A DNA stretch of 64,000 bases from Pseudomonadota bacterium (GTDB lineage: Bacteria > Bdellovibrionota > UBA1018 > CAIMNF01), in contig JAIXOQ010000007.1 in assembly GCA_027486675.1 (NCBI GenBank), positions 1 to 64,000 on the forward strand. The letters are read 5' to 3'. This document shows, piece by piece, positions 1 to 64,000 of the stretch; within the stretch, counting starts at the first letter, position 1; every line of letters begins with the position of its first letter. The notes below the pieces were generated by a model. The model did no database searches and was not told the DNA's origin. It was given only the letters and a program-made list of their open reading frames with translations. Made by a program: the position numbers and the translations under genes.

Positions 1-150
1 ACGGAGAGCTCATCAGATGTTCTAGTCATCGACCAGAACATCCCAGATGTAGCCCAAGATGGAAATACATCTGAAGGATCAAGTTTGCTGATAGAGAGAT
101 GGGTCGGCAGTATTTTTATTTTCACTGAATTCCCTCATTACAAAAAATAA
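1..150 (+). CDS. C-terminal fragment of an unidentified gene (cut by window edge)
   Basis: Frame 1 is open from the first base to a TAA at 148-150, giving 49 residues ending in FPHYKK. A random frame stays open this long roughly one time in ten, so the support is weak. The fragment is acidic in its first half and hydrophobic near the end. It converges on the J-domain gene at 208. No family recognised. Bases 151-207 hold no convincing terminator. Confidence 0.35.
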   Translation, partial: TESSSDVLVIDQNIPDVAQDGNTSEGSSLLIERWVGSIFIFTEFPHYKK

Positions 151-207
151 CTCTAGCGGACACACCTGCGCAGCAGCTATTTTTCAGCGCCCTCGGAGAT
201 CACGGCC

Positions 208-1707
208 CTAAAACTGCCCTTGCACAAGCCACCTACAACGATCAAGCAAGGAACTCCCCGAAGGCACGATGGACTTCAGTCGCTCAAGCCTAAGAGCGAG
301 GATCTTCTGTTTTATCTGAGGGTCTAGTCTTCTTGGGAAAGGTACACTGTAGAACTCGTCACGCTCTGCATAGACATCTACCAATGCACTCTTGATGTTC
401 GGCCAGCCCTGCTTTTGTTCAAGGATCTTCATCAGCGTCTCCGATGATAACTTCTGCAGGACTGCCCTCAATGGGCTCTCAGGTATTACCTCCCAAGAGG
501 TAGACGTCTCTTCTGCCAGCGATTGATCTAATGCGTACCCAAAGTCGTGCGCACCACCTAACTTGAGGGCCGCGAGGAACATACTATCGATATCCGGTGA
601 ACCGTAGGCCTTTAATCGATCTAAGTAAGCATCCCACCACTGAGCCTGATCAAACCCATCGGAGAGTGAACCCAAGGCCCCAAGTGCAACGATATCCTCA
701 ATGGATGCCTTCGGTGTTCGGGCCAAGAGTTCTATACGAAACCTCTCTGCCCCATACTGATCCTTGACCAAATCAGAGCCGAAATAAAGTTCCACTAAAG
801 TATTAGTACGCTCAAGAAAGAGACGAGCGATTTCAAATGGAGTAATGACGCCCAGCTCTTCGATTCCTTCTTTGAAGCTTGAGTACATAGATGCGAGAAC
901 GACACTGCTGGCATTCTGAATCAGTGTCTTCATTTCTGATGCATCAAACACCATCAAGGGCGGTCTGCCTGAATTATTTAGGAATTTCTTAAAAGCAATC
1001 CGACCCGAGATCTGGTCCTCACCCATGAGGACGACTTTCTTAAACTGTTCCACGGAACCAAACATCCCTTGAAGCTCTTGCGCTTTTTTCAGGAGCTCTG
1101 CGATGTCGCGGTTGTGCAAAGTTTCAGGTTGGGAGGCTCTGACTCGATTCATCTCCAAAGATGGACTGCCCGAGTAATCTACAGACTCAAGCACACGCAC
1201 CCAATCTTCCCGAAGATCTAACTCACGAATTACGTGCATGGGCTCTGAGTGAAAAAGAAAGATCTCATACTTCGATATCGCATCGATAATCCGAATTTTG
1301 CATTCGGAAGTCGCAAGCAGACGCACGAAGTGGGCATGACGATGCAAGTAGCCCCGCTTAAGCAACCTTTGGTAAAGCGCTTCTGCAGTCCACGCCTGAC
1401 TCCCCGAGGGATCTGGCTGCCTTCCAGTCTTTGACGATTTGGCTCTCTGAGAGTTCTTCATCTCTAGAGATGCAATGGCTACTTCCCTTGAGGTATTGAG
1501 CTTCTGCATCGCCGCTTCGGATCCGCCTTTATCCGGATGATACTGTTTGGAAAGTTTTTTATATTTTTTACGGATCTCGCCTTTTGTAGAGGTATTAGGT
1601 AGACCCAAGAAAGAGAAAGCATCGGCGATCTCTTGAGGGGTGTAGTCCCGGACCGCAAAAGCTGGCGTCAGGATGAGATGAGAAATAACAACAAAAACAC
1701 TTAACAT
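208..1707 (-). CDS. Exported J-domain protein of unknown function
   Basis: The 499-residue product begins with a Sec-type signal peptide (residues 1-17, ending AFA) followed directly by a J domain at about 22-85. The HPD tripeptide that stimulates Hsp70 ATPase is at residues 57-59, inside QYHPDKGG. No G/F-rich linker or zinc-finger repeats follow, so this is a class III J protein. The remaining ~400 residues are mainly helical in appearance and not recognised. Hsp70 is cytoplasmic in bacteria, so a J domain behind a signal peptide is odd: the hydrophobic start may instead be a membrane anchor leaving the J domain in the cytoplasm, although the short N-terminal charge pattern does not settle this. 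Same strand as the carotenoid operon but 95 bp away from it. Confidence 0.75.
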   Translation of the reverse strand: MLSVFVVISHLILTPAFAVRDYTPQEIADAFSFLGLPNTSTKGEIRKKYKKLSKQYHPDKGGSEAAMQKLNTSREVAIASLEMKNSQRAKSSKTGRQPDPSGSQAWTAEALYQRLLKRGYLHRHAHFVRLLATSECKIRIIDAISKYEIFLFHSEPMHVIRELDLREDWVRVLESVDYSGSPSLEMNRVRASQPETLHNRDIAELLKKAQELQGMFGSVEQFKKVVLMGEDQISGRIAFKKFLNNSGRPPLMVFDASEMKTLIQNASSVVLASMYSSFKEGIEELGVITPFEIARLFLERTNTLVELYFGSDLVKDQYGAERFRIELLARTPKASIEDIVALGALGSLSDGFDQAQWWDAYLDRLKAYGSPDIDSMFLAALKLGGAHDFGYALDQSLAEETSTSWEVIPESPLRAVLQKLSSETLMKILEQKQGWPNIKSALVDVYAERDEFYSVPFPRRLDPQIKQKILALRLERLKSIVPSGSSLLDRCRWLVQGQF

Positions 1708-1802
1708 TAAGAAACCCCAGCGATTGAGTGGATCGATAAGTTAACGCTAAGCGAGTAATGCAGTCAACCACAACAGCGAGATAGATAGGCGATCGCTTGG
1801 AT

Positions 1803-3386
1803 TTAGAGCAAAACATTGGTCGAGAGAAAATTCGAAGTGCCACCCGAAAGGATGCCTTTGATCGTCTCTTTACCCAATTCATCTTGTTTGGCTGCAACCA
1901 TCGATCGAATACTAAACGCCCTGAGAGCGTCGAACACGCTGAGCGTCCCTTCAGCAGAATCTTTGCGACCGGTAAAAGGAAAGACATCTGGACCACGCTG
2001 ACACTGCGAATTTAAATTGATCCGGCACACTTGATTTGAAAGGCGATCAATCATTCTCCCGACGATTTCAGGATCCCTGCCAAATATACTGACTTGCGCT
2101 CCAAAGTTCGAATGGACGATATAGTCCTCGACCTCACTCAGTTGGCTAAATCGAGCGATAGGGACCACGGGTCCAAACTGTTCTTCTTGCGCGAGCCGTG
2201 AGTTCAGAGGGACGTCCATCAGAACTGCGGGTTTAAAAAGGTTTCCGTACTTTGCTCCGTATTCGGGAGTGAGGATTTTTGCACCTTTTGCGACTGCGTC
2301 CTCAATCAACTCCTGCAAATAGGCGGGCTTATTGAGATCAGGCAGCGGAGTGATTTGTACACCCTGGTCCCAGGGCATGCCGGCAATCATCGCATTCACT
2401 TTTTTGAGCAGAAGTTCGGTAAAAGCATTTGCAACCGACTCGTGGACCAAAACAAATTTTAATGCAGTGCATCTCTGTCCATTGAAGGAAAGAGCCCCTT
2501 TGATACACTCTGACACCGCGTTCTCCAGATCAGCGTCGGGAAGCACGATCGCTGGATTCTTAGCGTCTAGGCTGAGGACAGTACGGAAGCGATGGGGCTG
2601 AGGATGGTCAGTTTTGATTTTGCTGGCCACTGCACTGGACCCAATAAATGCAAGGACATCAATCCTTCCAGAACGAATGACCGGACCAACGATTTCTCGG
2701 CCTTTGCCATTCACAATGTTGACGACGCCCGCCGGAAAACAATCTCGAAATGCTTCCAGCAGAGGATCCCAAAGGAGCTGTCCGTACCGTGCAATCTTGA
2801 CGACGACTGTGTTGCCCATAATGAGAGCAGGAATCAGTGTCGTGAAAGTCTCATTGAGAGGATAATTATATGGCCCCATGCAGAGTGTCACACCCAAAGG
2901 CGCTCGCCTAATTTGAGCCATGATGCCACCTGAGAATGCAAAGCGTGCCGAATCACGATCCAGCCGTTTCACTTCCTCTACCGTGTCGTTGATGTATTGC
3001 ACAGTGCGGTCAAATTCGTTTTGGGCATCCAGCCATGCTTTACCGATTTCCCACATGAGGTAGCGACAAACCAGCTCGCGCTGCAAAACCATCTGATCTC
3101 GAAACGCAATGACGGCACTCACGCGTACTTCCATTCTTGCCGTTGGCCAATCACCTAGGCCCTTTTGCCAAGCAGAATGCGCCGCATCTGCTGCGGTCTG
3201 AAGAATTTCTGCACTTACGTTAGCAGTCCGACCAAGCACAACCTGCTTGCCTTGGTCGGCGCAAGAACTTTGCACTTCGCGGGTATCAAAACCTGAAGTC
3301 TGGATTTTACCTCCGATGAGAATCCGCGCTAATCCTTGTGGAACCTGAGGGAACGGTGCAAGAGGCTGATCTTTAAATTTTTCCAT
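1803..3386 (-). CDS. Aldehyde dehydrogenase, GapN-like, last gene of the retinal operon
   Basis: This 527-residue protein is an NAD(P)-dependent aldehyde dehydrogenase. The catalytic cysteine lies in FNGQRCTA (around residue 305), and the C-terminal third carries the CQRGPD and GRKDSAEGTLS blocks typical of non-phosphorylating glyceraldehyde-3-phosphate dehydrogenases. The usual ELGGK segment with the general-base glutamate reads LSLDAKN, so that glutamate is Ser, with Asp two residues on. The ATG overlaps the end of blh by 14 nt and has AAGGA about 12 nt upstream, so it is probably translated from the retinal operon mRNA. Two readings are possible: an NADPH-yielding glycolytic bypass, or an aldehyde oxidation linked to carotenoid or retinal cleavage. 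Family assignment is firm; substrate is not known. Confidence 0.85.
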   Translation of the reverse strand: MEKFKDQPLAPFPQVPQGLARILIGGKIQTSGFDTREVQSSCADQGKQVVLGRTANVSAEILQTAADAAHSAWQKGLGDWPTARMEVRVSAVIAFRDQMVLQRELVCRYLMWEIGKAWLDAQNEFDRTVQYINDTVEEVKRLDRDSARFAFSGGIMAQIRRAPLGVTLCMGPYNYPLNETFTTLIPALIMGNTVVVKIARYGQLLWDPLLEAFRDCFPAGVVNIVNGKGREIVGPVIRSGRIDVLAFIGSSAVASKIKTDHPQPHRFRTVLSLDAKNPAIVLPDADLENAVSECIKGALSFNGQRCTALKFVLVHESVANAFTELLLKKVNAMIAGMPWDQGVQITPLPDLNKPAYLQELIEDAVAKGAKILTPEYGAKYGNLFKPAVLMDVPLNSRLAQEEQFGPVVPIARFSQLSEVEDYIVHSNFGAQVSIFGRDPEIVGRMIDRLSNQVCRINLNSQCQRGPDVFPFTGRKDSAEGTLSVFDALRAFSIRSMVAAKQDELGKETIKGILSGGTSNFLSTNVLL

Positions 3387-4293
3387 TCGTTCTAATCCTT
3401 TGCTTGAGCAGAATCATATGGGGCGCTGTCAGCGCCGCTATTCCTACGAATAATGAAGAGACCCATGTCTTTTCTACGAAACGAAAGTCGATACGCCATA
3501 CTACGACGAAAAACATGAGAAGTACCGCAATGGTTGGCAAGACAGCTGATTGAATCAAAACCTCACGGGGAACCTTCGAATGGAGTGCAAACGTTCGTAA
3601 GATGTGTCGTGGACTGTGCATTGCGCAAAAATAAACCGTAAAGGCAACGAGCGGCTTCACCGTTAAAAAGAGGATCACATTACAGAGGAGAATCGCTGGA
3701 CCTAAAAACCGTCTCGGCGAGGGTTTGTAAAAAGACCCTACGAAAGAGTGAACAATCGAGATGACTGCGCCGACGATACAAATCCTGCTGAGTGGCAACA
3801 AGAAGAGGCCAAAGGCCTCTGCACTTTCCTGCGTAGTAATTAAGGTGAAATAATCAGTCACCTCTTTCGAATAGAATAAAGAGGGAAGCAGAATGATGGA
3901 CGCCCCGTACATGATGCGGATAAAAGGTGTGTCTTCAGCGGGAAGGTCTTCTGAAAAGTGAAGAGCCGAGAAGAAAAGGAATAGAGCAAAAAAAAAGCTT
4001 GGCACTAGCATCCACATCAAGATTACGAAACCTGCGATCATCAAGTAACACACAACAAATAAAGCCCATTTCAATACACCCTTAAGCTTAAAAAGCTCCT
4101 GGGCATAAAAAGCATCAAAAGATCCGTGAGGCACTCCGAGGAGGAGAATGGTGATGGATCCAATTAGGGCTATCGTTGACGGGTTTAGAGTTTGAAAAGC
4201 AACACTCAAGACAGCGATCAGCAGCGCAATCACGCAAAAAATAATCCCCTGAACTCGAATTAGACTTTCGTGTTTATCCACGTAAACCTTCAC
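3373..4293 (-). CDS. blh: Beta-carotene 15,15'-dioxygenase (Brp/Blh family)
   Basis: A 306-residue polytopic membrane protein of the Brp/Blh family, which cleaves beta-carotene symmetrically to two molecules of retinal. The family's histidines are visible in GVPHGSFD (H56, D60), in ALHFSED and in CAMHSPRH, and are expected to bind the catalytic iron. Hydrophobic segments alternate through the whole chain. The start overlaps crtY by 20 nt and the stop overlaps the aldehyde dehydrogenase by 14 nt. Its position at the end of crtEIBY and opposite a proteorhodopsin makes retinal supply its clear role. Confidence 0.95.
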   Translation of the reverse strand: MKVYVDKHESLIRVQGIIFCVIALLIAVLSVAFQTLNPSTIALIGSITILLLGVPHGSFDAFYAQELFKLKGVLKWALFVVCYLMIAGFVILMWMLVPSFFFALFLFFSALHFSEDLPAEDTPFIRIMYGASIILLPSLFYSKEVTDYFTLITTQESAEAFGLFLLPLSRICIVGAVISIVHSFVGSFYKPSPRRFLGPAILLCNVILFLTVKPLVAFTVYFCAMHSPRHILRTFALHSKVPREVLIQSAVLPTIAVLLMFFVVVWRIDFRFVEKTWVSSLFVGIAALTAPHMILLKQRIRTNGKI

Positions 4294-5449
4294 GAACCCG
4301 GGAAATCTCGTTTAAGAAGAGGCCCGCAGGAAGTGCCAGAATAATGCGAATACAGTCGAACACCGTTCCATTCCCACTTAAGAATCGAATCAGTCTCATC
4401 GGTGCAACATTTCTAAATAGTCTCAAAAATAATGATGGGGCAATAGAAGGGTGATTTTTCAGGACTGATATAAAGATAGCGTCCATCCACCTGATCAGCC
4501 AAGGGTCTGAGGAGTGGTGGATTGGACGTTTCCTCAGATGAATTTCTCGCGCACACAAGGATGCCCACTTTTGTATCCGCTGGAACGCATAGCCCGTGCT
4601 CGGTCGGGCTGCCCCGGAATTCACGCCTACCCTCACATAACTCGGGTCTGAAACAGCCTTTTCAATAGGAATCCCCATGGGTAAAATCCCGGATTCTTTC
4701 CGAAGGATTCTGAAGCGTGAGCCTTTCGAATGTTTCTGAACCATCCTCTCTAAATTATCTTTGAGGTCTTCCTGTTGGAGTGGATCTGGACCAAAAACAG
4801 TCGCTTCGATCAGCGCACGGTTCTTCGAGAAAGGGATGACATAAGTGAAAAAAATCGGAAAGGAAGTGTTTTCCTCAAACGACATCAGTTCCACTGCGGT
4901 TGGATCAAATACTTCTTCTTCACACTCGATTTCGAATCCGTAGAAAGACTGATAGAGGCCCGTTCGAACTGGTAGACTTGAAGTCGGAGGTGGACGCGTA
5001 TCCACGATAGCTTTCGCTTCGTAGATCATTGCCTGCGTATGGACTTGCCATCTTTGGTTCTTCCGGATCGGATTTCCAAGAATTTCCGCTCCAAGAACTA
5101 ACTGAGTTTCTTTCTGCGCACGAATCACCTTGAGGCAGTGGTCGTAGAAAAGATGAGATGCAAGAACCGTGTATGGGGCATCCTGACATGGAAAACAAAC
5201 ATCTGCTGCCCGATCATTGCCGACTCTGACTCTGAGTTGAGGAAATAGTTGTTTCGATATGCTCGGATAGTAGTCCGTACCATTCGACCAATAACCCCAA
5301 GTTCGGTCATTTTCGTAGTGGATACGTTTTTCAAGAATGGTCACTATCGGTGGATTTTCCGTGGCAGTACGAACGAGTTCGACCGCGAGGCTTAAGCCTG
5401 CGCAGCCACCCCCTAGAATAAGTAAATCAACTTGCATTTTCGCTGGCAT
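4274..5449 (-). CDS. crtY: Lycopene beta-cyclase
   Basis: The 391-residue product is a CrtY-type flavoprotein that cyclises both ends of lycopene to give beta-carotene. Residues 7-18 form the dinucleotide-binding motif (LLILGGGCAGLS). Other family features are DRTWGYW-like sequence around residue 48 and the GVNSGAARPSTGYAF segment near 275. It overlaps crtB by 23 nt upstream and blh by 20 nt downstream. The order crtB-crtY-blh is the usual arrangement in marine proteorhodopsin clusters. Length and motifs are complete. Confidence 0.93.
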   Translation of the reverse strand: MPAKMQVDLLILGGGCAGLSLAVELVRTATENPPIVTILEKRIHYENDRTWGYWSNGTDYYPSISKQLFPQLRVRVGNDRAADVCFPCQDAPYTVLASHLFYDHCLKVIRAQKETQLVLGAEILGNPIRKNQRWQVHTQAMIYEAKAIVDTRPPPTSSLPVRTGLYQSFYGFEIECEEEVFDPTAVELMSFEENTSFPIFFTYVIPFSKNRALIEATVFGPDPLQQEDLKDNLERMVQKHSKGSRFRILRKESGILPMGIPIEKAVSDPSYVRVGVNSGAARPSTGYAFQRIQKWASLCAREIHLRKRPIHHSSDPWLIRWMDAIFISVLKNHPSIAPSLFLRLFRNVAPMRLIRFLSGNGTVFDCIRIILALPAGLFLNEISRVREGLRG

Positions 5450-6272
5450 TGATTCGAGGCAATCTCCAGTACTGAGATGTAGTGAAGAATTGAAATAGTA
5501 TTTTTACAGTCATGAATGCTTTTTCGAGCGGGCTCACTTGAGCCCGAAAACTCCAGTAATCAAATCTCCGCTTCGTAAGTTTTATGCCGATCTGCCGGTA
5601 GAGCGCGGCGGCTACCAGAATCGCTATACGAGCGCGAAGGGGAAGATAGACAATGCCTCTCAGACCGCTTTCATAGTAACGATCTGCTGTCCCAAGTAAA
5701 GTCGATAACGCGCTCCGAAGAACCGGTTGCTTTTCAAGAGGGGGTGAAACGAGATCAGTAAGCGACAAATCTCCGACTAGCGTCAGAGGAAGGTATCGTC
5801 TTCCTAAGTGAGCATCTGTCGCGACATCTCGACAGATATTCGTAATCTGCATCGCGATGCCGAGATCGACTGCATGTTTCATTGCTCTTTGATCTCGAAC
5901 CCCCAAAACGTTACACATCATCAAACCGACCGTTCCAGCCACCTGGTAGCAGTAATTCAGGAGTTCTTTTTCGTCTTGAACTTCCACTGCACCAAGATCG
6001 GATAGAACACCTTCCGTAAGATCTATGAAGGCTTCTCGACTGACTTCAGCCTCTTTGAAAAAGTCACTCCTCAGCACGCTTTCTTTGAAAGCGCCGAGCT
6101 CCTGGGAGGCTGCGGTCCTGGAATGAGCCTCATCGACAATGTCGTCCACTTTGCGGCAGATTGCATACATTTGCGCTGCCTGAGCTGCCTGTTTCCGATC
6201 GAGGAGATAGCTTGCCCAATAAAACGTCTTTCCCTTTTCCCGTAAAATAGACTCTGCGTTTTGAAGGTTCAC
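5427..6272 (-). CDS. crtB: Phytoene synthase
   Basis: A 281-residue squalene/phytoene synthase that condenses two geranylgeranyl diphosphates head to head into phytoene. The two aspartate-rich substrate-Mg sites are visible as DDIVDE (about residue 43) and NICRDVATDA (about 146), the latter followed by GRRYLP. The ATG overlaps the crtI stop as ATGA, implying coupled translation. It precedes crtY with a 23-nt overlap. Nothing unusual in length or motifs. Confidence 0.94.
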   Translation of the reverse strand: MNLQNAESILREKGKTFYWASYLLDRKQAAQAAQMYAICRKVDDIVDEAHSRTAASQELGAFKESVLRSDFFKEAEVSREAFIDLTEGVLSDLGAVEVQDEKELLNYCYQVAGTVGLMMCNVLGVRDQRAMKHAVDLGIAMQITNICRDVATDAHLGRRYLPLTLVGDLSLTDLVSPPLEKQPVLRSALSTLLGTADRYYESGLRGIVYLPLRARIAILVAAALYRQIGIKLTKRRFDYWSFRAQVSPLEKAFMTVKILFQFFTTSQYWRLPRINASENAS

Positions 6273-7813
6273 AAATTCTTTACCGAAGGAATCATTCGAT
6301 CGATGAGCTTTGCAGAACAGAGTACACCAGGAAGACCTGCGCCAGGGTGAGTCCCCGCTCCCACCAGGTAAAGGTTTTTGATACCCTCTGACTTGTTATG
6401 GAATCGGAACCAAGCCGACTGACGAAAAATGGGCGCTATAGAAAAACCTGATCCATGAACACTGAGGTAGTCGTCGGCGAAGTCTTCGGGTGTCTTGTAA
6501 AAATCTGAAGTGATCGTTTCCTTTAACCCGGGAAGGATCGTGTCGGATAACGACTGAACGATCCGGTCTCTCAAGCGGGGACCTTCCACGTTCCAATCCA
6601 CTCCGCTTTCAAGATTCGGGACTGGGCAGAGGACATAAAAACTATCACAGCCCTCGGGTGCAAAAGTAGGATCCGTCGCGGTTGGGCGATGAAGGTAGAG
6701 CGAAAAATCTTCCGCGAGAATTTTACGGTCGAAGATATCTTTGAGGAGCTCTCGGTAACGCATGCCGAGCCAGATCGTATGATGGGCTACAGATGGATAT
6801 GTCTTAGTTGTCCCAAAATAAAGAACGAATAAGCCCATCGAGAATTTCGCTGCTTTCAACTTGAGTTGCGACAGAGGCGACTGATCGCTCCTCTTCACCA
6901 TCGACCTGTAGAGGTGCGCTGCATCTGCGTTGGAGACGACGAGATCTGCCGAGAGTTTTTCACCAGACTCAAGGAACACGCCATTCGCGACGCCTTCTGT
7001 TATCGATATCGACTTGACGGTAGTCCGGAGGCGGATGTTGATTCCCTGTCTTTTCATGAGCTTCCCGAGCTCGGAAGAGATGGCACCTGTTCCGCCTTTT
7101 GCGAAGAAAACGCCGTAAGCACGCTCTAGAAAGTGGATTAGAGCATAGATGCTCGTCGTGTCAAACGGGTTACCGCCAACGAGTAAGGGCTGGATCGAGA
7201 ACGCTTGTTGCAGTTTCGGGTGACTGAGGTAAGTCGTCACCATACCCCAGACTGTCTTATAGCTTTGAAGTTTCACTAACCGAGGAATCTGCTTCAACAT
7301 CGTCTTCAGTTCATGAAAAGGCGCGTCTGATAATTCTACGTATCCGACGTCATAAATTCGCTTTGAATGTGCAAGGAGCTGTTTATAACCCTCGACGTCC
7401 TTGGGTTCGATTTTACGAATCTCCGCTAATGTATCTTCAAGCGTGCCTCCGTAATCAAATGTCGATCCATCCGGATAATAAAATCGGTACCAGACCTTAA
7501 GAGGAATGAGGTCCAGGTGATCAGACAATTTTTCGTGAAATAACTGAAAAAGCTCTTCAAAAAGAAACGGAGCCGTAATCACGGTGGGCCCCGCATCGTG
7601 CCGAAAGCCGTCTTTTTCAAAAACTTGGCCGCGTCCCCCAAGTTGTTCACAGCGATCAACCAGGGTAACTTGGTAGCCCTTCGCACGGAGACGGAGGGCG
7701 GCCGCTATGCCGCCAAAACCTGCGCCAATAACGATGGCTGACGGCCCAGAAGATCTTTGAGATGACGACTGAGACAATACTTCTGGTGAACGATTTGCTT
7801 CGAAGTTTTTCAT
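6269..7813 (-). CDS. crtI: Phytoene desaturase (CrtI type)
   Basis: A 514-residue CrtI-family FAD protein that introduces four double bases' worth of desaturation into phytoene, yielding lycopene. The N-terminal FAD motif IGAGFGGIAAALRLRAKG lies at about 27-44, preceded by a Ser-rich leader. The C-terminal signature NLYLVGAGTHPGAGLPGV, characteristic of bacterial CrtI, is at about 478-496. The start overlaps crtE as ATGA and the stop overlaps crtB the same way. CrtI enzymes are peripheral membrane proteins; no transmembrane segment is needed or evident. Confidence 0.95.
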   Translation of the reverse strand: MKNFEANRSPEVLSQSSSQRSSGPSAIVIGAGFGGIAAALRLRAKGYQVTLVDRCEQLGGRGQVFEKDGFRHDAGPTVITAPFLFEELFQLFHEKLSDHLDLIPLKVWYRFYYPDGSTFDYGGTLEDTLAEIRKIEPKDVEGYKQLLAHSKRIYDVGYVELSDAPFHELKTMLKQIPRLVKLQSYKTVWGMVTTYLSHPKLQQAFSIQPLLVGGNPFDTTSIYALIHFLERAYGVFFAKGGTGAISSELGKLMKRQGINIRLRTTVKSISITEGVANGVFLESGEKLSADLVVSNADAAHLYRSMVKRSDQSPLSQLKLKAAKFSMGLFVLYFGTTKTYPSVAHHTIWLGMRYRELLKDIFDRKILAEDFSLYLHRPTATDPTFAPEGCDSFYVLCPVPNLESGVDWNVEGPRLRDRIVQSLSDTILPGLKETITSDFYKTPEDFADDYLSVHGSGFSIAPIFRQSAWFRFHNKSEGIKNLYLVGAGTHPGAGLPGVLCSAKLIDRMIPSVKNL

Positions 7814-8694
7814 AGTGCCTGGACTATCTTTTTGGAGAGACTTTGAAGATATAAGCCAGAGCTACCAGGCAATTCGCCCGCGATTCTGTGAGCGGACTCA
7901 AAGTAGGACCGGGCCAGCACCTTCATTTCTTCTTTGGGTGAGCCCTTCCTGCCATTCTGTTTGATCAGAGTAGAAATGTTCAAGCTCGCAGGTCGTTCCC
8001 TATTACCCAAATCATCTTCTAAATCGACCAAATCATCTATGATCTGATAGCCAACTGAAAAATCCTCTGCTGCTTCAATAGCGAGCTTCGATGCCTTTCG
8101 ATCGCCCATCAGAAGAAGCGGTAGCTCGAGTGGTAACGCGAGAAGTGCGCCCGATTTCGCTTTCACGATATCGACATATTCATCGAGAGAAAGATCATTG
8201 GGGCTTCTGACGGTCAGATCCTTACACTGGCCGCGGGTCGCATTCGCAATACACCGATGCACAGCATTTAAAAGATCAGGCAGGATTTGCGGGTTCGATA
8301 CCGCTGAGATTGCGACATAAGCACAAGAAATCATCAAATCTCCAGCACACACCGCGATGCTCGGAGAATACTTGGTCCATACTGATTTTTCTTGATGGCG
8401 GGTTTTTTCAAGGTCTTGAAGGTCATCGTGAATCAAGGAAGCGTTATGCAAGAGCTCAACGCATGCACTGAGTGCGATCGCGTCGAACTTCGTAAGTCGC
8501 AGCGTCATTGACATCTCCATGCAGATGCGAGCGCGAGTTCGACTACCCCCAGTCTTGAGGTGATAGAGAGCAGCCTCAACCGCGAGGCTCGCGGATCTTT
8601 CGGTATGAGCGCCGGACGTCGCAGCGATGATCGTGATCATCTGACCTTCGATCTCTCTCATCCACGTCTCTGTATCCGTTTGGAGCTGACTCAT
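7810..8694 (-). CDS. crtE: Geranylgeranyl diphosphate synthase
   Basis: A 294-residue trans-prenyltransferase, first gene of the retinal operon. The first aspartate-rich motif is DDLQD at 90-94 and the second DDLVD at 221-225. Small residues (Ala85, Ser86) sit at positions five and four before the first motif, where bulky aromatics would stop elongation at farnesyl, so a C20 product is expected. GGPP then feeds CrtB. The ATG at 8694 faces the proteorhodopsin gene across a 118-bp divergent promoter region. Confidence 0.92.
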   Translation of the reverse strand: MSQLQTDTETWMREIEGQMITIIAATSGAHTERSASLAVEAALYHLKTGGSRTRARICMEMSMTLRLTKFDAIALSACVELLHNASLIHDDLQDLEKTRHQEKSVWTKYSPSIAVCAGDLMISCAYVAISAVSNPQILPDLLNAVHRCIANATRGQCKDLTVRSPNDLSLDEYVDIVKAKSGALLALPLELPLLLMGDRKASKLAIEAAEDFSVGYQIIDDLVDLEDDLGNRERPASLNISTLIKQNGRKGSPKEEMKVLARSYFESAHRIAGELPGSSGLYLQSLSKKIVQAL

Positions 8695-8812
8695 TATTTA
8701 CAAGAAACCTTGAATCCAAGAAAATACGCTATAGACTTCGAAAGTGAAACACATAAAGGTTTCGAGTCGAAAGATTCGGGAATTGAAAAACAACATAAAA
8801 AGGACACATGTT
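8695..8812. promoter_or_regulatory. Divergent promoter region between crtE operon and proteorhodopsin
   Basis: These 118 bp separate the two divergent transcription units, so both promoters should lie here. No clean sigma-70 pair is visible: the best plus-strand candidate, TTGAAT (8710-8715) with TATAGA (8730-8735), has a 14-bp spacer, too short for a normal promoter. A perfect palindrome is present at 8760-8772. A Shine-Dalgarno AAAAGGA at 8797-8803 fixes the proteorhodopsin start at 8813. Confidence 0.6.
8760..8772. promoter_or_regulatory. Perfect 13-bp palindrome, operator candidate
   Basis: TTTCGA-G-TCGAAA is an exact inverted repeat with a one-base centre, and a related imperfect copy (ACTTCGAAAGT) lies about 15 bp upstream near 8736-8746. 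Position between divergent proteorhodopsin and retinal genes makes a shared regulator site plausible. No regulator gene is adjacent. Confidence 0.4.
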
Positions 8813-9613
8813 ATGTATAGAAGCCCTACTGCGCTTAAGACGAAATTAGCACTGATTGCGAGCACTCTTCTCGCTCCAGTTTCTTCTGTGTTTGCTTCAG
8901 ATGGAGTCGTTTTGAAATCAAACGACCTCGTAGGGATTTCCTTCTGGTTTATCTCGATGGCCCTCGTCGCTTCCACCGTTTTCTTTTTCATGGAATCGCT
9001 CAGAATGGCCGGAAAGTGGCGCACCTCGGTCGTCGCTTCAGGACTCGTCACACTCGTAGCAGCCGTTCACTATTTCTACATGCGTGACGTGTGGGTCGCG
9101 ACCGGAAGCACTCCTACGGTATATCGCTACATCGACTGGATCATCACAGTGCCTCTTCTCATGGCTGAGTTTTATCTGATTCTATCGGCAATTACGAAAG
9201 TACCAGGGGGTGTCTTCTGGCGCCTGATGATCGGCACCATCGCGATGCTCGTGTTTGGATTCGCGGGTGAGGCAGGCCTGCTCAACGTGACCGTTGCATT
9301 CATTCTCAGTATGCTGGGCTGGATCTACATTATTTACGAAGTATTTGCTGGCGAAGCTTCGAAGATCAGCGCAAGCAAAGCCACCCCTGGCGTTCAGTCC
9401 GCATTTAAAACAATGCGCCTGATCGTGACCTTTGGCTGGGCGATCTACCCAATTGGATATGTACTTGGATACTTGGTCGGAAACGACCCAACGGCGAGCG
9501 CAAATTCATTGAACCTGATCTACAACCTCGCAGACGTTGTCAACAAGATCGGATTCGGTTTGATCATCTGGGCTGTCGCTTCACGCGAAACAGAAGCATC
9601 GACAGGAAAATAA
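8813..9613 (+). CDS. Green-absorbing proteorhodopsin (light-driven proton pump)
   Basis: A 266-residue type I rhodopsin with signal-like N-terminus and seven hydrophobic helices. Helix C carries the proton acceptor Asp108 in RYIDW, the spectral-tuning position Leu116 (Leu means green absorption; Gln would mean blue) and the donor Glu119. His86 matches the His that pairs with the acceptor, and Lys245 in DVVNKIGFG is the retinal Schiff-base lysine. These match D97, L105, E108, H75 and K231 of the SAR86 protein. The frame is open from 8744, but AAAAGGA lies 9 nt before the ATG at 8813. Retinal comes from the divergent crt-blh operon. A rho-independent terminator follows at 9644. Confidence 0.97.
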   Translation: MYRSPTALKTKLALIASTLLAPVSSVFASDGVVLKSNDLVGISFWFISMALVASTVFFFMESLRMAGKWRTSVVASGLVTLVAAVHYFYMRDVWVATGSTPTVYRYIDWIITVPLLMAEFYLILSAITKVPGGVFWRLMIGTIAMLVFGFAGEAGLLNVTVAFILSMLGWIYIIYEVFAGEASKISASKATPGVQSAFKTMRLIVTFGWAIYPIGYVLGYLVGNDPTASANSLNLIYNLADVVNKIGFGLIIWAVASRETEASTGK

Positions 9614-9643
9614 TCATTCATTGATCTTGAGTGAGTCAACTCG

Positions 9644-9680
9644 AGCGCCCAAGGCATAAATAAATGTCTTGGGCGCTTTT
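9644..9680 (+). terminator. Rho-independent terminator after proteorhodopsin
   Basis: Arms 9644-9657 (AGCGCCCAAGGCAT) and 9664-9677 pair along 14 positions with a single G-T wobble and a short A/T loop, and are followed by T-rich sequence. It ends the proteorhodopsin transcript before the next gene at 9699. Confidence 0.85.
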
Positions 9681-9698
9681 CATTTAGAGTATTCATGC

Positions 9699-10424
9699 AT
9701 GAAAAACTTTCGTACTCATCTAGGCGTTTTAACTCTCCTGCTGCCTATGAGCCTCTGGGCAAATACTCTCGTTTTTGAAGGGGGTGTGCTCACCTCACAG
9801 AAAATCGAAGTTTCGAGTGGTACGAGCGGGAACGCCACATCCGGCTGGAACCCAAGCGCTGTGCCCACGGTGCGGGCGGAATACTGGATGAACAACCCTG
9901 ATAGCTTTGACTTCGGGTTAACGCTCTCTCCCCTTATTTTTAATGTTTCTGACAAACTGACTGACGACATCACTGTCTCTGGTGTGACTTTACCGAAAGG
10001 GACCTTCACGGGATTTAATTTCCAGTTTCATAATCTTCGTCTGTCAGGAAATTACCCGTTGCTGGGTTGGGATGGAGGAAAATCAAACCTACGGTTGGGA
10101 GTGACGGGGCTTTTCAACTATGCACGATTCACATTCACCTCTCAGAATTCGAAGGCAATCGAGAACGACTTTCTTTTCGTCCCAATCCTTAGAGTCGACC
10201 TGACACAAGATATCGGCAGTGATCGCGCATTCGTCATTCACGGGGATTTTTTGCCGCTTTCGACTGCTCTGGATTCCGGCTTCTTTGATTTTTTCATCGG
10301 CTTACGCTTTGAGAGATTCGAACCGGGTCTTCGTTTCTTCTGGGGCGGGTTTCGGGGTAAGAACTCACCACAGACGAGTAACGCTACGTTCTTTTCCTCT
10401 ATGACGATTCGTGTGCTCTTTTAG
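9699..10424 (+). CDS. Exported beta-barrel-like protein, unknown function
   Basis: Starting at the second in-frame ATG (9699) gives 241 residues with a clear signal peptide ending in LWA. The mature part has alternating hydrophobic/polar strands, many aromatic residues, and a terminal aromatic-rich strand ending in RVLF, all usual for an outer-membrane barrel of about eight to ten strands. No family recognised. It follows the proteorhodopsin terminator, so it probably has its own promoter in or just after the hairpin. Starting at 9669 would place ten residues before the signal peptide, so that was not chosen. Confidence 0.7.
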   Translation: MKNFRTHLGVLTLLLPMSLWANTLVFEGGVLTSQKIEVSSGTSGNATSGWNPSAVPTVRAEYWMNNPDSFDFGLTLSPLIFNVSDKLTDDITVSGVTLPKGTFTGFNFQFHNLRLSGNYPLLGWDGGKSNLRLGVTGLFNYARFTFTSQNSKAIENDFLFVPILRVDLTQDIGSDRAFVIHGDFLPLSTALDSGFFDFFIGLRFERFEPGLRFFWGGFRGKNSPQTSNATFFSSMTIRVLF

Positions 10425-10545
10425 AATGAGGCACTTAGTCCCCGAAGCACGGCACTTTGCCTCAAGCATTTAGCCCCTAGATCGCTAAAACCGCGATTCA
10501 CTCGTGGCTCAGCAATTGCAGTCACTCAAACCAGAGGACCCACTT

Positions 10546-10827
10546 ATGTCACATAAATTTTTTATAGTTGCTTTATTCGCCCTTCTCACTGCGGACCAAA
10601 CCTTTAATCTCCCGAACACTCATGCTGATGAGTCCATTGGGGACAAAGTCGCCAACCAGAGCGGAGATGCGGCAACAAACACCAAAAAGGCGCTCCGCAA
10701 AGCGCGCAGAAAAGTCCGGGATGGAACCGGCAATCACAGCACGATGAAAGACGCCGAAGACGTCTCAAATAACGTAAGTGACGAAGTATCAAACGGCGCA
10801 AAGAAGATCAGACGAAAAGTGAACTAG
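10546..10827 (+). CDS. Small exported lysine/arginine-rich protein
   Basis: A 93-residue protein with signal peptide (about 1-22) followed by a hydrophilic region with two repeats of a basic stretch (KKALRKARRKVRDG and KKIRRKVN). AGAGGA at 10533-10538 supports the ATG at 10546 rather than the upstream GTG at 10504. Resembles the small, low-complexity periplasmic proteins common in this type of genome; no domain recognised. Upstream (10425-10545) there is only a weak TGAGGCA/TGCCTCA hairpin without a T tract. Confidence 0.6.
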   Translation: MSHKFFIVALFALLTADQTFNLPNTHADESIGDKVANQSGDAATNTKKALRKARRKVRDGTGNHSTMKDAEDVSNNVSDEVSNGAKKIRRKVN

Positions 10828-10834
10828 GCGTGAG

Positions 10835-10854
10835 AAGGCTCCTAGAGGCCTTTT
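10835..10854 (+). terminator. Short terminator-like hairpin
   Basis: AAGGCTC-cta-GAGGCCTT pairs with one bulged base and runs into TTTT. It sits 8 bp past the stop of the small exported protein. The stem is short, so termination is likely but inefficient. Confidence 0.45.
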
Positions 10855-10965
10855 GCCGATCCGCCATTGGCGCAATTGTCTAAGACATACTCAACGTCCG
10901 CTTGGCATGAATGCGCACAGTTTATTAATTGAATTTTTTACGTAAATAAACGAATGTGAGGCGTC

Positions 10966-12153
10966 ATGTGTGTAAGCGCCTTCACCGGAACAATGGCAAC
11001 CCTGCTCATCGGCGCAACCCTTTCTGCTCCTGCGTATTCCGGTCATTGCGACGAAGTGGCGAGTCATGGAACCCCCCGTCCGACGTCCCTAGGCATTCAG
11101 GTTTCAGAAGAGTTCTACGCTCTCCCGATCATCCGAAGGCTCCGCGCAGATCATCCGGACTTTATCCCTTCACCTGAGATCAACAACAATGACCCGATCA
11201 CGGCGCACTCTTGGGCCGAGAACGATCCATCGGTCCGCTGGCTGATTTCGCCTTTGCGCCAACTGCGACCCTGGATCATTTCGGAATCACGTCATACAAA
11301 AGAAGCCTTCAATCTATACAGCCTTCCTCAGGCACATTCGCTCGTGATTGCGCACATGGACTACCTCATGAGCTATGCAAAGAAGAATCACCCACACCTC
11401 TATCCTGGCATCCAAAGGATGACTGCACTGCACTACATGAATCTTGAAAAGCACTACGAAGCAATTCTTAGAAACTGTACCAATCGCGCCGATGAAATTA
11501 TGCATTACATGAACCGGATCAAAGGCTACGAAGGAGAGGTTCGAGCCTTAATCGAGCTTCCCAATGTTTTAGATGTTTCGTTTCGCTTGAATGCCGGATC
11601 TGCAACAGCACGCTCTAAGAAGGAGGCAAAAGAGTTTTTTGAACAGGTGGCTACCCGGATCAATCACAACTTGCATAGAGTCTTACAGAACAAGGCACGT
11701 TTTGCTCAAGATTTCCCAGTGCTCTACAAACGAGTCGAATCACTGCCATTGATCGGCAACAAGGAGGCTATTTTACGAAGTCGAATCTTAGGCGAAAAGG
11801 AGTTTGATATCCTCTACCTTCATAATGGCGAGCTCTCAATCGCCGAAGTGAAGAATTTGAGCCAGACACTTGACCTAGAGACCTACAAACCGGATGTCAG
11901 CTCCTTCAGCGAAGGAAATGCACGTAAAGGGATGGAACTGAATACCTTAGATAGCGTTTTTAGAGAATTCGTAGAGATACAAAAACTGACTCTTCACCCA
12001 GTTCAACCCGACAAGCCTCTTTTTAATGTGGCTGGATACTTTCCCAACTCCGTTGAGCCTCCACTCATCGCTGTCATGAACAACCAGGGCATTGTCGTCA
12101 TTTCCAGAAAAATTCCGGTCGTCTCGAAGTCAGGAGCAAGCAATAACCACTAG
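10966..12153 (+). CDS. Exported PD-(D/E)XK nuclease-like protein, copy 1
   Basis: A 395-residue protein with a Sec signal peptide (about 1-25). A helical middle region leads into a nuclease-like core: Glu191 in GYEGEVRAL, Asp281 in EKEFDILY, and Glu294-x-Lys296 in IAEVKN. The spacing E, D, 12 residues, ExK is that of the PD-(D/E)XK fold. A later helix (FREFVEIQKL) and a GYFPNS motif are shared with the next gene. GAGG lies 4 nt before the ATG. The core looks catalytically intact, so DNA or RNA cleavage outside the cytoplasm is a reasonable guess. Not recognised as a named family. Confidence 0.6.
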   Translation: MCVSAFTGTMATLLIGATLSAPAYSGHCDEVASHGTPRPTSLGIQVSEEFYALPIIRRLRADHPDFIPSPEINNNDPITAHSWAENDPSVRWLISPLRQLRPWIISESRHTKEAFNLYSLPQAHSLVIAHMDYLMSYAKKNHPHLYPGIQRMTALHYMNLEKHYEAILRNCTNRADEIMHYMNRIKGYEGEVRALIELPNVLDVSFRLNAGSATARSKKEAKEFFEQVATRINHNLHRVLQNKARFAQDFPVLYKRVESLPLIGNKEAILRSRILGEKEFDILYLHNGELSIAEVKNLSQTLDLETYKPDVSSFSEGNARKGMELNTLDSVFREFVEIQKLTLHPVQPDKPLFNVAGYFPNSVEPPLIAVMNNQGIVVISRKIPVVSKSGASNNH

Positions 12154-12325
12154 ATTCTAACGTGCGACCTTAAACGGCGAATAAGTTTTGTGTTTAATGA
12201 ATGAGGGGTCTCTCCCCGGGATGGGCTAGATGATATCTCCGCTCTTGAATGGAGACGTAAATTCACCGGGAACAAGTTCTAAGTAGGATTTTTCTATCTG
12301 ACCGAGCAACATTCCGGAATTAGCA

Positions 12326-13237
12326 TTGGCCCCCGGATCCTGGGGCGCACAAGATCCATCCCTTTTGTGGCTTTCAAAGGCACTCGATGATGCAAAGGAC
12401 GCATTCATCCGTCAGCAGGAAGAAAATGGAACGATTACACAGGCCTCCGCCTTGGCGCTGGTCGATTTCGCTATCGCTCATTGCCAGTATCTTGAGAGCT
12501 ATGTGCACCACTATCACAAACCGTACTTGGCTTCGGCCCGCCGTATGGTTGCGCACTACCGGAGTTTATTTCAAGGAGCGCGAGCGCGCGCACAGTCCCA
12601 ACAAAGGCATTTAGATAAATTCATTAGTGCCATGATGCCAAGCCTCTCTGGCTACAGAGGTGAACTTCTATCTTTGACTGAGCTCCCCCATATCCGCATT
12701 TTTGGCTTTCACTTTGACGATGTGATCGGTACCACACAGCAATCCTTGCTTCGAGAGACCAAAGACTTCCATCAAAAAATTCTGGCAGCTCTTCCGAGTC
12801 GACTCAAACAAGCATCGGACCAAGCATTCTTTGACGTTCAATACCCCTGGCTTTCTTATGTGGTTCGCAATGAGTTATCGAAGCAAGATCGATTCGAGAA
12901 GCTTCTTCACTGGATCACACATGAGAAAGAGTTTGATTTTCTGTTAAGGTCCGACGGTCGCTATGTTATTATTGAAGTCAAGAATCGTAAAGATAGAGTT
13001 GGGGTCAAAGATTTAACCCACCCCCGAAAGAGAAGCCGAGGCGTTCGAACTAAATCCATGTTGCAGCAGTTTGACGAGTTGGTTGAAATTCAAATGCTGC
13101 TTGCGGGGGGTCCTTGGCCGAACGGTAAGGCGCCCTTTGGAGTTGCAGCCTATTTTCCAAACTCGATCAGCCTCGAGGCGGAAGCGTTGCTTAAAAGACA
13201 TGGAATAAGCGTAATCCCATCCTCGGTAGTAGAATAA
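12326..13237 (+). CDS. PD-(D/E)XK nuclease-like protein, copy 2, probably 5'-truncated
   Basis: This 303-codon frame is a diverged paralogue of the preceding gene. Shared landmarks in the same order are SWGAQDPSLLWL, GYRGELLSLTELP (Glu113), HEKEFDFL (Asp204), IIEVKN (Glu217, Lys219), ELVEIQML and AAYFPNS. The acid-to-ExK spacing is identical to copy 1. It lacks the signal peptide. The only usual start is a TTG at 12326 with no Shine-Dalgarno. Similarity seems to continue upstream to a TGA at 12299-12301, and the same frame holds a TAG at 12284 and an ATG at 12230. Either the 5' end has decayed or a cytoplasmic version survives; the long intact frame argues against a very old pseudogene. Confidence 0.5.
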   Translation: MAPGSWGAQDPSLLWLSKALDDAKDAFIRQQEENGTITQASALALVDFAIAHCQYLESYVHHYHKPYLASARRMVAHYRSLFQGARARAQSQQRHLDKFISAMMPSLSGYRGELLSLTELPHIRIFGFHFDDVIGTTQQSLLRETKDFHQKILAALPSRLKQASDQAFFDVQYPWLSYVVRNELSKQDRFEKLLHWITHEKEFDFLLRSDGRYVIIEVKNRKDRVGVKDLTHPRKRSRGVRTKSMLQQFDELVEIQMLLAGGPWPNGKAPFGVAAYFPNSISLEAEALLKRHGISVIPSSVVE

Positions 13238-13243
13238 TGATGC

Positions 13244-13921
13244 ATGGGCATGAAGAATAGCTCTTGGATCATCAAACAACGCTGGGTTTCACTGGTCTTC
13301 CTGCACTCACGCGTTCCAGTTCAGCTTTTGCAAGATCATTGCCCATTTGAGCTCGATCTTTTTGAAGGAAATGCGATCGTCTCCACCGTTCCATTTCGTA
13401 TGAATGCGATCCGATTTCCATTTACGCCGACAGTGCCCTACCTTTCAAACTTAAATGAACTCAACCTACGAACCTACGTCAAATACAAGGGTCGAAGCGG
13501 CATCTACTTCTTCACACTCGATAGCGACTCAATCCTCGGGACCTGGGTCGCCCAAAAGTTCTTTCACCTCCCCTATCGATATGGTGAAATCCGGCTTCAG
13601 GATGATGGCCTCGACTATAGGGTCAAAAGCAAGGTGGATCAAAGAAGTCTCAGTCTCTCCGGAAAGATTGGCGCGGGAAGAGCGAAAACTCCTTTAGAAC
13701 AGTGGGCACTCGAGCGGTACAGCCTATTTACAACTGAAGGGCCGCGCGTTTACAGAGGGGATGTCATTCATGAACCCTGGAACGTAAAAGACTTTACGCT
13801 CACGAATGCTGCCGGAAATTTCACCTCACTCATCCCTGTACCGATTCACTTGGGTGAGGCTGAAACAACCTATTCTGAGGCTCTAGATGTTCGTTTCATG
13901 CCATTTCAGAGGTGTGAATGA
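13244..13921 (+). CDS. DUF2071 (YqjF-like) family protein
   Basis: A 225-residue protein of the DUF2071 group, related in fold to acetoacetate decarboxylase. Family landmarks are the N-terminal RWVSLVFLHSRVP, FPFTPTVPYLSNLNELNLRTYVKYKGRSGIYFF in the middle, and LPYRYGEI near 105. Biochemical role is not known. Its stop overlaps the next ATG (ATGA), and the third gene overlaps the second, so the three form one coupled unit. DUF2071 genes are often found near photolyases and SOUL proteins, as here. Confidence 0.8.
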   Translation: MGMKNSSWIIKQRWVSLVFLHSRVPVQLLQDHCPFELDLFEGNAIVSTVPFRMNAIRFPFTPTVPYLSNLNELNLRTYVKYKGRSGIYFFTLDSDSILGTWVAQKFFHLPYRYGEIRLQDDGLDYRVKSKVDQRSLSLSGKIGAGRAKTPLEQWALERYSLFTTEGPRVYRGDVIHEPWNVKDFTLTNAAGNFTSLIPVPIHLGEAETTYSEALDVRFMPFQRCE

Positions 13922-14340
13922 ACACGACTCTGATCTTGTGGGCCCCCCAGCTTGAGCGAGCCATTTGCCACTATCTGACAGCCGTGATCTTAGTGATGCA
14001 GTTCACACACTATCAGTGTTTTCCACTCATTGAGAGGTCACAATTCCAGGCATTCCATAAACAACATACATCCGCTTTAGGATGGATCGCGGGCCTCCCA
14101 ATGGTTGTGGACCTCCTCCTAGCTTCGCTCATGGCCTTACATACAAGAGATACACTGTGGCTCATCAACTTAAGCCTCGTCGCAGGACTTTGGCTTGTGA
14201 CTTTCTTCGCAAGCGTACCTGCACACAATCAGCTTACACTGGGGTATGACCAAAAGAATTGGAAGCGACTCATGAAATCGAATGGAATCAGAGTCGTGCT
14301 CTGCGTTTTAAGAAGCTCAATTCTGGTGGTCAATGTTTAA
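13918..14340 (+). CDS. Four-helix membrane protein, DUF1772-like
   Basis: A 140-residue integral membrane protein with about four hydrophobic segments. The tail SVPAHNQLTLGYDQKNWKRLM followed by a short helix resembles the DUF1772/anthrone-oxygenase-like group, but the match is only by eye. The ATG overlaps the DUF2071 stop and the stop overlaps the SOUL gene start by 8 nt. Conserved placement between these two suggests a shared light- or haem-related role. Confidence 0.6.
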   Translation: MNTTLILWAPQLERAICHYLTAVILVMQFTHYQCFPLIERSQFQAFHKQHTSALGWIAGLPMVVDLLLASLMALHTRDTLWLINLSLVAGLWLVTFFASVPAHNQLTLGYDQKNWKRLMKSNGIRVVLCVLRSSILVVNV

Positions 14341-14950
14341 TCTCATCCTATTCACCCTCTTTTCCCAAGGAACAGCCATGGCAACCGAAGAACCCACCTT
14401 TACGGTGGAATCAAAATCAGAGAACTATGAAATCAGGAAATATCCAAAGATCGTCGTAGCAGAGACTGTGATTGAGGGAGATTTTGAATCCTCCGGGGGC
14501 AAGGCCTTTAAGATCCTTGCCGGATACATCTTTGGAGATAATCGTGCCCGCACCAAGATCGACATGACTGCTCCTGTCATATCGCAAGCCACATCTGAGA
14601 AGATCGCAATGACTGCACCGGTGATCCAGACCAAGAACGCAAGTGGCTACGCCTATCAATTCACAATGCCAAAGCCATATACTCTTGAAACATTGCCTAA
14701 GCCGAATGACAAAAGAGTAGTCTTAAAAGAGATTCCAGAACGCCGGATAGCTGTTCACTCTTATTCAGGCTCGTGGTCTGAAGAGCACTTCAAAGAAGAG
14801 CTCTCGGCATTTCAAACAGCGCTGAAGGTGGATAAAATCGAAACACAAGGCGATCCTATCTTTTCTAGATACAACTCCCCGTTTCAACTTTGGTTTCTGC
14901 GCAGAAACGAAATTTGGCTCGAGCTATCTGGGAAAGCTCCTTCCCCTTAG
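14333..14950 (+). CDS. SOUL haem-binding family protein
   Basis: A 205-residue protein with a probable signal peptide (first 17 residues, ending TAMA) followed by a complete SOUL domain. Typical segments are YEIRKYPKIVVAET, RTKIDMTAPVI near residue 80, KIAMTAPVI and FTMPKPYTLETLP. SOUL proteins bind haem or other tetrapyrroles. Sitting next to two photolyases and an exported catalase-peroxidase, it may handle haem or photosensitising tetrapyrroles in the periplasm; that role is inference. It converges on the CRY-DASH gene with 13 bp between stops. Confidence 0.88.
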   Translation: MFNLILFTLFSQGTAMATEEPTFTVESKSENYEIRKYPKIVVAETVIEGDFESSGGKAFKILAGYIFGDNRARTKIDMTAPVISQATSEKIAMTAPVIQTKNASGYAYQFTMPKPYTLETLPKPNDKRVVLKEIPERRIAVHSYSGSWSEEHFKEELSAFQTALKVDKIETQGDPIFSRYNSPFQLWFLRRNEIWLELSGKAPSP

Positions 14951-14963
14951 AGGATCTTTCTTT

Positions 14964-16199
14964 CTAGCGAGACCACTTCCTTTGATACTCGCCATCGGGA
15001 TCATAGATAGACGCTTGTTTGACCGTGTTAAAGACCCTATTCCTCGGATCCTGCCCCACGCCGGCAAGATAAGACCAGTTCCCCCAGTTGCTGGACGCAT
15101 CGTAGTCAATGAGTTGCTGCTCAAAATACTGAGCTCCAAGCCGCCAGTCGACCCCAAGGGTCTTAGCAAGATAGCTCGCGACATTCTGCCGGCCCCGATT
15201 GGACATCCAGCCCGTGGCATTGAGTTCCCGCATATTGGCATTCACAAAAGAATCATTGGTTTCGCCGACACTCCATCTTTCAAATTCCCGGCTCAGGATA
15301 GGTGGCGGATTCAATCCACCAAAGATTTTAACTCCCGACTTTTCGGCGATGAACTTGAAATAATCGCGCCAGAGTAATTCAAAGAAGAGCCAATAAGTCG
15401 ATTCGTTACTCATCCGCTCCCTCTCATAGCGCTGCAGCTCGAAGTAGACCCGTCTTGGCGATAGAGAACCTGCGGCAAGATAGGGGGAGAGCTTGCTTGA
15501 GTCCTCCCAATCCAGGAGACCATTGCGAGTCTCCTTGTAGGTTTGGATCCGGTTTGATCCCCAAAGGTAGGACTCAAGACGCTTTAATGCCTCCGCTTCA
15601 CCTGCACGAATTTTTTCATTCTGAAATCCCCTACTGATCAAGGATCTTATCTCTGCGGTAACATCGAGGGATTCAATATCACCCTCAATAGGAAATGGAT
15701 GAGGAAGCGTTTTCGGCGCGGGTGACTCTAAACGCACCTCAAGACTTGCCTCAACTTTCTTTCGAAACTGCGTGAATACCTCAGGCAAGTCCTTAAGCGG
15801 AAAGGACAAATCATCCCTGTGAAGGAGCGTATTTTGGGGACCAAAAGGTCTAATCCGACCGCCAAGCTGCTTTGTCAGCAAGCTCTCCTCCCTTTTCTCC
15901 TCGGTCATCTGTGATGCCGAAAAATACACTCGATCTACCTTCGAACTCTGGACAAGATTGGGTAGGAAGGTTGCCGCCGACTGATGTTGAACCAAAACTA
16001 TTGTCCCAAGCGTCTCCAGCTGTTTCTTAAATTCATCTAAAGACTGAAGTAGAAAAAGCTTACGAAATCCGCCTGCTCTTAAAAAGGATGGCGTAGGACA
16101 CCAAACAATGATCCCTTCCTGGGAATGCTGACCAAACTCAAAAAGAGTTTGATTGTCATGAATCCGCAAGTCATCACGCACCCAATAGATCGCTCTCAT
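14964..16199 (-). CDS. CRY-DASH cryptochrome/photolyase
   Basis: A 411-residue member of the CRY-DASH branch of the photolyase family, which repairs cyclobutane pyrimidine dimers mainly in single-stranded DNA. The N-terminal antenna domain opens with IYWVRDDLRIHDN. The C-terminal FAD domain has TGWMSNRGRQNVASYLA, DYDASSNWGNW and the GVGQDPRNRVFNTVKQ block, all diagnostic for DASH. The ATG at 16199 is preceded by AAGGAAG; a start ten codons upstream is possible but lacks a site. It is divergent from the second photolyase with 47 bp between start codons, so the two share a promoter region. Confidence 0.93.
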   Translation of the reverse strand: MRAIYWVRDDLRIHDNQTLFEFGQHSQEGIIVWCPTPSFLRAGGFRKLFLLQSLDEFKKQLETLGTIVLVQHQSAATFLPNLVQSSKVDRVYFSASQMTEEKREESLLTKQLGGRIRPFGPQNTLLHRDDLSFPLKDLPEVFTQFRKKVEASLEVRLESPAPKTLPHPFPIEGDIESLDVTAEIRSLISRGFQNEKIRAGEAEALKRLESYLWGSNRIQTYKETRNGLLDWEDSSKLSPYLAAGSLSPRRVYFELQRYERERMSNESTYWLFFELLWRDYFKFIAEKSGVKIFGGLNPPPILSREFERWSVGETNDSFVNANMRELNATGWMSNRGRQNVASYLAKTLGVDWRLGAQYFEQQLIDYDASSNWGNWSYLAGVGQDPRNRVFNTVKQASIYDPDGEYQRKWSR

Positions 16200-16246
16200 C
16201 TCATTTCTTCCTTTTCTGATCTTAAACAAGCCATAGAATCAAAGTC

Positions 16247-17785
16247 ATGCCTACTCGATTATCAAAGCAAGTGGCTCACGCCCAAAACGAGTTGACCCTC
16301 ATTCTTGGCAACCAGCTTTTCCATGACTTTTATGATTCAGGACCCTGTCTCATGGTAGAGGACCATGGGATCGCGACCCATTATCAGTACCACAAATTGC
16401 GAGTCCTTCATCAGTTTGTCAGTATGCGGGAATTTCGGGATCACCTCATTCATAAGGGACTAGAGGTCATCTACTTCGAATATCCCGATTCCCTGAAGCT
16501 TGGCAAAAATAGTTTCTTTGAGCGGTTATCTCTCGTTACAAAAGAGCACGATATTAAGACACTAAAAACTGCAAGAATTCCGGACGTTTCTTTTCGTGAG
16601 CAACTCATTGCCTGGGGCAAGGCGACTCAAGTCAATGTAGTCTTTATTACGTCCCCCCAGTTCCTCATCAGCGATGAGTACTTTGCGAAGTATTTAGGCA
16701 AATACAAAAAACCCTTCATGAAAAACTTTTATGAAGGCGTAAGGAAAGATCATCAGATTCTCTTAGACAAGAATAAAGAACCAGAAGGGGGCCAGTGGAG
16801 CTTTGATTCAGAAAATCGAAAACGACTTCCAAAATCAATCCAGATTCCTCTACTTCCCGTCTATAAACGTTCTCATCACCAATCTGTAGTTCACTCCCTT
16901 GTACAAGTGAACTTTGCAAAAAATCCCGGAAATTTGCCCGCCTTAGATGCAGACCTTTGGATTCCAACAAATCGAAAGGATGCCCTGTTATTCCTCAAGG
17001 CATTTCTATTAGAAAGATTCTCTCATTTTGGCCCTTATGAGGACTCAATCACGAGTGATTCTGACTTTGTATTTCATTCAGCGCTGTCACCGCTCATCAA
17101 CATCGGTCTCCTAAGTGCTGCAGAAGTCATACAACAAGCGATTACTCACGGTAAAATGAATAAAGTCCCAATAGAATCCTTGGAGGGGTTTGTTAGACAG
17201 ATCGTTGGATGGCGTGAATTCATTCACGGAATTCACCAGAATTTTTACGAAGAGCAAGCCAGAAAGAATTTCTTTAATCACCAACGTCTCATGAAATCCT
17301 GCTGGTACGATGGAACCACTGGGCTGCCACCGGTAGATGATGCAATTAAAAAGGCGAATCGTTTGGGTTACAATCACCATATTGAGCGATTGATGATCTT
17401 AAGCAACTGCATGCTTCTCACGGAAATTAATCCGACTGCAGTACATCGTTGGTTTATGGAGATGTTTCTTGATTCCTATGAATGGGTCATGGGGCCGAAC
17501 GTTTATGGTATGTCTCAGTTTAGCGATGGCGGCATCTTTGCTACAAAGCCATATATTTCAGGATCTAACTACATCCTAAAAATGAGCCACTATGCAAAGG
17601 GACCCTGGTGCGATATCTGGGATGGGCTCTATTGGTCTTTCATCAGCAAAAATATCGGCTTCTTTGAGAAGAACCCGCGGCTATCGATGATGCCCCGTCA
17701 GCTCCTAAGGATGGATCCAGCGCGAAAGTCTCGACTCTTCTCCTTGGCCCAAAATTTCCGGGAAGAAGTCTCTAGCATGGCGTAA
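16247..17785 (+). CDS. PhrB-like (6-4) photolyase family protein lacking Fe-S cysteines
   Basis: A 512-residue member of the bacterial FeS-BCP/PhrB photolyase-cryptochrome group. Family landmarks: LILGNQLF at the N-terminus, GGQWSFDSENRK near 181, GWREFIHG, NHHIERLM (the lesion-site His pair at 377-378), EWVMGPNVYGMSQFSDGG. The 4Fe-4S ligands of Agrobacterium PhrB are C350, C438, C441 and C454. Counting from the His pair, the first falls on Pro362; in HYAKGPWCD the next two fall on Ala450 and Pro453, and the loop before the last Cys (Cys455) is deleted. Only one of four ligands remains, so a cluster is unlikely. The FAD domain otherwise looks complete. Confidence 0.88.
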   Translation: MPTRLSKQVAHAQNELTLILGNQLFHDFYDSGPCLMVEDHGIATHYQYHKLRVLHQFVSMREFRDHLIHKGLEVIYFEYPDSLKLGKNSFFERLSLVTKEHDIKTLKTARIPDVSFREQLIAWGKATQVNVVFITSPQFLISDEYFAKYLGKYKKPFMKNFYEGVRKDHQILLDKNKEPEGGQWSFDSENRKRLPKSIQIPLLPVYKRSHHQSVVHSLVQVNFAKNPGNLPALDADLWIPTNRKDALLFLKAFLLERFSHFGPYEDSITSDSDFVFHSALSPLINIGLLSAAEVIQQAITHGKMNKVPIESLEGFVRQIVGWREFIHGIHQNFYEEQARKNFFNHQRLMKSCWYDGTTGLPPVDDAIKKANRLGYNHHIERLMILSNCMLLTEINPTAVHRWFMEMFLDSYEWVMGPNVYGMSQFSDGGIFATKPYISGSNYILKMSHYAKGPWCDIWDGLYWSFISKNIGFFEKNPRLSMMPRQLLRMDPARKSRLFSLAQNFREEVSSMA

Positions 17786-20119
<2,334 letters not shown>

Positions 20120-20143
20120 AGAACGAATGATCTTCAATTCTCA

Positions 20144-20180
20144 GGGCTCCCTTTTCGAATGTATTGAGAAAAGGGAGCCT
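20144..20180. terminator. Strong stem-loop between katG and the DUF1428 gene
   Basis: A 12-bp perfect stem (GGCTCCCTTTTC at 20145-20156 with its complement at 20168-20179) with an 11-nt loop lies between two convergent genes. There is no T tract on either side outside the stem, so it may act as a bidirectional terminator or 3'-end stabiliser rather than a classic intrinsic terminator. Confidence 0.6.
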
Positions 20181-20211
20181 ATCTAGACTGGACTCGAAAA
20201 TCACTATCGAT

Positions 20212-20589
20212 TCATTTACGTTGCGCCTGCAAGATCGGCTTAAACCCACCCCAGAACATCCGCATACCATCAAATGGCATCGTGTCCTCGTTCATGCCTT
20301 CAAGCCTTGGATCCGCCATTACCTTCTTCATGACTTTGTTGCGGTCAGCCTTAGACTTATATGTAGCCCAGGCAAAGACCACCACCTCACCCTTCTTCAG
20401 TTTCACGCTCTGCGGGAATGAGGTCACCTCACCTGTGGCAACATCGTCGGCAGTGCACTCGACATAGTCAATCGCGCCGTGTTCGATCCAAATTTTCGCC
20501 GCGAGCTTGGCCCACTTCTTATAGATTGCAAGCTTCTTCACAGGTACCGGAATAACGAAACCATCGACATAACCAAAAGACTTCTTCAT
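20212..20589 (-). CDS. DUF1428 family protein (YbaA-like)
   Basis: A 125-residue DUF1428 protein of ferredoxin-like fold. Typical segments are YVDGFVIPVPVKKLAIYKKWA at the start, YVECTADDV, VVFAWATYKSKADRNKVM and PFDGMRMFWGGF at the end. Function unknown. Its ATG overlaps the stop of the upstream SRPBCC pseudogene (ATGA), so the two were once an operon; DUF1428 and SRPBCC genes are often neighbours. Confidence 0.88.
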   Translation of the reverse strand: MKKSFGYVDGFVIPVPVKKLAIYKKWAKLAAKIWIEHGAIDYVECTADDVATGEVTSFPQSVKLKKGEVVVFAWATYKSKADRNKVMKKVMADPRLEGMNEDTMPFDGMRMFWGGFKPILQAQRK

Positions 20590-20874
20590 TTTGCTTTCCC
20601 ACTGCTCTCAACAGAGCTTTTTAGTTTTGCTAACCATTTTTCAAACTCAGGACCATTCATTGAGTCGCAGCATACAAAGACACTCATCAGCCGAAAGAAG
20701 TATCCGTTTTCTCCCGTGATGGACCACTTTACCTTCGTTCCCCCTTCAGCTGAAAAGGCCTTGTATAGGTGAGCTTGGTCTTCACCATCTGATTCAGGAC
20801 TGACTCCACGACCTCGGCTTTTCCGGTCCCCATCTGGCCTTTGCTATCCCAGCTGGATACGGAACCAACCCGCA
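20586..20874 (-). pseudogene. SRPBCC (polyketide cyclase-like) family pseudogene, frameshifted
   Basis: Two minus-strand frames together encode the C-terminal part of an SRPBCC protein. The first frame reads SSWDSKGQMGTGKAEVVES...KTKLTYTRPF and hits a stop near 20758; the second continues as AEGGTKVKWSITGENGYFFRLMS...MNGPEFEKWLAKLKSSVE and ends at 20586. The junction lies around 20745-20775 and residues between the two parts seem lost. No N-terminal portion is visible upstream (20875-20961). Homology to the GTKVTW and GxEFEKGLAxLK motifs of the family is clear by eye. A sequencing error alone would not explain the missing N-terminus. Confidence 0.65.
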
Positions 20875-20961
20875 CTATTATTTCCAGACTTTCCCACCTT
20901 TGCGAGGAAAAACGAAAGATAGAGGGGGCTAATCCCGGCTAACAAGCCTAGAACTACAGCC

Positions 20962-22032
20962 ATGCACAAGTGGCTCACTGAAGAACTTTACACGGACTCA
21001 TGTGCGTATTTCTCTGCGATCGAGAAGGACATCCAGACAGCACGGCACTCCATCGAAGTCGAATCCTATATCTTTGATCTCAGCGAAAGAGCGTTGAAAC
21101 TCGCAAAGCTTCTGATTGACGCTTCAGTACGCGGGGTACAGGTGCGGATTCTGGTAGATGGATTTGGGACTGCACCCAATTGCGCATCCCTGGAGGCTTT
21201 TTTTGCAAAGACTTCTGTGGAACTCCGGATCTTTCACCCCTTGTTTACTGTTGGAATTCTCCGCTTACTGCGAACATTCAATCGGCGCAATCACAGGAAG
21301 TCTTGGATCTTTGACGGGCAAATAGCATATGTTTGTAGCGCTAATATTCAGACTAATGCTTGGATTGAGTTAGGACTCAGGGTTTCAGGCGTAGAAACAA
21401 AAGCACTTTACGAAGCCTTCCTGAAGGCCTGGGCCAAAAAAAGTACTTCCCTGCGTTCTCTAGCCAGTGGGTTACTGCGATCTCAAAAGGCAAATGAACT
21501 CATACTCCTGAACGACACACTCTTCTTGCGTAAACACACCTCCCAGCACTTTAATCGTAGAATTACGGAGGCAAAAAAGACTGCATGGATCTTAAACGCC
21601 TACTTCTCTCCGCGAATTACATTCATCGGTTCGCTCCTAAAAGCCAAACAACGCGGAGTGGACATTTGTCTCATCGTACCCTCTGTTTCTGATGTCTTTT
21701 TTATGCCTTGGATCACACGCACCTACTATTCGCTCCTCCTTGCAGGAGGGATTCGAATTTTTGAATACCCAGGCGAGTTCCTCCACGCCAAGGCTTGTAT
21801 CATTGATGAGTGGATGACTGTCGGATCGACCAATATTAATCACAGATCATTGCTGCATGATCTTGAAGTGGATCTGGTCGTCACAGATCCCAGAAACCAG
21901 TCACGACTTCGAAAAAAATTTGAAGAACTAATGCAGGCTTCCACAAAAAAAACCTTAGCTGAAGTTGATGCACGTACAATTCTGGATCGATTCTTTTTTT
22001 GGATTCTGACTCATGTTCGGAAGTGGTTATGA
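20962..22032 (+). CDS. Cardiolipin synthase B-like phospholipase D protein
   Basis: A 356-residue PLD-superfamily enzyme with two HKD motifs: His111-Lys113-Asp118 in NHRKSWIFD and His275-Lys277-Asp282 in LHAKACIID, followed by VGSTNINHRS. There are no N-terminal transmembrane helices, which matches ClsB-type cardiolipin synthases rather than ClsA. The first motif has Asn-His-Arg-Lys where HxK is needed, so it fits. The stop overlaps the next ATG, and the partner is an EEP phosphodiesterase, the same pairing as ybhO-ybhP of E. coli. Confidence 0.88.
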   Translation: MHKWLTEELYTDSCAYFSAIEKDIQTARHSIEVESYIFDLSERALKLAKLLIDASVRGVQVRILVDGFGTAPNCASLEAFFAKTSVELRIFHPLFTVGILRLLRTFNRRNHRKSWIFDGQIAYVCSANIQTNAWIELGLRVSGVETKALYEAFLKAWAKKSTSLRSLASGLLRSQKANELILLNDTLFLRKHTSQHFNRRITEAKKTAWILNAYFSPRITFIGSLLKAKQRGVDICLIVPSVSDVFFMPWITRTYYSLLLAGGIRIFEYPGEFLHAKACIIDEWMTVGSTNINHRSLLHDLEVDLVVTDPRNQSRLRKKFEELMQASTKKTLAEVDARTILDRFFFWILTHVRKWL

Positions 22033-22739
22033 ACACCCTTAAGCTCCTGACCTACAATATTCACAAGGGTTTTTCCTTAGGAAATCGACGCTTCGTTTTA
22101 GGCCAGATTCGGGAACAAATCCGAGATATCAGACCAGACGTTGTGTTTCTCCAAGAAGTCGCAGCCTTTAGTCAGCAGGAGGATCAGCTTGAGTATTTAG
22201 CCGATCAAGTCTGGAAATACGCTGCCTACGGAAGAAATGCACTCTACCCGAAAGGACACCATGGAAATGCAATCCTGAGCCGTCATCCGATTCAAAATTC
22301 ATTTAATCTAGATCTAACTACAAACCGACTTGAAAAAAGAGGCATGCTGCATGCGACGATCGAACTTCCAGGCGGTATATTGCACTTGTTAAACACACAT
22401 CTGAGTCTCACGGAGTTTGCACGGAATAAGCAAATCTTGAAGATTTGTTCATATGTTGAATCTTCCACAACTCAAGATGAGGCGATGCTTGTCGCAGGTG
22501 ACTTAAACGATTGGAGCAACCAACTCACCCATCCGCTCAAGGAGCGGTTGAGCCTCAATGAAGTATTTCAAAAGCTTCAAGGACGGGTCGCAAAGACCTA
22601 CCCGAGCCTCTTTCCTTTGCTGCCACTCGATCGCATCTACTTCCGGGGCTCAGAACTAGTTACGGCTCAGGCGCTGTCGGGCGAAAAATGGAACAAGCTC
22701 TCAGATCACCTCCCACTTCTTGCGACTTTTAAGCTCTAG
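22029..22739 (+). CDS. Endonuclease/exonuclease/phosphatase family protein (YbhP-like)
   Basis: A 236-residue EEP-superfamily metal-dependent phosphodiesterase. Motifs are LLTYNIHKG at the start, VVFLQEV (metal-binding Glu), GNAILSRHPI, LLNTHLSL, VAGDLND and the terminal SDHLPL with catalytic His. The ATG at 22029 overlaps the phospholipase D stop (ATGA), so the frame opening at 21999 is not the start. Pairing with a cardiolipin synthase suggests a phospholipid or lipid head-group substrate, though this is inferred. Confidence 0.88.
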   Translation: MNTLKLLTYNIHKGFSLGNRRFVLGQIREQIRDIRPDVVFLQEVAAFSQQEDQLEYLADQVWKYAAYGRNALYPKGHHGNAILSRHPIQNSFNLDLTTNRLEKRGMLHATIELPGGILHLLNTHLSLTEFARNKQILKICSYVESSTTQDEAMLVAGDLNDWSNQLTHPLKERLSLNEVFQKLQGRVAKTYPSLFPLLPLDRIYFRGSELVTAQALSGEKWNKLSDHLPLLATFKL

Positions 22740-22835
22740 GCACGAGTCATCTTGCCCCACTCAATGTGCTATTCCCCAACTTGGAAGACATGAGCCTGGT
22801 CCATGGCTTGCACTAGATTGAGGCGAGGACACAAT

Positions 22836-23144
22836 ATGGAAAAATCAACTGCATTTAAAGAATCGAATCATCAAAGTATGCCAAACGGAGCATTTCTAAA
22901 GGACGAGCTCACCATGAGAATTCCAGACGCTAAGGAAGTCGAACAGATCCTTGATAACTGGGGGAAACTCATTCCTAAGGCTAAAAACTTTGTAAGAGCC
23001 AACTGGAAACCTATGGCGATTGCTACGCTCTCAGTCGCTGTGGTGGGTGTTGGTGCGTACGCTCTTTTCAACCGCGCCAGACGCGTGGCCGGCCGTAAAC
23101 CTGCAGCAGATAGCCGCAGGAATAATAGCGAAATTCACATGTAG
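22836..23144 (+). CDS. Small membrane-anchored protein, DUF883-like arrangement
   Basis: A 102-residue protein with a hydrophilic N-terminal part, a helix (KEVEQILDNWGKLIPKAKNFV) and one transmembrane segment near residues 58-76 followed by an Arg-rich tail. The layout, soluble helix then C-terminal anchor, is that of ElaB/YqjD/DUF883 proteins, but sequence similarity is not certain. AGGCGAGGA precedes the ATG at 22836. A strong terminator follows. Confidence 0.65.
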   Translation: MEKSTAFKESNHQSMPNGAFLKDELTMRIPDAKEVEQILDNWGKLIPKAKNFVRANWKPMAIATLSVAVVGVGAYALFNRARRVAGRKPAADSRRNNSEIHM

Positions 23145-23171
23145 GCTTTGATCTTCGAAGAATCAACGATG

Positions 23172-23208
23172 AACCCATCTGCTCCGTAGAGAGCAGATGG
23201 GTTTTTCT
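23172..23208 (+). terminator. Rho-independent terminator
   Basis: A perfect 13-bp stem (AACCCATCTGCTC at 23172-23184 with its complement at 23191-23203), 6-nt loop, then TTTTT. It serves the rightward gene at 22836 and abuts the stop of the leftward gene at 23207. Confidence 0.9.
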
Positions 23209-23437
23209 ATTTTTCTTTCATCACAATCTTTGCGGCGCGAGCCCGAAGTAAAGGCGCAGCCTCTGCGCTCAGTTGTTTTGTGTGGACTGAGACACTTGTC
23301 GCCGCATCAGACGCAATCGCGCGAGTACTTGTCCCGAGGAGCCCAAGCATCTCAGCCCGATCTTCTTCACCGAGAGTGTAGTAAGCACCGCCGGCTACCA
23401 ATCCGATAAAAAGTAAGACTTTAAAAAGAAACCCCAT
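23207..23437 (-). CDS. Small exported or membrane-anchored protein
   Basis: A 76-residue protein with one hydrophobic segment at residues 3-20 (signal anchor; no clear cleavage site) and an Ala-rich, mainly helical remainder. AAGGAG lies 12 nt before the ATG. Convergent with the preceding gene. No family recognised. Confidence 0.5.
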   Translation of the reverse strand: MGFLFKVLLFIGLVAGGAYYTLGEEDRAEMLGLLGTSTRAIASDAATSVSVHTKQLSAEAAPLLRARAAKIVMKEK

Positions 23438-23493
23438 AGAATCTAGTCTCCTTCGCAGTCTTCAGAATATCTCTAAAGTGGGATCTTGGATCG

Positions 23494-24771
23494 TTACTTC
23501 GACCCATGCTCCAGGATAAGCAGCGCCAAAGAAATCACGGCTACACCCCAGAGAACGCCTGAAATCTCTTTGCGCCGCCCTGCGATCACGAACAGGAGCA
23601 CATGCGTTATAAAGCCCCACAGTAGCCCTTGAGTGATGGAGAACGTGAGAGGTATCAACGCGATGGTAAGAAAAGCAGGCACGTACTCCTCGACACTGTC
23701 AAATCTTAGACCTGAGATACTTTTAAACATGAGTGAACCCACCAATATCAATACAGGTGCAGTCGCGTATGGCGGAATCATTCCCGCCAGAGGCCCTAAG
23801 AATAGAAAAGGCAAAAAACAAAGGGCCACGACCACTGCTGTGATGCCAGTCCGACCACCTGCCTCTATCCCCGCTGAACTTTCAACATAGGCAGTCCCCG
23901 ACGATGTCCCGAGCAGGCCTGCACCTAAAGTCGCGAGCGAGTCCACTATGAGTCCTTCTTTGAGGTTTTTAGGCTCCCCCTTTTCATCCGTCAGTCCACC
24001 CATGTAGGAGCACCCGATGAAAGTTGAGATCGAGTCAAAAAAATCTGTGAAGAAGATCGAGATGATGGAAGGAAGATATGCAAGCTTCAGCGCACCCCAG
24101 ATGTCGAGCTGGAAGAGGGTAGACTTAAAGTCAGGGAAACTGACCAGCGATTCTGGAGCCCGTATGTCTCCCATGAAGAGTGCGACCACTGTGACGAAAA
24201 CAATCCCAAACAAAAAGGCGAATGGGTTTTTTCGTTTCATAAAGACCACCATGATCATCATTCCCAGGAAAACCAGCACTGAGATGTGGTTGAGAACCCC
24301 GAGCTTCACTAAAGTCGCCGAATCCGCGACCACTAAGCCTGCATTCTTTAAGCCAATAAAGGTGATAAATAAGCCGATGCCCGCTGCGGTTGCATGACGC
24401 AAGGATTTTGGAATTGCCTGTGCAATTGAGACCCGTATCGGAGTCACTGAACACAAGAAGAAAAGAACCCCCGACCAAAAAACTATTCCTAAGGCAGCCT
24501 GCCATGGCACTTGGTTTCCAAGAATGATTGAGAATGTAAAGAAAGCATTCACACCCATCCCAGGCGCTACCGCGTAGGGTAACTTTGCGTAGAGCCCCAT
24601 CAGCAAAGTCATGAAGAAACAGAGTAAAACCGTGCTAGTAAGCGCTCCGTCAAAACTGATCCCCGTGCCCTCCGTCGAGAGTATCGATGGGTTCACAACG
24701 ATGATGTAAGCCATTGTAAAAAAGGTAGTCAACCCCGCAACAATTTCAGTTCTTAGGTGGCCCTTGGTCAT
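23494..24771 (-). CDS. NCS2-family purine permease (adenine/guanine/hypoxanthine type)
   Basis: A 425-residue polytopic membrane transporter of the AzgA-like branch of the NCS2 (nucleobase-cation symporter 2) family. Landmarks: TEIVAGLTTFFTMAYIIVVNP at the start, GMGVNAFFTF near 74, FTDFFDSISTFIGCS near 238, and TSSGTAYVESSAGIEAGGRTG near 288. About 12-14 hydrophobic segments. GAAGGG sits 8 nt before the ATG. Likely imports adenine, guanine or hypoxanthine with protons; the exact base cannot be read from sequence. Divergent from cysK with 56 bp between. Confidence 0.9.
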   Translation of the reverse strand: MTKGHLRTEIVAGLTTFFTMAYIIVVNPSILSTEGTGISFDGALTSTVLLCFFMTLLMGLYAKLPYAVAPGMGVNAFFTFSIILGNQVPWQAALGIVFWSGVLFFLCSVTPIRVSIAQAIPKSLRHATAAGIGLFITFIGLKNAGLVVADSATLVKLGVLNHISVLVFLGMMIMVVFMKRKNPFAFLFGIVFVTVVALFMGDIRAPESLVSFPDFKSTLFQLDIWGALKLAYLPSIISIFFTDFFDSISTFIGCSYMGGLTDEKGEPKNLKEGLIVDSLATLGAGLLGTSSGTAYVESSAGIEAGGRTGITAVVVALCFLPFLFLGPLAGMIPPYATAPVLILVGSLMFKSISGLRFDSVEEYVPAFLTIALIPLTFSITQGLLWGFITHVLLFVIAGRRKEISGVLWGVAVISLALLILEHGSK

Positions 24772-24827
24772 CTTTTACCCTTCTTTACGGACTAACCACT
24801 GTCCGCTGGCAATGATACCCTCACAGC

Positions 24828-25739
24828 GTGAAAGTAAAATCCATATTAGAAACTATTGGGAATACGCCCCACTTAAAGATGAACCGACTCTTTGGGCAGA
24901 CCCACAAGGTCTGGATCAAACTGGAAAAATCGAATCCAGGGGGCAGCATCAAGGACCGAATTGCGCTGGCGATGATTGAAGATGCTGAGAAACGCAACCT
25001 CATCACGCCGGAAACAACCATCATTGAACCTACCTCGGGGAACACTGGAATCGGGCTTGCACTTGCTGCTGCATTGAAGGGTTACAAACTCATCCTAGTT
25101 ATGCCGGAATCGATGAGCATCGAGCGCAGAAAAATCATGAGCGCATACGGTGCAACCTTTGATCTGACGCCAAGAGAAAAGGGAATGCGGGGCGCTATCG
25201 ATCGGGCCCAGGAGTTACTGCTAGAGCATCCCAAAGCATGGATGCCTTCTCAATTTGAGAATCCTGCAAACATAGCCATTCATGAAACCACAACCGCACA
25301 AGAAATCCTCAAAGACTTTCCTGAGGGGATTGACTACTTGATTACCGGTGTTGGGACAGGCGGGCATCTGACGGGGGTCGCGCGCGTCCTGAAAGAACAT
25401 TTCAAAAACCTAAAAGTATTCGCCGTAGAACCTGCAGCTTCTCCCGTGATTAGCGGCGGACAACCCTCCCCTCACCCCATCCAAGGAATCGGCGCTGGGT
25501 TTATTCCAAAAAATTTGGATCTTTCGCTTTTGGATGGTGTCATCACAATCACAAAAGAAGAGGCCTATGCATTCTCAATCCGTTCCGCAAAAGAGGAAGG
25601 TTTGTTTGCAGGCGTGTCGAGCGGCGCAACTCTTGCAGCAATCGCAAAAAAACTACCGGAGATCGCTGTTGGATCGACGATTCTTGGTTTTAACTACGAC
25701 ACTGGTGAACGGTACCTCAGCATCGAGGGGCTTTTCTGA
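24828..25739 (+). CDS. cysK: Cysteine synthase A (O-acetylserine sulfhydrylase)
   Basis: A 303-residue PLP enzyme making cysteine from O-acetylserine and sulfide. The PLP lysine is in NPGGSIKDR (about residue 43), the substrate loop in [12 protein letters not shown], and the phosphate-binding loop in [12 protein letters not shown]. It begins at GTG with no visible Shine-Dalgarno; ILETIGNTP immediately after is the normal N-terminus of the family. The stop overlaps the apparent CUG start of rarA. Confidence 0.93.
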
Positions 25740-26986
25740 CCGACGACCTCTTTTCAGTCCCTATCGCGACCGGATCAATCCCTCTAGCACACCGCCTAAG
25801 ACCTAAAACGCTCGACCAATGGATTGGGCATGAAAAGTTGCTGGGCGAAAAAGGAGTGATCCGCGCTTGGCTCAAATCGAAGTCCTTTCCGTCGATTCTC
25901 CTTTGGGGTCCGCCAGGTGTTGGCAAAACCTCTCTAGCCCTTTTGATTGCTGAAAATCTCGGTGACCACGGAGGAGAAGCCTTCATTCAACTCAGCGCGG
26001 TCAGTGCCGGAGTAAAAGATATCAAGGAGGCTGCCGAGCGTGCGAAGTCCTATCAAAGACTGGGGCGTAGAACAGTTCTTTTTCTAGACGAGATTCACCG
26101 TCTCAATAAGTCCCAGCAGGACAGCCTTTTACCTCACGTCGAGGCAGGCCTGTTCGTATTGATTGGTGCGACCACTGAAAATCCTTCCTTTGAAGTCAAT
26201 GCAGCGCTTCTCTCCAGAATGCGAGTGCTGCGTTTAGAACGACTTACCCATCCTCAACTTGAGCGGGTCCTCAGCCATGCACTTAAAAGCTCCGATGGAC
26301 TAGCAAACTGCGTAGAGCTTTCTGAGTCTGCCTGCCACTTGATCGTTGAACAATCCGAAGGAGACGCCAGACGGTTACTAACTCTTCTGGATTCGATCGT
26401 TTCCTTGATCCCAAATTTTTCAATCGCAACTCATGAACACCCAGTAAAAATCGATCAACCCGAACTTCAAACATTGCTTGAACAACTCGGAGACCGGGTA
26501 CTTCCTTACGACAAAGCCTCTGAAGAACACCACAACACCATCTCTGCATTCATTAAGTCCATGCGAGCATCGGATCCAGATGCAGCGGTCTACTATTTAG
26601 CCCGTATGCTTGAGAGCGGCGAGGACCCAATGTTCATCGCACGCCGTATGATCGTGTTTGCGAGTGAAGATATAGGTAACGCAGAACCTCGGGGGTTGCT
26701 GATGGCGATCGCCGCAAAAGAAGCATTACAATGCGTGGGACTCCCAGAGGCGCGCATCAACCTCGCTCACGCTGCAATATCTCTGGCTTTAGCTAGGAAG
26801 GACCGATCCGTCTACAATGCAATTGAGGCTGCACTTCAGGAGGTCCAAGATACCGGAGCGCTCCCAGTGCCTATGGTTCTGCGTAATGCGGTCACAGCAC
26901 TGATGAAACGTGAAGGTTACGGTAAGGGCGACGCAGATCAGCGATTGCCGGTAGGATTAAGAAAGACTAGGTTTTACGGTTCGTAA
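25736..26986 (+). CDS. rarA: Replication-associated recombination protein A, CTG start
   Basis: A 416-residue AAA+ ATPase of the RarA/MgsA (WRNIP1) family, acting at stalled replication forks with SSB. Walker A is [11 protein letters not shown], Walker B FLDEIHR, sensor 1 [10 protein letters not shown]. Family-typical N-terminal [21 protein letters not shown] lies upstream of the first usual start (TTG at 25838), which would delete it and so cannot be right. The only start-like codon in frame is CTG at 25736, 6 nt after GAGGGG and overlapping the cysK stop as CTGA. I therefore place the start there. The C-terminal part carries the tetramerisation region ending [14 protein letters not shown]...YGS. 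Confidence 0.9.
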
Positions 26987-27043
26987 GGACTAGAACACTG
27001 CAATTCCCCGCTTGTCCCCGAAGCTTTTCAACTAATCCATGGA

Positions 27044-27081
27044 TAAAAAATGGGGCGTACGCGTTTTCCACGTACGCCCCA
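27044..27081 (-). terminator. Rho-independent terminator of ahcY
   Basis: An 11-bp perfect stem (TGGGGCGTACG / CGTACGCCCCA, 27051-27061 with 27071-27081) is followed on the minus strand by six T. It lies 18 bp past the ahcY stop. Confidence 0.9.
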
Positions 27082-27098
27082 TAAAGATTCACTCGGTC

Positions 27099-28499
27099 TT
27101 AGTAACGATAGGTATCGGTTTTATATGGCCCATGCATAGGTACGCCTATGTACTTGGCCTGCTGCTCGGTTAGAACTGTCAGCTCTGCATTGAGCTTCTT
27201 CAGCTGCAGGCGCGCGACTTTTTCGTCTAAGTGTTTCGGCAAGGTGTACACCCCGACCGGATACTTTTGCGTTTGTGTGAAGAGCTCAATCTGAGCAATC
27301 GTCTGATTGGCAAAAGAGGAAGACATCACGTAACTCGGATGGCCGGTACCGCAACCCAAGTTCACCAAACGTCCCTTCGCAAGCAGAATGATTCGTTTGC
27401 CGTTCGGGAAGATCACGTGATCTACCTGTGGTTTAATCTCTTCCCACTTACACTTTTCAATCGAGGCGACGTCGATCTCGTTATCAAAGTGCCCGATGTT
27501 ACAGACGATGGCCTGATCCTTCATCTTCGACATGTGATCGTATGTGATCACAGAATAGTTTCCAGTGGCCGTCACAAAGATATCTGCTTTGTCTGCGGCA
27601 TAATCCATCGTGACCACGCGGTAACCTTCCATCGCAGCTTGTAAGGCACAAATTGGGTCCACTTCCGTCACCCATACCTGGGCTGAAAGCGCGCGGAGTG
27701 CTTGTGCCGAACCCTTACCCACATCACCATAACCCGCAACTACGGCTACCTTGCCGGCGATCATCACATCTGTGGCACGCTTGATGGCGTCTACTAACGA
27801 TTCACGGCAACCATAAAGGTTATCGAATTTAGATTTTGTCACCGAATCGTTCACATTGATCGCTGGAAACTGAAGATCACCTCGAGCGTGCATTTGAACC
27901 AATCTAAGCACACCTGTTGTTGTCTCTTCTGTCACACCCTTAATCTGCGATAAACGCTTCGAGTACCAGGTTGGATTGGCTTTTAGCTTTTCTTTGATAG
28001 AAGCAAAAAGAATGGTCTCTTCTTCTGATCCTGGCTTAGCAAGAACTGTGATGTCCTTCTCTGCCTTAGCACCTAAGTGAAGCAGCAAGGTAGCATCCCC
28101 ACCGTCGTCCAAGATCATGTTGCTGTAGCCGCCATCATTCCAATCGAAGATGCGGTGGGTATAGTCCCAGTACTCAACAAGAGTTTCACCCTTCACCGCG
28201 AAGACAGAAACCCCTGAGGCTGCGATCGCCGCTGCTGCGTGATCTTGGGTCGAGTAAATGTTGCAAGACGCCCAACGAACTTCTGCACCTAACGCTCTCA
28301 GCGTTTCAATCAGAACTGCAGTCTGAATCGTCATGTGCAAAGATCCAGTGATTCGGGCACCTTTTAGAGGTTGCTTCGCCGCAAACTCCTCACGAATTGC
28401 CATAAGACCTGGCATCTCGGTCTCAGCGATTTTGATTTCTTTACGGCCCCAGGCCGCTAAATTGATGTCTGCTACGATGTAGTCTTTTTTTACGGTCAT
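27099..28499 (-). CDS. ahcY: S-adenosylhomocysteine hydrolase
   Basis: A 466-residue NAD-dependent enzyme that splits S-adenosylhomocysteine into adenosine and homocysteine, clearing the product inhibitor of methyltransferases. Motifs include [32 protein letters not shown] (NAD binding), [12 protein letters not shown] and the C-terminal lysine-tyrosine region ending [10 protein letters not shown]. The frame is open to 28601, but those codons lie inside the SAH riboswitch; GGGAG precedes the ATG at 28499. A TATAAT box at 28605-28600 places the transcript start just before the riboswitch. Confidence 0.96.
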
Positions 28500-28522
28500 A
28501 AACGCACACTCCCTTTTTAGTG

Positions 28523-28592
28523 AAGTGAGCGCCGTTGTTAAAAAGAACCCGAGCCTAGGGCGACAAAGCCGCCTCGCAACGCTCCTCGAATT
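28523..28592 (-). promoter_or_regulatory. SAH riboswitch in the ahcY leader
   Basis: Reading the minus strand, the conserved blocks of the S-adenosylhomocysteine aptamer occur in order: CGAGGAGCGTTGCGA, a variable stem-loop (GGCGGCTTTGTCGCC), AGGCTCGG and AACGGCGCTCAC. CGAG/CTCG forms P1 and GAGCG/CGCTC the pseudoknot. Just downstream, CACTTC can pair with GGAGTG, which carries the Shine-Dalgarno of ahcY; formation of the pseudoknot would compete with that hairpin. Binding SAH would then raise AhcY translation, the known logic for this class. The -10 box TATAAT ends 8 nt before the aptamer. Confidence 0.92.
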
Positions 28593-28701
28593 CCCCTTCA
28601 TTATAACTAAAGAACGATGCTCTTGGGGAGAGATAAATTTCTTCTGTGGTTTTGAGGGGTTAGGCTAGTAATCTCCTGGATATACAAAGGACCACCTCAC
28701 C

Positions 28702-29235
28702 ATGACTTGCCCATGCGGATCTACCCTCACTTTTGACGCTTGCTGTTCGCCTTTCCTGAGCGGAAAGAAACTGCCCCCCACTGCTGAGCAACTCATGCGC
28801 TCACGGTACACCGCTTATACGAAGTCCGACGTGTCCTACCTGAAGAAGACGCTGGCCCCTGAGTCACGAGGAGACTTTGATGCTGCAACAACCAAACAGT
28901 GGGCCGATCAATCCACTTGGAAGGGTCTAAAAATTCTATCCACGAAGCGAGGCTCAGCATCAGATACGCAAGGCACCGTGGAATTCACCGCCGTCTACGA
29001 AGCCGAGGGAAAGACGATTGAACACCATGAGGTTTCCAAATTCAGAAAAGATGAAAATGGCCAATGGTTTTTTATCGAAGGAGAGTCCCACACCCATGCT
29101 GAGGGAGAGGAGCACCACCACGATCACGAGCCAAAGAAACCAATCGTAAGAGTAGCACCTAAAGTGGGTCGTAATGATCCCTGCGCTTGCGGCAGTGGAA
29201 AGAAGTTTAAAAAATGTCACGGTCAAGCAGCATAA
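28702..29235 (+). CDS. YchJ family protein with SEC-C zinc motifs
   Basis: A 177-residue protein beginning with a SEC-C motif (CPCGS...CC) and ending with a second, [17 protein letters not shown], of the kind that binds zinc in SecA. The middle ([19 protein letters not shown]) is the NTF2-like YchJ domain. A His-rich stretch lies at about residues 129-143 ([14 protein letters not shown]), unusual and possibly metal-binding. Function unknown. Overlaps the methyltransferase start by 22 nt. Confidence 0.88.
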
Positions 29236-30266
29236 ATCTTAGAAGTCAGTTGTATCGAGGCTTAGGCTTTCTACGCGGCCTCAGCTACCACGCGCAAAGT
29301 AAGACTCTGAACAAATTGGGGCGGTTTCTGTTCCAACTTGAGTCTCCTCCAATTGAGAGCAATAAATTTCTTCAAGACGCTGCAAGAGAGTCTCTTTTCC
29401 AGCTGTTAAAACTCGATGCAGACCGATTCGCCGATGGCACCTACGCACCGCAAGCACACGATGGTTTAGACGTTGTAAAGTCTTGGCTCCGGTCTCCGAT
29501 AGTGACTTTCAAGTCCTTGGCGATATTTTCCCGGCGCAAAAATAAGGATTGGAAAGTCTCCACACAGGACCCGCTCTACCCAAAGTATTTTCAGAGGAGT
29601 TTTCACTTTCAGGAAAATGGATATCAGAGCGCGGAATCCGCCAAGCTTTATGATGCACAAGTAGAACTTCTTTTTGCCGGCTCTGCTAATGCGATGCGAA
29701 GACTTGCTCTAGTCCCTTTGCGGGTCGCTCTAAAAAGTCATCAAGAAATCACTCGTAAGTTTAAGGTTTTAGAGGTTGCGTGCGGCACTGGCTCAGGGAC
29801 GAAGCTGCTCCATGCAGAACTTTCCAGATCAAAACATCCATTTGAACTCTGGGCATTAGATTTGAGTGCCGATTACTTAGGGCATGCAAAGAAGGTTTGC
29901 GCAGACCTAGTTTCGACTCATTTTTTTCAGGCTGATGCATCAGAGCTCCCATTTGAGTCGCATACATTTGATGCTGTTTCGGCGACGTTTCTCTGGCACG
30001 AACTACCGAATGATATACGAAAAAAGGCACTGCAAGAGTGCATGAGAGTACTCCGTCGAGGGGGAACTTTTATTTCTGTGGAGAGCCTTCAGCTGGGAGA
30101 CAACCCGGTTTTAGATCCACTGCTAGACCAATTCCCCCTGGAGTTTCACGAGCCATTCTTTAAGAGTTATGCAGGACAGCGCCTGGAAGAAACGGAAGGA
30201 TTCACGACTCCGTTCCACCGCGAATTAGGTTTTTTGTCAAAGTGCCTCGCGTGGAGAAAAGAATAA
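29214..30266 (+). CDS. Class I SAM-dependent methyltransferase
   Basis: A 350-residue protein with a Rossmann methyltransferase domain in the C-terminal half: motif [12 protein letters not shown] at about 185-195, ALDLSADYL as motif [13 protein letters not shown] and [26 protein letters not shown] as motifs III-V. This resembles UbiE-type C-methyltransferases with an extra ~180-residue N-terminal region of unknown role. Substrate unknown. The ATG overlaps ychJ. A bidirectional terminator follows. Confidence 0.8.
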
Positions 30267-30316
30267 AAACGCCCCCGGAATAGAGAGGATCTCCGGTTTC
30301 GGGGGCGTTCGTTTTA
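30266..30316. terminator. Bidirectional rho-independent terminator
   Basis: AACGCCCCCG (30268-30277) pairs with CGGGGGCGTT (30300-30309), with a secondary AGAG/CTCC stem inside. T-rich tracts follow on both strands, so it serves the rightward methyltransferase and the leftward gene ending at 30339. Confidence 0.88.
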
Positions 30317-30338
30317 TTCGATGGCTAAGCGAAACCTT

Positions 30339-30902
30339 TTAAATTCGATTCGGAGCGGACCGTGCGGCAAGTATCTGCTTGAGAGTCGCCTTGGGTAAGT
30401 ATGCATGACGCTGCACTTTTCCATCCTTAAGTTCTAGTTCAGTCACCCCACCTCGATCACCGGACTCTATAAACGCGCCGCGGCGCGTTACATGGATCTG
30501 AGTCGCAGCCTTCCCTGGCAAACGCATCCGATCCCTCCATTCAAGCCGCCGATCTTCCGTGAACTGGAGCAGCCCTACAAATGCGCCGGTATCTTCATTG
30601 CTTCCTGTCACAAGCACGTATCGATCCTCTCCTTGGTTCGAGAACGCGAGTGAGTAGTAGTCATCCCCGGAGCGCGCGACCGAGTCTAAGACGAGTGGAT
30701 GAGATGGAGTCACCACACTCATCAATGCAATCACACCCCCAAATGCATCCCCCGGTACGGCGCTGGACTGAATGGTCAGACCAGGGCGACGAGGAAACGA
30801 CAACTTCGCAGAGGTTTCAGCACCATCCTTGGCGCGAGCGAGCGGAGCCATCGAGAGCAAAAAGGGAGTGAGAGCGAGACAGGTCACGATTAGGAGTCTT
30901 TC
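30339..30902 (-). CDS. Exported hypothetical protein
   Basis: From the ATG at 30902 the product has 187 residues with a signal peptide (about 1-24, ending ARA). The remainder reads like short beta-strands with turns (for example RYVLVTGSNEDTGAFVGLLQF and GAFIESGDRGGVTELEL), a propeller-like or sandwich arrangement. No family recognised. The frame opens at 30923, but those seven residues would precede the signal peptide. Confidence 0.65.
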   Translation of the reverse strand, partial: ERLLIVTCLALTPFLLSMAPLARAKDGAETSAKLSFPRRPGLTIQSSAVPGDAFGGVIALMSVVTPSHPLVLDSVARSGDDYYSLAFSNQGEDRYVLVTGSNEDTGAFVGLLQFTEDRRLEWRDRMRLPGKAATQIHVTRRGAFIESGDRGGVTELELKDGKVQRHAYLPKATLKQILAARSAPNRI

Positions 30903-30923
30903 CATAGACAGCACCTCCGGCAT

Positions 30924-31133
30924 CTTATTATTGCAATCGGCGCGCCAGAGCCAAAAACCCTTTCAGAGGCTTCCGCCGACCGGATGGGGTTAAAAGGTGA
31001 CCAGGGGTCTAGGTAACTTTCGGTAAGTTTTACTAAACTCGTTCACCGACGGTCGGAACCAACTTCGAGGGCGCTCAGAATTCTTGACTTTTTCAATCGG
31101 ATCTACCAGAGTCTCACCCTTGGAGCGTCACCC
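30924..31133. other. Intergenic region, divergent promoters
   Basis: About 210 bp between a leftward exported protein and a rightward gene. TTGACT at 31084-31089 is a good -35 element for the rightward gene but no matching -10 is clear. A direct near-repeat GGTAACTTTC/GGTAAGTTTT occurs at about 31014-31032. Nothing else seen. Confidence 0.4.
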
Positions 31134-31940
31134 GTGAAACATCAAACAGTCATCCGTCCGCAAACCCGAAGAGTTACTCCAATGGTTTCGAAGAAAGTTC
31201 ACTATGGCCGCACGGCCAGGGCAGCCGCTTTTGAAGCCGAAGCTCCCCGTAAGATAGCACCTAAGAAAAAGATCACCGTGCCAGCACCGAAGGGGAACCT
31301 GTCGGCTTCAAGTCAAGGGAGTTCACCTAAGAATCTATCTGAAATTCTGAAAGCAAAAGCCGCAAAGGCTCTCAAACCTAAGGTGATCCCAATCCTTGAG
31401 GGCTACCCATCGCCAGAACTCAAGCTGCCGCGGAAAGTGGTTGAAAATAAAAATCACGACGCAATCCGGCGCCTCTTGTACGCAGACTTAAAAAAAATCT
31501 GGATCGGCGGAGCACTCATGCTCCCCCATGTCAGCTTAACTTTGGACCTAGAAAGAGCTTTAACTAAGACCCGGGACTTTTGGCAGCTCGAGCGGGGGTT
31601 GGAAAAAATTACGGAAGTTTTACGCGCCGAGACGAAAGGATTGAAAGCGCTTCAAGAAAAGCAAGGAACTGGCGCTTCGCTGCGAGCATCCCGACTCCTT
31701 CTTGTTTCCAATGACGGAACAGAGAGGTTCTACCGAATCTGTGAAAGGCTCATGAAAGAGCATGGAGACCGAGTGCTCTTCCTAGGCCTTGATGTCGATT
31801 CTTCACGACTTGCAGAAAAGGTCGTGCGCTCCGAAAAAGCAGTCAAAGCGATCTTAGTTTCGGACAAGAACTCTGTGTCGCTTGTTCTGAACGCACTTGC
31901 AGCCTCCCCAGCAGATGGGATGAATTCAGCTAACGAATAG
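31134..31940 (+). CDS. Hypothetical protein with basic N-terminal region
   Basis: A 268-residue protein starting at GTG with GGAG 8 nt upstream. Residues 1-100 are Lys/Arg/Pro/Ala-rich and probably disordered; the rest looks like a mixed alpha/beta domain (LLYADLKKIWIGGALMLPH, LLVSNDGTERFYRICERL, VLFLGLDVDSSRLAEKVV, AILVSDKNSVSLVLNALA). No signal peptide. Not recognised. Its stop overlaps the convergent gene by 11 bp. Confidence 0.6.
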   Translation: MKHQTVIRPQTRRVTPMVSKKVHYGRTARAAAFEAEAPRKIAPKKKITVPAPKGNLSASSQGSSPKNLSEILKAKAAKALKPKVIPILEGYPSPELKLPRKVVENKNHDAIRRLLYADLKKIWIGGALMLPHVSLTLDLERALTKTRDFWQLERGLEKITEVLRAETKGLKALQEKQGTGASLRASRLLLVSNDGTERFYRICERLMKEHGDRVLFLGLDVDSSRLAEKVVRSEKAVKAILVSDKNSVSLVLNALAASPADGMNSANE

Positions 31941-32883
31941 GAGCAGCAAGAGCGAGCTGAGTTTCTACCTTCGAACGATCCTTGATCCAAAAAGATCCGC
32001 TTGCATGAGGTGCGTCCCTTCGATCGATGACTAGGCCGTAACTGTTCCATTGTTTTACGACCTGAAATTCACTATTGAATGCAGACACCTCCCCACGAGC
32101 AACAGAGTTCACCCATGTGTACATCTTGTCCGGATCCCAAAACTGAAGCGGTCGGTGCGGTTCACCCTTTTTAGCCCAAGATCGGTATTCGAATGGGTTG
32201 AGCAACATCTGCAAAAAAGAAACCCTCCGCCCGCCATAACTTGGACCACCTAATACTTGATACGGAACGCGGACCGAAGTCTGCCATGCCGTTCGCGTAT
32301 TCTCATCCAGAAACCCTAATACATCTAAAAAACTCTTTGCGAACGCTGTACAACCAGCACCCTGTCGCGCACGCGGCTCATGCATAAGACCGCCGTAAAT
32401 ACGTCCGTAACCTAGCCCGCGATACTCGTTGAGATAGGCCTGTACCCTGCGACAAGCAGGCGGGCTCAGCTCTGTTCTCAGAAATGCAATGCGTCCATCA
32501 CGGAGTCTTTCATCACGCTCAGGAATCAGTTTAGAACTTTTCTCAAGCTCGCCTGGAGATGCAAGAAATACCGCAGTCATGCCGTATCCCTTCAGGAGAA
32601 TTTCTTTTTGATGCGCATTCGTCGTATTCGTCGATCCTGTGAAATCATAAAACGGCTCCATTCCGTCGCTGCCTTCACAAAGAATTTCAACGCTTGCATG
32701 ACCGATCTGTCGGCCTCGTTTAGAAACCGCATTCCGTAACATCGACCGAGCGAGAGTTTTTGGCGACTTCCAGTTCACCCCATAAGGTGAAGGATAAAAA
32801 TAGAGTGTGAGTGAGTCAGCAAAAGAACTCGCTGATAACATAAGCATTCCTAGCATTAACATTCTGAGGATCCTCCTCATCAA
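31930..32883 (-). CDS. Exported protein, possible permuted NlpC/P60-type cysteine hydrolase
   Basis: A 317-residue protein with a signal peptide (about 1-22, ending SSFA). An early His in QIGHASVEI and a later Cys in GAGCTAFAKSFLDVLGF appear in the order His-then-Cys, with hydrophobic strands around them, as in circularly permuted NlpC/P60 (YiiX-like) enzymes that act on peptidoglycan or lipids. This is a motif-level guess only. Downstream of a lipoprotein gene on the same strand, 65 bp apart with a hairpin between. Confidence 0.55.
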   Translation of the reverse strand: MMRRILRMLMLGMLMLSASSFADSLTLYFYPSPYGVNWKSPKTLARSMLRNAVSKRGRQIGHASVEILCEGSDGMEPFYDFTGSTNTTNAHQKEILLKGYGMTAVFLASPGELEKSSKLIPERDERLRDGRIAFLRTELSPPACRRVQAYLNEYRGLGYGRIYGGLMHEPRARQGAGCTAFAKSFLDVLGFLDENTRTAWQTSVRVPYQVLGGPSYGGRRVSFLQMLLNPFEYRSWAKKGEPHRPLQFWDPDKMYTWVNSVARGEVSAFNSEFQVVKQWNSYGLVIDRRDAPHASGSFWIKDRSKVETQLALAAPIR

Positions 32884-32911
32884 TAAAAAGTCTGTTCTTC
32901 AAAATTTGATA

Positions 32912-32936
32912 AGTCATTGCGCAGCGCACAATGACT
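32912..32936 (-). terminator. Hairpin between lipoprotein gene and the downstream exported protein gene
   Basis: AGTCATTG (32912-32919) and CAATGACT (32929-32936) form a perfect 8-bp stem extended by inner GC pairs. On the minus strand it is followed by A/T-rich sequence with a short T run. It is just past the stop of the gene ending at 32949. Confidence 0.5.
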
Positions 32937-32948
32937 GACTGAAGCGAT

Positions 32949-33446
32949 TTAGATCCCTTTTGAAGAGGCTACAAAAGGCCTCAAACTAGGAAGCACTCCG
33001 TCTTGCGCTCGAATTTGGGATGGGTCCCGAAGCTGGATCGAATAGGAATTAAATCCATGCCGATCTAAAAAGCGAACGGTTGTTGCGTCACTGGTTTCAT
33101 CAGTGGCTGACACATGAAATGTCATATTAAACATCGGGCGATCAGCAATAAGCTTGAGTGCGCCGTCTTCATATAACCAATCACCCGTACCATCTCCCAA
33201 ACGATCTATCTGATAGTAGAAGGTTCCGTTACTAAACAATGCAAAACGCATGGCATAGTCATCCCCCGTCTGAATCAGGCGCAATCCCTCTAAATTCGAT
33301 GCGGCTTGAGCCGCCTGATCCGGCGGATTGACTAACTGAGAATAGAACTCAGGGTCACGCTTGTAAGCAACCAGGCCACTATCAGAAGAACAAGCGACAG
33401 AGAATGCTGCGAGAGAGAAACAGACGAATCCCATCCTGGTTTTCAT
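32949..33446 (-). CDS. Putative lipoprotein
   Basis: A 165-residue protein with a lipobox-like sequence FSVAC at residues 15-19, so it is probably lipid-anchored at Cys19. The remainder is a compact beta-rich domain (RFALFSNGTFYYQIDRLG, GDWLYEDGALKLIADRP) not recognised. Divergent from the vWA lipoprotein across 117 bp. Confidence 0.65.
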   Translation of the reverse strand: MKTRMGFVCFSLAAFSVACSSDSGLVAYKRDPEFYSQLVNPPDQAAQAASNLEGLRLIQTGDDYAMRFALFSNGTFYYQIDRLGDGTGDWLYEDGALKLIADRPMFNMTFHVSATDETSDATTVRFLDRHGFNSYSIQLRDPSQIRAQDGVLPSLRPFVASSKGI

Positions 33447-33563
33447 GCGTACTTATGATTTTACAGCGAGGGATTCCCCGGTCGAGTGTTGGCACTCTGG
33501 CGTTGGTGTGTATTTGCCGACACAGAGGGGACATTGTGACGATTGTTAACTTACAATAAATGT

Positions 33564-35726
33564 ATGGGGAAAGTTTCATGGAGTGGCCTAGGCAAGGCCC
33601 CTCTGAAACACTTAATTGCGCTCAGCTGCACGCTACTTTCTGGCGCATGTAGTCATTATTCCGATCTCAAGAACCAAGGGCCAAAATCTGGCGCCACAAC
33701 TCAGTTTCCTTCGTTTCTGATCAATGAAGCTGACCTCCCTCCCGTCGGACAGATCATGGACTTTGATCCGCCTTCAACTCCTCAGAATTTCCGCGGTATT
33801 GCTTACTCAGGAAGAGTAGACCTTGAATGGAGTGCCTCTACTGGCGAACCTAAGACTTACAAAGTATTTCGAACTGCTGGGCTATCCGGCGAGGCCACTC
33901 TGGTCGCAACCGTTATAGCCCCAGACACTTCGTTCAGTGACACGACCGTTCCGAATGGTGACATCTATCGATACACGGTACTGGCCAAAGATACCGCAGG
34001 CAATGAGTCTACCCGTGCGCCTGACCTAGTGTTTGCACTGATCATCCCAAACACACCTTTAAGCATCAGCCTAAAGTCACCAGTAAAATCGCCCGGAAGT
34101 TTGCGAACTCCAGTCATCACTGTGTCAGGCGTTACAGTCGGAAAAGAGGTACGACTCTTTTCCGACGCCTCGTGTACTCGCTTAATTGCGTCGATCACGG
34201 CAAGTACTCCTGAAGTAGACCTTGTTCCTGAAAGCCCTCTCAGTGCGGGCAGCTATAACTTCTCCACCCGCGTGATCGATCCGGAGACTGGGATTTCATC
34301 TCCATGCTACTCTCCGAGCTCTTTAGTTTATGAGCTCGACACACTCGCGCCAGGCATACCAACGCAATTAGAAGCTACAGCTGGAAACGCTCTCGTTCTT
34401 CTTTCATGGACCGCGTCTAGTGGAAATCCACATCGTTACAAAGTATTTCGGGCCCCTGTAGGATCAACCAACTACGTGCTGGTAGATACGATCGATGCAA
34501 CGCTTACGAATCATGTTGTTCTTGGGCTAAACAATGGAAGTACATATTCGTTCGTGATCAGCGCAATAGATCAGGCCCAAAATGAATCTGAGGTTTCGAG
34601 TCTAGCGAGTGCAACGCCTATGGCACCCGCAGTCCCGGACAATACACCCATACACATAGCGCGGGCTGAGAAGCATGAAATACCGACCCAAGCAAAGATG
34701 GATCTATTGTTTATTATCGATAACTCAAACTCGATGGGTCCTTTTCAACAAAAGGTTTCTCAATCTATAGCAAGCTTCATTGATCAGTTTGCACAAAAGG
34801 ACATCAGCTACCACATCGGTGTTGCAACAACGATGACCTATAAGGCGGCACTGACCCCATCGCAATATAGTCCAAGCAACACTTTAAGTCCTTTCTATAC
34901 TTATCAAGCAAATAGCCCCTCGCAAGGAAAGCTGATTTCCAGATTCGCAAATGAACTCTGGCTATCGAACAGCACCTCAAACGTTGTCACAAAATTCGGT
35001 GGAACATTCAATGCCACGACCGGACTTTATTCTGGCGGAAATGCCAACGTTGGAACCTTTTCAAATGACGCAGGTGTATGGGCAGGGCGGGAAAGACTGG
35101 ATGACTCATTTTTAGAGGTCTTAAAAGATCAAAATACAGCTTCAGGCGGGATCAACCAAGGATTCCTACGCCCCGATGCAAAACTAGTCGGAATACTTAT
35201 CTCAGATGAAGACCGTTCTTGCGATTCCGAGACCTCCTCTGCGACAGATGTCTATTGCACGGACTCACAGATCGATCGATTGAAAACAATTCTGAAAGAT
35301 CGCCTGGATCAGCTCGTCCAACAACGGAGCACCTCGGGATATTTGATGCACTTCATCGTCAATTCCACTCTCACTCGGCCCGCCAACCGAACGGGAGGAG
35401 GAGGCACTCTGCCGTACCCATTCACATACCTCGGTATGGCCTCGCACTTTGGCAGCTCACCGATCGATATCAAATCAAACTTTGCGCCCACACTGATCTC
35501 GCTCGGCGCCACACTTGCGACTCAAGCGCAACTCAGCTTCCAACTCGATCTTACACCGCTTGATTCCACACAAATCACGGTACTGATCGGCGAAGACACA
35601 ATTTCGCAAGGTCCTACTGGCTACACCTACAATTCGGGCACAAACACCGTAAACATCGCCCAATCCGTTTATGATGCCCATCGCGGGGCTGAGATCGAGA
35701 TCCGGTACACGGGTATTGCGAAGTAG
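33564..35726 (+). CDS. Lipoprotein with two fibronectin-III repeats and a von Willebrand A domain
   Basis: A 720-residue lipoprotein (lipobox LSGAC at about residue 29). Two fibronectin type III-like modules lie around 70-165 and 260-350; each contains a YKVFR strand and a TxYSFxISAxDxAGNES-like end. A vWA domain follows near 380 with MIDAS motif DNSNSMG. The last ~60 residues form a beta module ending IEIRYTG. Such proteins mediate adhesion or surface protein contacts. A TACAAT box at 33552-33557 lies 6 nt before the ATG and no Shine-Dalgarno is visible, so the transcript may be leaderless. Confidence 0.82.
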   Translation: MGKVSWSGLGKAPLKHLIALSCTLLSGACSHYSDLKNQGPKSGATTQFPSFLINEADLPPVGQIMDFDPPSTPQNFRGIAYSGRVDLEWSASTGEPKTYKVFRTAGLSGEATLVATVIAPDTSFSDTTVPNGDIYRYTVLAKDTAGNESTRAPDLVFALIIPNTPLSISLKSPVKSPGSLRTPVITVSGVTVGKEVRLFSDASCTRLIASITASTPEVDLVPESPLSAGSYNFSTRVIDPETGISSPCYSPSSLVYELDTLAPGIPTQLEATAGNALVLLSWTASSGNPHRYKVFRAPVGSTNYVLVDTIDATLTNHVVLGLNNGSTYSFVISAIDQAQNESEVSSLASATPMAPAVPDNTPIHIARAEKHEIPTQAKMDLLFIIDNSNSMGPFQQKVSQSIASFIDQFAQKDISYHIGVATTMTYKAALTPSQYSPSNTLSPFYTYQANSPSQGKLISRFANELWLSNSTSNVVTKFGGTFNATTGLYSGGNANVGTFSNDAGVWAGRERLDDSFLEVLKDQNTASGGINQGFLRPDAKLVGILISDEDRSCDSETSSATDVYCTDSQIDRLKTILKDRLDQLVQQRSTSGYLMHFIVNSTLTRPANRTGGGGTLPYPFTYLGMASHFGSSPIDIKSNFAPTLISLGATLATQAQLSFQLDLTPLDSTQITVLIGEDTISQGPTGYTYNSGTNTVNIAQSVYDAHRGAEIEIRYTGIAK

Positions 35727-35728
35727 AT

Positions 35729-37360
35729 CTAACGAACACCTTCGCGCTGTGTTTTTTCCAAGTAATAGTCAAAGTTTCCGGGATAGGACGTCATACGACC
35801 TCGATCCACTTCAAAGACACGATTTGCCACCTGCCGTAAAAAATGACGATCGTGGCTTACGATCACTACAGTTCCATCAAAGGCCCGGAGTTGTTCCAGG
35901 AGGACCTCGCGCGACCGAATGTCTAAGTGGTTAGTCGGCTCGTCTAAGATCAAGCAGTTGACTGGAGTTGCGAGGATCGACGCAAGCACTACCCTACTTT
36001 TTTCACCCCCAGATAAAACACTGATCTTTTTATGAACGTCATCCCCACTAAAGAGGAATGCTCCAAGTAAACTCCGCACAAATCCGATTGTGGCCTCTGG
36101 AATCCGGGCTGCAATCTCATCAAAGATAGTGCGCTTTGGATCAAGGACATCAAGCGCACTTTGACTAAAGTACCCTACACGCACACTTGGACCAACAACA
36201 CACTGCCCGGTAGATGGATTCACTGCTCCAGCCATAATCTTAAGAAGAGTTGATTTTCCGGCACCGTTCACACCAACGACAGCCACTTTCTCTAGGCGCT
36301 GGACCTGGCCGCTGAGATCCTTAAAGACAAGTTTTTCTTCCCCGTCTTCCATCGGATAAACCTTGGAAAGACCGGAGAACTTAACCACCTCAACTCCACT
36401 CCTGGGAGGGGTCGGGAACTCAAATTGAATAGCCTTCTCATCTACGGGAATCTCAATCCGTTCAATTTTTTCAAGCTTCTTTACCCGGGACTGAACTTGA
36501 GCCGCATGGGAGGCACGCGCAGCGAAGCGAGCAATAAACTCTTCTTCCTTCTGAAGCATGTCTTGCTGCTTTTTATGCGCCGACAACAACTGAGTCTTAC
36601 GAATTTCTCTTTCGCGTTCATAAAAATCGTAATTGCCGCTGTAAGTCGTAATTGCTTTATTGGCTACTTCGACGATTCGGTTGACAACCCGATTCATGAA
36701 CTCGCGATCGTGACTCGTCATCACAAGAGCACCCTTATAATTCATGAGCCACTTTTCAAGCCACACGATCGATTCTAAGTCTAAGTGGTTGGTTGGTTCG
36801 TCCATCAGCAAGACATCGGGCTTGAGCGCAAGAATCTTCGCAAGCTCAATACGCATTTTCCAACCACCACTGAACATCTCAACGCCCCGAGAGAGGTCTG
36901 ACATTGAAAAGCCAAGGCCCAACATGATTTCTTCGACACGTGAATCTAGGCTGTATCCTTCGCGCGCCTCAAATTCCAATTGAAGCTCGCCGTAAAGCTC
37001 AACGACCTTCATCATTTCATTATCATCTAAAGCGCCGCTCTCTAGGCGGGCCTCACACTCTTTAATCAATCGGGCGACTTCTGAAATGCGGCCAACCCCT
37101 GCAAGGACTTCCTCTCTTGCCGTGCGACCGCTCATGTCAGCAATGTCTTGCGAGAAATAGCCAATCACGACCTTTTCTCCGAACGTAACCTGACCCCCGT
37201 CAGGAGACTCCTGTCCCGTGATGATTTTAAAAACTGTGGTCTTCCCCGCTCCGTTGGGACCTACCAGTCCTATACGATCGCCAGGACGAACTTGAAAGCT
37301 TGCGCCCGAATAGAGAATCTGTTGTCCATAGTTTTTGGACACATTGGTAAAGTGGATCAT
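35729..37360 (-). CDS. ABC-F family ATPase (ribosome-associated)
   Basis: A 543-residue protein with two ABC ATPase domains and no membrane segments. Walker A motifs are GPNGAGKTT (about 35) and GVNGAGKST (about 350); signatures are FSGGWKMRI and LSGGEKSRV; both Walker B sites read LLMDEPTNHLDL / LILDEPTNHLDI. The linker between them (about 230-310) is Lys/Glu-rich as in ABC-F proteins that bind the ribosomal E site and rescue stalled ribosomes. Length matches EttA/YbiT-type members. Convergent with the vWA lipoprotein, 2 bp between stops. Confidence 0.92.
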   Translation of the reverse strand: MIHFTNVSKNYGQQILYSGASFQVRPGDRIGLVGPNGAGKTTVFKIITGQESPDGGQVTFGEKVVIGYFSQDIADMSGRTAREEVLAGVGRISEVARLIKECEARLESGALDDNEMMKVVELYGELQLEFEAREGYSLDSRVEEIMLGLGFSMSDLSRGVEMFSGGWKMRIELAKILALKPDVLLMDEPTNHLDLESIVWLEKWLMNYKGALVMTSHDREFMNRVVNRIVEVANKAITTYSGNYDFYEREREIRKTQLLSAHKKQQDMLQKEEEFIARFAARASHAAQVQSRVKKLEKIERIEIPVDEKAIQFEFPTPPRSGVEVVKFSGLSKVYPMEDGEEKLVFKDLSGQVQRLEKVAVVGVNGAGKSTLLKIMAGAVNPSTGQCVVGPSVRVGYFSQSALDVLDPKRTIFDEIAARIPEATIGFVRSLLGAFLFSGDDVHKKISVLSGGEKSRVVLASILATPVNCLILDEPTNHLDIRSREVLLEQLRAFDGTVVIVSHDRHFLRQVANRVFEVDRGRMTSYPGNFDYYLEKTQREGVR

Positions 37361-37374
37361 GATTTTGGATTATG

Positions 37375-37402
37375 GTAGCTTGCGGAAGCTTCTTCCGGCT
37401 AC
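37375..37402 (-). terminator. Stem-loop after the barrel protein gene
   Basis: GTAGC...GCTAC with inner CGGAAG-CTT-CTTCCG forms a GC-rich stem with a small bulge, just past the stop at 37416. No T run follows, so it may be a transcript-end stabiliser rather than a true terminator. Confidence 0.4.
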
Positions 37403-37415
37403 AGCTGACTCTCTA

Positions 37416-38726
37416 TTACTGCCACCTGCATTCTTTATTGAAGCTGTCTAAATTCAACCCGGTTAGGGTCACTCCAAAGGAAAAACGCAGAGAACCCCCG
37501 GCCTGACCCCCCAAAAATGCGGTCTTGAAGGGGTTAGAAAAATCCGGGGCGGCTGGATAGGTGAGGCTTCCTTTCTGGTAACCATAAGACACACCAGCAT
37601 TGATTCGGATGGGGCGAAGGATCTGGTACCCACAATCCACGCTAGCGGAATAGGATTCATAGCCTGAGAAAGAAAGAACTGTAAAGGCCGAGGCCCGAGC
37701 ATTGATCACTGCACGACTCTTATCAAACATCCAAAAGAACCTGAGGGCTGCATAGACGTAAGCTAGACGCTCAGAAGTATTTCCCCTGGCATTCGGCAGC
37801 AAGAGGTCTTTCGTGTTCTGACCCAGCGTACCTCTCATCTCAATCTGACGATTATCGTTCGTGCGAAAGGGATATAAGGTGTATGCCACGCCACCGGACT
37901 GGTAGCGATCTTGACTGTAGTTTGAACCTGGATTTGAGTCTGAACTGCGGATGACGGCGACACTCCACCGTTTCGCCACCGAGTAGATCGCCTTCGCTGA
38001 AAATCCCTTTGTAAAATTGGAGGCCTCAATCTGCCCACCTGTACCCGATGGGTAGCTGGACTCTGCATAGCCCGCATGGATCTCTCCGACCAAACGCAAC
38101 TTGGGTTTCGAATAATTCAGAAGCACTTGCCCATTTCCAAAGGCACTACTAGTACGAGTGCTTGGGGCAGTGGCTGTGGCGGGCCGACCCGCGGAGTAGG
38201 TCTGCCCAGAAAGTGATGTACCTATGTAGAAAGGCCCCTCGGAAAATTTCTTCTTGCTGCTGCCTTGCCGATCCTCAGAAAAAGTCATTTTATGCACTTG
38301 CGTGATGCCCCCAGAGGCATCTGCCTGAGCACGCTCCTTGGGAGGAAAATGAATCACAACCCCTTGATCGATGTATGGAAACAACCAACTCTTGGCCGCA
38401 TTCGGGTCGGTCATATTCGCGCTCAGAGTCGGATCCATTACGAAGGGTCCAACAGAGATCACATCCGTCGTACGAGAACGGAAACTTAAAACAATCCTTC
38501 GATCGCCGTTAGAAAGAGGCTGGTCAGTGAGAGTGAGGATTATAGTGGCGCTCGCCTCTGATTCGGCTTGGGGAATCAACTTCTTCCCCGAAAAATAAAG
38601 AGGCACAAGGCTCATGCAGGGCATAGGAAATGAGGTGAGCCTGCACTCGATATAAAGGGTGGGACCAGCAGGATCTGGGACAGGCTGGGCCCAAACGAAA
38701 ACAGAGAACAAGAACCCCACCCACAT
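37416..38726 (-). CDS. Exported protein with C-terminal beta-barrel-like region
   Basis: A 436-residue protein with a short signal peptide ending VWA. Residues 20-150 form a soluble beta-rich region; from about 170 the chain is a run of amphipathic strands with Gly, Tyr and Ser turns (for example VGEIHAGYAESSYPSGTGGQIEASNFTKGF region and GGSLRFSFGVTL) typical of an outer-membrane barrel. No family recognised. Separate from its neighbours. Confidence 0.6.
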   Translation of the reverse strand: MWVGFLFSVFVWAQPVPDPAGPTLYIECRLTSFPMPCMSLVPLYFSGKKLIPQAESEASATIILTLTDQPLSNGDRRIVLSFRSRTTDVISVGPFVMDPTLSANMTDPNAAKSWLFPYIDQGVVIHFPPKERAQADASGGITQVHKMTFSEDRQGSSKKKFSEGPFYIGTSLSGQTYSAGRPATATAPSTRTSSAFGNGQVLLNYSKPKLRLVGEIHAGYAESSYPSGTGGQIEASNFTKGFSAKAIYSVAKRWSVAVIRSSDSNPGSNYSQDRYQSGGVAYTLYPFRTNDNRQIEMRGTLGQNTKDLLLPNARGNTSERLAYVYAALRFFWMFDKSRAVINARASAFTVLSFSGYESYSASVDCGYQILRPIRINAGVSYGYQKGSLTYPAAPDFSNPFKTAFLGGQAGGSLRFSFGVTLTGLNLDSFNKECRWQ

Positions 38727-38763
38727 GCGCCAGATGTTTACTGACTTGTGCCGAAAATGGCAA

Positions 38764-38799
38764 TAAAAAACCCTGATGCGGCTTGAGCCACACCAGGGT
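38764..38799 (-). terminator. Rho-independent terminator
   Basis: On the minus strand, CCCTGGTGTGGC-TCAA-GCCGCATCAGGG forms a 12-bp stem (two wobble pairs) followed by six T. It lies 28 bp past the HTH-like gene stop at 38827 and ends the pyrimidine operon transcript. Confidence 0.88.
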
Positions 38800-38826
38800 A
38801 AAAAAGTCTAAAAAATCTCTTTAAAG

Positions 38827-39240
38827 CTAGTTCCGAACACTCCAGCGGGAGCGATCCAGCTTATTGAACAGATCCTTCTTGTGACGAGCAAGCGCCACAT
38901 AGATTGCAGTCTGAGGACTCTTGCCACCAACGCGTACGCCACGATCGGACAGCCCTGACATGATTTCACCCACGGTCATTGGTCCACGTTGGTCCTTCAT
39001 CAATTCTACAATCTTGCTGTGCAGACCACCGCGGATGCGTTGTCTCTTGCCAGTAGCACCTGCGAATTTCTGAGAGGAAGCAAGAACGCCGGAAGTCATT
39101 CCGGATTTCTTTCCAAGAAGAGTCATAACTGCAATGCGTTGTTGTTCAAGTGTTGAGATCTTCTGACGTGCATTCCCAATTTCTTTTTCAATAGTTTTGA
39201 GATTTGCGAGCAGTGACTTACGTGAGAATAGTTCTTTCAT
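38827..39240 (-). CDS. Small protein with HARE-HTH-like winged-helix C-terminus
   Basis: From the ATG at 39240, 137 residues. The N-terminal third is a predicted coiled coil (LLANLKTIEKEIGNARQKISTLEQQRIAV); the C-terminal 70 residues (IVELMKDQRGPMTVGEIMSGL, GGKSPQTAIYVALARHKKDLFNKLDRSRWSV) match the pattern of HARE-HTH/winged-helix domains. A longer form from TTG at 39279 is possible. Likely nucleic-acid binding; the partner is unknown. A terminator follows, so it is the last gene of the pyr-mrp transcript if transcription reads through. Confidence 0.6.
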   Translation of the reverse strand: MKELFSRKSLLANLKTIEKEIGNARQKISTLEQQRIAVMTLLGKKSGMTSGVLASSQKFAGATGKRQRIRGGLHSKIVELMKDQRGPMTVGEIMSGLSDRGVRVGGKSPQTAIYVALARHKKDLFNKLDRSRWSVRN

Positions 39241-39295
39241 AGTTGGGATAACTTTCGACGTACTCACGATTTTAGTCAAACGCTATTTTTAGCTC

Positions 39296-39766
39296 CTAGC
39301 GATCATCATCACTGTTTTCTTCTTGTAAAGACTCCTGAATCAACCACTCAATGAGCTGATGACTCTTCGTCTGAAGAGCTAAAGTAGCCATCAACGAAGA
39401 GTTTTTTAGGATATAGCTAATTGCAGCAAAGCCCGGCTGCCCTACCGTCAGCTCGAGACCTTGAAGAGTTTCTCTGCCAAAACGGGACTCAAGCTCATCC
39501 GTGTCGGCAAGCTCAAGGCCATCAAGTGCAGAATCAACATCCGCACGGCTAATGGATTCAATATCAATGATCAAGACGCCTGTCCCGAGCCGAGCTGCTT
39601 GATCTAGGAAGCCCTGCAAGTCGTCGATGGTCTCCGCACTGCAGAATACCTCGGGAATCGCATGGTGATGATCAAGGACCCCCTGAAACACCTCTAAACC
39701 AAGCCCAGCTGCATGATTCATTGTTGCGCGAAGGGTTGGATTTAAGTCGTCTAGGAAAAGAGTCAT
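39296..39766 (-). CDS. Hypothetical acidic protein downstream of mrp
   Basis: From the ATG at 39766, 156 residues; AAGG lies 8 nt upstream. The product is acidic, with a Leu-rich alternating pattern (VLIIDIESISRADVDSALDGLELADTDEL) and an Asp-rich C-terminus (ENSDDDR). No family recognised. It starts 73 bp after the mrp stop on the same strand and may be cotranscribed. Confidence 0.6.
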   Translation of the reverse strand: MTLFLDDLNPTLRATMNHAAGLGLEVFQGVLDHHHAIPEVFCSAETIDDLQGFLDQAARLGTGVLIIDIESISRADVDSALDGLELADTDELESRFGRETLQGLELTVGQPGFAAISYILKNSSLMATLALQTKSHQLIEWLIQESLQEENSDDDR

Positions 39767-39838
39767 AAGAGCAACCTTACCGAACTTGTCTGGAAACCTC
39801 ACGCAGAGCGCGAAGATAAACCATTAGCGTTTTTTACC

Positions 39839-40942
39839 TTAATGAAAGGCGCCAATTTCTAGAGTTGAGGCTTCACTAGACGCATTGAGAATAGCAACTT
39901 CACGAGCAACCTCCCTGGCGAGCTTACGAAACTCGTGTGCAGCGTCGTGATTCAAATCCTGAACCACAATAGGTCGCCCCGAATCTCCGCCTTCGCGGAT
40001 AGCAGGAAGGAGCGGCATCTGGGCCAAAAGTCGAGTTGAGAACTTCTTAGATAGAAGATCACCGCCCCCTTCCCCAAAGATTCTGTAAATTTTGCCGTCA
40101 TCGCCTTTGAAGAAAGACATGTTCTCTACCACGCCAAGAACAGGAACCTTGACCTTATCCCACATGTTGAAAGCCTTTCGAACATCTTGGAGAGAGATTT
40201 CTTGCGGTGTTGTCACAAGAACAGTTCCCGTCAAAGGAAGCATCTGCGCAAGAGACAACTGCACATCGCCGGTCCCCGGAGGAAGGTCGATGATCAAGTA
40301 GTCGAGATCGCCCCACTCCACACGCGTGCAGAACTGATTGAGAATATTGTGAAGCATAGGGCCACGCCAAATCACCGGTTGATCTCCCTGAGTGAGGAAG
40401 CCCATCGACATGACCTTCACGCCATGGCTTGTGGGAGGAATGAAAACCTCTCCCTTTTCAGGATGAACCGTAAGTTTTGGATTTTCCGTGACACCCATCA
40501 TAGTTGGAATGTTGGGCCCATAAATATCGGCATCTAAAAGACCAACGCGTGCGCCATCTAAGGCAAGAGAGGTGGCTAAATTAACAGATACAGTGCTCTT
40601 ACCTACTCCGCCTTTACCGCTGGAAACAGCGATAATGTGCTGAACTCCGGGCAGTCCTTTTGCTGTTGTTGAGAGACGATTTTTTACTTCTGCGTCCATC
40701 GTGACTTCGACCGACTCAATGCCAGGAACGGTCATCGCTGCGGCTGCAGCCTGCGACTTGAGGAGGTCCTTTACGGGACAGGCAGGTGTTGTGAGTACCA
40801 CACGAAATGTAGCCTGACCGCTCGAGTGAACCTGCAAGTCACGGATCATTCCAAGGGTGACGAGATCTTTTTTTAAGTCGGGATCTTGGACCGTTCTTAA
40901 TGCATTTAAAACCAACTCGATTTTTGTTGTGCCGCTCGACAT
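39839..40942 (-). CDS. mrp: Mrp/ApbC P-loop ATPase, lacking the CxxC motif
   Basis: A 367-residue Mrp/NBP35-family protein, normally an iron-sulfur cluster carrier. Residues 1-90 form the MIP18/DUF59-type domain (TTPACPVKD), and the ATPase starts with SGKGGVGKST at 108-117; LIIDLPPGTGDVQLS and VVTTPQEISLQDVRKA follow. Where E. coli ApbC has ICSNCG after ENMS, this protein has FFKGDDGKIYRIFG, so both cluster-binding cysteines are missing. Either it binds a cluster otherwise, or it works without one. It follows pyrE by 21 bp on the same strand, which is unusual for this gene. Confidence 0.9.
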   Translation of the reverse strand: MSSGTTKIELVLNALRTVQDPDLKKDLVTLGMIRDLQVHSSGQATFRVVLTTPACPVKDLLKSQAAAAAMTVPGIESVEVTMDAEVKNRLSTTAKGLPGVQHIIAVSSGKGGVGKSTVSVNLATSLALDGARVGLLDADIYGPNIPTMMGVTENPKLTVHPEKGEVFIPPTSHGVKVMSMGFLTQGDQPVIWRGPMLHNILNQFCTRVEWGDLDYLIIDLPPGTGDVQLSLAQMLPLTGTVLVTTPQEISLQDVRKAFNMWDKVKVPVLGVVENMSFFKGDDGKIYRIFGEGGGDLLSKKFSTRLLAQMPLLPAIREGGDSGRPIVVQDLNHDAAHEFRKLAREVAREVAILNASSEASTLEIGAFH

Positions 40943-40963
40943 ATATTTATTTCCTCAACTTCT

Positions 40964-41638
40964 CTATTTTCTCTTAAAGCCTGCACCTGGTGTGCGAGGC
41001 AGATGGTGTTCTGGAATCACGGGGTTGATGCAGCGGTCTTCGAGTTCCGTCTCCCACTGCGCATACAAATCTGGATTCTTCTGGATCACTGCCTTGACAG
41101 AAGGTTCTTCTAAAAAGTCCTTGAACTCTAGGAGCGCACTGAAAGGAGCTCTTTCGTCTTCAAACTTGTTATAAATAAATTTCGGGAAATAAGTCATCAG
41201 CGCCTGAACATGTGGTACCTGAAACCCCTCTGCCTTCAGTGACTTCACCACTTCGAGTGAACTACCGCCGGTAGAGATCATATCCTCCACCAGCAGGACT
41301 CTAGATTTTGGGTCGAGTCCACCTTCAACACGAGCCTGTTTGCCATGCGCCTTAGCTTGCGGACGCACATAACCCAGTGGCAGGTTCATATCACTTGCAA
41401 CCCAGGTAGCGTACGGAATGCCTCCTGTTGCAACCCCGACAACCGCATCCACTTTACCCTGAAACGTCATGCACTTCTCGACGAGGGCCTGAACAACTGG
41501 CTTACGAAAACGGGGCGAACCCAACAATTGCCGATGGTCGCAGTAGACGGGGGACATCATGCCGCTCGACCAACGAAATTTCGCATAATCCTCAAAAAGA
41601 ATGATTTTAGATTCAATATAGATTTGGGTGAGTTTCAT
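40964..41638 (-). CDS. pyrE: Orotate phosphoribosyltransferase
   Basis: A 224-residue type I PRPP-dependent enzyme joining orotate to PRPP to give orotidine 5'-phosphate. The PRPP-binding motif VLLVEDMISTGGS is at about residues 115-127; the substrate segment YVRPQAKAHGKQ precedes it. GAGAGGC lies before the ATG. It follows pyrF by 39 bp. Complete. Confidence 0.95.
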   Translation of the reverse strand: MKLTQIYIESKIILFEDYAKFRWSSGMMSPVYCDHRQLLGSPRFRKPVVQALVEKCMTFQGKVDAVVGVATGGIPYATWVASDMNLPLGYVRPQAKAHGKQARVEGGLDPKSRVLLVEDMISTGGSSLEVVKSLKAEGFQVPHVQALMTYFPKFIYNKFEDERAPFSALLEFKDFLEEPSVKAVIQKNPDLYAQWETELEDRCINPVIPEHHLPRTPGAGFKRK

Positions 41639-41677
41639 GCTGCCTCTCTAACTTCCATTCATTTTTTATTCAGAATT

Positions 41678-42376
41678 TTACTCGGACAAACTCGCCAGCA
41701 AATCCTGTTTCGCACGACCTGCTTCACGCCCGGTCAGAGACCGCCCCATCACGATCCAGTCCGCACCTAAAAGAAAGGCTTCAACTGGTGTCTGCACACG
41801 CACTTGATCTCCGGGAGCGTCACTCGCCAAGCGGATTCCAGGAACGATCCACTTCGCGTCTGGAAACCTTGAAGCTAGCACGGGGAGCTCCTGAGCGGAA
41901 CAAACGAAGGTTCCTATCCCAGCCTTCAATGCGCCCTCGATCCATCGAGATATGAGATCCGTTGTGGTTTCCTTCGATCCCTGCCAATCCGAGTACTCGG
42001 TGTCAGAGAATGAAGTGAGGACACTCACTCCGACCCAATTCCACCCGGCTTGCTCCTGTATTCGCGCCTCCTCCATTTGTTTCATCGCCTTAGGCCCTGA
42101 ACTCAAATGAAAGGTGACCCAATCGGCAGGAAATGAAGCCAAACTAAATGTCGCACCCACAAGAGTGTTTGGGATGTCATAAAGCTTGAGGTCTAAAAAA
42201 ACTTTTGAACCCCCCGCCTGTATAACCCGAGCGAGTTCCTGAACTCGGTCTCTTCCGTTGGCATAGAAAAACTCGTACCCAAGCTTGATGCCACCTAAAT
42301 CGGGCAGAAAGGACTCACTCCAAGCTTGAACCAAAGGAACAGAAGCCGAGTCCGCAGCAAACAGGACCTGTTTCAT
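41678..42376 (-). CDS. pyrF: Orotidine 5'-phosphate decarboxylase
   Basis: A 232-residue enzyme forming UMP from orotidine 5'-phosphate. The catalytic DLKLYDIPNT (Asp-x-Lys-x-x-Asp) is at about residues 61-70, and the phosphate-binding IVPGIRL and GADWIVMGRSLT are present near 175 and 213. The frame runs on to 42553, but those 59 codons would lie inside carB; the ATG at 42376 gives the normal N-terminus. 31 bp after carB. Confidence 0.93.
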   Translation of the reverse strand: MKQVLFAADSASVPLVQAWSESFLPDLGGIKLGYEFFYANGRDRVQELARVIQAGGSKVFLDLKLYDIPNTLVGATFSLASFPADWVTFHLSSGPKAMKQMEEARIQEQAGWNWVGVSVLTSFSDTEYSDWQGSKETTTDLISRWIEGALKAGIGTFVCSAQELPVLASRFPDAKWIVPGIRLASDAPGDQVRVQTPVEAFLLGADWIVMGRSLTGREAGRAKQDLLASLSE

Positions 42377-42407
42377 TCGCTGTGCAGGATTTTTCGCCTG
42401 TTTAGGA

Positions 42408-45400
42408 CTAGTCAAAATTCTTCTCCTGCCCAAGCGCAAGTGTCGCCATCCCACTTCCTTCAAGAGCCTGAACAAAGGCTCGTGCAGTATCGAGCGAAGT
42501 AAAACAAGGAATACCTCGGTCCACACAGATTCTACGCATCTTCGCGCCATCACTTTGCGTGCGTTGATCTTTACTCATCGTATTCACAACGACCGAAACA
42601 CTTTCCCCACGAATCAATTCGAGCAGGGCATCGTCATCATCCGTGATCTTCTTCACTTCACCCACTCGGTAACTTTGGCCTCTTAAATAGGAAGCCGTTC
42701 CTGGAGTTGCGACTACATGAAATCCCAAGCGAGACAATACTTTGACCAACTGAAGTGCCTCAGGCTTGTCCCGGTCTGAGACTGTAAGCAAAACACGACC
42801 GTAAGGAGTGAGCTTCGTGCCCGAGGCTTGGAGAGCCTTAGCGAGTGCTCGAGTGTACGAGCGATCGACACCCATCACTTCACCCGTCGACTTCATCTCC
42901 GGACTGAGTGAAATCTCTACACCTTTTAGTTTTCGGAAACTAAAAACGGGAGCCTTAACTGCAACAGCCGTGGGCGCTTTCATCAGTCCATGCTGAAATC
43001 CTTGCGACTTCAATGAGTGTCCCAACAAAACGCGTGCTGCGACTTGAGCAATAGGTACACCCGAAATTTTGCTTAAAAATGGCAGAGTGCGTGAAGCCCG
43101 AGGATTGACTTCAAGCACCGTGATTCGTCCATTTTGAGAAACAAACTGAAAATTAACAGGCCCTACAAGCTTAAGCGCGTGCGTCAGCTTGACAGCAATG
43201 TCGACCACTTGGTCACATTCACTCTTGGTCATGCGCTGCGGCGGGATTACGGCCATAGAGTCTCCACTGTGAACCCCTGCCTTCTCGATGTGTTCCATGA
43301 TTCCTGGAATCAAGCAGTCCACCCCATCAGAAACCAGATCCACTTCAGACTCCTGACCAAATAGGAACTGATCCATATAGAGATCTAGACCTTTTGCCTG
43401 AGACAAGAGCCGAGTTAACGCACCATCGAGTTCCTCTGCATCCCACGCAATCTCCATTGCGCGACCACCCAGGACAAACGACGGACGCAAGATCACAGGG
43501 TATTGAAGCTTGGCTGCAAGGAGCTTGGCTTCTTCCACTGTTTTAAATTTCGCTCCCAGTGGACGTGGTACTCCTGCACGTTCGCACGCGGCCTCAAATA
43601 AAGAGCGATCTTCCGCCATCTCAATCGACGTCCACGACGCACCGAGAATCTTCACACCATTCTTCGTGAGGGGTTCCGCCAGATTAAGTGCAGTTTGTCC
43701 ACCAAACTGAACAAAGACACCTAGAAGTTCACCTTGGGATTCCTCATTCTGAATAACACTCATCACATCTTCAAGATGCAGGGGTTCAAAGTAGAGGCGA
43801 TCCGAACAACTGTAGTCCGTTGATACCGTTTCCGGATTATTATTGATTACGATTGCTTCAATGCCCTCCTGCCGAAGAGCCTGCACGACATGCACGGTGG
43901 AGTAATCGAACTCGACACCTTGGCCGATTCGAATTGGGCCGGAACCTAGGATGATGGCTTTCCTGTGATTCGTAGGGATAGATTCGTTTTGTTCACCTAT
44001 GGTTGAATAGAAATAACCCGTCGTTGTCTTAAACTCGCCCGCACAGGTATCCACCATGCGGTAAGTTTGAGAGAGCTGAAGCTGTTGACACCTTTTCTTT
44101 AACGCATCCAAGCTCTCGCCCGACACAGAAGCGATCGTCGTGATGGAAATACCCATATTTCTGAGCCGCCTGAGCTCATGATCTGGGACCTCACGTCTCT
44201 CCCGAATGCTCTCCATCCGCCCCACCGAGTCTGCAATTGGAGCTAAAAAGAATGTATTTATCCTCGTGATCGCTGCGACCCGATCAATCGTGTAGCCACG
44301 GCGGAAGCTTTCAGCGATATAGAAGAGCCTATCCTCTTCAGGAACTTCCAATTTCCTAGAAAGCTCACTTTCAGACACTGCCGAAAGCGGATCGTACAAA
44401 CTCCGCACGGCGTAGCTAGGAAGCTCTAAAGAACGCACAGCTTTATGCAATGCTTCAAGGTAAGTACGCCCAAGAGCCATCACTTCACCGGTCGCCTTCA
44501 TCTGTGTCGAAAGCTTACGTTCCGCGGTCGGAAATTTATCAAATGGAAAACGCGGAATCTTAAGTGCCACGTAATCTAAGGCTGGCTCAAAGTACGCAAC
44601 CGTTTTGCCGGTCACTTCGTTCATGACCTCATGAAGTTCATATCCAAGCGCTAGCTGCGTTGAAACTCGCGCGATCGGATAGCCCGTCGCTTTTGAAGCA
44701 AGGGCGCTCGAGCGCGAGACCCTGGGATTAACCTCAATCAGAAAATAGTCATCACTATTGGGATCCACAGCAAACTGCACATTGCAGCCACCCTGAACAC
44801 CCAAGGCATCAACAATTTTAAAGCAGGATTGCCTCAGCCGTTGATGCAAAGTGTCTGTCAATGTTTGTGCCGGAGCTATCACGATGCTATCGCCTGTGTG
44901 CACACCAACAGGATCAAAGTTCTCCATGTTGCACACGATGATGGCTGCACCGGCCTTGTCGCGAATCACTTCGTATTCAATTTCTTTGTATCCATACAAA
45001 GATTTTTCGATGAGGCACTGCCCTATTTCACTGAGCTTCAAAGCGCCGTTTACGATCTCTGTCAGTTCCGAAGCATCTGCTGCAATTCCACCACCTGTCC
45101 CGCCCAGGGTAAATGCTGGTCGCACCACGACTGGGTACTGGAGTGATTCTGCAATAGCGAGTGCTTGCTCGAGAGTTGTACAGCTCTTCCCAGGGATTGC
45201 GGGCTCTCCCACTTCAAAGAGAAGCTTCTGAAATTCGTCGCGATCCTCCGCTCGACGAATCGTCCTTAACGAGGTGCCTAAGAATTCAATCCCGAGCTTT
45301 TCTGCTTCTCCAGATTCTGCAAGCTCAACGGCCAGATTGAGCGCGGTTTGCCCACCTAAGGTTGGCAAGAGCGAATCGGGCATTTCGCGGTAAGCGACCT

Positions 45401-45629
45401 TCAGCAAAGACTCTAGATTGAGCGGTTCGAAGTAGACTCGATCCGCAAGATTGGGGTCGGTCATGATGGTGGCTGGGTTTGGATTGATGAGGATGACTTC
45501 GTGACCTAAAGCTTTCAGTGTCTGAATCGCTTGAGTCCCAGAATAGTCAAACTCGGCACCCTGCCCGATAATGATGGGGCCGCTTCCAATGACTAAGATC
45601 CTTCTGCGGTCAGTTTTTTTAAACTGCAC
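42408..45629 (-). CDS. carB: Carbamoyl-phosphate synthase large subunit
   Basis: A 1073-residue protein with the full duplicated structure: two ATP-grasp halves beginning RILVIGSGPIIIGQGAEFDYSG and KAIILGSGPIRIGQGVEFDYS (about residue 560), then a C-terminal MGS-like allosteric domain (about 935-1073) for regulation by UMP and ornithine. It makes carbamoyl phosphate from bicarbonate, two ATP and ammonia channelled from CarA. The start overlaps carA by 11 nt. Confidence 0.97.
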   Translation of the reverse strand: MQFKKTDRRRILVIGSGPIIIGQGAEFDYSGTQAIQTLKALGHEVILINPNPATIMTDPNLADRVYFEPLNLESLLKVAYREMPDSLLPTLGGQTALNLAVELAESGEAEKLGIEFLGTSLRTIRRAEDRDEFQKLLFEVGEPAIPGKSCTTLEQALAIAESLQYPVVVRPAFTLGGTGGGIAADASELTEIVNGALKLSEIGQCLIEKSLYGYKEIEYEVIRDKAGAAIIVCNMENFDPVGVHTGDSIVIAPAQTLTDTLHQRLRQSCFKIVDALGVQGGCNVQFAVDPNSDDYFLIEVNPRVSRSSALASKATGYPIARVSTQLALGYELHEVMNEVTGKTVAYFEPALDYVALKIPRFPFDKFPTAERKLSTQMKATGEVMALGRTYLEALHKAVRSLELPSYAVRSLYDPLSAVSESELSRKLEVPEEDRLFYIAESFRRGYTIDRVAAITRINTFFLAPIADSVGRMESIRERREVPDHELRRLRNMGISITTIASVSGESLDALKKRCQQLQLSQTYRMVDTCAGEFKTTTGYFYSTIGEQNESIPTNHRKAIILGSGPIRIGQGVEFDYSTVHVVQALRQEGIEAIVINNNPETVSTDYSCSDRLYFEPLHLEDVMSVIQNEESQGELLGVFVQFGGQTALNLAEPLTKNGVKILGASWTSIEMAEDRSLFEAACERAGVPRPLGAKFKTVEEAKLLAAKLQYPVILRPSFVLGGRAMEIAWDAEELDGALTRLLSQAKGLDLYMDQFLFGQESEVDLVSDGVDCLIPGIMEHIEKAGVHSGDSMAVIPPQRMTKSECDQVVDIAVKLTHALKLVGPVNFQFVSQNGRITVLEVNPRASRTLPFLSKISGVPIAQVAARVLLGHSLKSQGFQHGLMKAPTAVAVKAPVFSFRKLKGVEISLSPEMKSTGEVMGVDRSYTRALAKALQASGTKLTPYGRVLLTVSDRDKPEALQLVKVLSRLGFHVVATPGTASYLRGQSYRVGEVKKITDDDDALLELIRGESVSVVVNTMSKDQRTQSDGAKMRRICVDRGIPCFTSLDTARAFVQALEGSGMATLALGQEKNFD

Positions 45630-46692
45630 GACGCACCTCCGCTAAAAATTCGTCAAAAATAAATCCCGCATCCCAAGGTCCGGGCGCCGCCTCGGGATGA
45701 AACTGGACTGAACTTGCCCGCAAACTTTTGTGCCGAAGCCCTTCAACGGATTCGTCGTTTAAGTGCCGATAGGTCAACTCAAGGTCCTTGGACAAAGAAG
45801 TCGGGTCTACTGCGTAGCTGTGATTCTGTGAAGTCATCAGCGAGCGACCAGTCAGAGCGTTTCTGACTGGATGATTTCCGCCCCTGTGACCGAAGGGAAG
45901 CTTGAAAGTTTTTGCACCATTGGCGAGTGCGAAAAGCTGATGACCCATGCAAATTCCAAGAAGAGGTAACCTCGATTGAAGGCCTTGGATGACAGGAATA
46001 GTCCAGGTCGCAAGCCCTGGATCGCCCGGTCCGTTGGATAGAACTATTCCCTGCGGTTTGTAGGATAATACTTCCTCCAATGTTGCCGTCGCTCGAACAA
46101 CAATCACCTCACAATCGCGAGCCAACAACTGCCGAACAATTGATTTTTTATATCCATAGTCCAATAAAATGATGCGCTCCCTGCGCCCTGGAAACTGCAC
46201 ATTGGCATTGGTCGTAACCGTCAGGATCGGATGTTCCTGAAGCGGCTCTAACATTCTCTTCAAAGCAACTGACTTCGGGACATTCTGGTTCCCTAACCAG
46301 GCCTTCATAGAGCCTTGCTCACGAATTTTTAAAGTGATGGCTCGGGTATCAATGCGGTGTAAGAGTGGGACCCGATGTTCCTTGAGGTATTCAGAAAAAC
46401 TACTGACGGATCGTGGGTCATGCCCCACTGGATTTGCGTCCTTGCATAAAATCCCCTGGGCATGAACCTTGAGTGACTCATCCTGTCCCCTGTGAACTCC
46501 ATAGTTTCCGATGTGAGGCGCAGTAAAGAGAATCATCTGGTCGGCATAGGAAGGATCAGTTGCTACTTCGACATATCCCGTGTGACTCGTGTTAAAAACA
46601 AGCTCAGCCGTGCGATCTTCGTCGGGTTTTAAATCATAGCCTTGAGATTCTCCAACCCATTCTGTTCCATCTGAAAGCACGAGTTTCATCAT
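45619..46692 (-). CDS. carA: Carbamoyl-phosphate synthase small subunit
   Basis: A 357-residue glutamine amidotransferase subunit. The class I triad is visible: Cys in LLGICMGHQLFA (about 250), His and Glu in VQFHPEAAPGP (about 335). The N-terminal domain ends with the G-x-x-x-T-R-x-L-x-x-x-x-R-x-x-G pattern. The frame is open to 46728; I take the ATG at 46692 (12 codons in; a second ATG follows at once), which overlaps the pyrB stop region. Releases ammonia from glutamine for CarB. Confidence 0.94.
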   Translation of the reverse strand: MMKLVLSDGTEWVGESQGYDLKPDEDRTAELVFNTSHTGYVEVATDPSYADQMILFTAPHIGNYGVHRGQDESLKVHAQGILCKDANPVGHDPRSVSSFSEYLKEHRVPLLHRIDTRAITLKIREQGSMKAWLGNQNVPKSVALKRMLEPLQEHPILTVTTNANVQFPGRRERIILLDYGYKKSIVRQLLARDCEVIVVRATATLEEVLSYKPQGIVLSNGPGDPGLATWTIPVIQGLQSRLPLLGICMGHQLFALANGAKTFKLPFGHRGGNHPVRNALTGRSLMTSQNHSYAVDPTSLSKDLELTYRHLNDESVEGLRHKSLRASSVQFHPEAAPGPWDAGFIFDEFLAEVRRAV

Positions 46693-46702
46693 TTTTTGGG
46701 CC

Positions 46703-47587
46703 TCAATTTTTTTGCGAAAATTTCTCAATTAAATAGGTACGTACTCGCACTCCATTTTGAACCTGTTTAAACATAAGACAGCGAGGATCAGACAGAACTT
46801 CCTCATGGATCTCAACACCTCGGTTGCAAGGGCCCGGGTGTAGAACTACTGCTCTTGGTTTCATCTGACTGAGCCTTTGCGTTGTCACTCCATAACGACT
46901 TAAAAACTCGTTTTGCCCAGACGTCGGCACTCCATGACGCTCTGACTGAGTTCTAAGCGCTATCACCGCATCACAGGTGTCATAGAGTTCGTCAATAGAG
47001 CGCTGTGCTTTCATCCAATCATCGGAAAAGAAATCTTTCGGACCTGCGGCAATCACACGAGCGCCTAAGCGCTGGAAGAGATTGCGACCTGATCGCGCTA
47101 CTCGGCTATGCGCTACATCACCTACATAACCGATACTGAGTCCGTGAATCTCACCAAACTGCTGAATCAGGGTAACCGCATCGAGCAATGCTTGTGTCGG
47201 GTGTTCCAGAGTCCCTGATCCTGCATTTAGAATGCGAAGATCTGTTTTCGCTGCAGCATGGAGTAGCGCTTCATGGTCCGCAGTACGCACCACTGCACCA
47301 TGGATTCCCATCGCTTTCAGATTGAGAAAGGTATCCAGTAGGGATTCATTTTTCTTAAGCGACGAATGCTCGGGATCAAGTGTCAGGGCCTTTGCGTGAG
47401 CCGCATGGATGGCGATTTCAAAAGAAAGGCGAGTCCGAGTGCTTGGCTCTAAAAAAACGGTGGCCCAATATCCCATGTCCTGCACTACACGCACGCCCGA
47501 TCCCACTGTCGGTGCCACGCATGCTGAAAACAAAGCAGCGATTTCCTGCTCTGAGAGAGATTCAAGTGAGATTAGATCTTTTGTGAT
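46703..47587 (-). CDS. pyrB: Aspartate carbamoyltransferase, apparent ATC start
   Basis: A catalytic subunit that joins carbamoyl phosphate to aspartate. The carbamoyl-phosphate motif FLEPSTRTRLSFE and the EHPTQALLDA motif are intact. The usual PyrB N-terminus (helix 1, SLxDLSxxEIxxLF) is encoded upstream of the first standard start (TTG at 47533). The frame is closed by TAG at 47611-47609, and no ATG, GTG or TTG lies between. ATC at 47587 is 5 nt after a GGAGG and gives M-TKDLISLESLSEQEIAALFSA..., aligning with B. subtilis PyrB from its first residue. I use that start: 294 residues. First gene of pyrB-carA-carB-pyrF-pyrE. Confidence 0.88.
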   Translation of the reverse strand: MTKDLISLESLSEQEIAALFSACVAPTVGSGVRVVQDMGYWATVFLEPSTRTRLSFEIAIHAAHAKALTLDPEHSSLKKNESLLDTFLNLKAMGIHGAVVRTADHEALLHAAAKTDLRILNAGSGTLEHPTQALLDAVTLIQQFGEIHGLSIGYVGDVAHSRVARSGRNLFQRLGARVIAAGPKDFFSDDWMKAQRSIDELYDTCDAVIALRTQSERHGVPTSGQNEFLSRYGVTTQRLSQMKPRAVVLHPGPCNRGVEIHEEVLSDPRCLMFKQVQNGVRVRTYLIEKFSQKN

Positions 47588-47737
47588 GGAAGCCTCCGCC
47601 CAGCTAGTCTAACCGGGACTGTGAGATGCACAAAACCCGACTGCAAGGTCCTGTGATCACCTATTTTTGTTTACCTTAGTGGACAGTTTTAATTTATTTG
47701 CCTTGTCCTAGCGAGGCTTCTAAGGAATCCTGGCGCG
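47588..47737. other. Divergent region between pyrB and an exported protein gene
   Basis: About 150 bp with the pyrB promoter on the minus strand and that of the rightward gene on the plus strand. GGAGG for pyrB is at 47597-47593. No PyrR-binding consensus, attenuator or CU-rich start-switching pattern was recognised. AAGGAA about 11 nt upstream of 47738 may serve the rightward gene. Confidence 0.5.
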
Positions 47738-49123
47738 ATGCAAAACTTGGGGGTTATTTGCTTCCTCTTTACACTCTTCGGCACGCTTGCTTCCCCCGCC
47801 CAATCAGGTCCTGCAGACTGGATTCCGCTCTACCAATTTGCCGCTCAAGGCGCTGGCGTCCCTGGCAACCAACTCCAATTCCGTTACACCTCTGTTCTCA
47901 TCGAAGGAAAGAAGTACCTGAGACCGGAGATTGAGATGATCTTTCCGGTGAGAAAATTCGCCTACAAGCTCTTCTCCCACGAGGACTACGACAGCCTGAA
48001 AGCCGACGTCATTGTGAGCTTCAGTGCTGACCAGGATGCAATTCGGGATCACGGAAGATTACTTCAAAGCGCTGCCTACAAAGGCCATCTTCAAATAAAC
48101 GGTGGAATCCTCGAGTCGCTCGCCGGGAATATCGAAGACATCAGTCCGATCGATGACTCCACTATTCTAAGACACACCTTTGCTGAACGTGCACCGACAA
48201 CGAGGACATTCCTGACCCTTTCAGCCTCAGCGGACAGAGATCAACCCCCACTGTTTCAACAGTCCTACGTCATAAATTCAAATGGTGCTGTCTCTAAAAC
48301 CGCTAATCTTCCATTAGACGACAACACGCTTTACTTTGGTGGCGATTTGCTTTCCTCGCAGAACTACGATGCACTTGAATTCCTTGGGATTCGTCTCTTT
48401 GTTAAGTACGCCAGGGACAGCTCTATTGCTGAATACCTTCTTGTCTCAGATGAAGGTTGGATTGAAAGTGTGCACAAAATAAAAATGCAGAGTGCTTTTA
48501 CCCCGACTTATGCGTTGGCCAGGATTACGAAACGAACCCTAGGTGCAGTCACGGTCCAGTTCGTGGGTCATATGACGGTGCCCTGGGCAGACGTGAGCAA
48601 CGAACGGCTCATTGGGGCGCCCATTACGCTAAACACTGCTCCTATTCAGTGGGAGATGCTTCTCGGCCCTGGCTTGAGTCAGATCATCCAACGCCGATTT
48701 CAGGAGCACATGCTCGAGACCGCAGAGGATTACAAGAAAACCCTTGATGAGGCTTATCTAAAAATCCACTCGAACGCACCGCTTCAAGAGCGGATCGACC
48801 TCATTGAAAATGCACTGAACACGGCTATTTATTTAAGGTTTCTCGACACAGGGCTTGCGATCTCTGTAAACCCAAATGAAGTGAGCGTGATTTCTGAAAT
48901 CATAGCGGGGTCCAGTTTCTGGGACTTGGACCGAGCGGTACCGATGGTGGATGAATGGATCATGAACCTGATCAAAGTAGCGACCGACAGCAGCCTACTT
49001 TCGGGCCAAGGTCTCTTAGGGGAAACTCTGGAGGTCCATCTGCTCTCCTCAAATCTTTGCTCCCTCATTGTAAACAATCCTGGTGCGAAGAAGATCATTC
49101 GAAACTTCAATCAGAGCGAGTAG
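47738..49123 (+). CDS. Exported orphan protein within the pyr locus (A)
   Basis: A 461-residue protein with a signal peptide (about 1-22). The body is beta-rich to about 270 (YLLVSDEGWIESVHKIKM) and mostly helical afterwards, with a Cys near the C-terminus (SSNLCSLIVNNP). No domain recognised. Its stop is followed by another exported-protein gene 5 bp on. The two share a short stretch (YLLxxDEGxIxxxxxxxM), so they may be distant paralogues; support is weak. Confidence 0.65.
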   Translation: MQNLGVICFLFTLFGTLASPAQSGPADWIPLYQFAAQGAGVPGNQLQFRYTSVLIEGKKYLRPEIEMIFPVRKFAYKLFSHEDYDSLKADVIVSFSADQDAIRDHGRLLQSAAYKGHLQINGGILESLAGNIEDISPIDDSTILRHTFAERAPTTRTFLTLSASADRDQPPLFQQSYVINSNGAVSKTANLPLDDNTLYFGGDLLSSQNYDALEFLGIRLFVKYARDSSIAEYLLVSDEGWIESVHKIKMQSAFTPTYALARITKRTLGAVTVQFVGHMTVPWADVSNERLIGAPITLNTAPIQWEMLLGPGLSQIIQRRFQEHMLETAEDYKKTLDEAYLKIHSNAPLQERIDLIENALNTAIYLRFLDTGLAISVNPNEVSVISEIIAGSSFWDLDRAVPMVDEWIMNLIKVATDSSLLSGQGLLGETLEVHLLSSNLCSLIVNNPGAKKIIRNFNQSE

Positions 49124-49128
49124 GTATT

Positions 49129-50076
49129 ATGAAGCAATTTTTGTTTCTCATCCTCCTCTTGATGCCTATTGCTCGTACTGCGGCCCATACGAACCTGTTT
49201 ATTCCTCAAGGTTGGCGACTTTCGGTCGCTCAGCCGAGCCCTTTCAATACCAGTCTATGGCCCTGGAGCCCGATCAAGAAAAGTGCGCTGACATTCCACT
49301 TGGCCTCATTCATCTCTTTTCCTGATAGCGAAGGAATGGGAACTGCAGACTTTCCGTATGCGATGCTTCTACGCAAAAATGGCGCACTTTCGCCAGGTGT
49401 ACTCGACCTCGCTGAACTCCCAAGAGAACTGAAGCAAGGGCTGATTGGCGACGCTGCAGAGTTGATCACAGGTCATAGCGCCTCGGTGCTCGATAGAGAA
49501 ACACTGCCTTTGGTCTCATCGCTCTTTCAAGACAACCACATGGAGCACCACGTCTACTTGCTGAATGAAGACGGAATGATTGCTGAGCTTAAACTCCAAA
49601 TGCGTCCGACGATTGAGATCGTGGATGTATCTCTGCTACGCACCGAGGAATTCCTAAAGATCCAGTTCACCTACAAAGAAACAACCGGACCATACTCCGA
49701 ACGCAGGAACCATCAACAGATCAGTTTCAGTTTACTGGAATCAGCTCTTCATTTTTCGACCCGAAACATGAACACATCCTCAACAACCCATATCGCCTAC
49801 GCATGGGCAGTTGCGGCTTTGCGTTCAGTCCTTTTTGGTCTCAGGGTGCAAATAGACGATTCGGAAACATTTCTCAGTCTTGTGGACCGCTGGAGCAAGC
49901 ACGCCAACTCCCATCAGCTGCTTCCAGAAAACCTCTACGCGCGTTTTTTCAAGATCATGACCAATGCGACCACTCGCACGGGGCATACGCCTGATGGAAC
50001 CAGGGTCCAAATCATCGAGCTGCTCAAGACGCGTCAGGTCTGCAAATGGATCACAGATTACGGCTTGCCTAAATAA
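49129..50076 (+). CDS. Exported orphan protein within the pyr locus (B)
   Basis: A 315-residue protein with a signal peptide (1-19, ending AAH or just before). The rest is a mixed beta/alpha chain; YLLNEDGMIAELKLQM resembles part of the upstream protein. Ends in an alpha-helical region with one Cys (RQVCKWITDYGL). The ATG at 49129 has GAGTAGG upstream; the frame extends back to 48955 only as a shadow of the previous gene. Function unknown. It converges on pyrC with a 19-bp overlap. Confidence 0.65.
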   Translation: MKQFLFLILLLMPIARTAAHTNLFIPQGWRLSVAQPSPFNTSLWPWSPIKKSALTFHLASFISFPDSEGMGTADFPYAMLLRKNGALSPGVLDLAELPRELKQGLIGDAAELITGHSASVLDRETLPLVSSLFQDNHMEHHVYLLNEDGMIAELKLQMRPTIEIVDVSLLRTEEFLKIQFTYKETTGPYSERRNHQQISFSLLESALHFSTRNMNTSSTTHIAYAWAVAALRSVLFGLRVQIDDSETFLSLVDRWSKHANSHQLLPENLYARFFKIMTNATTRTGHTPDGTRVQIIELLKTRQVCKWITDYGLPK

Positions 50077-51326
50077 AGAGAACCCGCCGCAAAACCCCGA
50101 AGCTTCCATCCTGAAAAAGGCGTATTTCTGCTTTTAGAGCGAAACTTTGCAGGATCCACGCACTGTTCATTTTCAGTATCTATCCATGCAATGTTAGCCG
50201 GGCTTCCTACACTCAGGGAGTTCGGTTTTAACCCTAAAACCCTACAGGGCCCCTCATTCATAAGGCGAATCATCTGGTCTATTGAAAGCAAATTTTTCTT
50301 CACAAAATGTGTGAATAAAAGCGGCACCAGAGTTTCTAATCCGACAATTCCAAATGGAGCTTTTGCAAAGCCCAACCTCTTTTCGGTACTCGTGTGCGGA
50401 GCGTGATCTGTAGTTACGACCTCTAGAGTTCCATCCAGCAAACCTTCAATACACGCATCCTGATCAGCCCTTGTGCGAAGGGGCGGATTCATTTTGTAAT
50501 TTGCATCTAGGCCGGACCCATCCGCCAACTCTGGAATGTCCTCCACACCTAAGAGCAGATGGTGAGGACAGACTTCACCCGTAACCGCTAAGCCTGCACG
50601 CCTTGCCTCACGAATGGCCTGCACACCACCAGCAGTTGAAACATGAAGTGCATGGTAGCGAGCCCCTGTTAACGCGGAAAGTCTGCACCCACGCTCGATA
50701 TGCATTACTTCACTGAGAGGATCACTTGGATTCAATCCAAATTTTTGAGCACTTTTTCCGGGACTAATGACCCCATGACGATTCACCGCATCACATTCGG
50801 CATGATCGAGGATAGGGAGATCCACACTTTTGGCTAACCGAAATGCCTGCTCCATGAGTGCATCTGACTGTACGCCTTTGCCATCGTCGGTCAGCGCAAC
50901 TGCGCCAGCCTCTTTGAGCTCTTGGAAGTGGGTAAGACTTTCACCTAAAAGACCCTTACTTACCGTCCCGCAAACCTGCACATCACAAAGATTAAGTCTT
51001 TTCGCACGATCGATGACATCTCGAATACGAGGTCCCGAATCTAAGACAGGCGAAGTATTTGCCATACACAGAACACGAGTCACGCCACCTGCACGAGCTG
51101 AATTTGCGCCGCTTTCAAGATCTTCTTTCTCTGGAAAACCAGGATCACGAAAGTGGACTTGCATATCCGTTAAGCCAGGAATGAGAGTGCATTGCCTGAG
51201 ATCGATGATTTGGTCTGATTCGAGTACCAGAATCTGAGGAGAGGCCTCAACGATGACACCCGCCTGAACTGCGAGCTCCAAGTCCTGCCCTAAAGAGTCT
51301 TTTCCATTTTTGAGCAAAGTACGCAT
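50058..51326 (-). CDS. pyrC: Dihydroorotase (class I)
   Basis: A 422-residue zinc amidohydrolase closing N-carbamoyl-aspartate to dihydroorotate. Metal-site signatures are DMQVHFRDPGFPEKEDL (His-x-Arg) near residue 54 and TTDHAPHT near 303; DHAECD and the HVSTAGG histidine are present. Length and motifs match the PyrC class I type. It starts 22 bp after the barrel-protein gene, so it is the last gene of the rsmD-coaD operon. It is not in the pyrBAF-E operon, giving two pyr transcripts in the window. Confidence 0.95.
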   Translation of the reverse strand: MRTLLKNGKDSLGQDLELAVQAGVIVEASPQILVLESDQIIDLRQCTLIPGLTDMQVHFRDPGFPEKEDLESGANSARAGGVTRVLCMANTSPVLDSGPRIRDVIDRAKRLNLCDVQVCGTVSKGLLGESLTHFQELKEAGAVALTDDGKGVQSDALMEQAFRLAKSVDLPILDHAECDAVNRHGVISPGKSAQKFGLNPSDPLSEVMHIERGCRLSALTGARYHALHVSTAGGVQAIREARRAGLAVTGEVCPHHLLLGVEDIPELADGSGLDANYKMNPPLRTRADQDACIEGLLDGTLEVVTTDHAPHTSTEKRLGFAKAPFGIVGLETLVPLLFTHFVKKNLLSIDQMIRLMNEGPCRVLGLKPNSLSVGSPANIAWIDTENEQCVDPAKFRSKSRNTPFSGWKLRGFAAGSLYLGKP

Positions 51327-51348
51327 CGCGATTAAGACTGTCGCATGA

Positions 51349-52419
51349 CTAAAGCGGGAGTTTCAACTCCAGCTGGTAGGCAACCCTCTGAGATGGCCGC
51401 TGTCTAAAACTCGTGCCCTGCTCGGCAGTGTAGGTGACTAAACTCATGCGGATCAACCAAAGATCAACACCAAGGCCATAACTAAAATAGAGCTGATTGA
51501 GACCCGCAAAAACTCTAAATATGGGTGTAGCTGCTTCCAACCCAAAATGGAGACGATTGGTCCATTCGGTTGCGGCAGTCAGATTCTGATAGTCTAAAGC
51601 GGCACTCAGAGATAGAAAATCGAGTTCACTTTTCCAACCTAGACCTAAAGAAATATTCATCGGGATCTGATCGGCCTTGTAGGAACTAAAACGCGTATTG
51701 GCTACATCCCGGATCGAAAAACCAGCGGAAGCATTGCTGATACGACCCACCTTCCGTATGTACTGGGAGCCAATATCAAACCCAAAGCCACGAGCCCAGG
51801 GACCAGCAAGATCTGCGACAAAAGACTGCTCGTCGCCGATCGCAAGAAGATCGGAGGTAGTCAAATCATTGTAGCCACCTCGGCGAAACAACATCTTGCC
51901 AGCGACACCGATTCGAAGCTCATCTTCGGCGTTCTTGCTCGATTTAAACGCATGACTGAATCCGGCCTGGAGTCCATTCGTATACTGGTATCCCAGACGA
52001 AACTCGGGGTTCACTTGATTCCGGGTGAGCAGGGAGTATTGAACATCACCTAAAAAACTGATCGCAAAGTTAGGGAGCGCGATCATCGTATTCGCAGAAC
52101 CACGAAAGTAGAGGGTCTTTCCCATCAGCTCATTGAGTTTGCTGACTTGGAAGTCTTTAAAAACGTCTGACGAATCTTTATATGAGTTATAAATATTCAC
52201 ATCACCCTCGAGATAAAGAGTGAGTGGCCTAAACCGTCTATTCTTAATACTGGAAAGCCCAGCAGGGTTGATAAAGAGCGCCTGCTCATCGTCAGCAAGC
52301 CCTACTCCAGCCCCCCCCATTCCCTGAAGTCGTGATAGACCAATCGGGCTGACTTGTTCCTGCGCATGCGCGTTTGGCGTAAGCATTAAAAAAAAGATTG
52401 CGAATAGGCTTAGGGCCAT
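51349..52419 (-). CDS. Outer-membrane beta-barrel protein, FadL/PorV-like
   Basis: A 356-residue exported protein (signal peptide about 1-19, ending AHA). The start of the mature part, GMGGAGVGLADDEQALFINPAGL, is the plug/N-terminal motif seen in FadL-like and PorV/UPF0164-type barrels. About 12-14 amphipathic strands follow. The start overlaps the lipoprotein gene by 10 nt. Role unknown; the family includes hydrophobic-compound porins and gliding/secretion scaffold proteins. Confidence 0.72.
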   Translation of the reverse strand: MALSLFAIFFLMLTPNAHAQEQVSPIGLSRLQGMGGAGVGLADDEQALFINPAGLSSIKNRRFRPLTLYLEGDVNIYNSYKDSSDVFKDFQVSKLNELMGKTLYFRGSANTMIALPNFAISFLGDVQYSLLTRNQVNPEFRLGYQYTNGLQAGFSHAFKSSKNAEDELRIGVAGKMLFRRGGYNDLTTSDLLAIGDEQSFVADLAGPWARGFGFDIGSQYIRKVGRISNASAGFSIRDVANTRFSSYKADQIPMNISLGLGWKSELDFLSLSAALDYQNLTAATEWTNRLHFGLEAATPIFRVFAGLNQLYFSYGLGVDLWLIRMSLVTYTAEQGTSFRQRPSQRVAYQLELKLPL

Positions 52420-53339
52420 AGGTTATTCACCGCAAAAACAATCGACGCTGCTGCTGCGGCGATGGATGCATCTTCAGAACAAGCACTTCGATAACGAAGT
52501 CTTTTGACTGCTTGATCACAGGTCGTCGACAGATGTCCATCCAAGGTACAGGCAAATGAAGCTCCCGACTCAAGCGCTCCCAGGGTCGTCTGAATATCTG
52601 ATAGCGCACTTGCAAGTGTGGTTGAGCTCCCAATCAACGAGTTGGTTGCATCAATGAGATTCAACACCGAGGACGCTAGTCCGCACGCAACTCCAGTGGT
52701 GTCCGCCTGAACTAGGGCTCGACTAACCCAAGGAAAATCCACCTGCTGTTGGTAGCTAAATGAGGCTGGAACTTGACCAAATGAATAACCATACCGATTT
52801 TGGGCAGCTCCGATTTCGGCCATCGCGACAAACAGAAGAAAGGTATTCGCATTGTCGGTACGGTCTCGGTAGAGAACAGAACCAGGATTCTCGGTGTCGG
52901 TATAGTACTGATCAGTACTCGCTACAATTGCGCCTGGCACCCAAACTGCATGAACTGCATCTTGAGCAAACCAGGCTGCCTGAAGCCTTGAATCCGTTGC
53001 GGCCGTGGACGGGAAAAGCTGAGTGGTGAGTTCGAATAGAGCTCCTCCGTTCAAAGTACCATCAGAGAGAGATTCAAAAATTTCAAAAAAATTGATCCCA
53101 GCAGAACAGCCCTGGGCAGAGGCATAGAGCATTCGCGTTTCGTTGTCCGTATATTCTGATACGTAGAGCGGGCTGATTATGGTGAGTGCAGTGACACAGT
53201 CATTCGTGGTCAGAGCATTGCGGGCAGTTTCTTTGATTTCATTTCTGATTGTTTCGTCGGAAAGATCAGTGCCAGGACTACAGCCGACTGCCAATATCAG
53301 GATCGACCACGCGCAACAAACGACGGCAACCTTCTTCAA
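52410..53339 (-). CDS. Putative lipoprotein between aminotransferase and barrel protein genes
   Basis: About 309 residues from a TTG at 53339, with the lipobox ILAVGC at about residues 15-20. Cys-rich, with pairs in NDCVTALTI, QGCSAGIN, VACGLASSV, FACTLDGHLSTTCD and RSACSEDAS that may form disulfides in the periplasm. The frame is open to 53489, but those codons are in the aminotransferase gene. The TTG start overlaps the aminotransferase gene by 62 nt and has no clear Shine-Dalgarno, so the exact start is uncertain. Family not recognised. Confidence 0.6.
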   Translation of the reverse strand: MKKVAVVCCAWSILILAVGCSPGTDLSDETIRNEIKETARNALTTNDCVTALTIISPLYVSEYTDNETRMLYASAQGCSAGINFFEIFESLSDGTLNGGALFELTTQLFPSTAATDSRLQAAWFAQDAVHAVWVPGAIVASTDQYYTDTENPGSVLYRDRTDNANTFLLFVAMAEIGAAQNRYGYSFGQVPASFSYQQQVDFPWVSRALVQADTTGVACGLASSVLNLIDATNSLIGSSTTLASALSDIQTTLGALESGASFACTLDGHLSTTCDQAVKRLRYRSACSEDASIAAAAASIVFAVNNLWP

Positions 53340-54477
53340 GCGTCGATAGATCGCAAGCGAAGCTAAGACGAATGTAGTTCGCCATTCCAAATGCTGTGCC
53401 CGGCACAACTGCAAGCCCAGCCTCTTGGAGGCAACGCTCTGAAAACGTATCGGCATCCTCGCCTTCCTGAAGTGCATCCTGCACTCCAACCCAAAGGTAG
53501 AAAGCCCCTTTAGGTTCGAACACTTTTAGTTTCGCTGAGGAACGCAGCATTTCCAAGCCACGCGCACGACGAGATTCAAAGATTTGACGCTGTTTTTCAA
53601 ACACATCCTTTGACACCTCAAAAGCTGCAAGAGCCGCTGCCTGCGAAAGGTTTGAGATTCCAGAAGTCGAGTGGGCTTGGAGGGCTACCATGCGGTCTAA
53701 AAATAGCTTTGGCGCAGTTGCCCAGCCAATTCTCCACCCCGTGACAGAACAGGATTTGGATAGGCCACTTGAAGTGATTGTACGATCAGCTAATTCAGGA
53801 CATGCGTCAAGAAAGCTCGGGGTCAAATCTTGCCCATATTGAATGGAAAGATAAATCTCATCGGACAAAATCCAGACGTCTGTATGACGACTAAGCACTT
53901 CCCCAAGCGCTTTTAATTCTGAGCGTGAATAGGATGCACCACTTGGGTTGGAGGGTGCATTCAAGATCAAAAGTTTTGTCTTGTTTGTGATCAAACCCTC
54001 CAACTGATCTGGAGTGATTTGAAACCCGTCATCAAAAGTGGTTGGAACAATGACCGGAATACCGTCTGCAATCTTGACCATCTCTGGATAGCTGAGCCAG
54101 AACGGAGCAGGAATGAGGACTTCGTCCCCAGGTCGCAACAAAGCCATAATTGCGTTAAAAATGGATTGTTTCCCGCCATTCGTGACGACCACGTTTTCTG
54201 CAGCCCACGGTTTTTTCGAAGACAAAGAAACTTGTAACCGATTTGTAAAAGCAGCTATTGCAGTCCTTAGGGCTAAGTGCCCCGCTGTAGGCGTGTACTT
54301 CGAATCATGTCGGAGCACCGCGGCGGTGACTGCCTCTTCACATTCTTGAGGTGGATTAAAATCGGGCTCACCGGCGGTGAGATTGATGACCGAACGGCCT
54401 GCCTGAGCCAATGCTTTAGCAACAGAGTTCAGTCTGAGCGTTACGCTTTCCTGAATGCCATCCATTCTCTGGTTCAT
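53278..54477 (-). CDS. Class I PLP-dependent aminotransferase, aspartate aminotransferase-like
   Basis: A 399-residue fold-type I aminotransferase. The PLP lysine is in SSGLSKSCSVTGWRIGWA (around residue 238); AGEPDFNPP at the start and NAPSNPSGASYS are family motifs. The sequence matches the Ib aspartate/prephenate aminotransferase group. Its start overlaps the coaD stop by one base (TAATG). Substrate beyond aspartate-family is not fixed by sequence. Confidence 0.9.
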   Translation of the reverse strand: MNQRMDGIQESVTLRLNSVAKALAQAGRSVINLTAGEPDFNPPQECEEAVTAAVLRHDSKYTPTAGHLALRTAIAAFTNRLQVSLSSKKPWAAENVVVTNGGKQSIFNAIMALLRPGDEVLIPAPFWLSYPEMVKIADGIPVIVPTTFDDGFQITPDQLEGLITNKTKLLILNAPSNPSGASYSRSELKALGEVLSRHTDVWILSDEIYLSIQYGQDLTPSFLDACPELADRTITSSGLSKSCSVTGWRIGWATAPKLFLDRMVALQAHSTSGISNLSQAAALAAFEVSKDVFEKQRQIFESRRARGLEMLRSSAKLKVFEPKGAFYLWVGVQDALQEGEDADTFSERCLQEAGLAVVPGTAFGMANYIRLSFACDLSTLEEGCRRLLRVVDPDIGSRL

Positions 54478-54965
54478 TATTTTCCTCGTCCTTTTTTTTC
54501 AAGAGCCTGCTTCACCACCGCAGGGACATACGGAGAAACATCTCCTCCGTAGAAAAACAGCTCTTTAATCATTGTCGAACTGACGAAATAAAGTCCCTGT
54601 GAAGTCATCATGAAGACCGTCTCAATATCTGGAAAAATGTTCCGATTCATAGACGCCATCATGTACTCATATTCAAAATCGGATGGTGACCTGAGCCCTC
54701 GGATCACCGCGTTAATGTGATTCCCTTTTGCGTATTCCATGATGAGTCCGGGCGTTTGCTCAACTCGAACATTCTTTCGAGTCGCCAAAGCCACGCGGAT
54801 CAGCGCGACCCTTTCATCTACAGAAAGCAGCGTTTGTTTCCGTGTCGTTCCAGCCACGAGAACGATCACCTCATCAAAGAGTTTTAGACTCCGATCTAAG
54901 ATATCTAGATGTCCGTTCGTCAGTGGATCGAAAGAACCCGGATAGATGGCCTTACGTTTGATCAT
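54477..54965 (-). CDS. coaD: Phosphopantetheine adenylyltransferase
   Basis: A 162-residue enzyme of coenzyme A synthesis, adenylylating 4'-phosphopantetheine. The nucleotidyltransferase motif YPGSFDPLTNGHLDIL (residues 8-23) and the ISSTMIKE-like C-terminal motif (SSTMIKELFFYGGDVSPYVP) are present. The ATG overlaps the rsmD stop as ATGA. rsmD-coaD is a widespread gene pair. Confidence 0.96.
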   Translation of the reverse strand: MIKRKAIYPGSFDPLTNGHLDILDRSLKLFDEVIVLVAGTTRKQTLLSVDERVALIRVALATRKNVRVEQTPGLIMEYAKGNHINAVIRGLRSPSDFEYEYMMASMNRNIFPDIETVFMMTSQGLYFVSSTMIKELFFYGGDVSPYVPAVVKQALEKKGRGK

Positions 54966-55531
54966 TGTTCGTCTCCAGCACGAAGGAGAGCATACATGGT
55001 CAACCTTGTGGAGCCGTACCGCTGATCCCGGAGCACCTTAAAATCTTCAGTTAGAAAAGGCCCACTCGGTGAAAAGGAGGCTTCAACCCCGATTTGCGAA
55101 TCCGGCCGTATCAACTCTTTCCATGGCCATTCTTTGAGCAGTGCCTGATCGAGTCCCTGGTCATAGGGGGGATCCATGAACACGAGGTCAAAGGGCGCCC
55201 GCAGCAGGACCCTCTGCAAAAGCCGTGTGGCCTCCCCTTGCAAGACGGTGACTTTCTGCACCACACCCAAGGTTTTAGCGTTGTCCTCAATCACCCGGAT
55301 CGCCTGCGGTGATTTCTCAACAAAAACGCAGTGAGCAGCGCCCCGGGATAAGGCCTCAAAGCCCAAAGCGCCCGAGCCCGCAAAGACATCCAGTATCTGA
55401 GCATCAGGGATACGCATCTGCCATGCATTGGCCCAAGCCTGCCTGAGCCTCGACTGAGTCGGTCGAGTGGCTTCAGTGCCCAGGGTGCGAATCATCCGAC
55501 CTTTAAACTCTCCAGACGTGATTCGTAGCAT
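54962..55531 (-). CDS. rsmD: 16S rRNA (guanine966-N2)-methyltransferase
   Basis: A 189-residue methyltransferase modifying G966 of 16S rRNA. Motif I is LDVFAGSGALGFEALSRGA (about 47-65) and the catalytic DPPYDQGLD near 122. A TTG directly before the ATG could also start it; the ATG at 55531 is chosen. TATAAT at 55543-55538 is 6 nt before the ATG, placing the transcript start near the codon itself. Confidence 0.93.
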   Translation of the reverse strand: MLRITSGEFKGRMIRTLGTEATRPTQSRLRQAWANAWQMRIPDAQILDVFAGSGALGFEALSRGAAHCVFVEKSPQAIRVIEDNAKTLGVVQKVTVLQGEATRLLQRVLLRAPFDLVFMDPPYDQGLDQALLKEWPWKELIRPDSQIGVEASFSPSGPFLTEDFKVLRDQRYGSTRLTMYALLRAGDEQ

Positions 55532-55537
55532 CAAAAA

Positions 55538-55582
55538 ATTATACTTCGAGGAATGACCCGCCAGAAACTTCTTTGGTATAAA
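55538..55582. promoter_or_regulatory. Compact divergent promoter region, both transcripts probably leaderless
   Basis: On the minus strand TATAAT (55543-55538) lies 6 nt before the rsmD ATG. On the plus strand TATAAA (55577-55582) lies 5 nt before the ATG at 55588, with ATGACC as a -35 candidate (55553-55558, 18-bp spacer). The minus -35 (TTCTGG-like) is weak. Neither start has a Shine-Dalgarno. With initiation about 7 nt after a -10 box, both mRNAs would start at or next to the start codon. Confidence 0.5.
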
Positions 55583-55587
55583 CTTCG

Positions 55588-58320
55588 ATGCCTGCCAGTC
55601 ATATGCGAAATTTCAACCCGAGCGCCCTACTCCAGAAAGAGAGACTGCAAAAAAAGCAGGGCGAAAAAGCTGACTCCACCCCTGAGGTCACACTTCCTGG
55701 GCTCGCTCCTTGGAAAAAACTTTTAAAGCAAGAACCCGAGACCGCAAACGATACGAATCCGGCACCTATTGCCCCACCTAAACGCAATCATCGCCTCCAT
55801 GCCTTTAAGGACTACCTGGATCGAGTGATTGCGGAACACTCCCAAAATCCTTCTGAACTTTTAAAACTAAACCCATCCCGAAAAGAGAGCCTCGGACGTT
55901 TTCTTTCCGAGTTAGCCCGCCAACCCGAGCCGGCTGATCCTGTGAAAGCACTCCTGAGCTTCATCGCGCCAGAACGCACAACAGTGCAGCATCAGGCGGT
56001 AGTGAATCTCTACCGGCAGATCGTGGTCGTTCATTTGGCCAAGGTTTTGCTCCTTCGATGCTGGTCAGAACGAGGCCTTTGTCCTTTCGGGGAGTCTGAA
56101 TTTAGGGATCCGAACGCAGCTCTCGACCGCATGCTTCGGGTGCATGCCACTCTCGCAAGACCGGCCTGGCAGATCACCCAGAAAAACTTTTTCTCCTGGT
56201 ACAAGCCAAGTGCAACTCGCGAAAAAGAACTGGCCCAACTGCTTGACTCAGCCGGAAACATCACAAGTGATGAAGTGCGGGACTGGATCCTCGAACTTGC
56301 AGTTGCTACCTCAGCGAGCACCTTGGGCGAGCGCGACCGCTACACACGTGTTCTTTATAAGAGCATTTGGAACGCAATTGAAGCGAACAAACTTTTGCGC
56401 GAAGTACCTAGTCTCCCTGGATTCCAACCCGGAGCACGTTTTGGATATTGCCCCACCCTCAGAGAGGGTTCCGTTTTCCAGGATGCCCCTCCCAGTCTGG
56501 AATGGATTGGTTTTGAATCCATAAATTTTGAACTCATTTTCGCGGAGCTCAGGTCCCTTTGGAATGGACCCCGTCCTCCTCTGCTTTGGGCAAAAGGCAG
56601 CGGCCTGGAGATGCGATCGGATGGACAAGGACAGCTGCCTTGGAACACAGGTAGCGTCGACATCATCGATCAAATCGACGGTATTAATTCCTGCGATATT
56701 GCATGGATTATTGAAGAAACCATCATAAAGCCACAGGGTAGATCCCTTGCAGCTCAGGCTCTACGCCGCAAAGTCGACGATCATCCACGACTTAAGAAAT
56801 TAAAACACCTGGGCACGTCGAGGGGAATGTTCCAAGCTCTTCAATCCTTAGAAAAGTTACGCTCGGGCGGAATCATGATTTGGGTCCGGGAGGAACTCCT
56901 CACCGATGAGTCGGGCAAACCAATCCTCAATGAGTTGATTCAGGAGGCTCAGATCCTATTGATCGCAGATCTCAGCGCTTTGAGGTCTGAAGATTCAACC
57001 GTACAGAGGGATTTGCCAAAGGCCCTCTACCTTTTCAGAAGAGAAGCCAACATTGAACTCAGGCAAAGCCATAGGCCAGTGATGGTAAAAGCTTTTGGGG
57101 CCTTACACTCTGAGGCGGATGTAGGACTGCTCTTCCAACGACTCTTTCAACTCGTTCAAAAGCCCGATGTTGTATTTCCACCCGAGCCGTTCTCCTTGAA
57201 TGCAAGGGTGAGCCCACTGATTCAAGTTGAGTGGGAAAATCGTTGGATGAATCCCGCCGATGACGTCTGGGTAGATCGAATCGAGCATCTCAAAAGAAAT
57301 TCGGAGTCTCTCGCAAACCTTTGCACCATTCGTCTGCTCCAAGAGCGTAAAAAGAACTCAAATGAAGCCGCCAAAGGGCCACTCGAACCCGCCTCTGGAA
57401 ATGGTTTTTTTGTGTACATTACTCATGCCAAGAATGATTCCGAACTCAAGACGAGTGCCGGCCAGGAATCACTCATTCTTCCCGCAGATCTAGATGTCGA
57501 GATCTTTTGGGTAGCACCGATGCAGCCCGAATGGAGTGCACCTTTAAGACGTCTGATGGAATCCAATTTCGCTCGCGATTGGCTGAATTATCACGCCGAA
57601 CGTCGCCGTGGCTGCTGGGTTATCCGCGAGCTCGACTTGCGCTCTTTACCAGTACCAACAGAGCTTGCCCAAGCACTCCGTTCCGGTGCATCGCCAGACC
57701 AACAGTCGATCACTGCCGAACTGGATCCACTACGTTTTCCAACAGAGCACATCCAGGCGCGACTCAAAGCTTTAGCACCGGAACAACCGATCTTAAGAGG
57801 CTATGCTTTTTGGAAAGCTGCCCATGCACTTGAGTTCATCGAACAACAAAGCAAACCCTTGTTTTCCCTTCTTCTGCCGAACGATGAGCTCGATTGGCTC
57901 AGACTCTTTGAAGCGACTCTGAGTCCAGCGCAACTGACCAGTCTTGACCGCCACCCGCTGATCAGAATTCAGGGCCCACTGCCGGACCTCGCAAGTGTTA
58001 CCCAAATGACTCGAATCAAAACCCCGGGCGATGGTTTGCTTCTAACTTCAGAAAAAAGTATCTACAAACAGGTTCTCGTTTTTGACCCGTGGTTACTTCA
58101 GGTCATTGAGGACTCCATGTCTCGGATGCTGAAGAAACTCGGGTCAATCACTTGGAAAGAGGCTGTGCAAAACCTACTGGTACCCAAGGACATTCCACCG
58201 GCACAAGAAATTGCAACCCAGGTGATTCAGGGCGTCAATGCAGAGCGCCTCAGAATGCGGGAGCTCCATCACTTGCTCGGCGCTAGCTTGAATCCTGTGG
58301 ACGTGGGACTCTTACAGTAA
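55588..58320 (+). CDS. Large hypothetical protein, faint adenine-DNA methyltransferase resemblance
   Basis: A 910-residue cytoplasmic-looking protein. A hydrophilic N-terminus (1-100) is followed by helices (VVNLYRQIVVVHLAKVLLLRCWSERGL near 135; WILELAVATSAS near 230) like the helical lobe of Eco57I-type N6-adenine methyltransferases. The middle (MFQALQSLEKLRSGGIMIWVREELLTDESGKPILNELIQ, then LPKALYLFRREAN) echoes the post-catalytic segment of that fold. No motif I (GxG) and no NPPY are seen, so if related it is inactive. The last 250 residues recall a target-recognition region. It is directly followed by a second unknown gene. Identity remains open. Confidence 0.5.
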   Translation: MPASHMRNFNPSALLQKERLQKKQGEKADSTPEVTLPGLAPWKKLLKQEPETANDTNPAPIAPPKRNHRLHAFKDYLDRVIAEHSQNPSELLKLNPSRKESLGRFLSELARQPEPADPVKALLSFIAPERTTVQHQAVVNLYRQIVVVHLAKVLLLRCWSERGLCPFGESEFRDPNAALDRMLRVHATLARPAWQITQKNFFSWYKPSATREKELAQLLDSAGNITSDEVRDWILELAVATSASTLGERDRYTRVLYKSIWNAIEANKLLREVPSLPGFQPGARFGYCPTLREGSVFQDAPPSLEWIGFESINFELIFAELRSLWNGPRPPLLWAKGSGLEMRSDGQGQLPWNTGSVDIIDQIDGINSCDIAWIIEETIIKPQGRSLAAQALRRKVDDHPRLKKLKHLGTSRGMFQALQSLEKLRSGGIMIWVREELLTDESGKPILNELIQEAQILLIADLSALRSEDSTVQRDLPKALYLFRREANIELRQSHRPVMVKAFGALHSEADVGLLFQRLFQLVQKPDVVFPPEPFSLNARVSPLIQVEWENRWMNPADDVWVDRIEHLKRNSESLANLCTIRLLQERKKNSNEAAKGPLEPASGNGFFVYITHAKNDSELKTSAGQESLILPADLDVEIFWVAPMQPEWSAPLRRLMESNFARDWLNYHAERRRGCWVIRELDLRSLPVPTELAQALRSGASPDQQSITAELDPLRFPTEHIQARLKALAPEQPILRGYAFWKAAHALEFIEQQSKPLFSLLLPNDELDWLRLFEATLSPAQLTSLDRHPLIRIQGPLPDLASVTQMTRIKTPGDGLLLTSEKSIYKQVLVFDPWLLQVIEDSMSRMLKKLGSITWKEAVQNLLVPKDIPPAQEIATQVIQGVNAERLRMRELHHLLGASLNPVDVGLLQ

Positions 58321-59043
58321 ATGCTGCAATCTGCTTGGCACGAAAGAATTCCAGTCCTGGAGGAAGAACGTCGTTACGAAAACCTTTTATCCCTGCATTA
58401 TCTCACCTGCGCTTGGACCGACCTACTCAGCGCTGCTGAACCCAAAGAAGACTACCGATTAGAGCGATTTGTACCGCCCGAACTCACACAAGATCTCTGG
58501 CTACTTGAAAAACTAAGGTTCGATAGACTGCCTCCAGACCTTGAGCGCATTGTCGATGAAACGTCGGTTTCAGAGACTTTAGATCATCTCGAGAAATTTT
58601 TTTGGACCATTCAACTTGCACTCCTCAACAATGTTGGAAGAAGCACCGAAGATCCCACCCAAAGCCAACTCATTTTTGGACGATTGGAAACCGCAAGTTT
58701 CGCAGAGGGTCGAAAGCGTGCCAAGGACCGATGGGGAGAATTACTACCTTTAAAAAAGGCGAGTCTAGCTTGGATTCCACTCAAACACGGTCCTTTTGGA
58801 GAATGGATCCTGCTTAGGTCCTCGTCTCATGATCTAGAGCTGCTCTGGAAAGGCGCCCCTCTGGTTCGTGCCGAGGTCACACCCTTTATGCAGGCGAATC
58901 GACTGCAGATGCTTCATCAAGAATGGGTCCGTGGATTCATCTACGGATTAAATCCAGAGCTAAAAGTTGACTTTAGAATTGATCCGGTTGATCCAAGCCG
59001 TTCGGTTCGTTCGACCATTCGTTTGACTGAGACTTCTGCTTAA
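58321..59043 (+). CDS. Hypothetical partner protein of the 910-residue protein
   Basis: A 240-residue protein whose ATG directly abuts the preceding TAA, implying tight translational coupling. Helix-rich N-terminal two thirds (for example LPPDLERIVDETSVSETLDHLEKFFWTIQLALLNNVG) and a beta-rich C-terminus (AWIPLKHGPFGEWILLRS). No known domain. It overlaps the response-regulator gene on the other strand by 71 bp at the 3' ends. Confidence 0.6.
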   Translation: MLQSAWHERIPVLEEERRYENLLSLHYLTCAWTDLLSAAEPKEDYRLERFVPPELTQDLWLLEKLRFDRLPPDLERIVDETSVSETLDHLEKFFWTIQLALLNNVGRSTEDPTQSQLIFGRLETASFAEGRKRAKDRWGELLPLKKASLAWIPLKHGPFGEWILLRSSSHDLELLWKGAPLVRAEVTPFMQANRLQMLHQEWVRGFIYGLNPELKVDFRIDPVDPSRSVRSTIRLTETSA

Positions 59044-60322
59044 GCCACCGGTAAATCGTGCGTTCATGAATTCCAAGAAACTGGGCGGCCTTCGCCCGGT
59101 CACCGTCAGCCCGCGCAAGCGCTTCTTCAAATAGAATAGACTCTGCCGCACGGAGTGATGACCCCACCGGGATCTTTACAGAATCAATTACAGCATCCGG
59201 GATCCGAGTTGCTTGCGGTAGATGATCCACCTGAATTTCTCCACTCATACTGAGTGCTAATGCGCGCTCCACCGCATTCTTCACCTCTCGCCAGTTCCCG
59301 GGCCAGTCATAGTTCAATAAGGCACGCTCCACGTCGTCGGTCAGATCGCGGACTTGATCGTTTCCAAAACGCTGCATCAGGTAATCTTTCACAAAGGGCA
59401 ATAGATCCTCACGTCGATCTCGGACGGAAGGAAGGACAATGCCAAGAACATCCAGACGAAAATAGAGATCAGATCGAAAACTTTGGTCACGAACCATATC
59501 CTTTAAGCTACGATTCGTTGCTGCTAGAACCCGTACATCAAAGGAATATTCGGCATTCGAACCTAAACGTCTAGCACGACGATCCTCAAGAGCCCTTAAA
59601 ATTTTTGGCTGCAGTCCCAAAGGAAGCTCAGCAATTTCATCCAAAAAAAGGCTTCCTCCGTTTGCGCTCTCAAAGAGACCAGGACGTGCAGTGGCCCCGG
59701 TATAAGCGCCTTTTTCGACGCCAAATAATTCAGCCTCCAATAAGGATTCAGGAATCGCTGCACAATTGATCGCTACAAAAGGGGCAGCGGCCCTAAGCGA
59801 CCGACGGTGAATCTCTTTAGCGATCACATCTTTTCCAGTGCCACTTTCACCTTGAAGCAATACCGTCGCGTCCGAACGCGAGACCTGAGAAACCTCGGTA
59901 TCGAGCCTCTTTGCAGCTATCGATGCACCCAACCAGTACTGTCCAAGATTTTTAGGAGGAAGGCTCTTCTGTACCTTTTTGATCGCATCAAGCAGCTGAT
60001 CTTTTGAAAAAGGCTTTTCTAAGAAATCTACCGCGCCCACCTTCATCAACCACACTGCCTCATCAACGCGCCCAAATGCGGTCATGACTAAAAACGGGAG
60101 TTCCGGATAGGACTTCTTGAGTTCCCGCACAAGATCAAGACCGTTCATTTCAGGCATACGCAAGTCAGTCACTACTAAGTCAACTCCAAGCTTCGCTACT
60201 ACCACGAGGGCCTCACGTCCGCTGGTAGCGGAAGTCACAGCATATCCAGATCGTTCTAGAATCTTCCGAGTCGCCTCTAAGCCTTGAGGATCATCATCCA
60301 CGATCAATACTGAAAGCGTCAT
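58973..60322 (-). CDS. Sigma-54-dependent response regulator (NtrC family)
   Basis: A 449-residue regulator in the standard order: receiver (1-120) with DDD near residue 9, phospho-acceptor Asp in VVTDLRMPEMNG and Lys in EKPF; AAA+ domain (about 140-370) with GESGTGKD, the sigma-54 contact loop GAYTGA (Tyr in place of the common Phe), and FLDEIAELP; Fis-type HTH (about 405-440, AAQFLGIHERTIYRWLK). It responds to the upstream kinase; targets unknown. The stop overlaps the unrelated gene on the plus strand. Confidence 0.93.
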   Translation of the reverse strand: MTLSVLIVDDDPQGLEATRKILERSGYAVTSATSGREALVVVAKLGVDLVVTDLRMPEMNGLDLVRELKKSYPELPFLVMTAFGRVDEAVWLMKVGAVDFLEKPFSKDQLLDAIKKVQKSLPPKNLGQYWLGASIAAKRLDTEVSQVSRSDATVLLQGESGTGKDVIAKEIHRRSLRAAAPFVAINCAAIPESLLEAELFGVEKGAYTGATARPGLFESANGGSLFLDEIAELPLGLQPKILRALEDRRARRLGSNAEYSFDVRVLAATNRSLKDMVRDQSFRSDLYFRLDVLGIVLPSVRDRREDLLPFVKDYLMQRFGNDQVRDLTDDVERALLNYDWPGNWREVKNAVERALALSMSGEIQVDHLPQATRIPDAVIDSVKIPVGSSLRAAESILFEEALARADGDRAKAAQFLGIHERTIYRWLKQKSQSNEWSNEPNGLDQPDQF

Positions 60323-61895
60323 TCAGAACTACCTCCTCTTGCAATATCCAACAAAAACAAGCGCCGCCTAATCGACTTTCAGAAACATGAATGGAACCGT
60401 TCATCGACTGAACAACCTGCTTCACAAAAGAAAGGCCTAGCCCGGTACCTTGCGCTTTTGTAGTTATAAAAGGCTCAAATATCTTCTCTCGCATCGCAGA
60501 AGGAACACCCTTGCCTGAGTCCTCCACCTGAACTGAAATTTGGTCAGCCCCTGCTCGTGACAATGAAACTTGTACGAACCCGGATTTAGTTTTATTTTCC
60601 GCGTCACCTGCTGCCGCAATCGCATTGGCAACAAGATTGGCTAAGGCTTGTTCAAAATGCTTCTCATCCCCTCTAATCCGAATAGCTCGTGTTTCTTTCG
60701 CTATCGTCCAATCTAAGCGAACCTGACTCGCCTGGATCGCGTTTGAAAACGTCGCAATCACACTCTCAATGCACTGAATCGGATCAAAGAGTCCCGCGGT
60801 CGAGACGCTTGCCCGAGACATACCTAGATAATGCTTCACAAGTTCTTTGAGGCGTTCTGATGAATCTAAAATCGACCTTAAACTCTGACGTGCTCCATGA
60901 ATATCTGTGCGTTCTGAGTCTAACGACTGGAGGGCTAGTTCAGCTTCAAGTCCAATCGAATGAAGTGGATTGCCCACATCGTGTGCAACTTGTGCGGACA
61001 TACGCCCGAGCTGGGCCCATCGCTCGTTCTCATGCACTCGCACAATCAGACGATTTTGTTCCTCTAACCGAATATTCTGAAACTCAAGTGTTCGCTCCTG
61101 TTCTGAGAGAGCGGTCAACACTTCGAGAAAATCTTTAGCAAGCTCACCTGCCTCATCACCTGCACGAAGCGACAATGTCTCAAGCGATGCGCGGTCCCTT
61201 AGGTCTAAATTCCAAGAGATCAAACTTCGCACCCCACGTCGCAGTACCCGGAGCGGCTCAATGGTTTTTTCGCCGAGCCAAAGCACAAGCAATGAAACCA
61301 CTACAATCACGGCCAGTAAGACCTTCATCGACAGTTCAAGTGTTGCAATCTGTCGGGGTGCTAACAAAAGCGCATCTTTGGTCTGGGTATCCAGTCGCTT
61401 ACGTCCTGACTCAGCAAACCCTAACAATCCCTTGAAGTCAGAGTCTAGCTTTGGGTATGCGCTGGCGGCGGCATCAAAGTCACGACGATTTAAAAAGTTG
61501 GCAATGGCCTGGATTTGCACCTTGACCTGAACATAACGAAGACGAGCTTCAGAAAAGAAAGTATTCCACCTGAAACGATCGGTCCCATCACTTTGCTCGA
61601 GGCGAGTGAGGTCAGCCTCAACGAGATTAAAAGCAAACTCGGGCAGCTTCCTCATCCTAAAGTTTTCATCCCCCCAGGATGAGACTGCGAAAACTCGTTC
61701 GACTTCCCTATTGAGAAGTTCAAGATTTGTTGAAAGCTGGGTGAGCTCTTTTCCAAGGGGCAATGAGAGTTCATCGATCCACGAAAGCTGCTGCCTTAAA
61801 GTGCGTGTCCAAACCACACTCGCGAGCGCACCAAATACAGAAACAGATATCAGTATGGCTAGCGCGAGTAGTAGGCGGGCACGAATGGATTTCAA
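60294..61895 (-). CDS. Sensor histidine kinase with HAMP domain
   Basis: A 533-residue membrane kinase: N-terminal transmembrane helix (about 6-27), periplasmic sensor region (about 30-185), second helix near 190-212, HAMP, coiled coil, HisKA with phospho-acceptor His in SAQVAHDVGNPLHSI (about 325), and HATPase with N box NLVANAIAAA, G boxes DSGKGVPSAMREKIFEPF and GTGLGLSF. Partner of the NtrC-type regulator, which starts inside its 3' end. Start is TTG at 61895 overlapping the nuclease stop as TTGA. Confidence 0.92.
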   Translation of the reverse strand: MKSIRARLLLALAILISVSVFGALASVVWTRTLRQQLSWIDELSLPLGKELTQLSTNLELLNREVERVFAVSSWGDENFRMRKLPEFAFNLVEADLTRLEQSDGTDRFRWNTFFSEARLRYVQVKVQIQAIANFLNRRDFDAAASAYPKLDSDFKGLLGFAESGRKRLDTQTKDALLLAPRQIATLELSMKVLLAVIVVVSLLVLWLGEKTIEPLRVLRRGVRSLISWNLDLRDRASLETLSLRAGDEAGELAKDFLEVLTALSEQERTLEFQNIRLEEQNRLIVRVHENERWAQLGRMSAQVAHDVGNPLHSIGLEAELALQSLDSERTDIHGARQSLRSILDSSERLKELVKHYLGMSRASVSTAGLFDPIQCIESVIATFSNAIQASQVRLDWTIAKETRAIRIRGDEKHFEQALANLVANAIAAAGDAENKTKSGFVQVSLSRAGADQISVQVEDSGKGVPSAMREKIFEPFITTKAQGTGLGLSFVKQVVQSMNGSIHVSESRLGGACFCWILQEEVVLNDAFSIDRG

Positions 61896-64000
61896 TCAGG
61901 GGCATCTCCCTCTTCTGAGTCTAGACTTCGTCGCCCTTCGCCACAACTTAAGCGCATTCGGCAATGGACACAGTTCTTTTCAGACGCAGGGACCGCCCCA
62001 AACCACCCTTCCGTCATTCTATTGACATTTGCCTCGAGAAGCCCCCGAGCGCGGCCCCAAACGACATCAGGCTCTTCGTTCACGCGACTAAAATTGATCC
62101 CACCTCCAAGCTTAAGAATGGGATGGGCCTTAAAAATAAAGCCCTTTTTGCGCGTGAAGGGTGCGTTCAATAGGACATAAAGTGCACCGACCACCTCCGC
62201 TTTCGTGCGCTCCTTAACCGCGAGGGCATAGATCGCAAGCTGGGCCCCAATCCCTTTGGAGAACAGCTCTAGACCGCCAGGCGCACCTGTCTTTGAGGTT
62301 TTATAGTCGAGGACAATGTATCCATCCGGATGACGATCAACTCGGTCCGCTCGGCCGCGAAACTGCATCTGACCCAATGAGATCTCTAAGTCGGCTTCAA
62401 AAGACTCAGGAGTTGCTTGGGATGACTTTCGGTAAGCAGACTCATCGATCAGAAATTCTTTCAAAAGAATCAGTGCACGCGCACGTGCTGCTCGCTCCAT
62501 CCGCGGAGCAACAACCGCTTTCTCCGAAACTGCTAACTCCCACGCTGTATCCAGCGCGGCTTCGGGAGTTTGATCTTTTGCTGTCATGAGAAAAATTGCG
62601 TGATGTAATACATCACCCCATAAATTTCCGGCGATCTCTGGATCTTCGTCCGCAAGGTCCCGCAGTTTAAGAATCCTAGATGCATAGGCGAGAAACGGAC
62701 ATTTGGTGTAATCATCGAGCAAACTGATTGCCTGCGGGCTTGTCAGGTCTAAGAGATCCACCACAGGGCGCGTGATCCCTCTTTCTTTCGACTGCGGCAG
62801 TTTGACGAGAGCTGCTTTCCAAAAGGGATGAGCACCGAAGTTCTGAGGGGTAGGCACTTCAATACTATCCAAAAGGCGCTTCCATTCTAAGCTGAGCTCA
62901 GACAACTCTTTTCCATCTAACCCAATTTTCGGCTCCCAAGCGACGACATTGGCACCAACCTTAAGCCAACTTAAGACGAATTCTTTTTGTAGTTTTTCAG
63001 CTTGTTTCGAATCAAAAACAGGATAGTCCTTGAGAAGAACTGAGCACTCTGCGTCGGAATACCACTGCCAAGAAGAAGATACATTTTCAAACCAGCTTTC
63101 ACTAACACCCAACAGATGAATCGTCGATTCCGATGTAATCCTAAGCGCAGGCACTTGATCATATCGGAGTACAAGGAGACTCGACTCAGGGCGCAATCGA
63201 TCCGGCGGCGGCTTAAGCGTTCTAACCGACTCACGTAAACCACGAATCCAATAAGCGCTCGGCAGACGTCGATCAGCAAGCCCTACAGCATCAGTTTCGT
63301 TTTCCCAAAGCCGAACAGCACTATGCATAGGACTCAACTCCACCTGCGCTGCCACCCAGGCAGCCACCTCCCTGAGCGTCACGCGTCCTGTTGGAAACCC
63401 CTCTGCTTTGCCAAGCGACTGTTTCAAGGATTCGGATTCAAGAAGTGCCATTGGATTTCTCGGATCAGCTGGTATTAAATCACGGCTTCTGAGTGCACGA
63501 CGAACTGCTCTGCGTACCTCTGGCTTATCCTCAATGACCAGGACAGCAGACTCGGTAGACACTTGATCGAGAGCAAAAGAAATGGCGTCCTCGATCGTAT
63601 GGCACTGCCTGCGGTTAAAGGTCATCGGTTCTGCGTTTGAACGTTTCACGGAAATGAAGTCACAAGATCGCTTCAAATGCTCCAAGAACGCATCCTCAAG
63701 AGGTGTCGTTTCGCCCGCATGAAACCAAAATATCTTCTCGGGCAGAAGCGCAGAATTGAGAGTACCCTCCTCAAGTCCCGCTACCGCCTCCCGCAGGATC
63801 ATGATCTCATCTCTGACATCAAGCTCCTGCAACCGACTCTCTAAAAGGCCGGCCAGAATAAAGTATTCAGTGCGCCGCGCATCTGGGCCAAGGGCTGTAT
63901 TTAAAAGTTCGTGATGAAGGACCGCTTCCAAAGATCGAACATAGAGACCACGTCCGCGCTGAAGTTCTCGATCAAGACGAGTGGCATAACGACTGCGGTC
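61892..64000 (-). CDS. AddB-like Fe-S PD-(D/E)XK nuclease (partial, cut by right edge)
   Basis: The reading frame stays open to the right end of the window, so the N-terminus lies outside; at least 703 codons are present. The C-terminal nuclease domain has GDVLHHAIF (metal-binding His), RADRVDRHPDGYIVLDYKT (catalytic Asp and Lys) and four cysteines spaced as in AddB: one in YTKCPFLA and three in ENCVHCRMRLSC. Those cysteines hold a 4Fe-4S cluster in AddAB family nucleases. The upstream part resembles the helicase-like lobe of AddB. Probably part of a double-strand-break resection enzyme. Its partner gene is not in the window. A TTG start at 63931 is a secondary possibility. Confidence 0.82.
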   Translation of the reverse strand, partial: DRSRYATRLDRELQRGRGLYVRSLEAVLHHELLNTALGPDARRTEYFILAGLLESRLQELDVRDEIMILREAVAGLEEGTLNSALLPEKIFWFHAGETTPLEDAFLEHLKRSCDFISVKRSNAEPMTFNRRQCHTIEDAISFALDQVSTESAVLVIEDKPEVRRAVRRALRSRDLIPADPRNPMALLESESLKQSLGKAEGFPTGRVTLREVAAWVAAQVELSPMHSAVRLWENETDAVGLADRRLPSAYWIRGLRESVRTLKPPPDRLRPESSLLVLRYDQVPALRITSESTIHLLGVSESWFENVSSSWQWYSDAECSVLLKDYPVFDSKQAEKLQKEFVLSWLKVGANVVAWEPKIGLDGKELSELSLEWKRLLDSIEVPTPQNFGAHPFWKAALVKLPQSKERGITRPVVDLLDLTSPQAISLLDDYTKCPFLAYASRILKLRDLADEDPEIAGNLWGDVLHHAIFLMTAKDQTPEAALDTAWELAVSEKAVVAPRMERAARARALILLKEFLIDESAYRKSSQATPESFEADLEISLGQMQFRGRADRVDRHPDGYIVLDYKTSKTGAPGGLELFSKGIGAQLAIYALAVKERTKAEVVGALYVLLNAPFTRKKGFIFKAHPILKLGGGINFSRVNEEPDVVWGRARGLLEANVNRMTEGWFGAVPASEKNCVHCRMRLSCGEGRRSLDSEEGDAPD

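Follow-up and report, generated by a model that had tools for sequence, protein, structure and literature searches.

A proteorhodopsin gene divergent from its retinal cassette, and a GapN-like aldehyde dehydrogenase gene behind blh, in a Bdellovibrionota genome

The DNA analyzed here (the window) is a stretch of 64,000 nucleotides from a draft genome assigned to the Bdellovibrionota (assembly GCA_027486675.1, contig JAIXOQ010000007.1). Six genes on its minus strand face a rhodopsin gene on the plus strand (Table 1), and all of them are intact on reading of the open reading frames. The genes crtE, crtI, crtB, crtY and blh are adjacent, lie on one strand and follow the order of known PR-crtEIBY-blh cassettes (PR, proteorhodopsin); the NCBIfam matches TIGR02734 and TIGR03753 both exceed their cut-offs. 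An earlier note on this DNA had described a complete retinal operon facing a rhodopsin, with overlaps of 4–23 nt from crtE to blh and of 14 nt between blh and an aldehyde dehydrogenase (ALDH) gene. Protein families, gene order and measured overlaps agree with that description.

Table 1. Features of the rhodopsin and retinal locus (positions in the window)
Feature	Position	Strand	Basis or remark
GapN-like ALDH, 527 aa; 14-nt overlap with blh	1803..3386	-	Pfam Aldedh, PDB ranking, motifs
blh, beta-carotene 15,15'-dioxygenase; 20-nt overlap with crtY	3373..4293	-	TIGR03753 blh_monoox, 153 bits (cut-off 95); Pfam BCD
crtY, lycopene beta-cyclase; 23-nt overlap with crtB	4274..5449	-	Pfam Lycopene_cycl, 158 bits
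crtB, phytoene synthase; 4-nt overlap with crtI	5427..6272	-	Pfam SQS_PSY
crtI, phytoene desaturase; 4-nt overlap with crtE	6269..7813	-	NCBIfam TIGR02734 crtI_fam, 572 bits
crtE, geranylgeranyl diphosphate synthase	7810..8694	-	Pfam polyprenyl_synt
118-bp stretch separating crtE from the divergent rhodopsin gene	8695..8812		both promoters expected here
Proteorhodopsin, green type, 266 aa	8813..9613	+	likely start ATG 8813
Terminator-like hairpin, 15 pairs, T-rich tail, 3' of the rhodopsin gene	9643..9678	+	consensus scan

The arrangement supports the view that the six-gene operon is compact enough for translational coupling, and one transcript presumably spans all six minus-strand genes. The junction between blh and the ALDH gene was examined in detail. 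The ALDH start agrees with the starts of its orthologues in an alignment, and the 3' end of blh contains a Shine-Dalgarno-like AAAGGA, 9 nt ahead of the ALDH ATG; hence the overlap is real and not an accident of annotation, and the ALDH is probably co-translated with Blh. Neither GC content nor GC3 sets the ALDH gene apart from its neighbors. Consensus scans for regulatory signals gave a weak sigma-70-like match on the plus strand (8697-8725), with no excess of such matches above chance. Terminator-like matches also occurred at chance level in total, the stem listed in Table 1 being by far the longest.

The rhodopsin protein matches Pfam Bac_rhodopsin, and green proteorhodopsins are its highest-scoring relatives in the PDB (281 bits). 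Its reading frame opens with GTG at 8744, and the more likely start is the ATG preceded by AAGGA. Numbered from that ATG, D108, T112, E119, H86, K245 and L116 match D97, T101, E108, H75, K231 and L105 of green proteorhodopsin (GPR), residues with established roles in that protein. The protein thus has the retinal lysine, the D97/T101/E108 set and the Leu105 (GPR numbering) of green proton pumps, in keeping with the earlier reading of Leu116 as green-type. By its residues it is a green-type pump, and proton pumping may be expected of it.

Beyond the rhodopsin gene, the segment 13244-20119 has the look of a photoprotection neighborhood. It includes a DUF2071 protein, a SOUL heme-binding protein, a DNA photolyase (14964-16229), a photolyase-related DPRP protein (16247-17785) and a KatG-type peroxidase (17879-20119). 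Between these genes and the rhodopsin, two plus-strand genes (10966-12153 and 12326-13237) encode proteins that are alike by eye and share a nuclease-reminiscent KEFD...EVKN-type stretch; neither protein has a Pfam match. On the other side, 95 nt downstream of the ALDH gene and on the same strand, the gene at 208-1707(-) encodes a protein that looks secreted or membrane-bound and has a J domain at its N terminus.

For comparison, 80 rhodopsin loci were collected from one-genome-per-species data using peptide patterns of the window rhodopsin, so that the sample leans toward relatives of that protein. All five retinal genes are present in 55 of these loci besides the window, in the order PR-crtE-crtI-crtB-crtY-blh, and crtE occupies the same place in 67 cassettes. 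Overlapping crt junctions had been considered as a special feature of the window, an idea discarded because overlap is the norm: it occurs at 42 of 49 crtI-crtB, 48 of 54 crtB-crtY and 49 of 51 crtY-blh junctions. The known cassette as such is therefore compact, with junctions that are probably coupled. The window shares its five-gene order and its overlaps with the cassettes of freshwater Methylophilaceae, Polynucleobacter and Opitutia (L002-L081) and of Vibrio campbellii, where the same gene set was acquired horizontally (PMC3380642); these cassettes are horizontally mobile and likewise carry a green-type proton pump.

Two traits set the window apart. One is the orientation of the rhodopsin gene, which usually leads the operon: every one of the 70 comparison loci that have crtE or crtI shows it co-directional, whereas in the window it is divergent from crtE. 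This is a variant of layout and not another system. A rhodopsin divergent from crtE-crtI-crtB is also found in two loci of the same phylum (L170 and L171); they differ from the window in that a single gene on the far side of the rhodopsin combines crtY with blh, the identity between the rhodopsins is only about 34%, and there is no ALDH gene.

The other trait is the GapN-like ALDH gene after blh. No ALDH gene lies 3' of blh in any of 61 loci with blh, 45 of which have at least 2 kb of downstream sequence, so the earlier remark that an ALDH falls outside the usual cassette holds. L058, L079 and L080 do have ALDH genes on the upstream side of the rhodopsin; their products are only 24-26% identical to the window ALDH and were rejected as orthologues. 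Matches to a retinal operon with an ALDH gene, in the portions of the literature that were accessible, concern engineered retinoid production and a Salinivibrio genome.

Fused genes of the kind seen in L170 and L171 make an observation of their own. Single CrtY-Blh reading frames of 655-671 aa adjoin rhodopsin genes in four genomes from two families of the same phylum (L133:8025-9995(-), L135:10233-12197(+), L170:7105-9117(+) and L171:10132-12141(-)). The only related fusion found in the literature searched is a four-domain CrtI-CrtB-CrtYcd-Blh protein of the protist Thecamonas (PMC10016063), and the CrtY-Blh fusions may merit separate study. Rhodopsins closer to that of the window were also detected. 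Two from the same order are 63% identical to it (L131:87-863 in G026; L132:3173-3949 in G050), with no crt or blh genes in the fetched stretches; both lie near contig ends, so their retinal genes may be located separately. A third, 67% identical (L168:8320-10046 in G236), has blh immediately after it in the same orientation, and the 19 kb retrieved there contain no further crt gene.

Among 369 genomes of the phylum, the ALDH (at least 49% identity) is found in 18 and a rhodopsin in 26, and the two are linked in the window genome only; in G028 and G235 both occur, each on its own contig. Five genomes of the same order have ALDH orthologues with 61-71% identity; the regions retrieved around these, two of them short contigs, contain no crt, blh or rhodopsin gene. 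No family relative was seen to carry the same crt operon, in a comparison that contained no congeners. The six-gene order was met once in the search across genomes, and the idea that it forms a conserved unit was not borne out. A blh protein search of relatives missed divergent blh genes that profiles found, hence lack of matches in that search is not evidence of absence.

The source of the cassette was approached through CrtI, which is 64-73% identical to its counterparts in most freshwater betaproteobacterial and Opitutia cassettes and only 44-45% identical to CrtI of two genomes in the window's own family. This difference speaks for a horizontally acquired cassette: crtEIBY-blh probably came from outside and is of the freshwater proteobacterial or verrucomicrobial type, as judged from sequence relatedness. 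In the crtI and rhodopsin trees, Polynucleobacter, Methylovirgula and Methylotenera come nearest, on long branches; the placement of the cassette lacks support and does not name a donor. A conserved insertion site marked by the downstream DnaJ-domain gene was also considered and set aside, as relatives gave only weak J-domain matches.

What the ALDH does is best approached through its relatives. When PDB sequences were ranked by phmmer, the top places went to eleven distinct GapN sequences (211-241 bits), followed by succinate-semialdehyde dehydrogenase (147 bits), while retinal dehydrogenases (ALDH1A) scored 133 bits at most. GapN is the non-phosphorylating, NADP-dependent glyceraldehyde-3-phosphate dehydrogenase. 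In an alignment with the Streptococcus mutans enzyme (1euh), the window ALDH conserves R103, Y155, R283 and R437, the substrate-phosphate ligands of that enzyme, and its catalytic C284 and N154 (S. mutans numbering); the window protein has the motifs GQRC and NYP. Identity to S. mutans GapN is about 35% over the aligned part, compared with 51-54% over the full alignment to two plasmid proteins. Orthologues are named as GapN by PGAP in Paraburkholderia, Cupriavidus and the P. aeruginosa plasmid pAFM-PA19-3158, and plasmid relatives with about 52-57% identity are called NADP-dependent glyceraldehyde-3-phosphate dehydrogenase where annotated.

Two of these relatives have glycolytic neighborhoods, in contrast with the retinal operon of the window. 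One plasmid relative lies directly behind pyk, and another is the X of a glpD-pyk-eno-tpiA-X-gpmI cluster. That cluster lacks an enzyme to convert glyceraldehyde-3-phosphate into 3-phosphoglycerate, and X fits the missing step. One feature departs from S. mutans GapN: the general-base glutamate (E250 there, Glu268 in ALDH numbering) is Ser in the window ALDH. All aligned relatives, including the protein of the glpD cluster, have Ser or Gly at this position and Asp or Glu two positions on. Because of this absence we call the enzyme GapN-like and not a proven GapN; none of the NCBIfam GapN models scored above cut-off for it. In the subfamily that lacks Glu268, the hydrolysis step may be carried out differently. 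The subfamily is widespread (Burkholderia, Cupriavidus, Hymenobacter and others), the site lying at about residues 270-280 of the window ALDH, and its chemistry seems of interest.

Altogether, we favor, with a probability of roughly three in four, a standard proteorhodopsin photosystem with a full retinal pathway that was gained horizontally and that captured a GapN-like ALDH gene at its 3' end. The Crt and Blh enzymes would lead from geranylgeranyl diphosphate through phytoene, lycopene and beta-carotene to retinal; retinal would load the rhodopsin, transcribed divergently from the crt operon, and protons would be exported in green light. The ALDH is most likely a GapN-like enzyme of sugar metabolism rather than a retinal enzyme, and its probable reaction converts glyceraldehyde-3-phosphate and NADP+ into 3-phosphoglycerate and NADPH and is not the oxidation of retinal. 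Such an activity would not make it the sole glyceraldehyde-3-phosphate dehydrogenase of the host, which also encodes a phosphorylating GAPDH (contig C33).

The place of the gene, directly behind the maker of retinal and overlapping it by 14 nt, invites the thought that the ALDH forms retinoic acid by oxidizing surplus or freed retinal, in detoxification or chromophore turnover. We consider this improbable. The nearest structures are GapN and not ALDH1A; GQRC stands in place of the ALDH1A motif GQCC; NYP and the GapN phosphate ligands are present; and Glu268, on which hydrolytic retinal dehydrogenases rely, is absent. Moreover, the orthologues reside in glycolytic clusters, and an ALDH beside blh is found in 0 of 45 cassettes. 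On these grounds a retinal dehydrogenase identity was rejected, and any suggestion, from the earlier note, of a role of the ALDH in retinal biology is not supported.

A somewhat better case, yet still a doubtful one, can be made for a selected coupling in which the GapN-like enzyme, under shared light-dependent control, provides NADPH that serves either the synthesis of isoprenoids and retinal or oxidative defense. GapN is a source of NADPH, made along with 3-phosphoglycerate (PMC4518329), the overlap with blh contains the Shine-Dalgarno-like site, and the photolyase, its relative and KatG are close by. That the retinal cassette is wired to central carbon metabolism, with an NADPH-making enzyme as the translationally coupled partner of Blh, is nevertheless unlikely on the present comparison: the linkage is known from one genome, the two genomes that carry both genes keep them apart, and an ordinary GAPDH is present too. 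A junction created by misassembly is the least probable explanation by far. The genome is a draft in 33 contigs and the linkage is unique, but both genes run intact through the junction, the ALDH start is that of its orthologues, the overlap holds a Shine-Dalgarno-like sequence, and GC and GC3 are continuous on a contig of 83.7 kb.

The simplest history, retained here, is therefore that the operon captured the ALDH gene at its 3' end. With its six genes the operon is one local assembly, a freshwater-type retinal cassette plus a GapN-like gene. The photosystem belongs to a known kind, and its ALDH tail and divergent rhodopsin make it a local variant. The locus presents a mobile light-harvesting cassette that, in a new lineage, has been rearranged and has gained a neighboring gene. 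It also corrects the obvious supposition that an ALDH encoded next to blh acts on retinal. Were the coupling selected and not accidental, rhodopsin phototrophy would be linked to NADPH supply.
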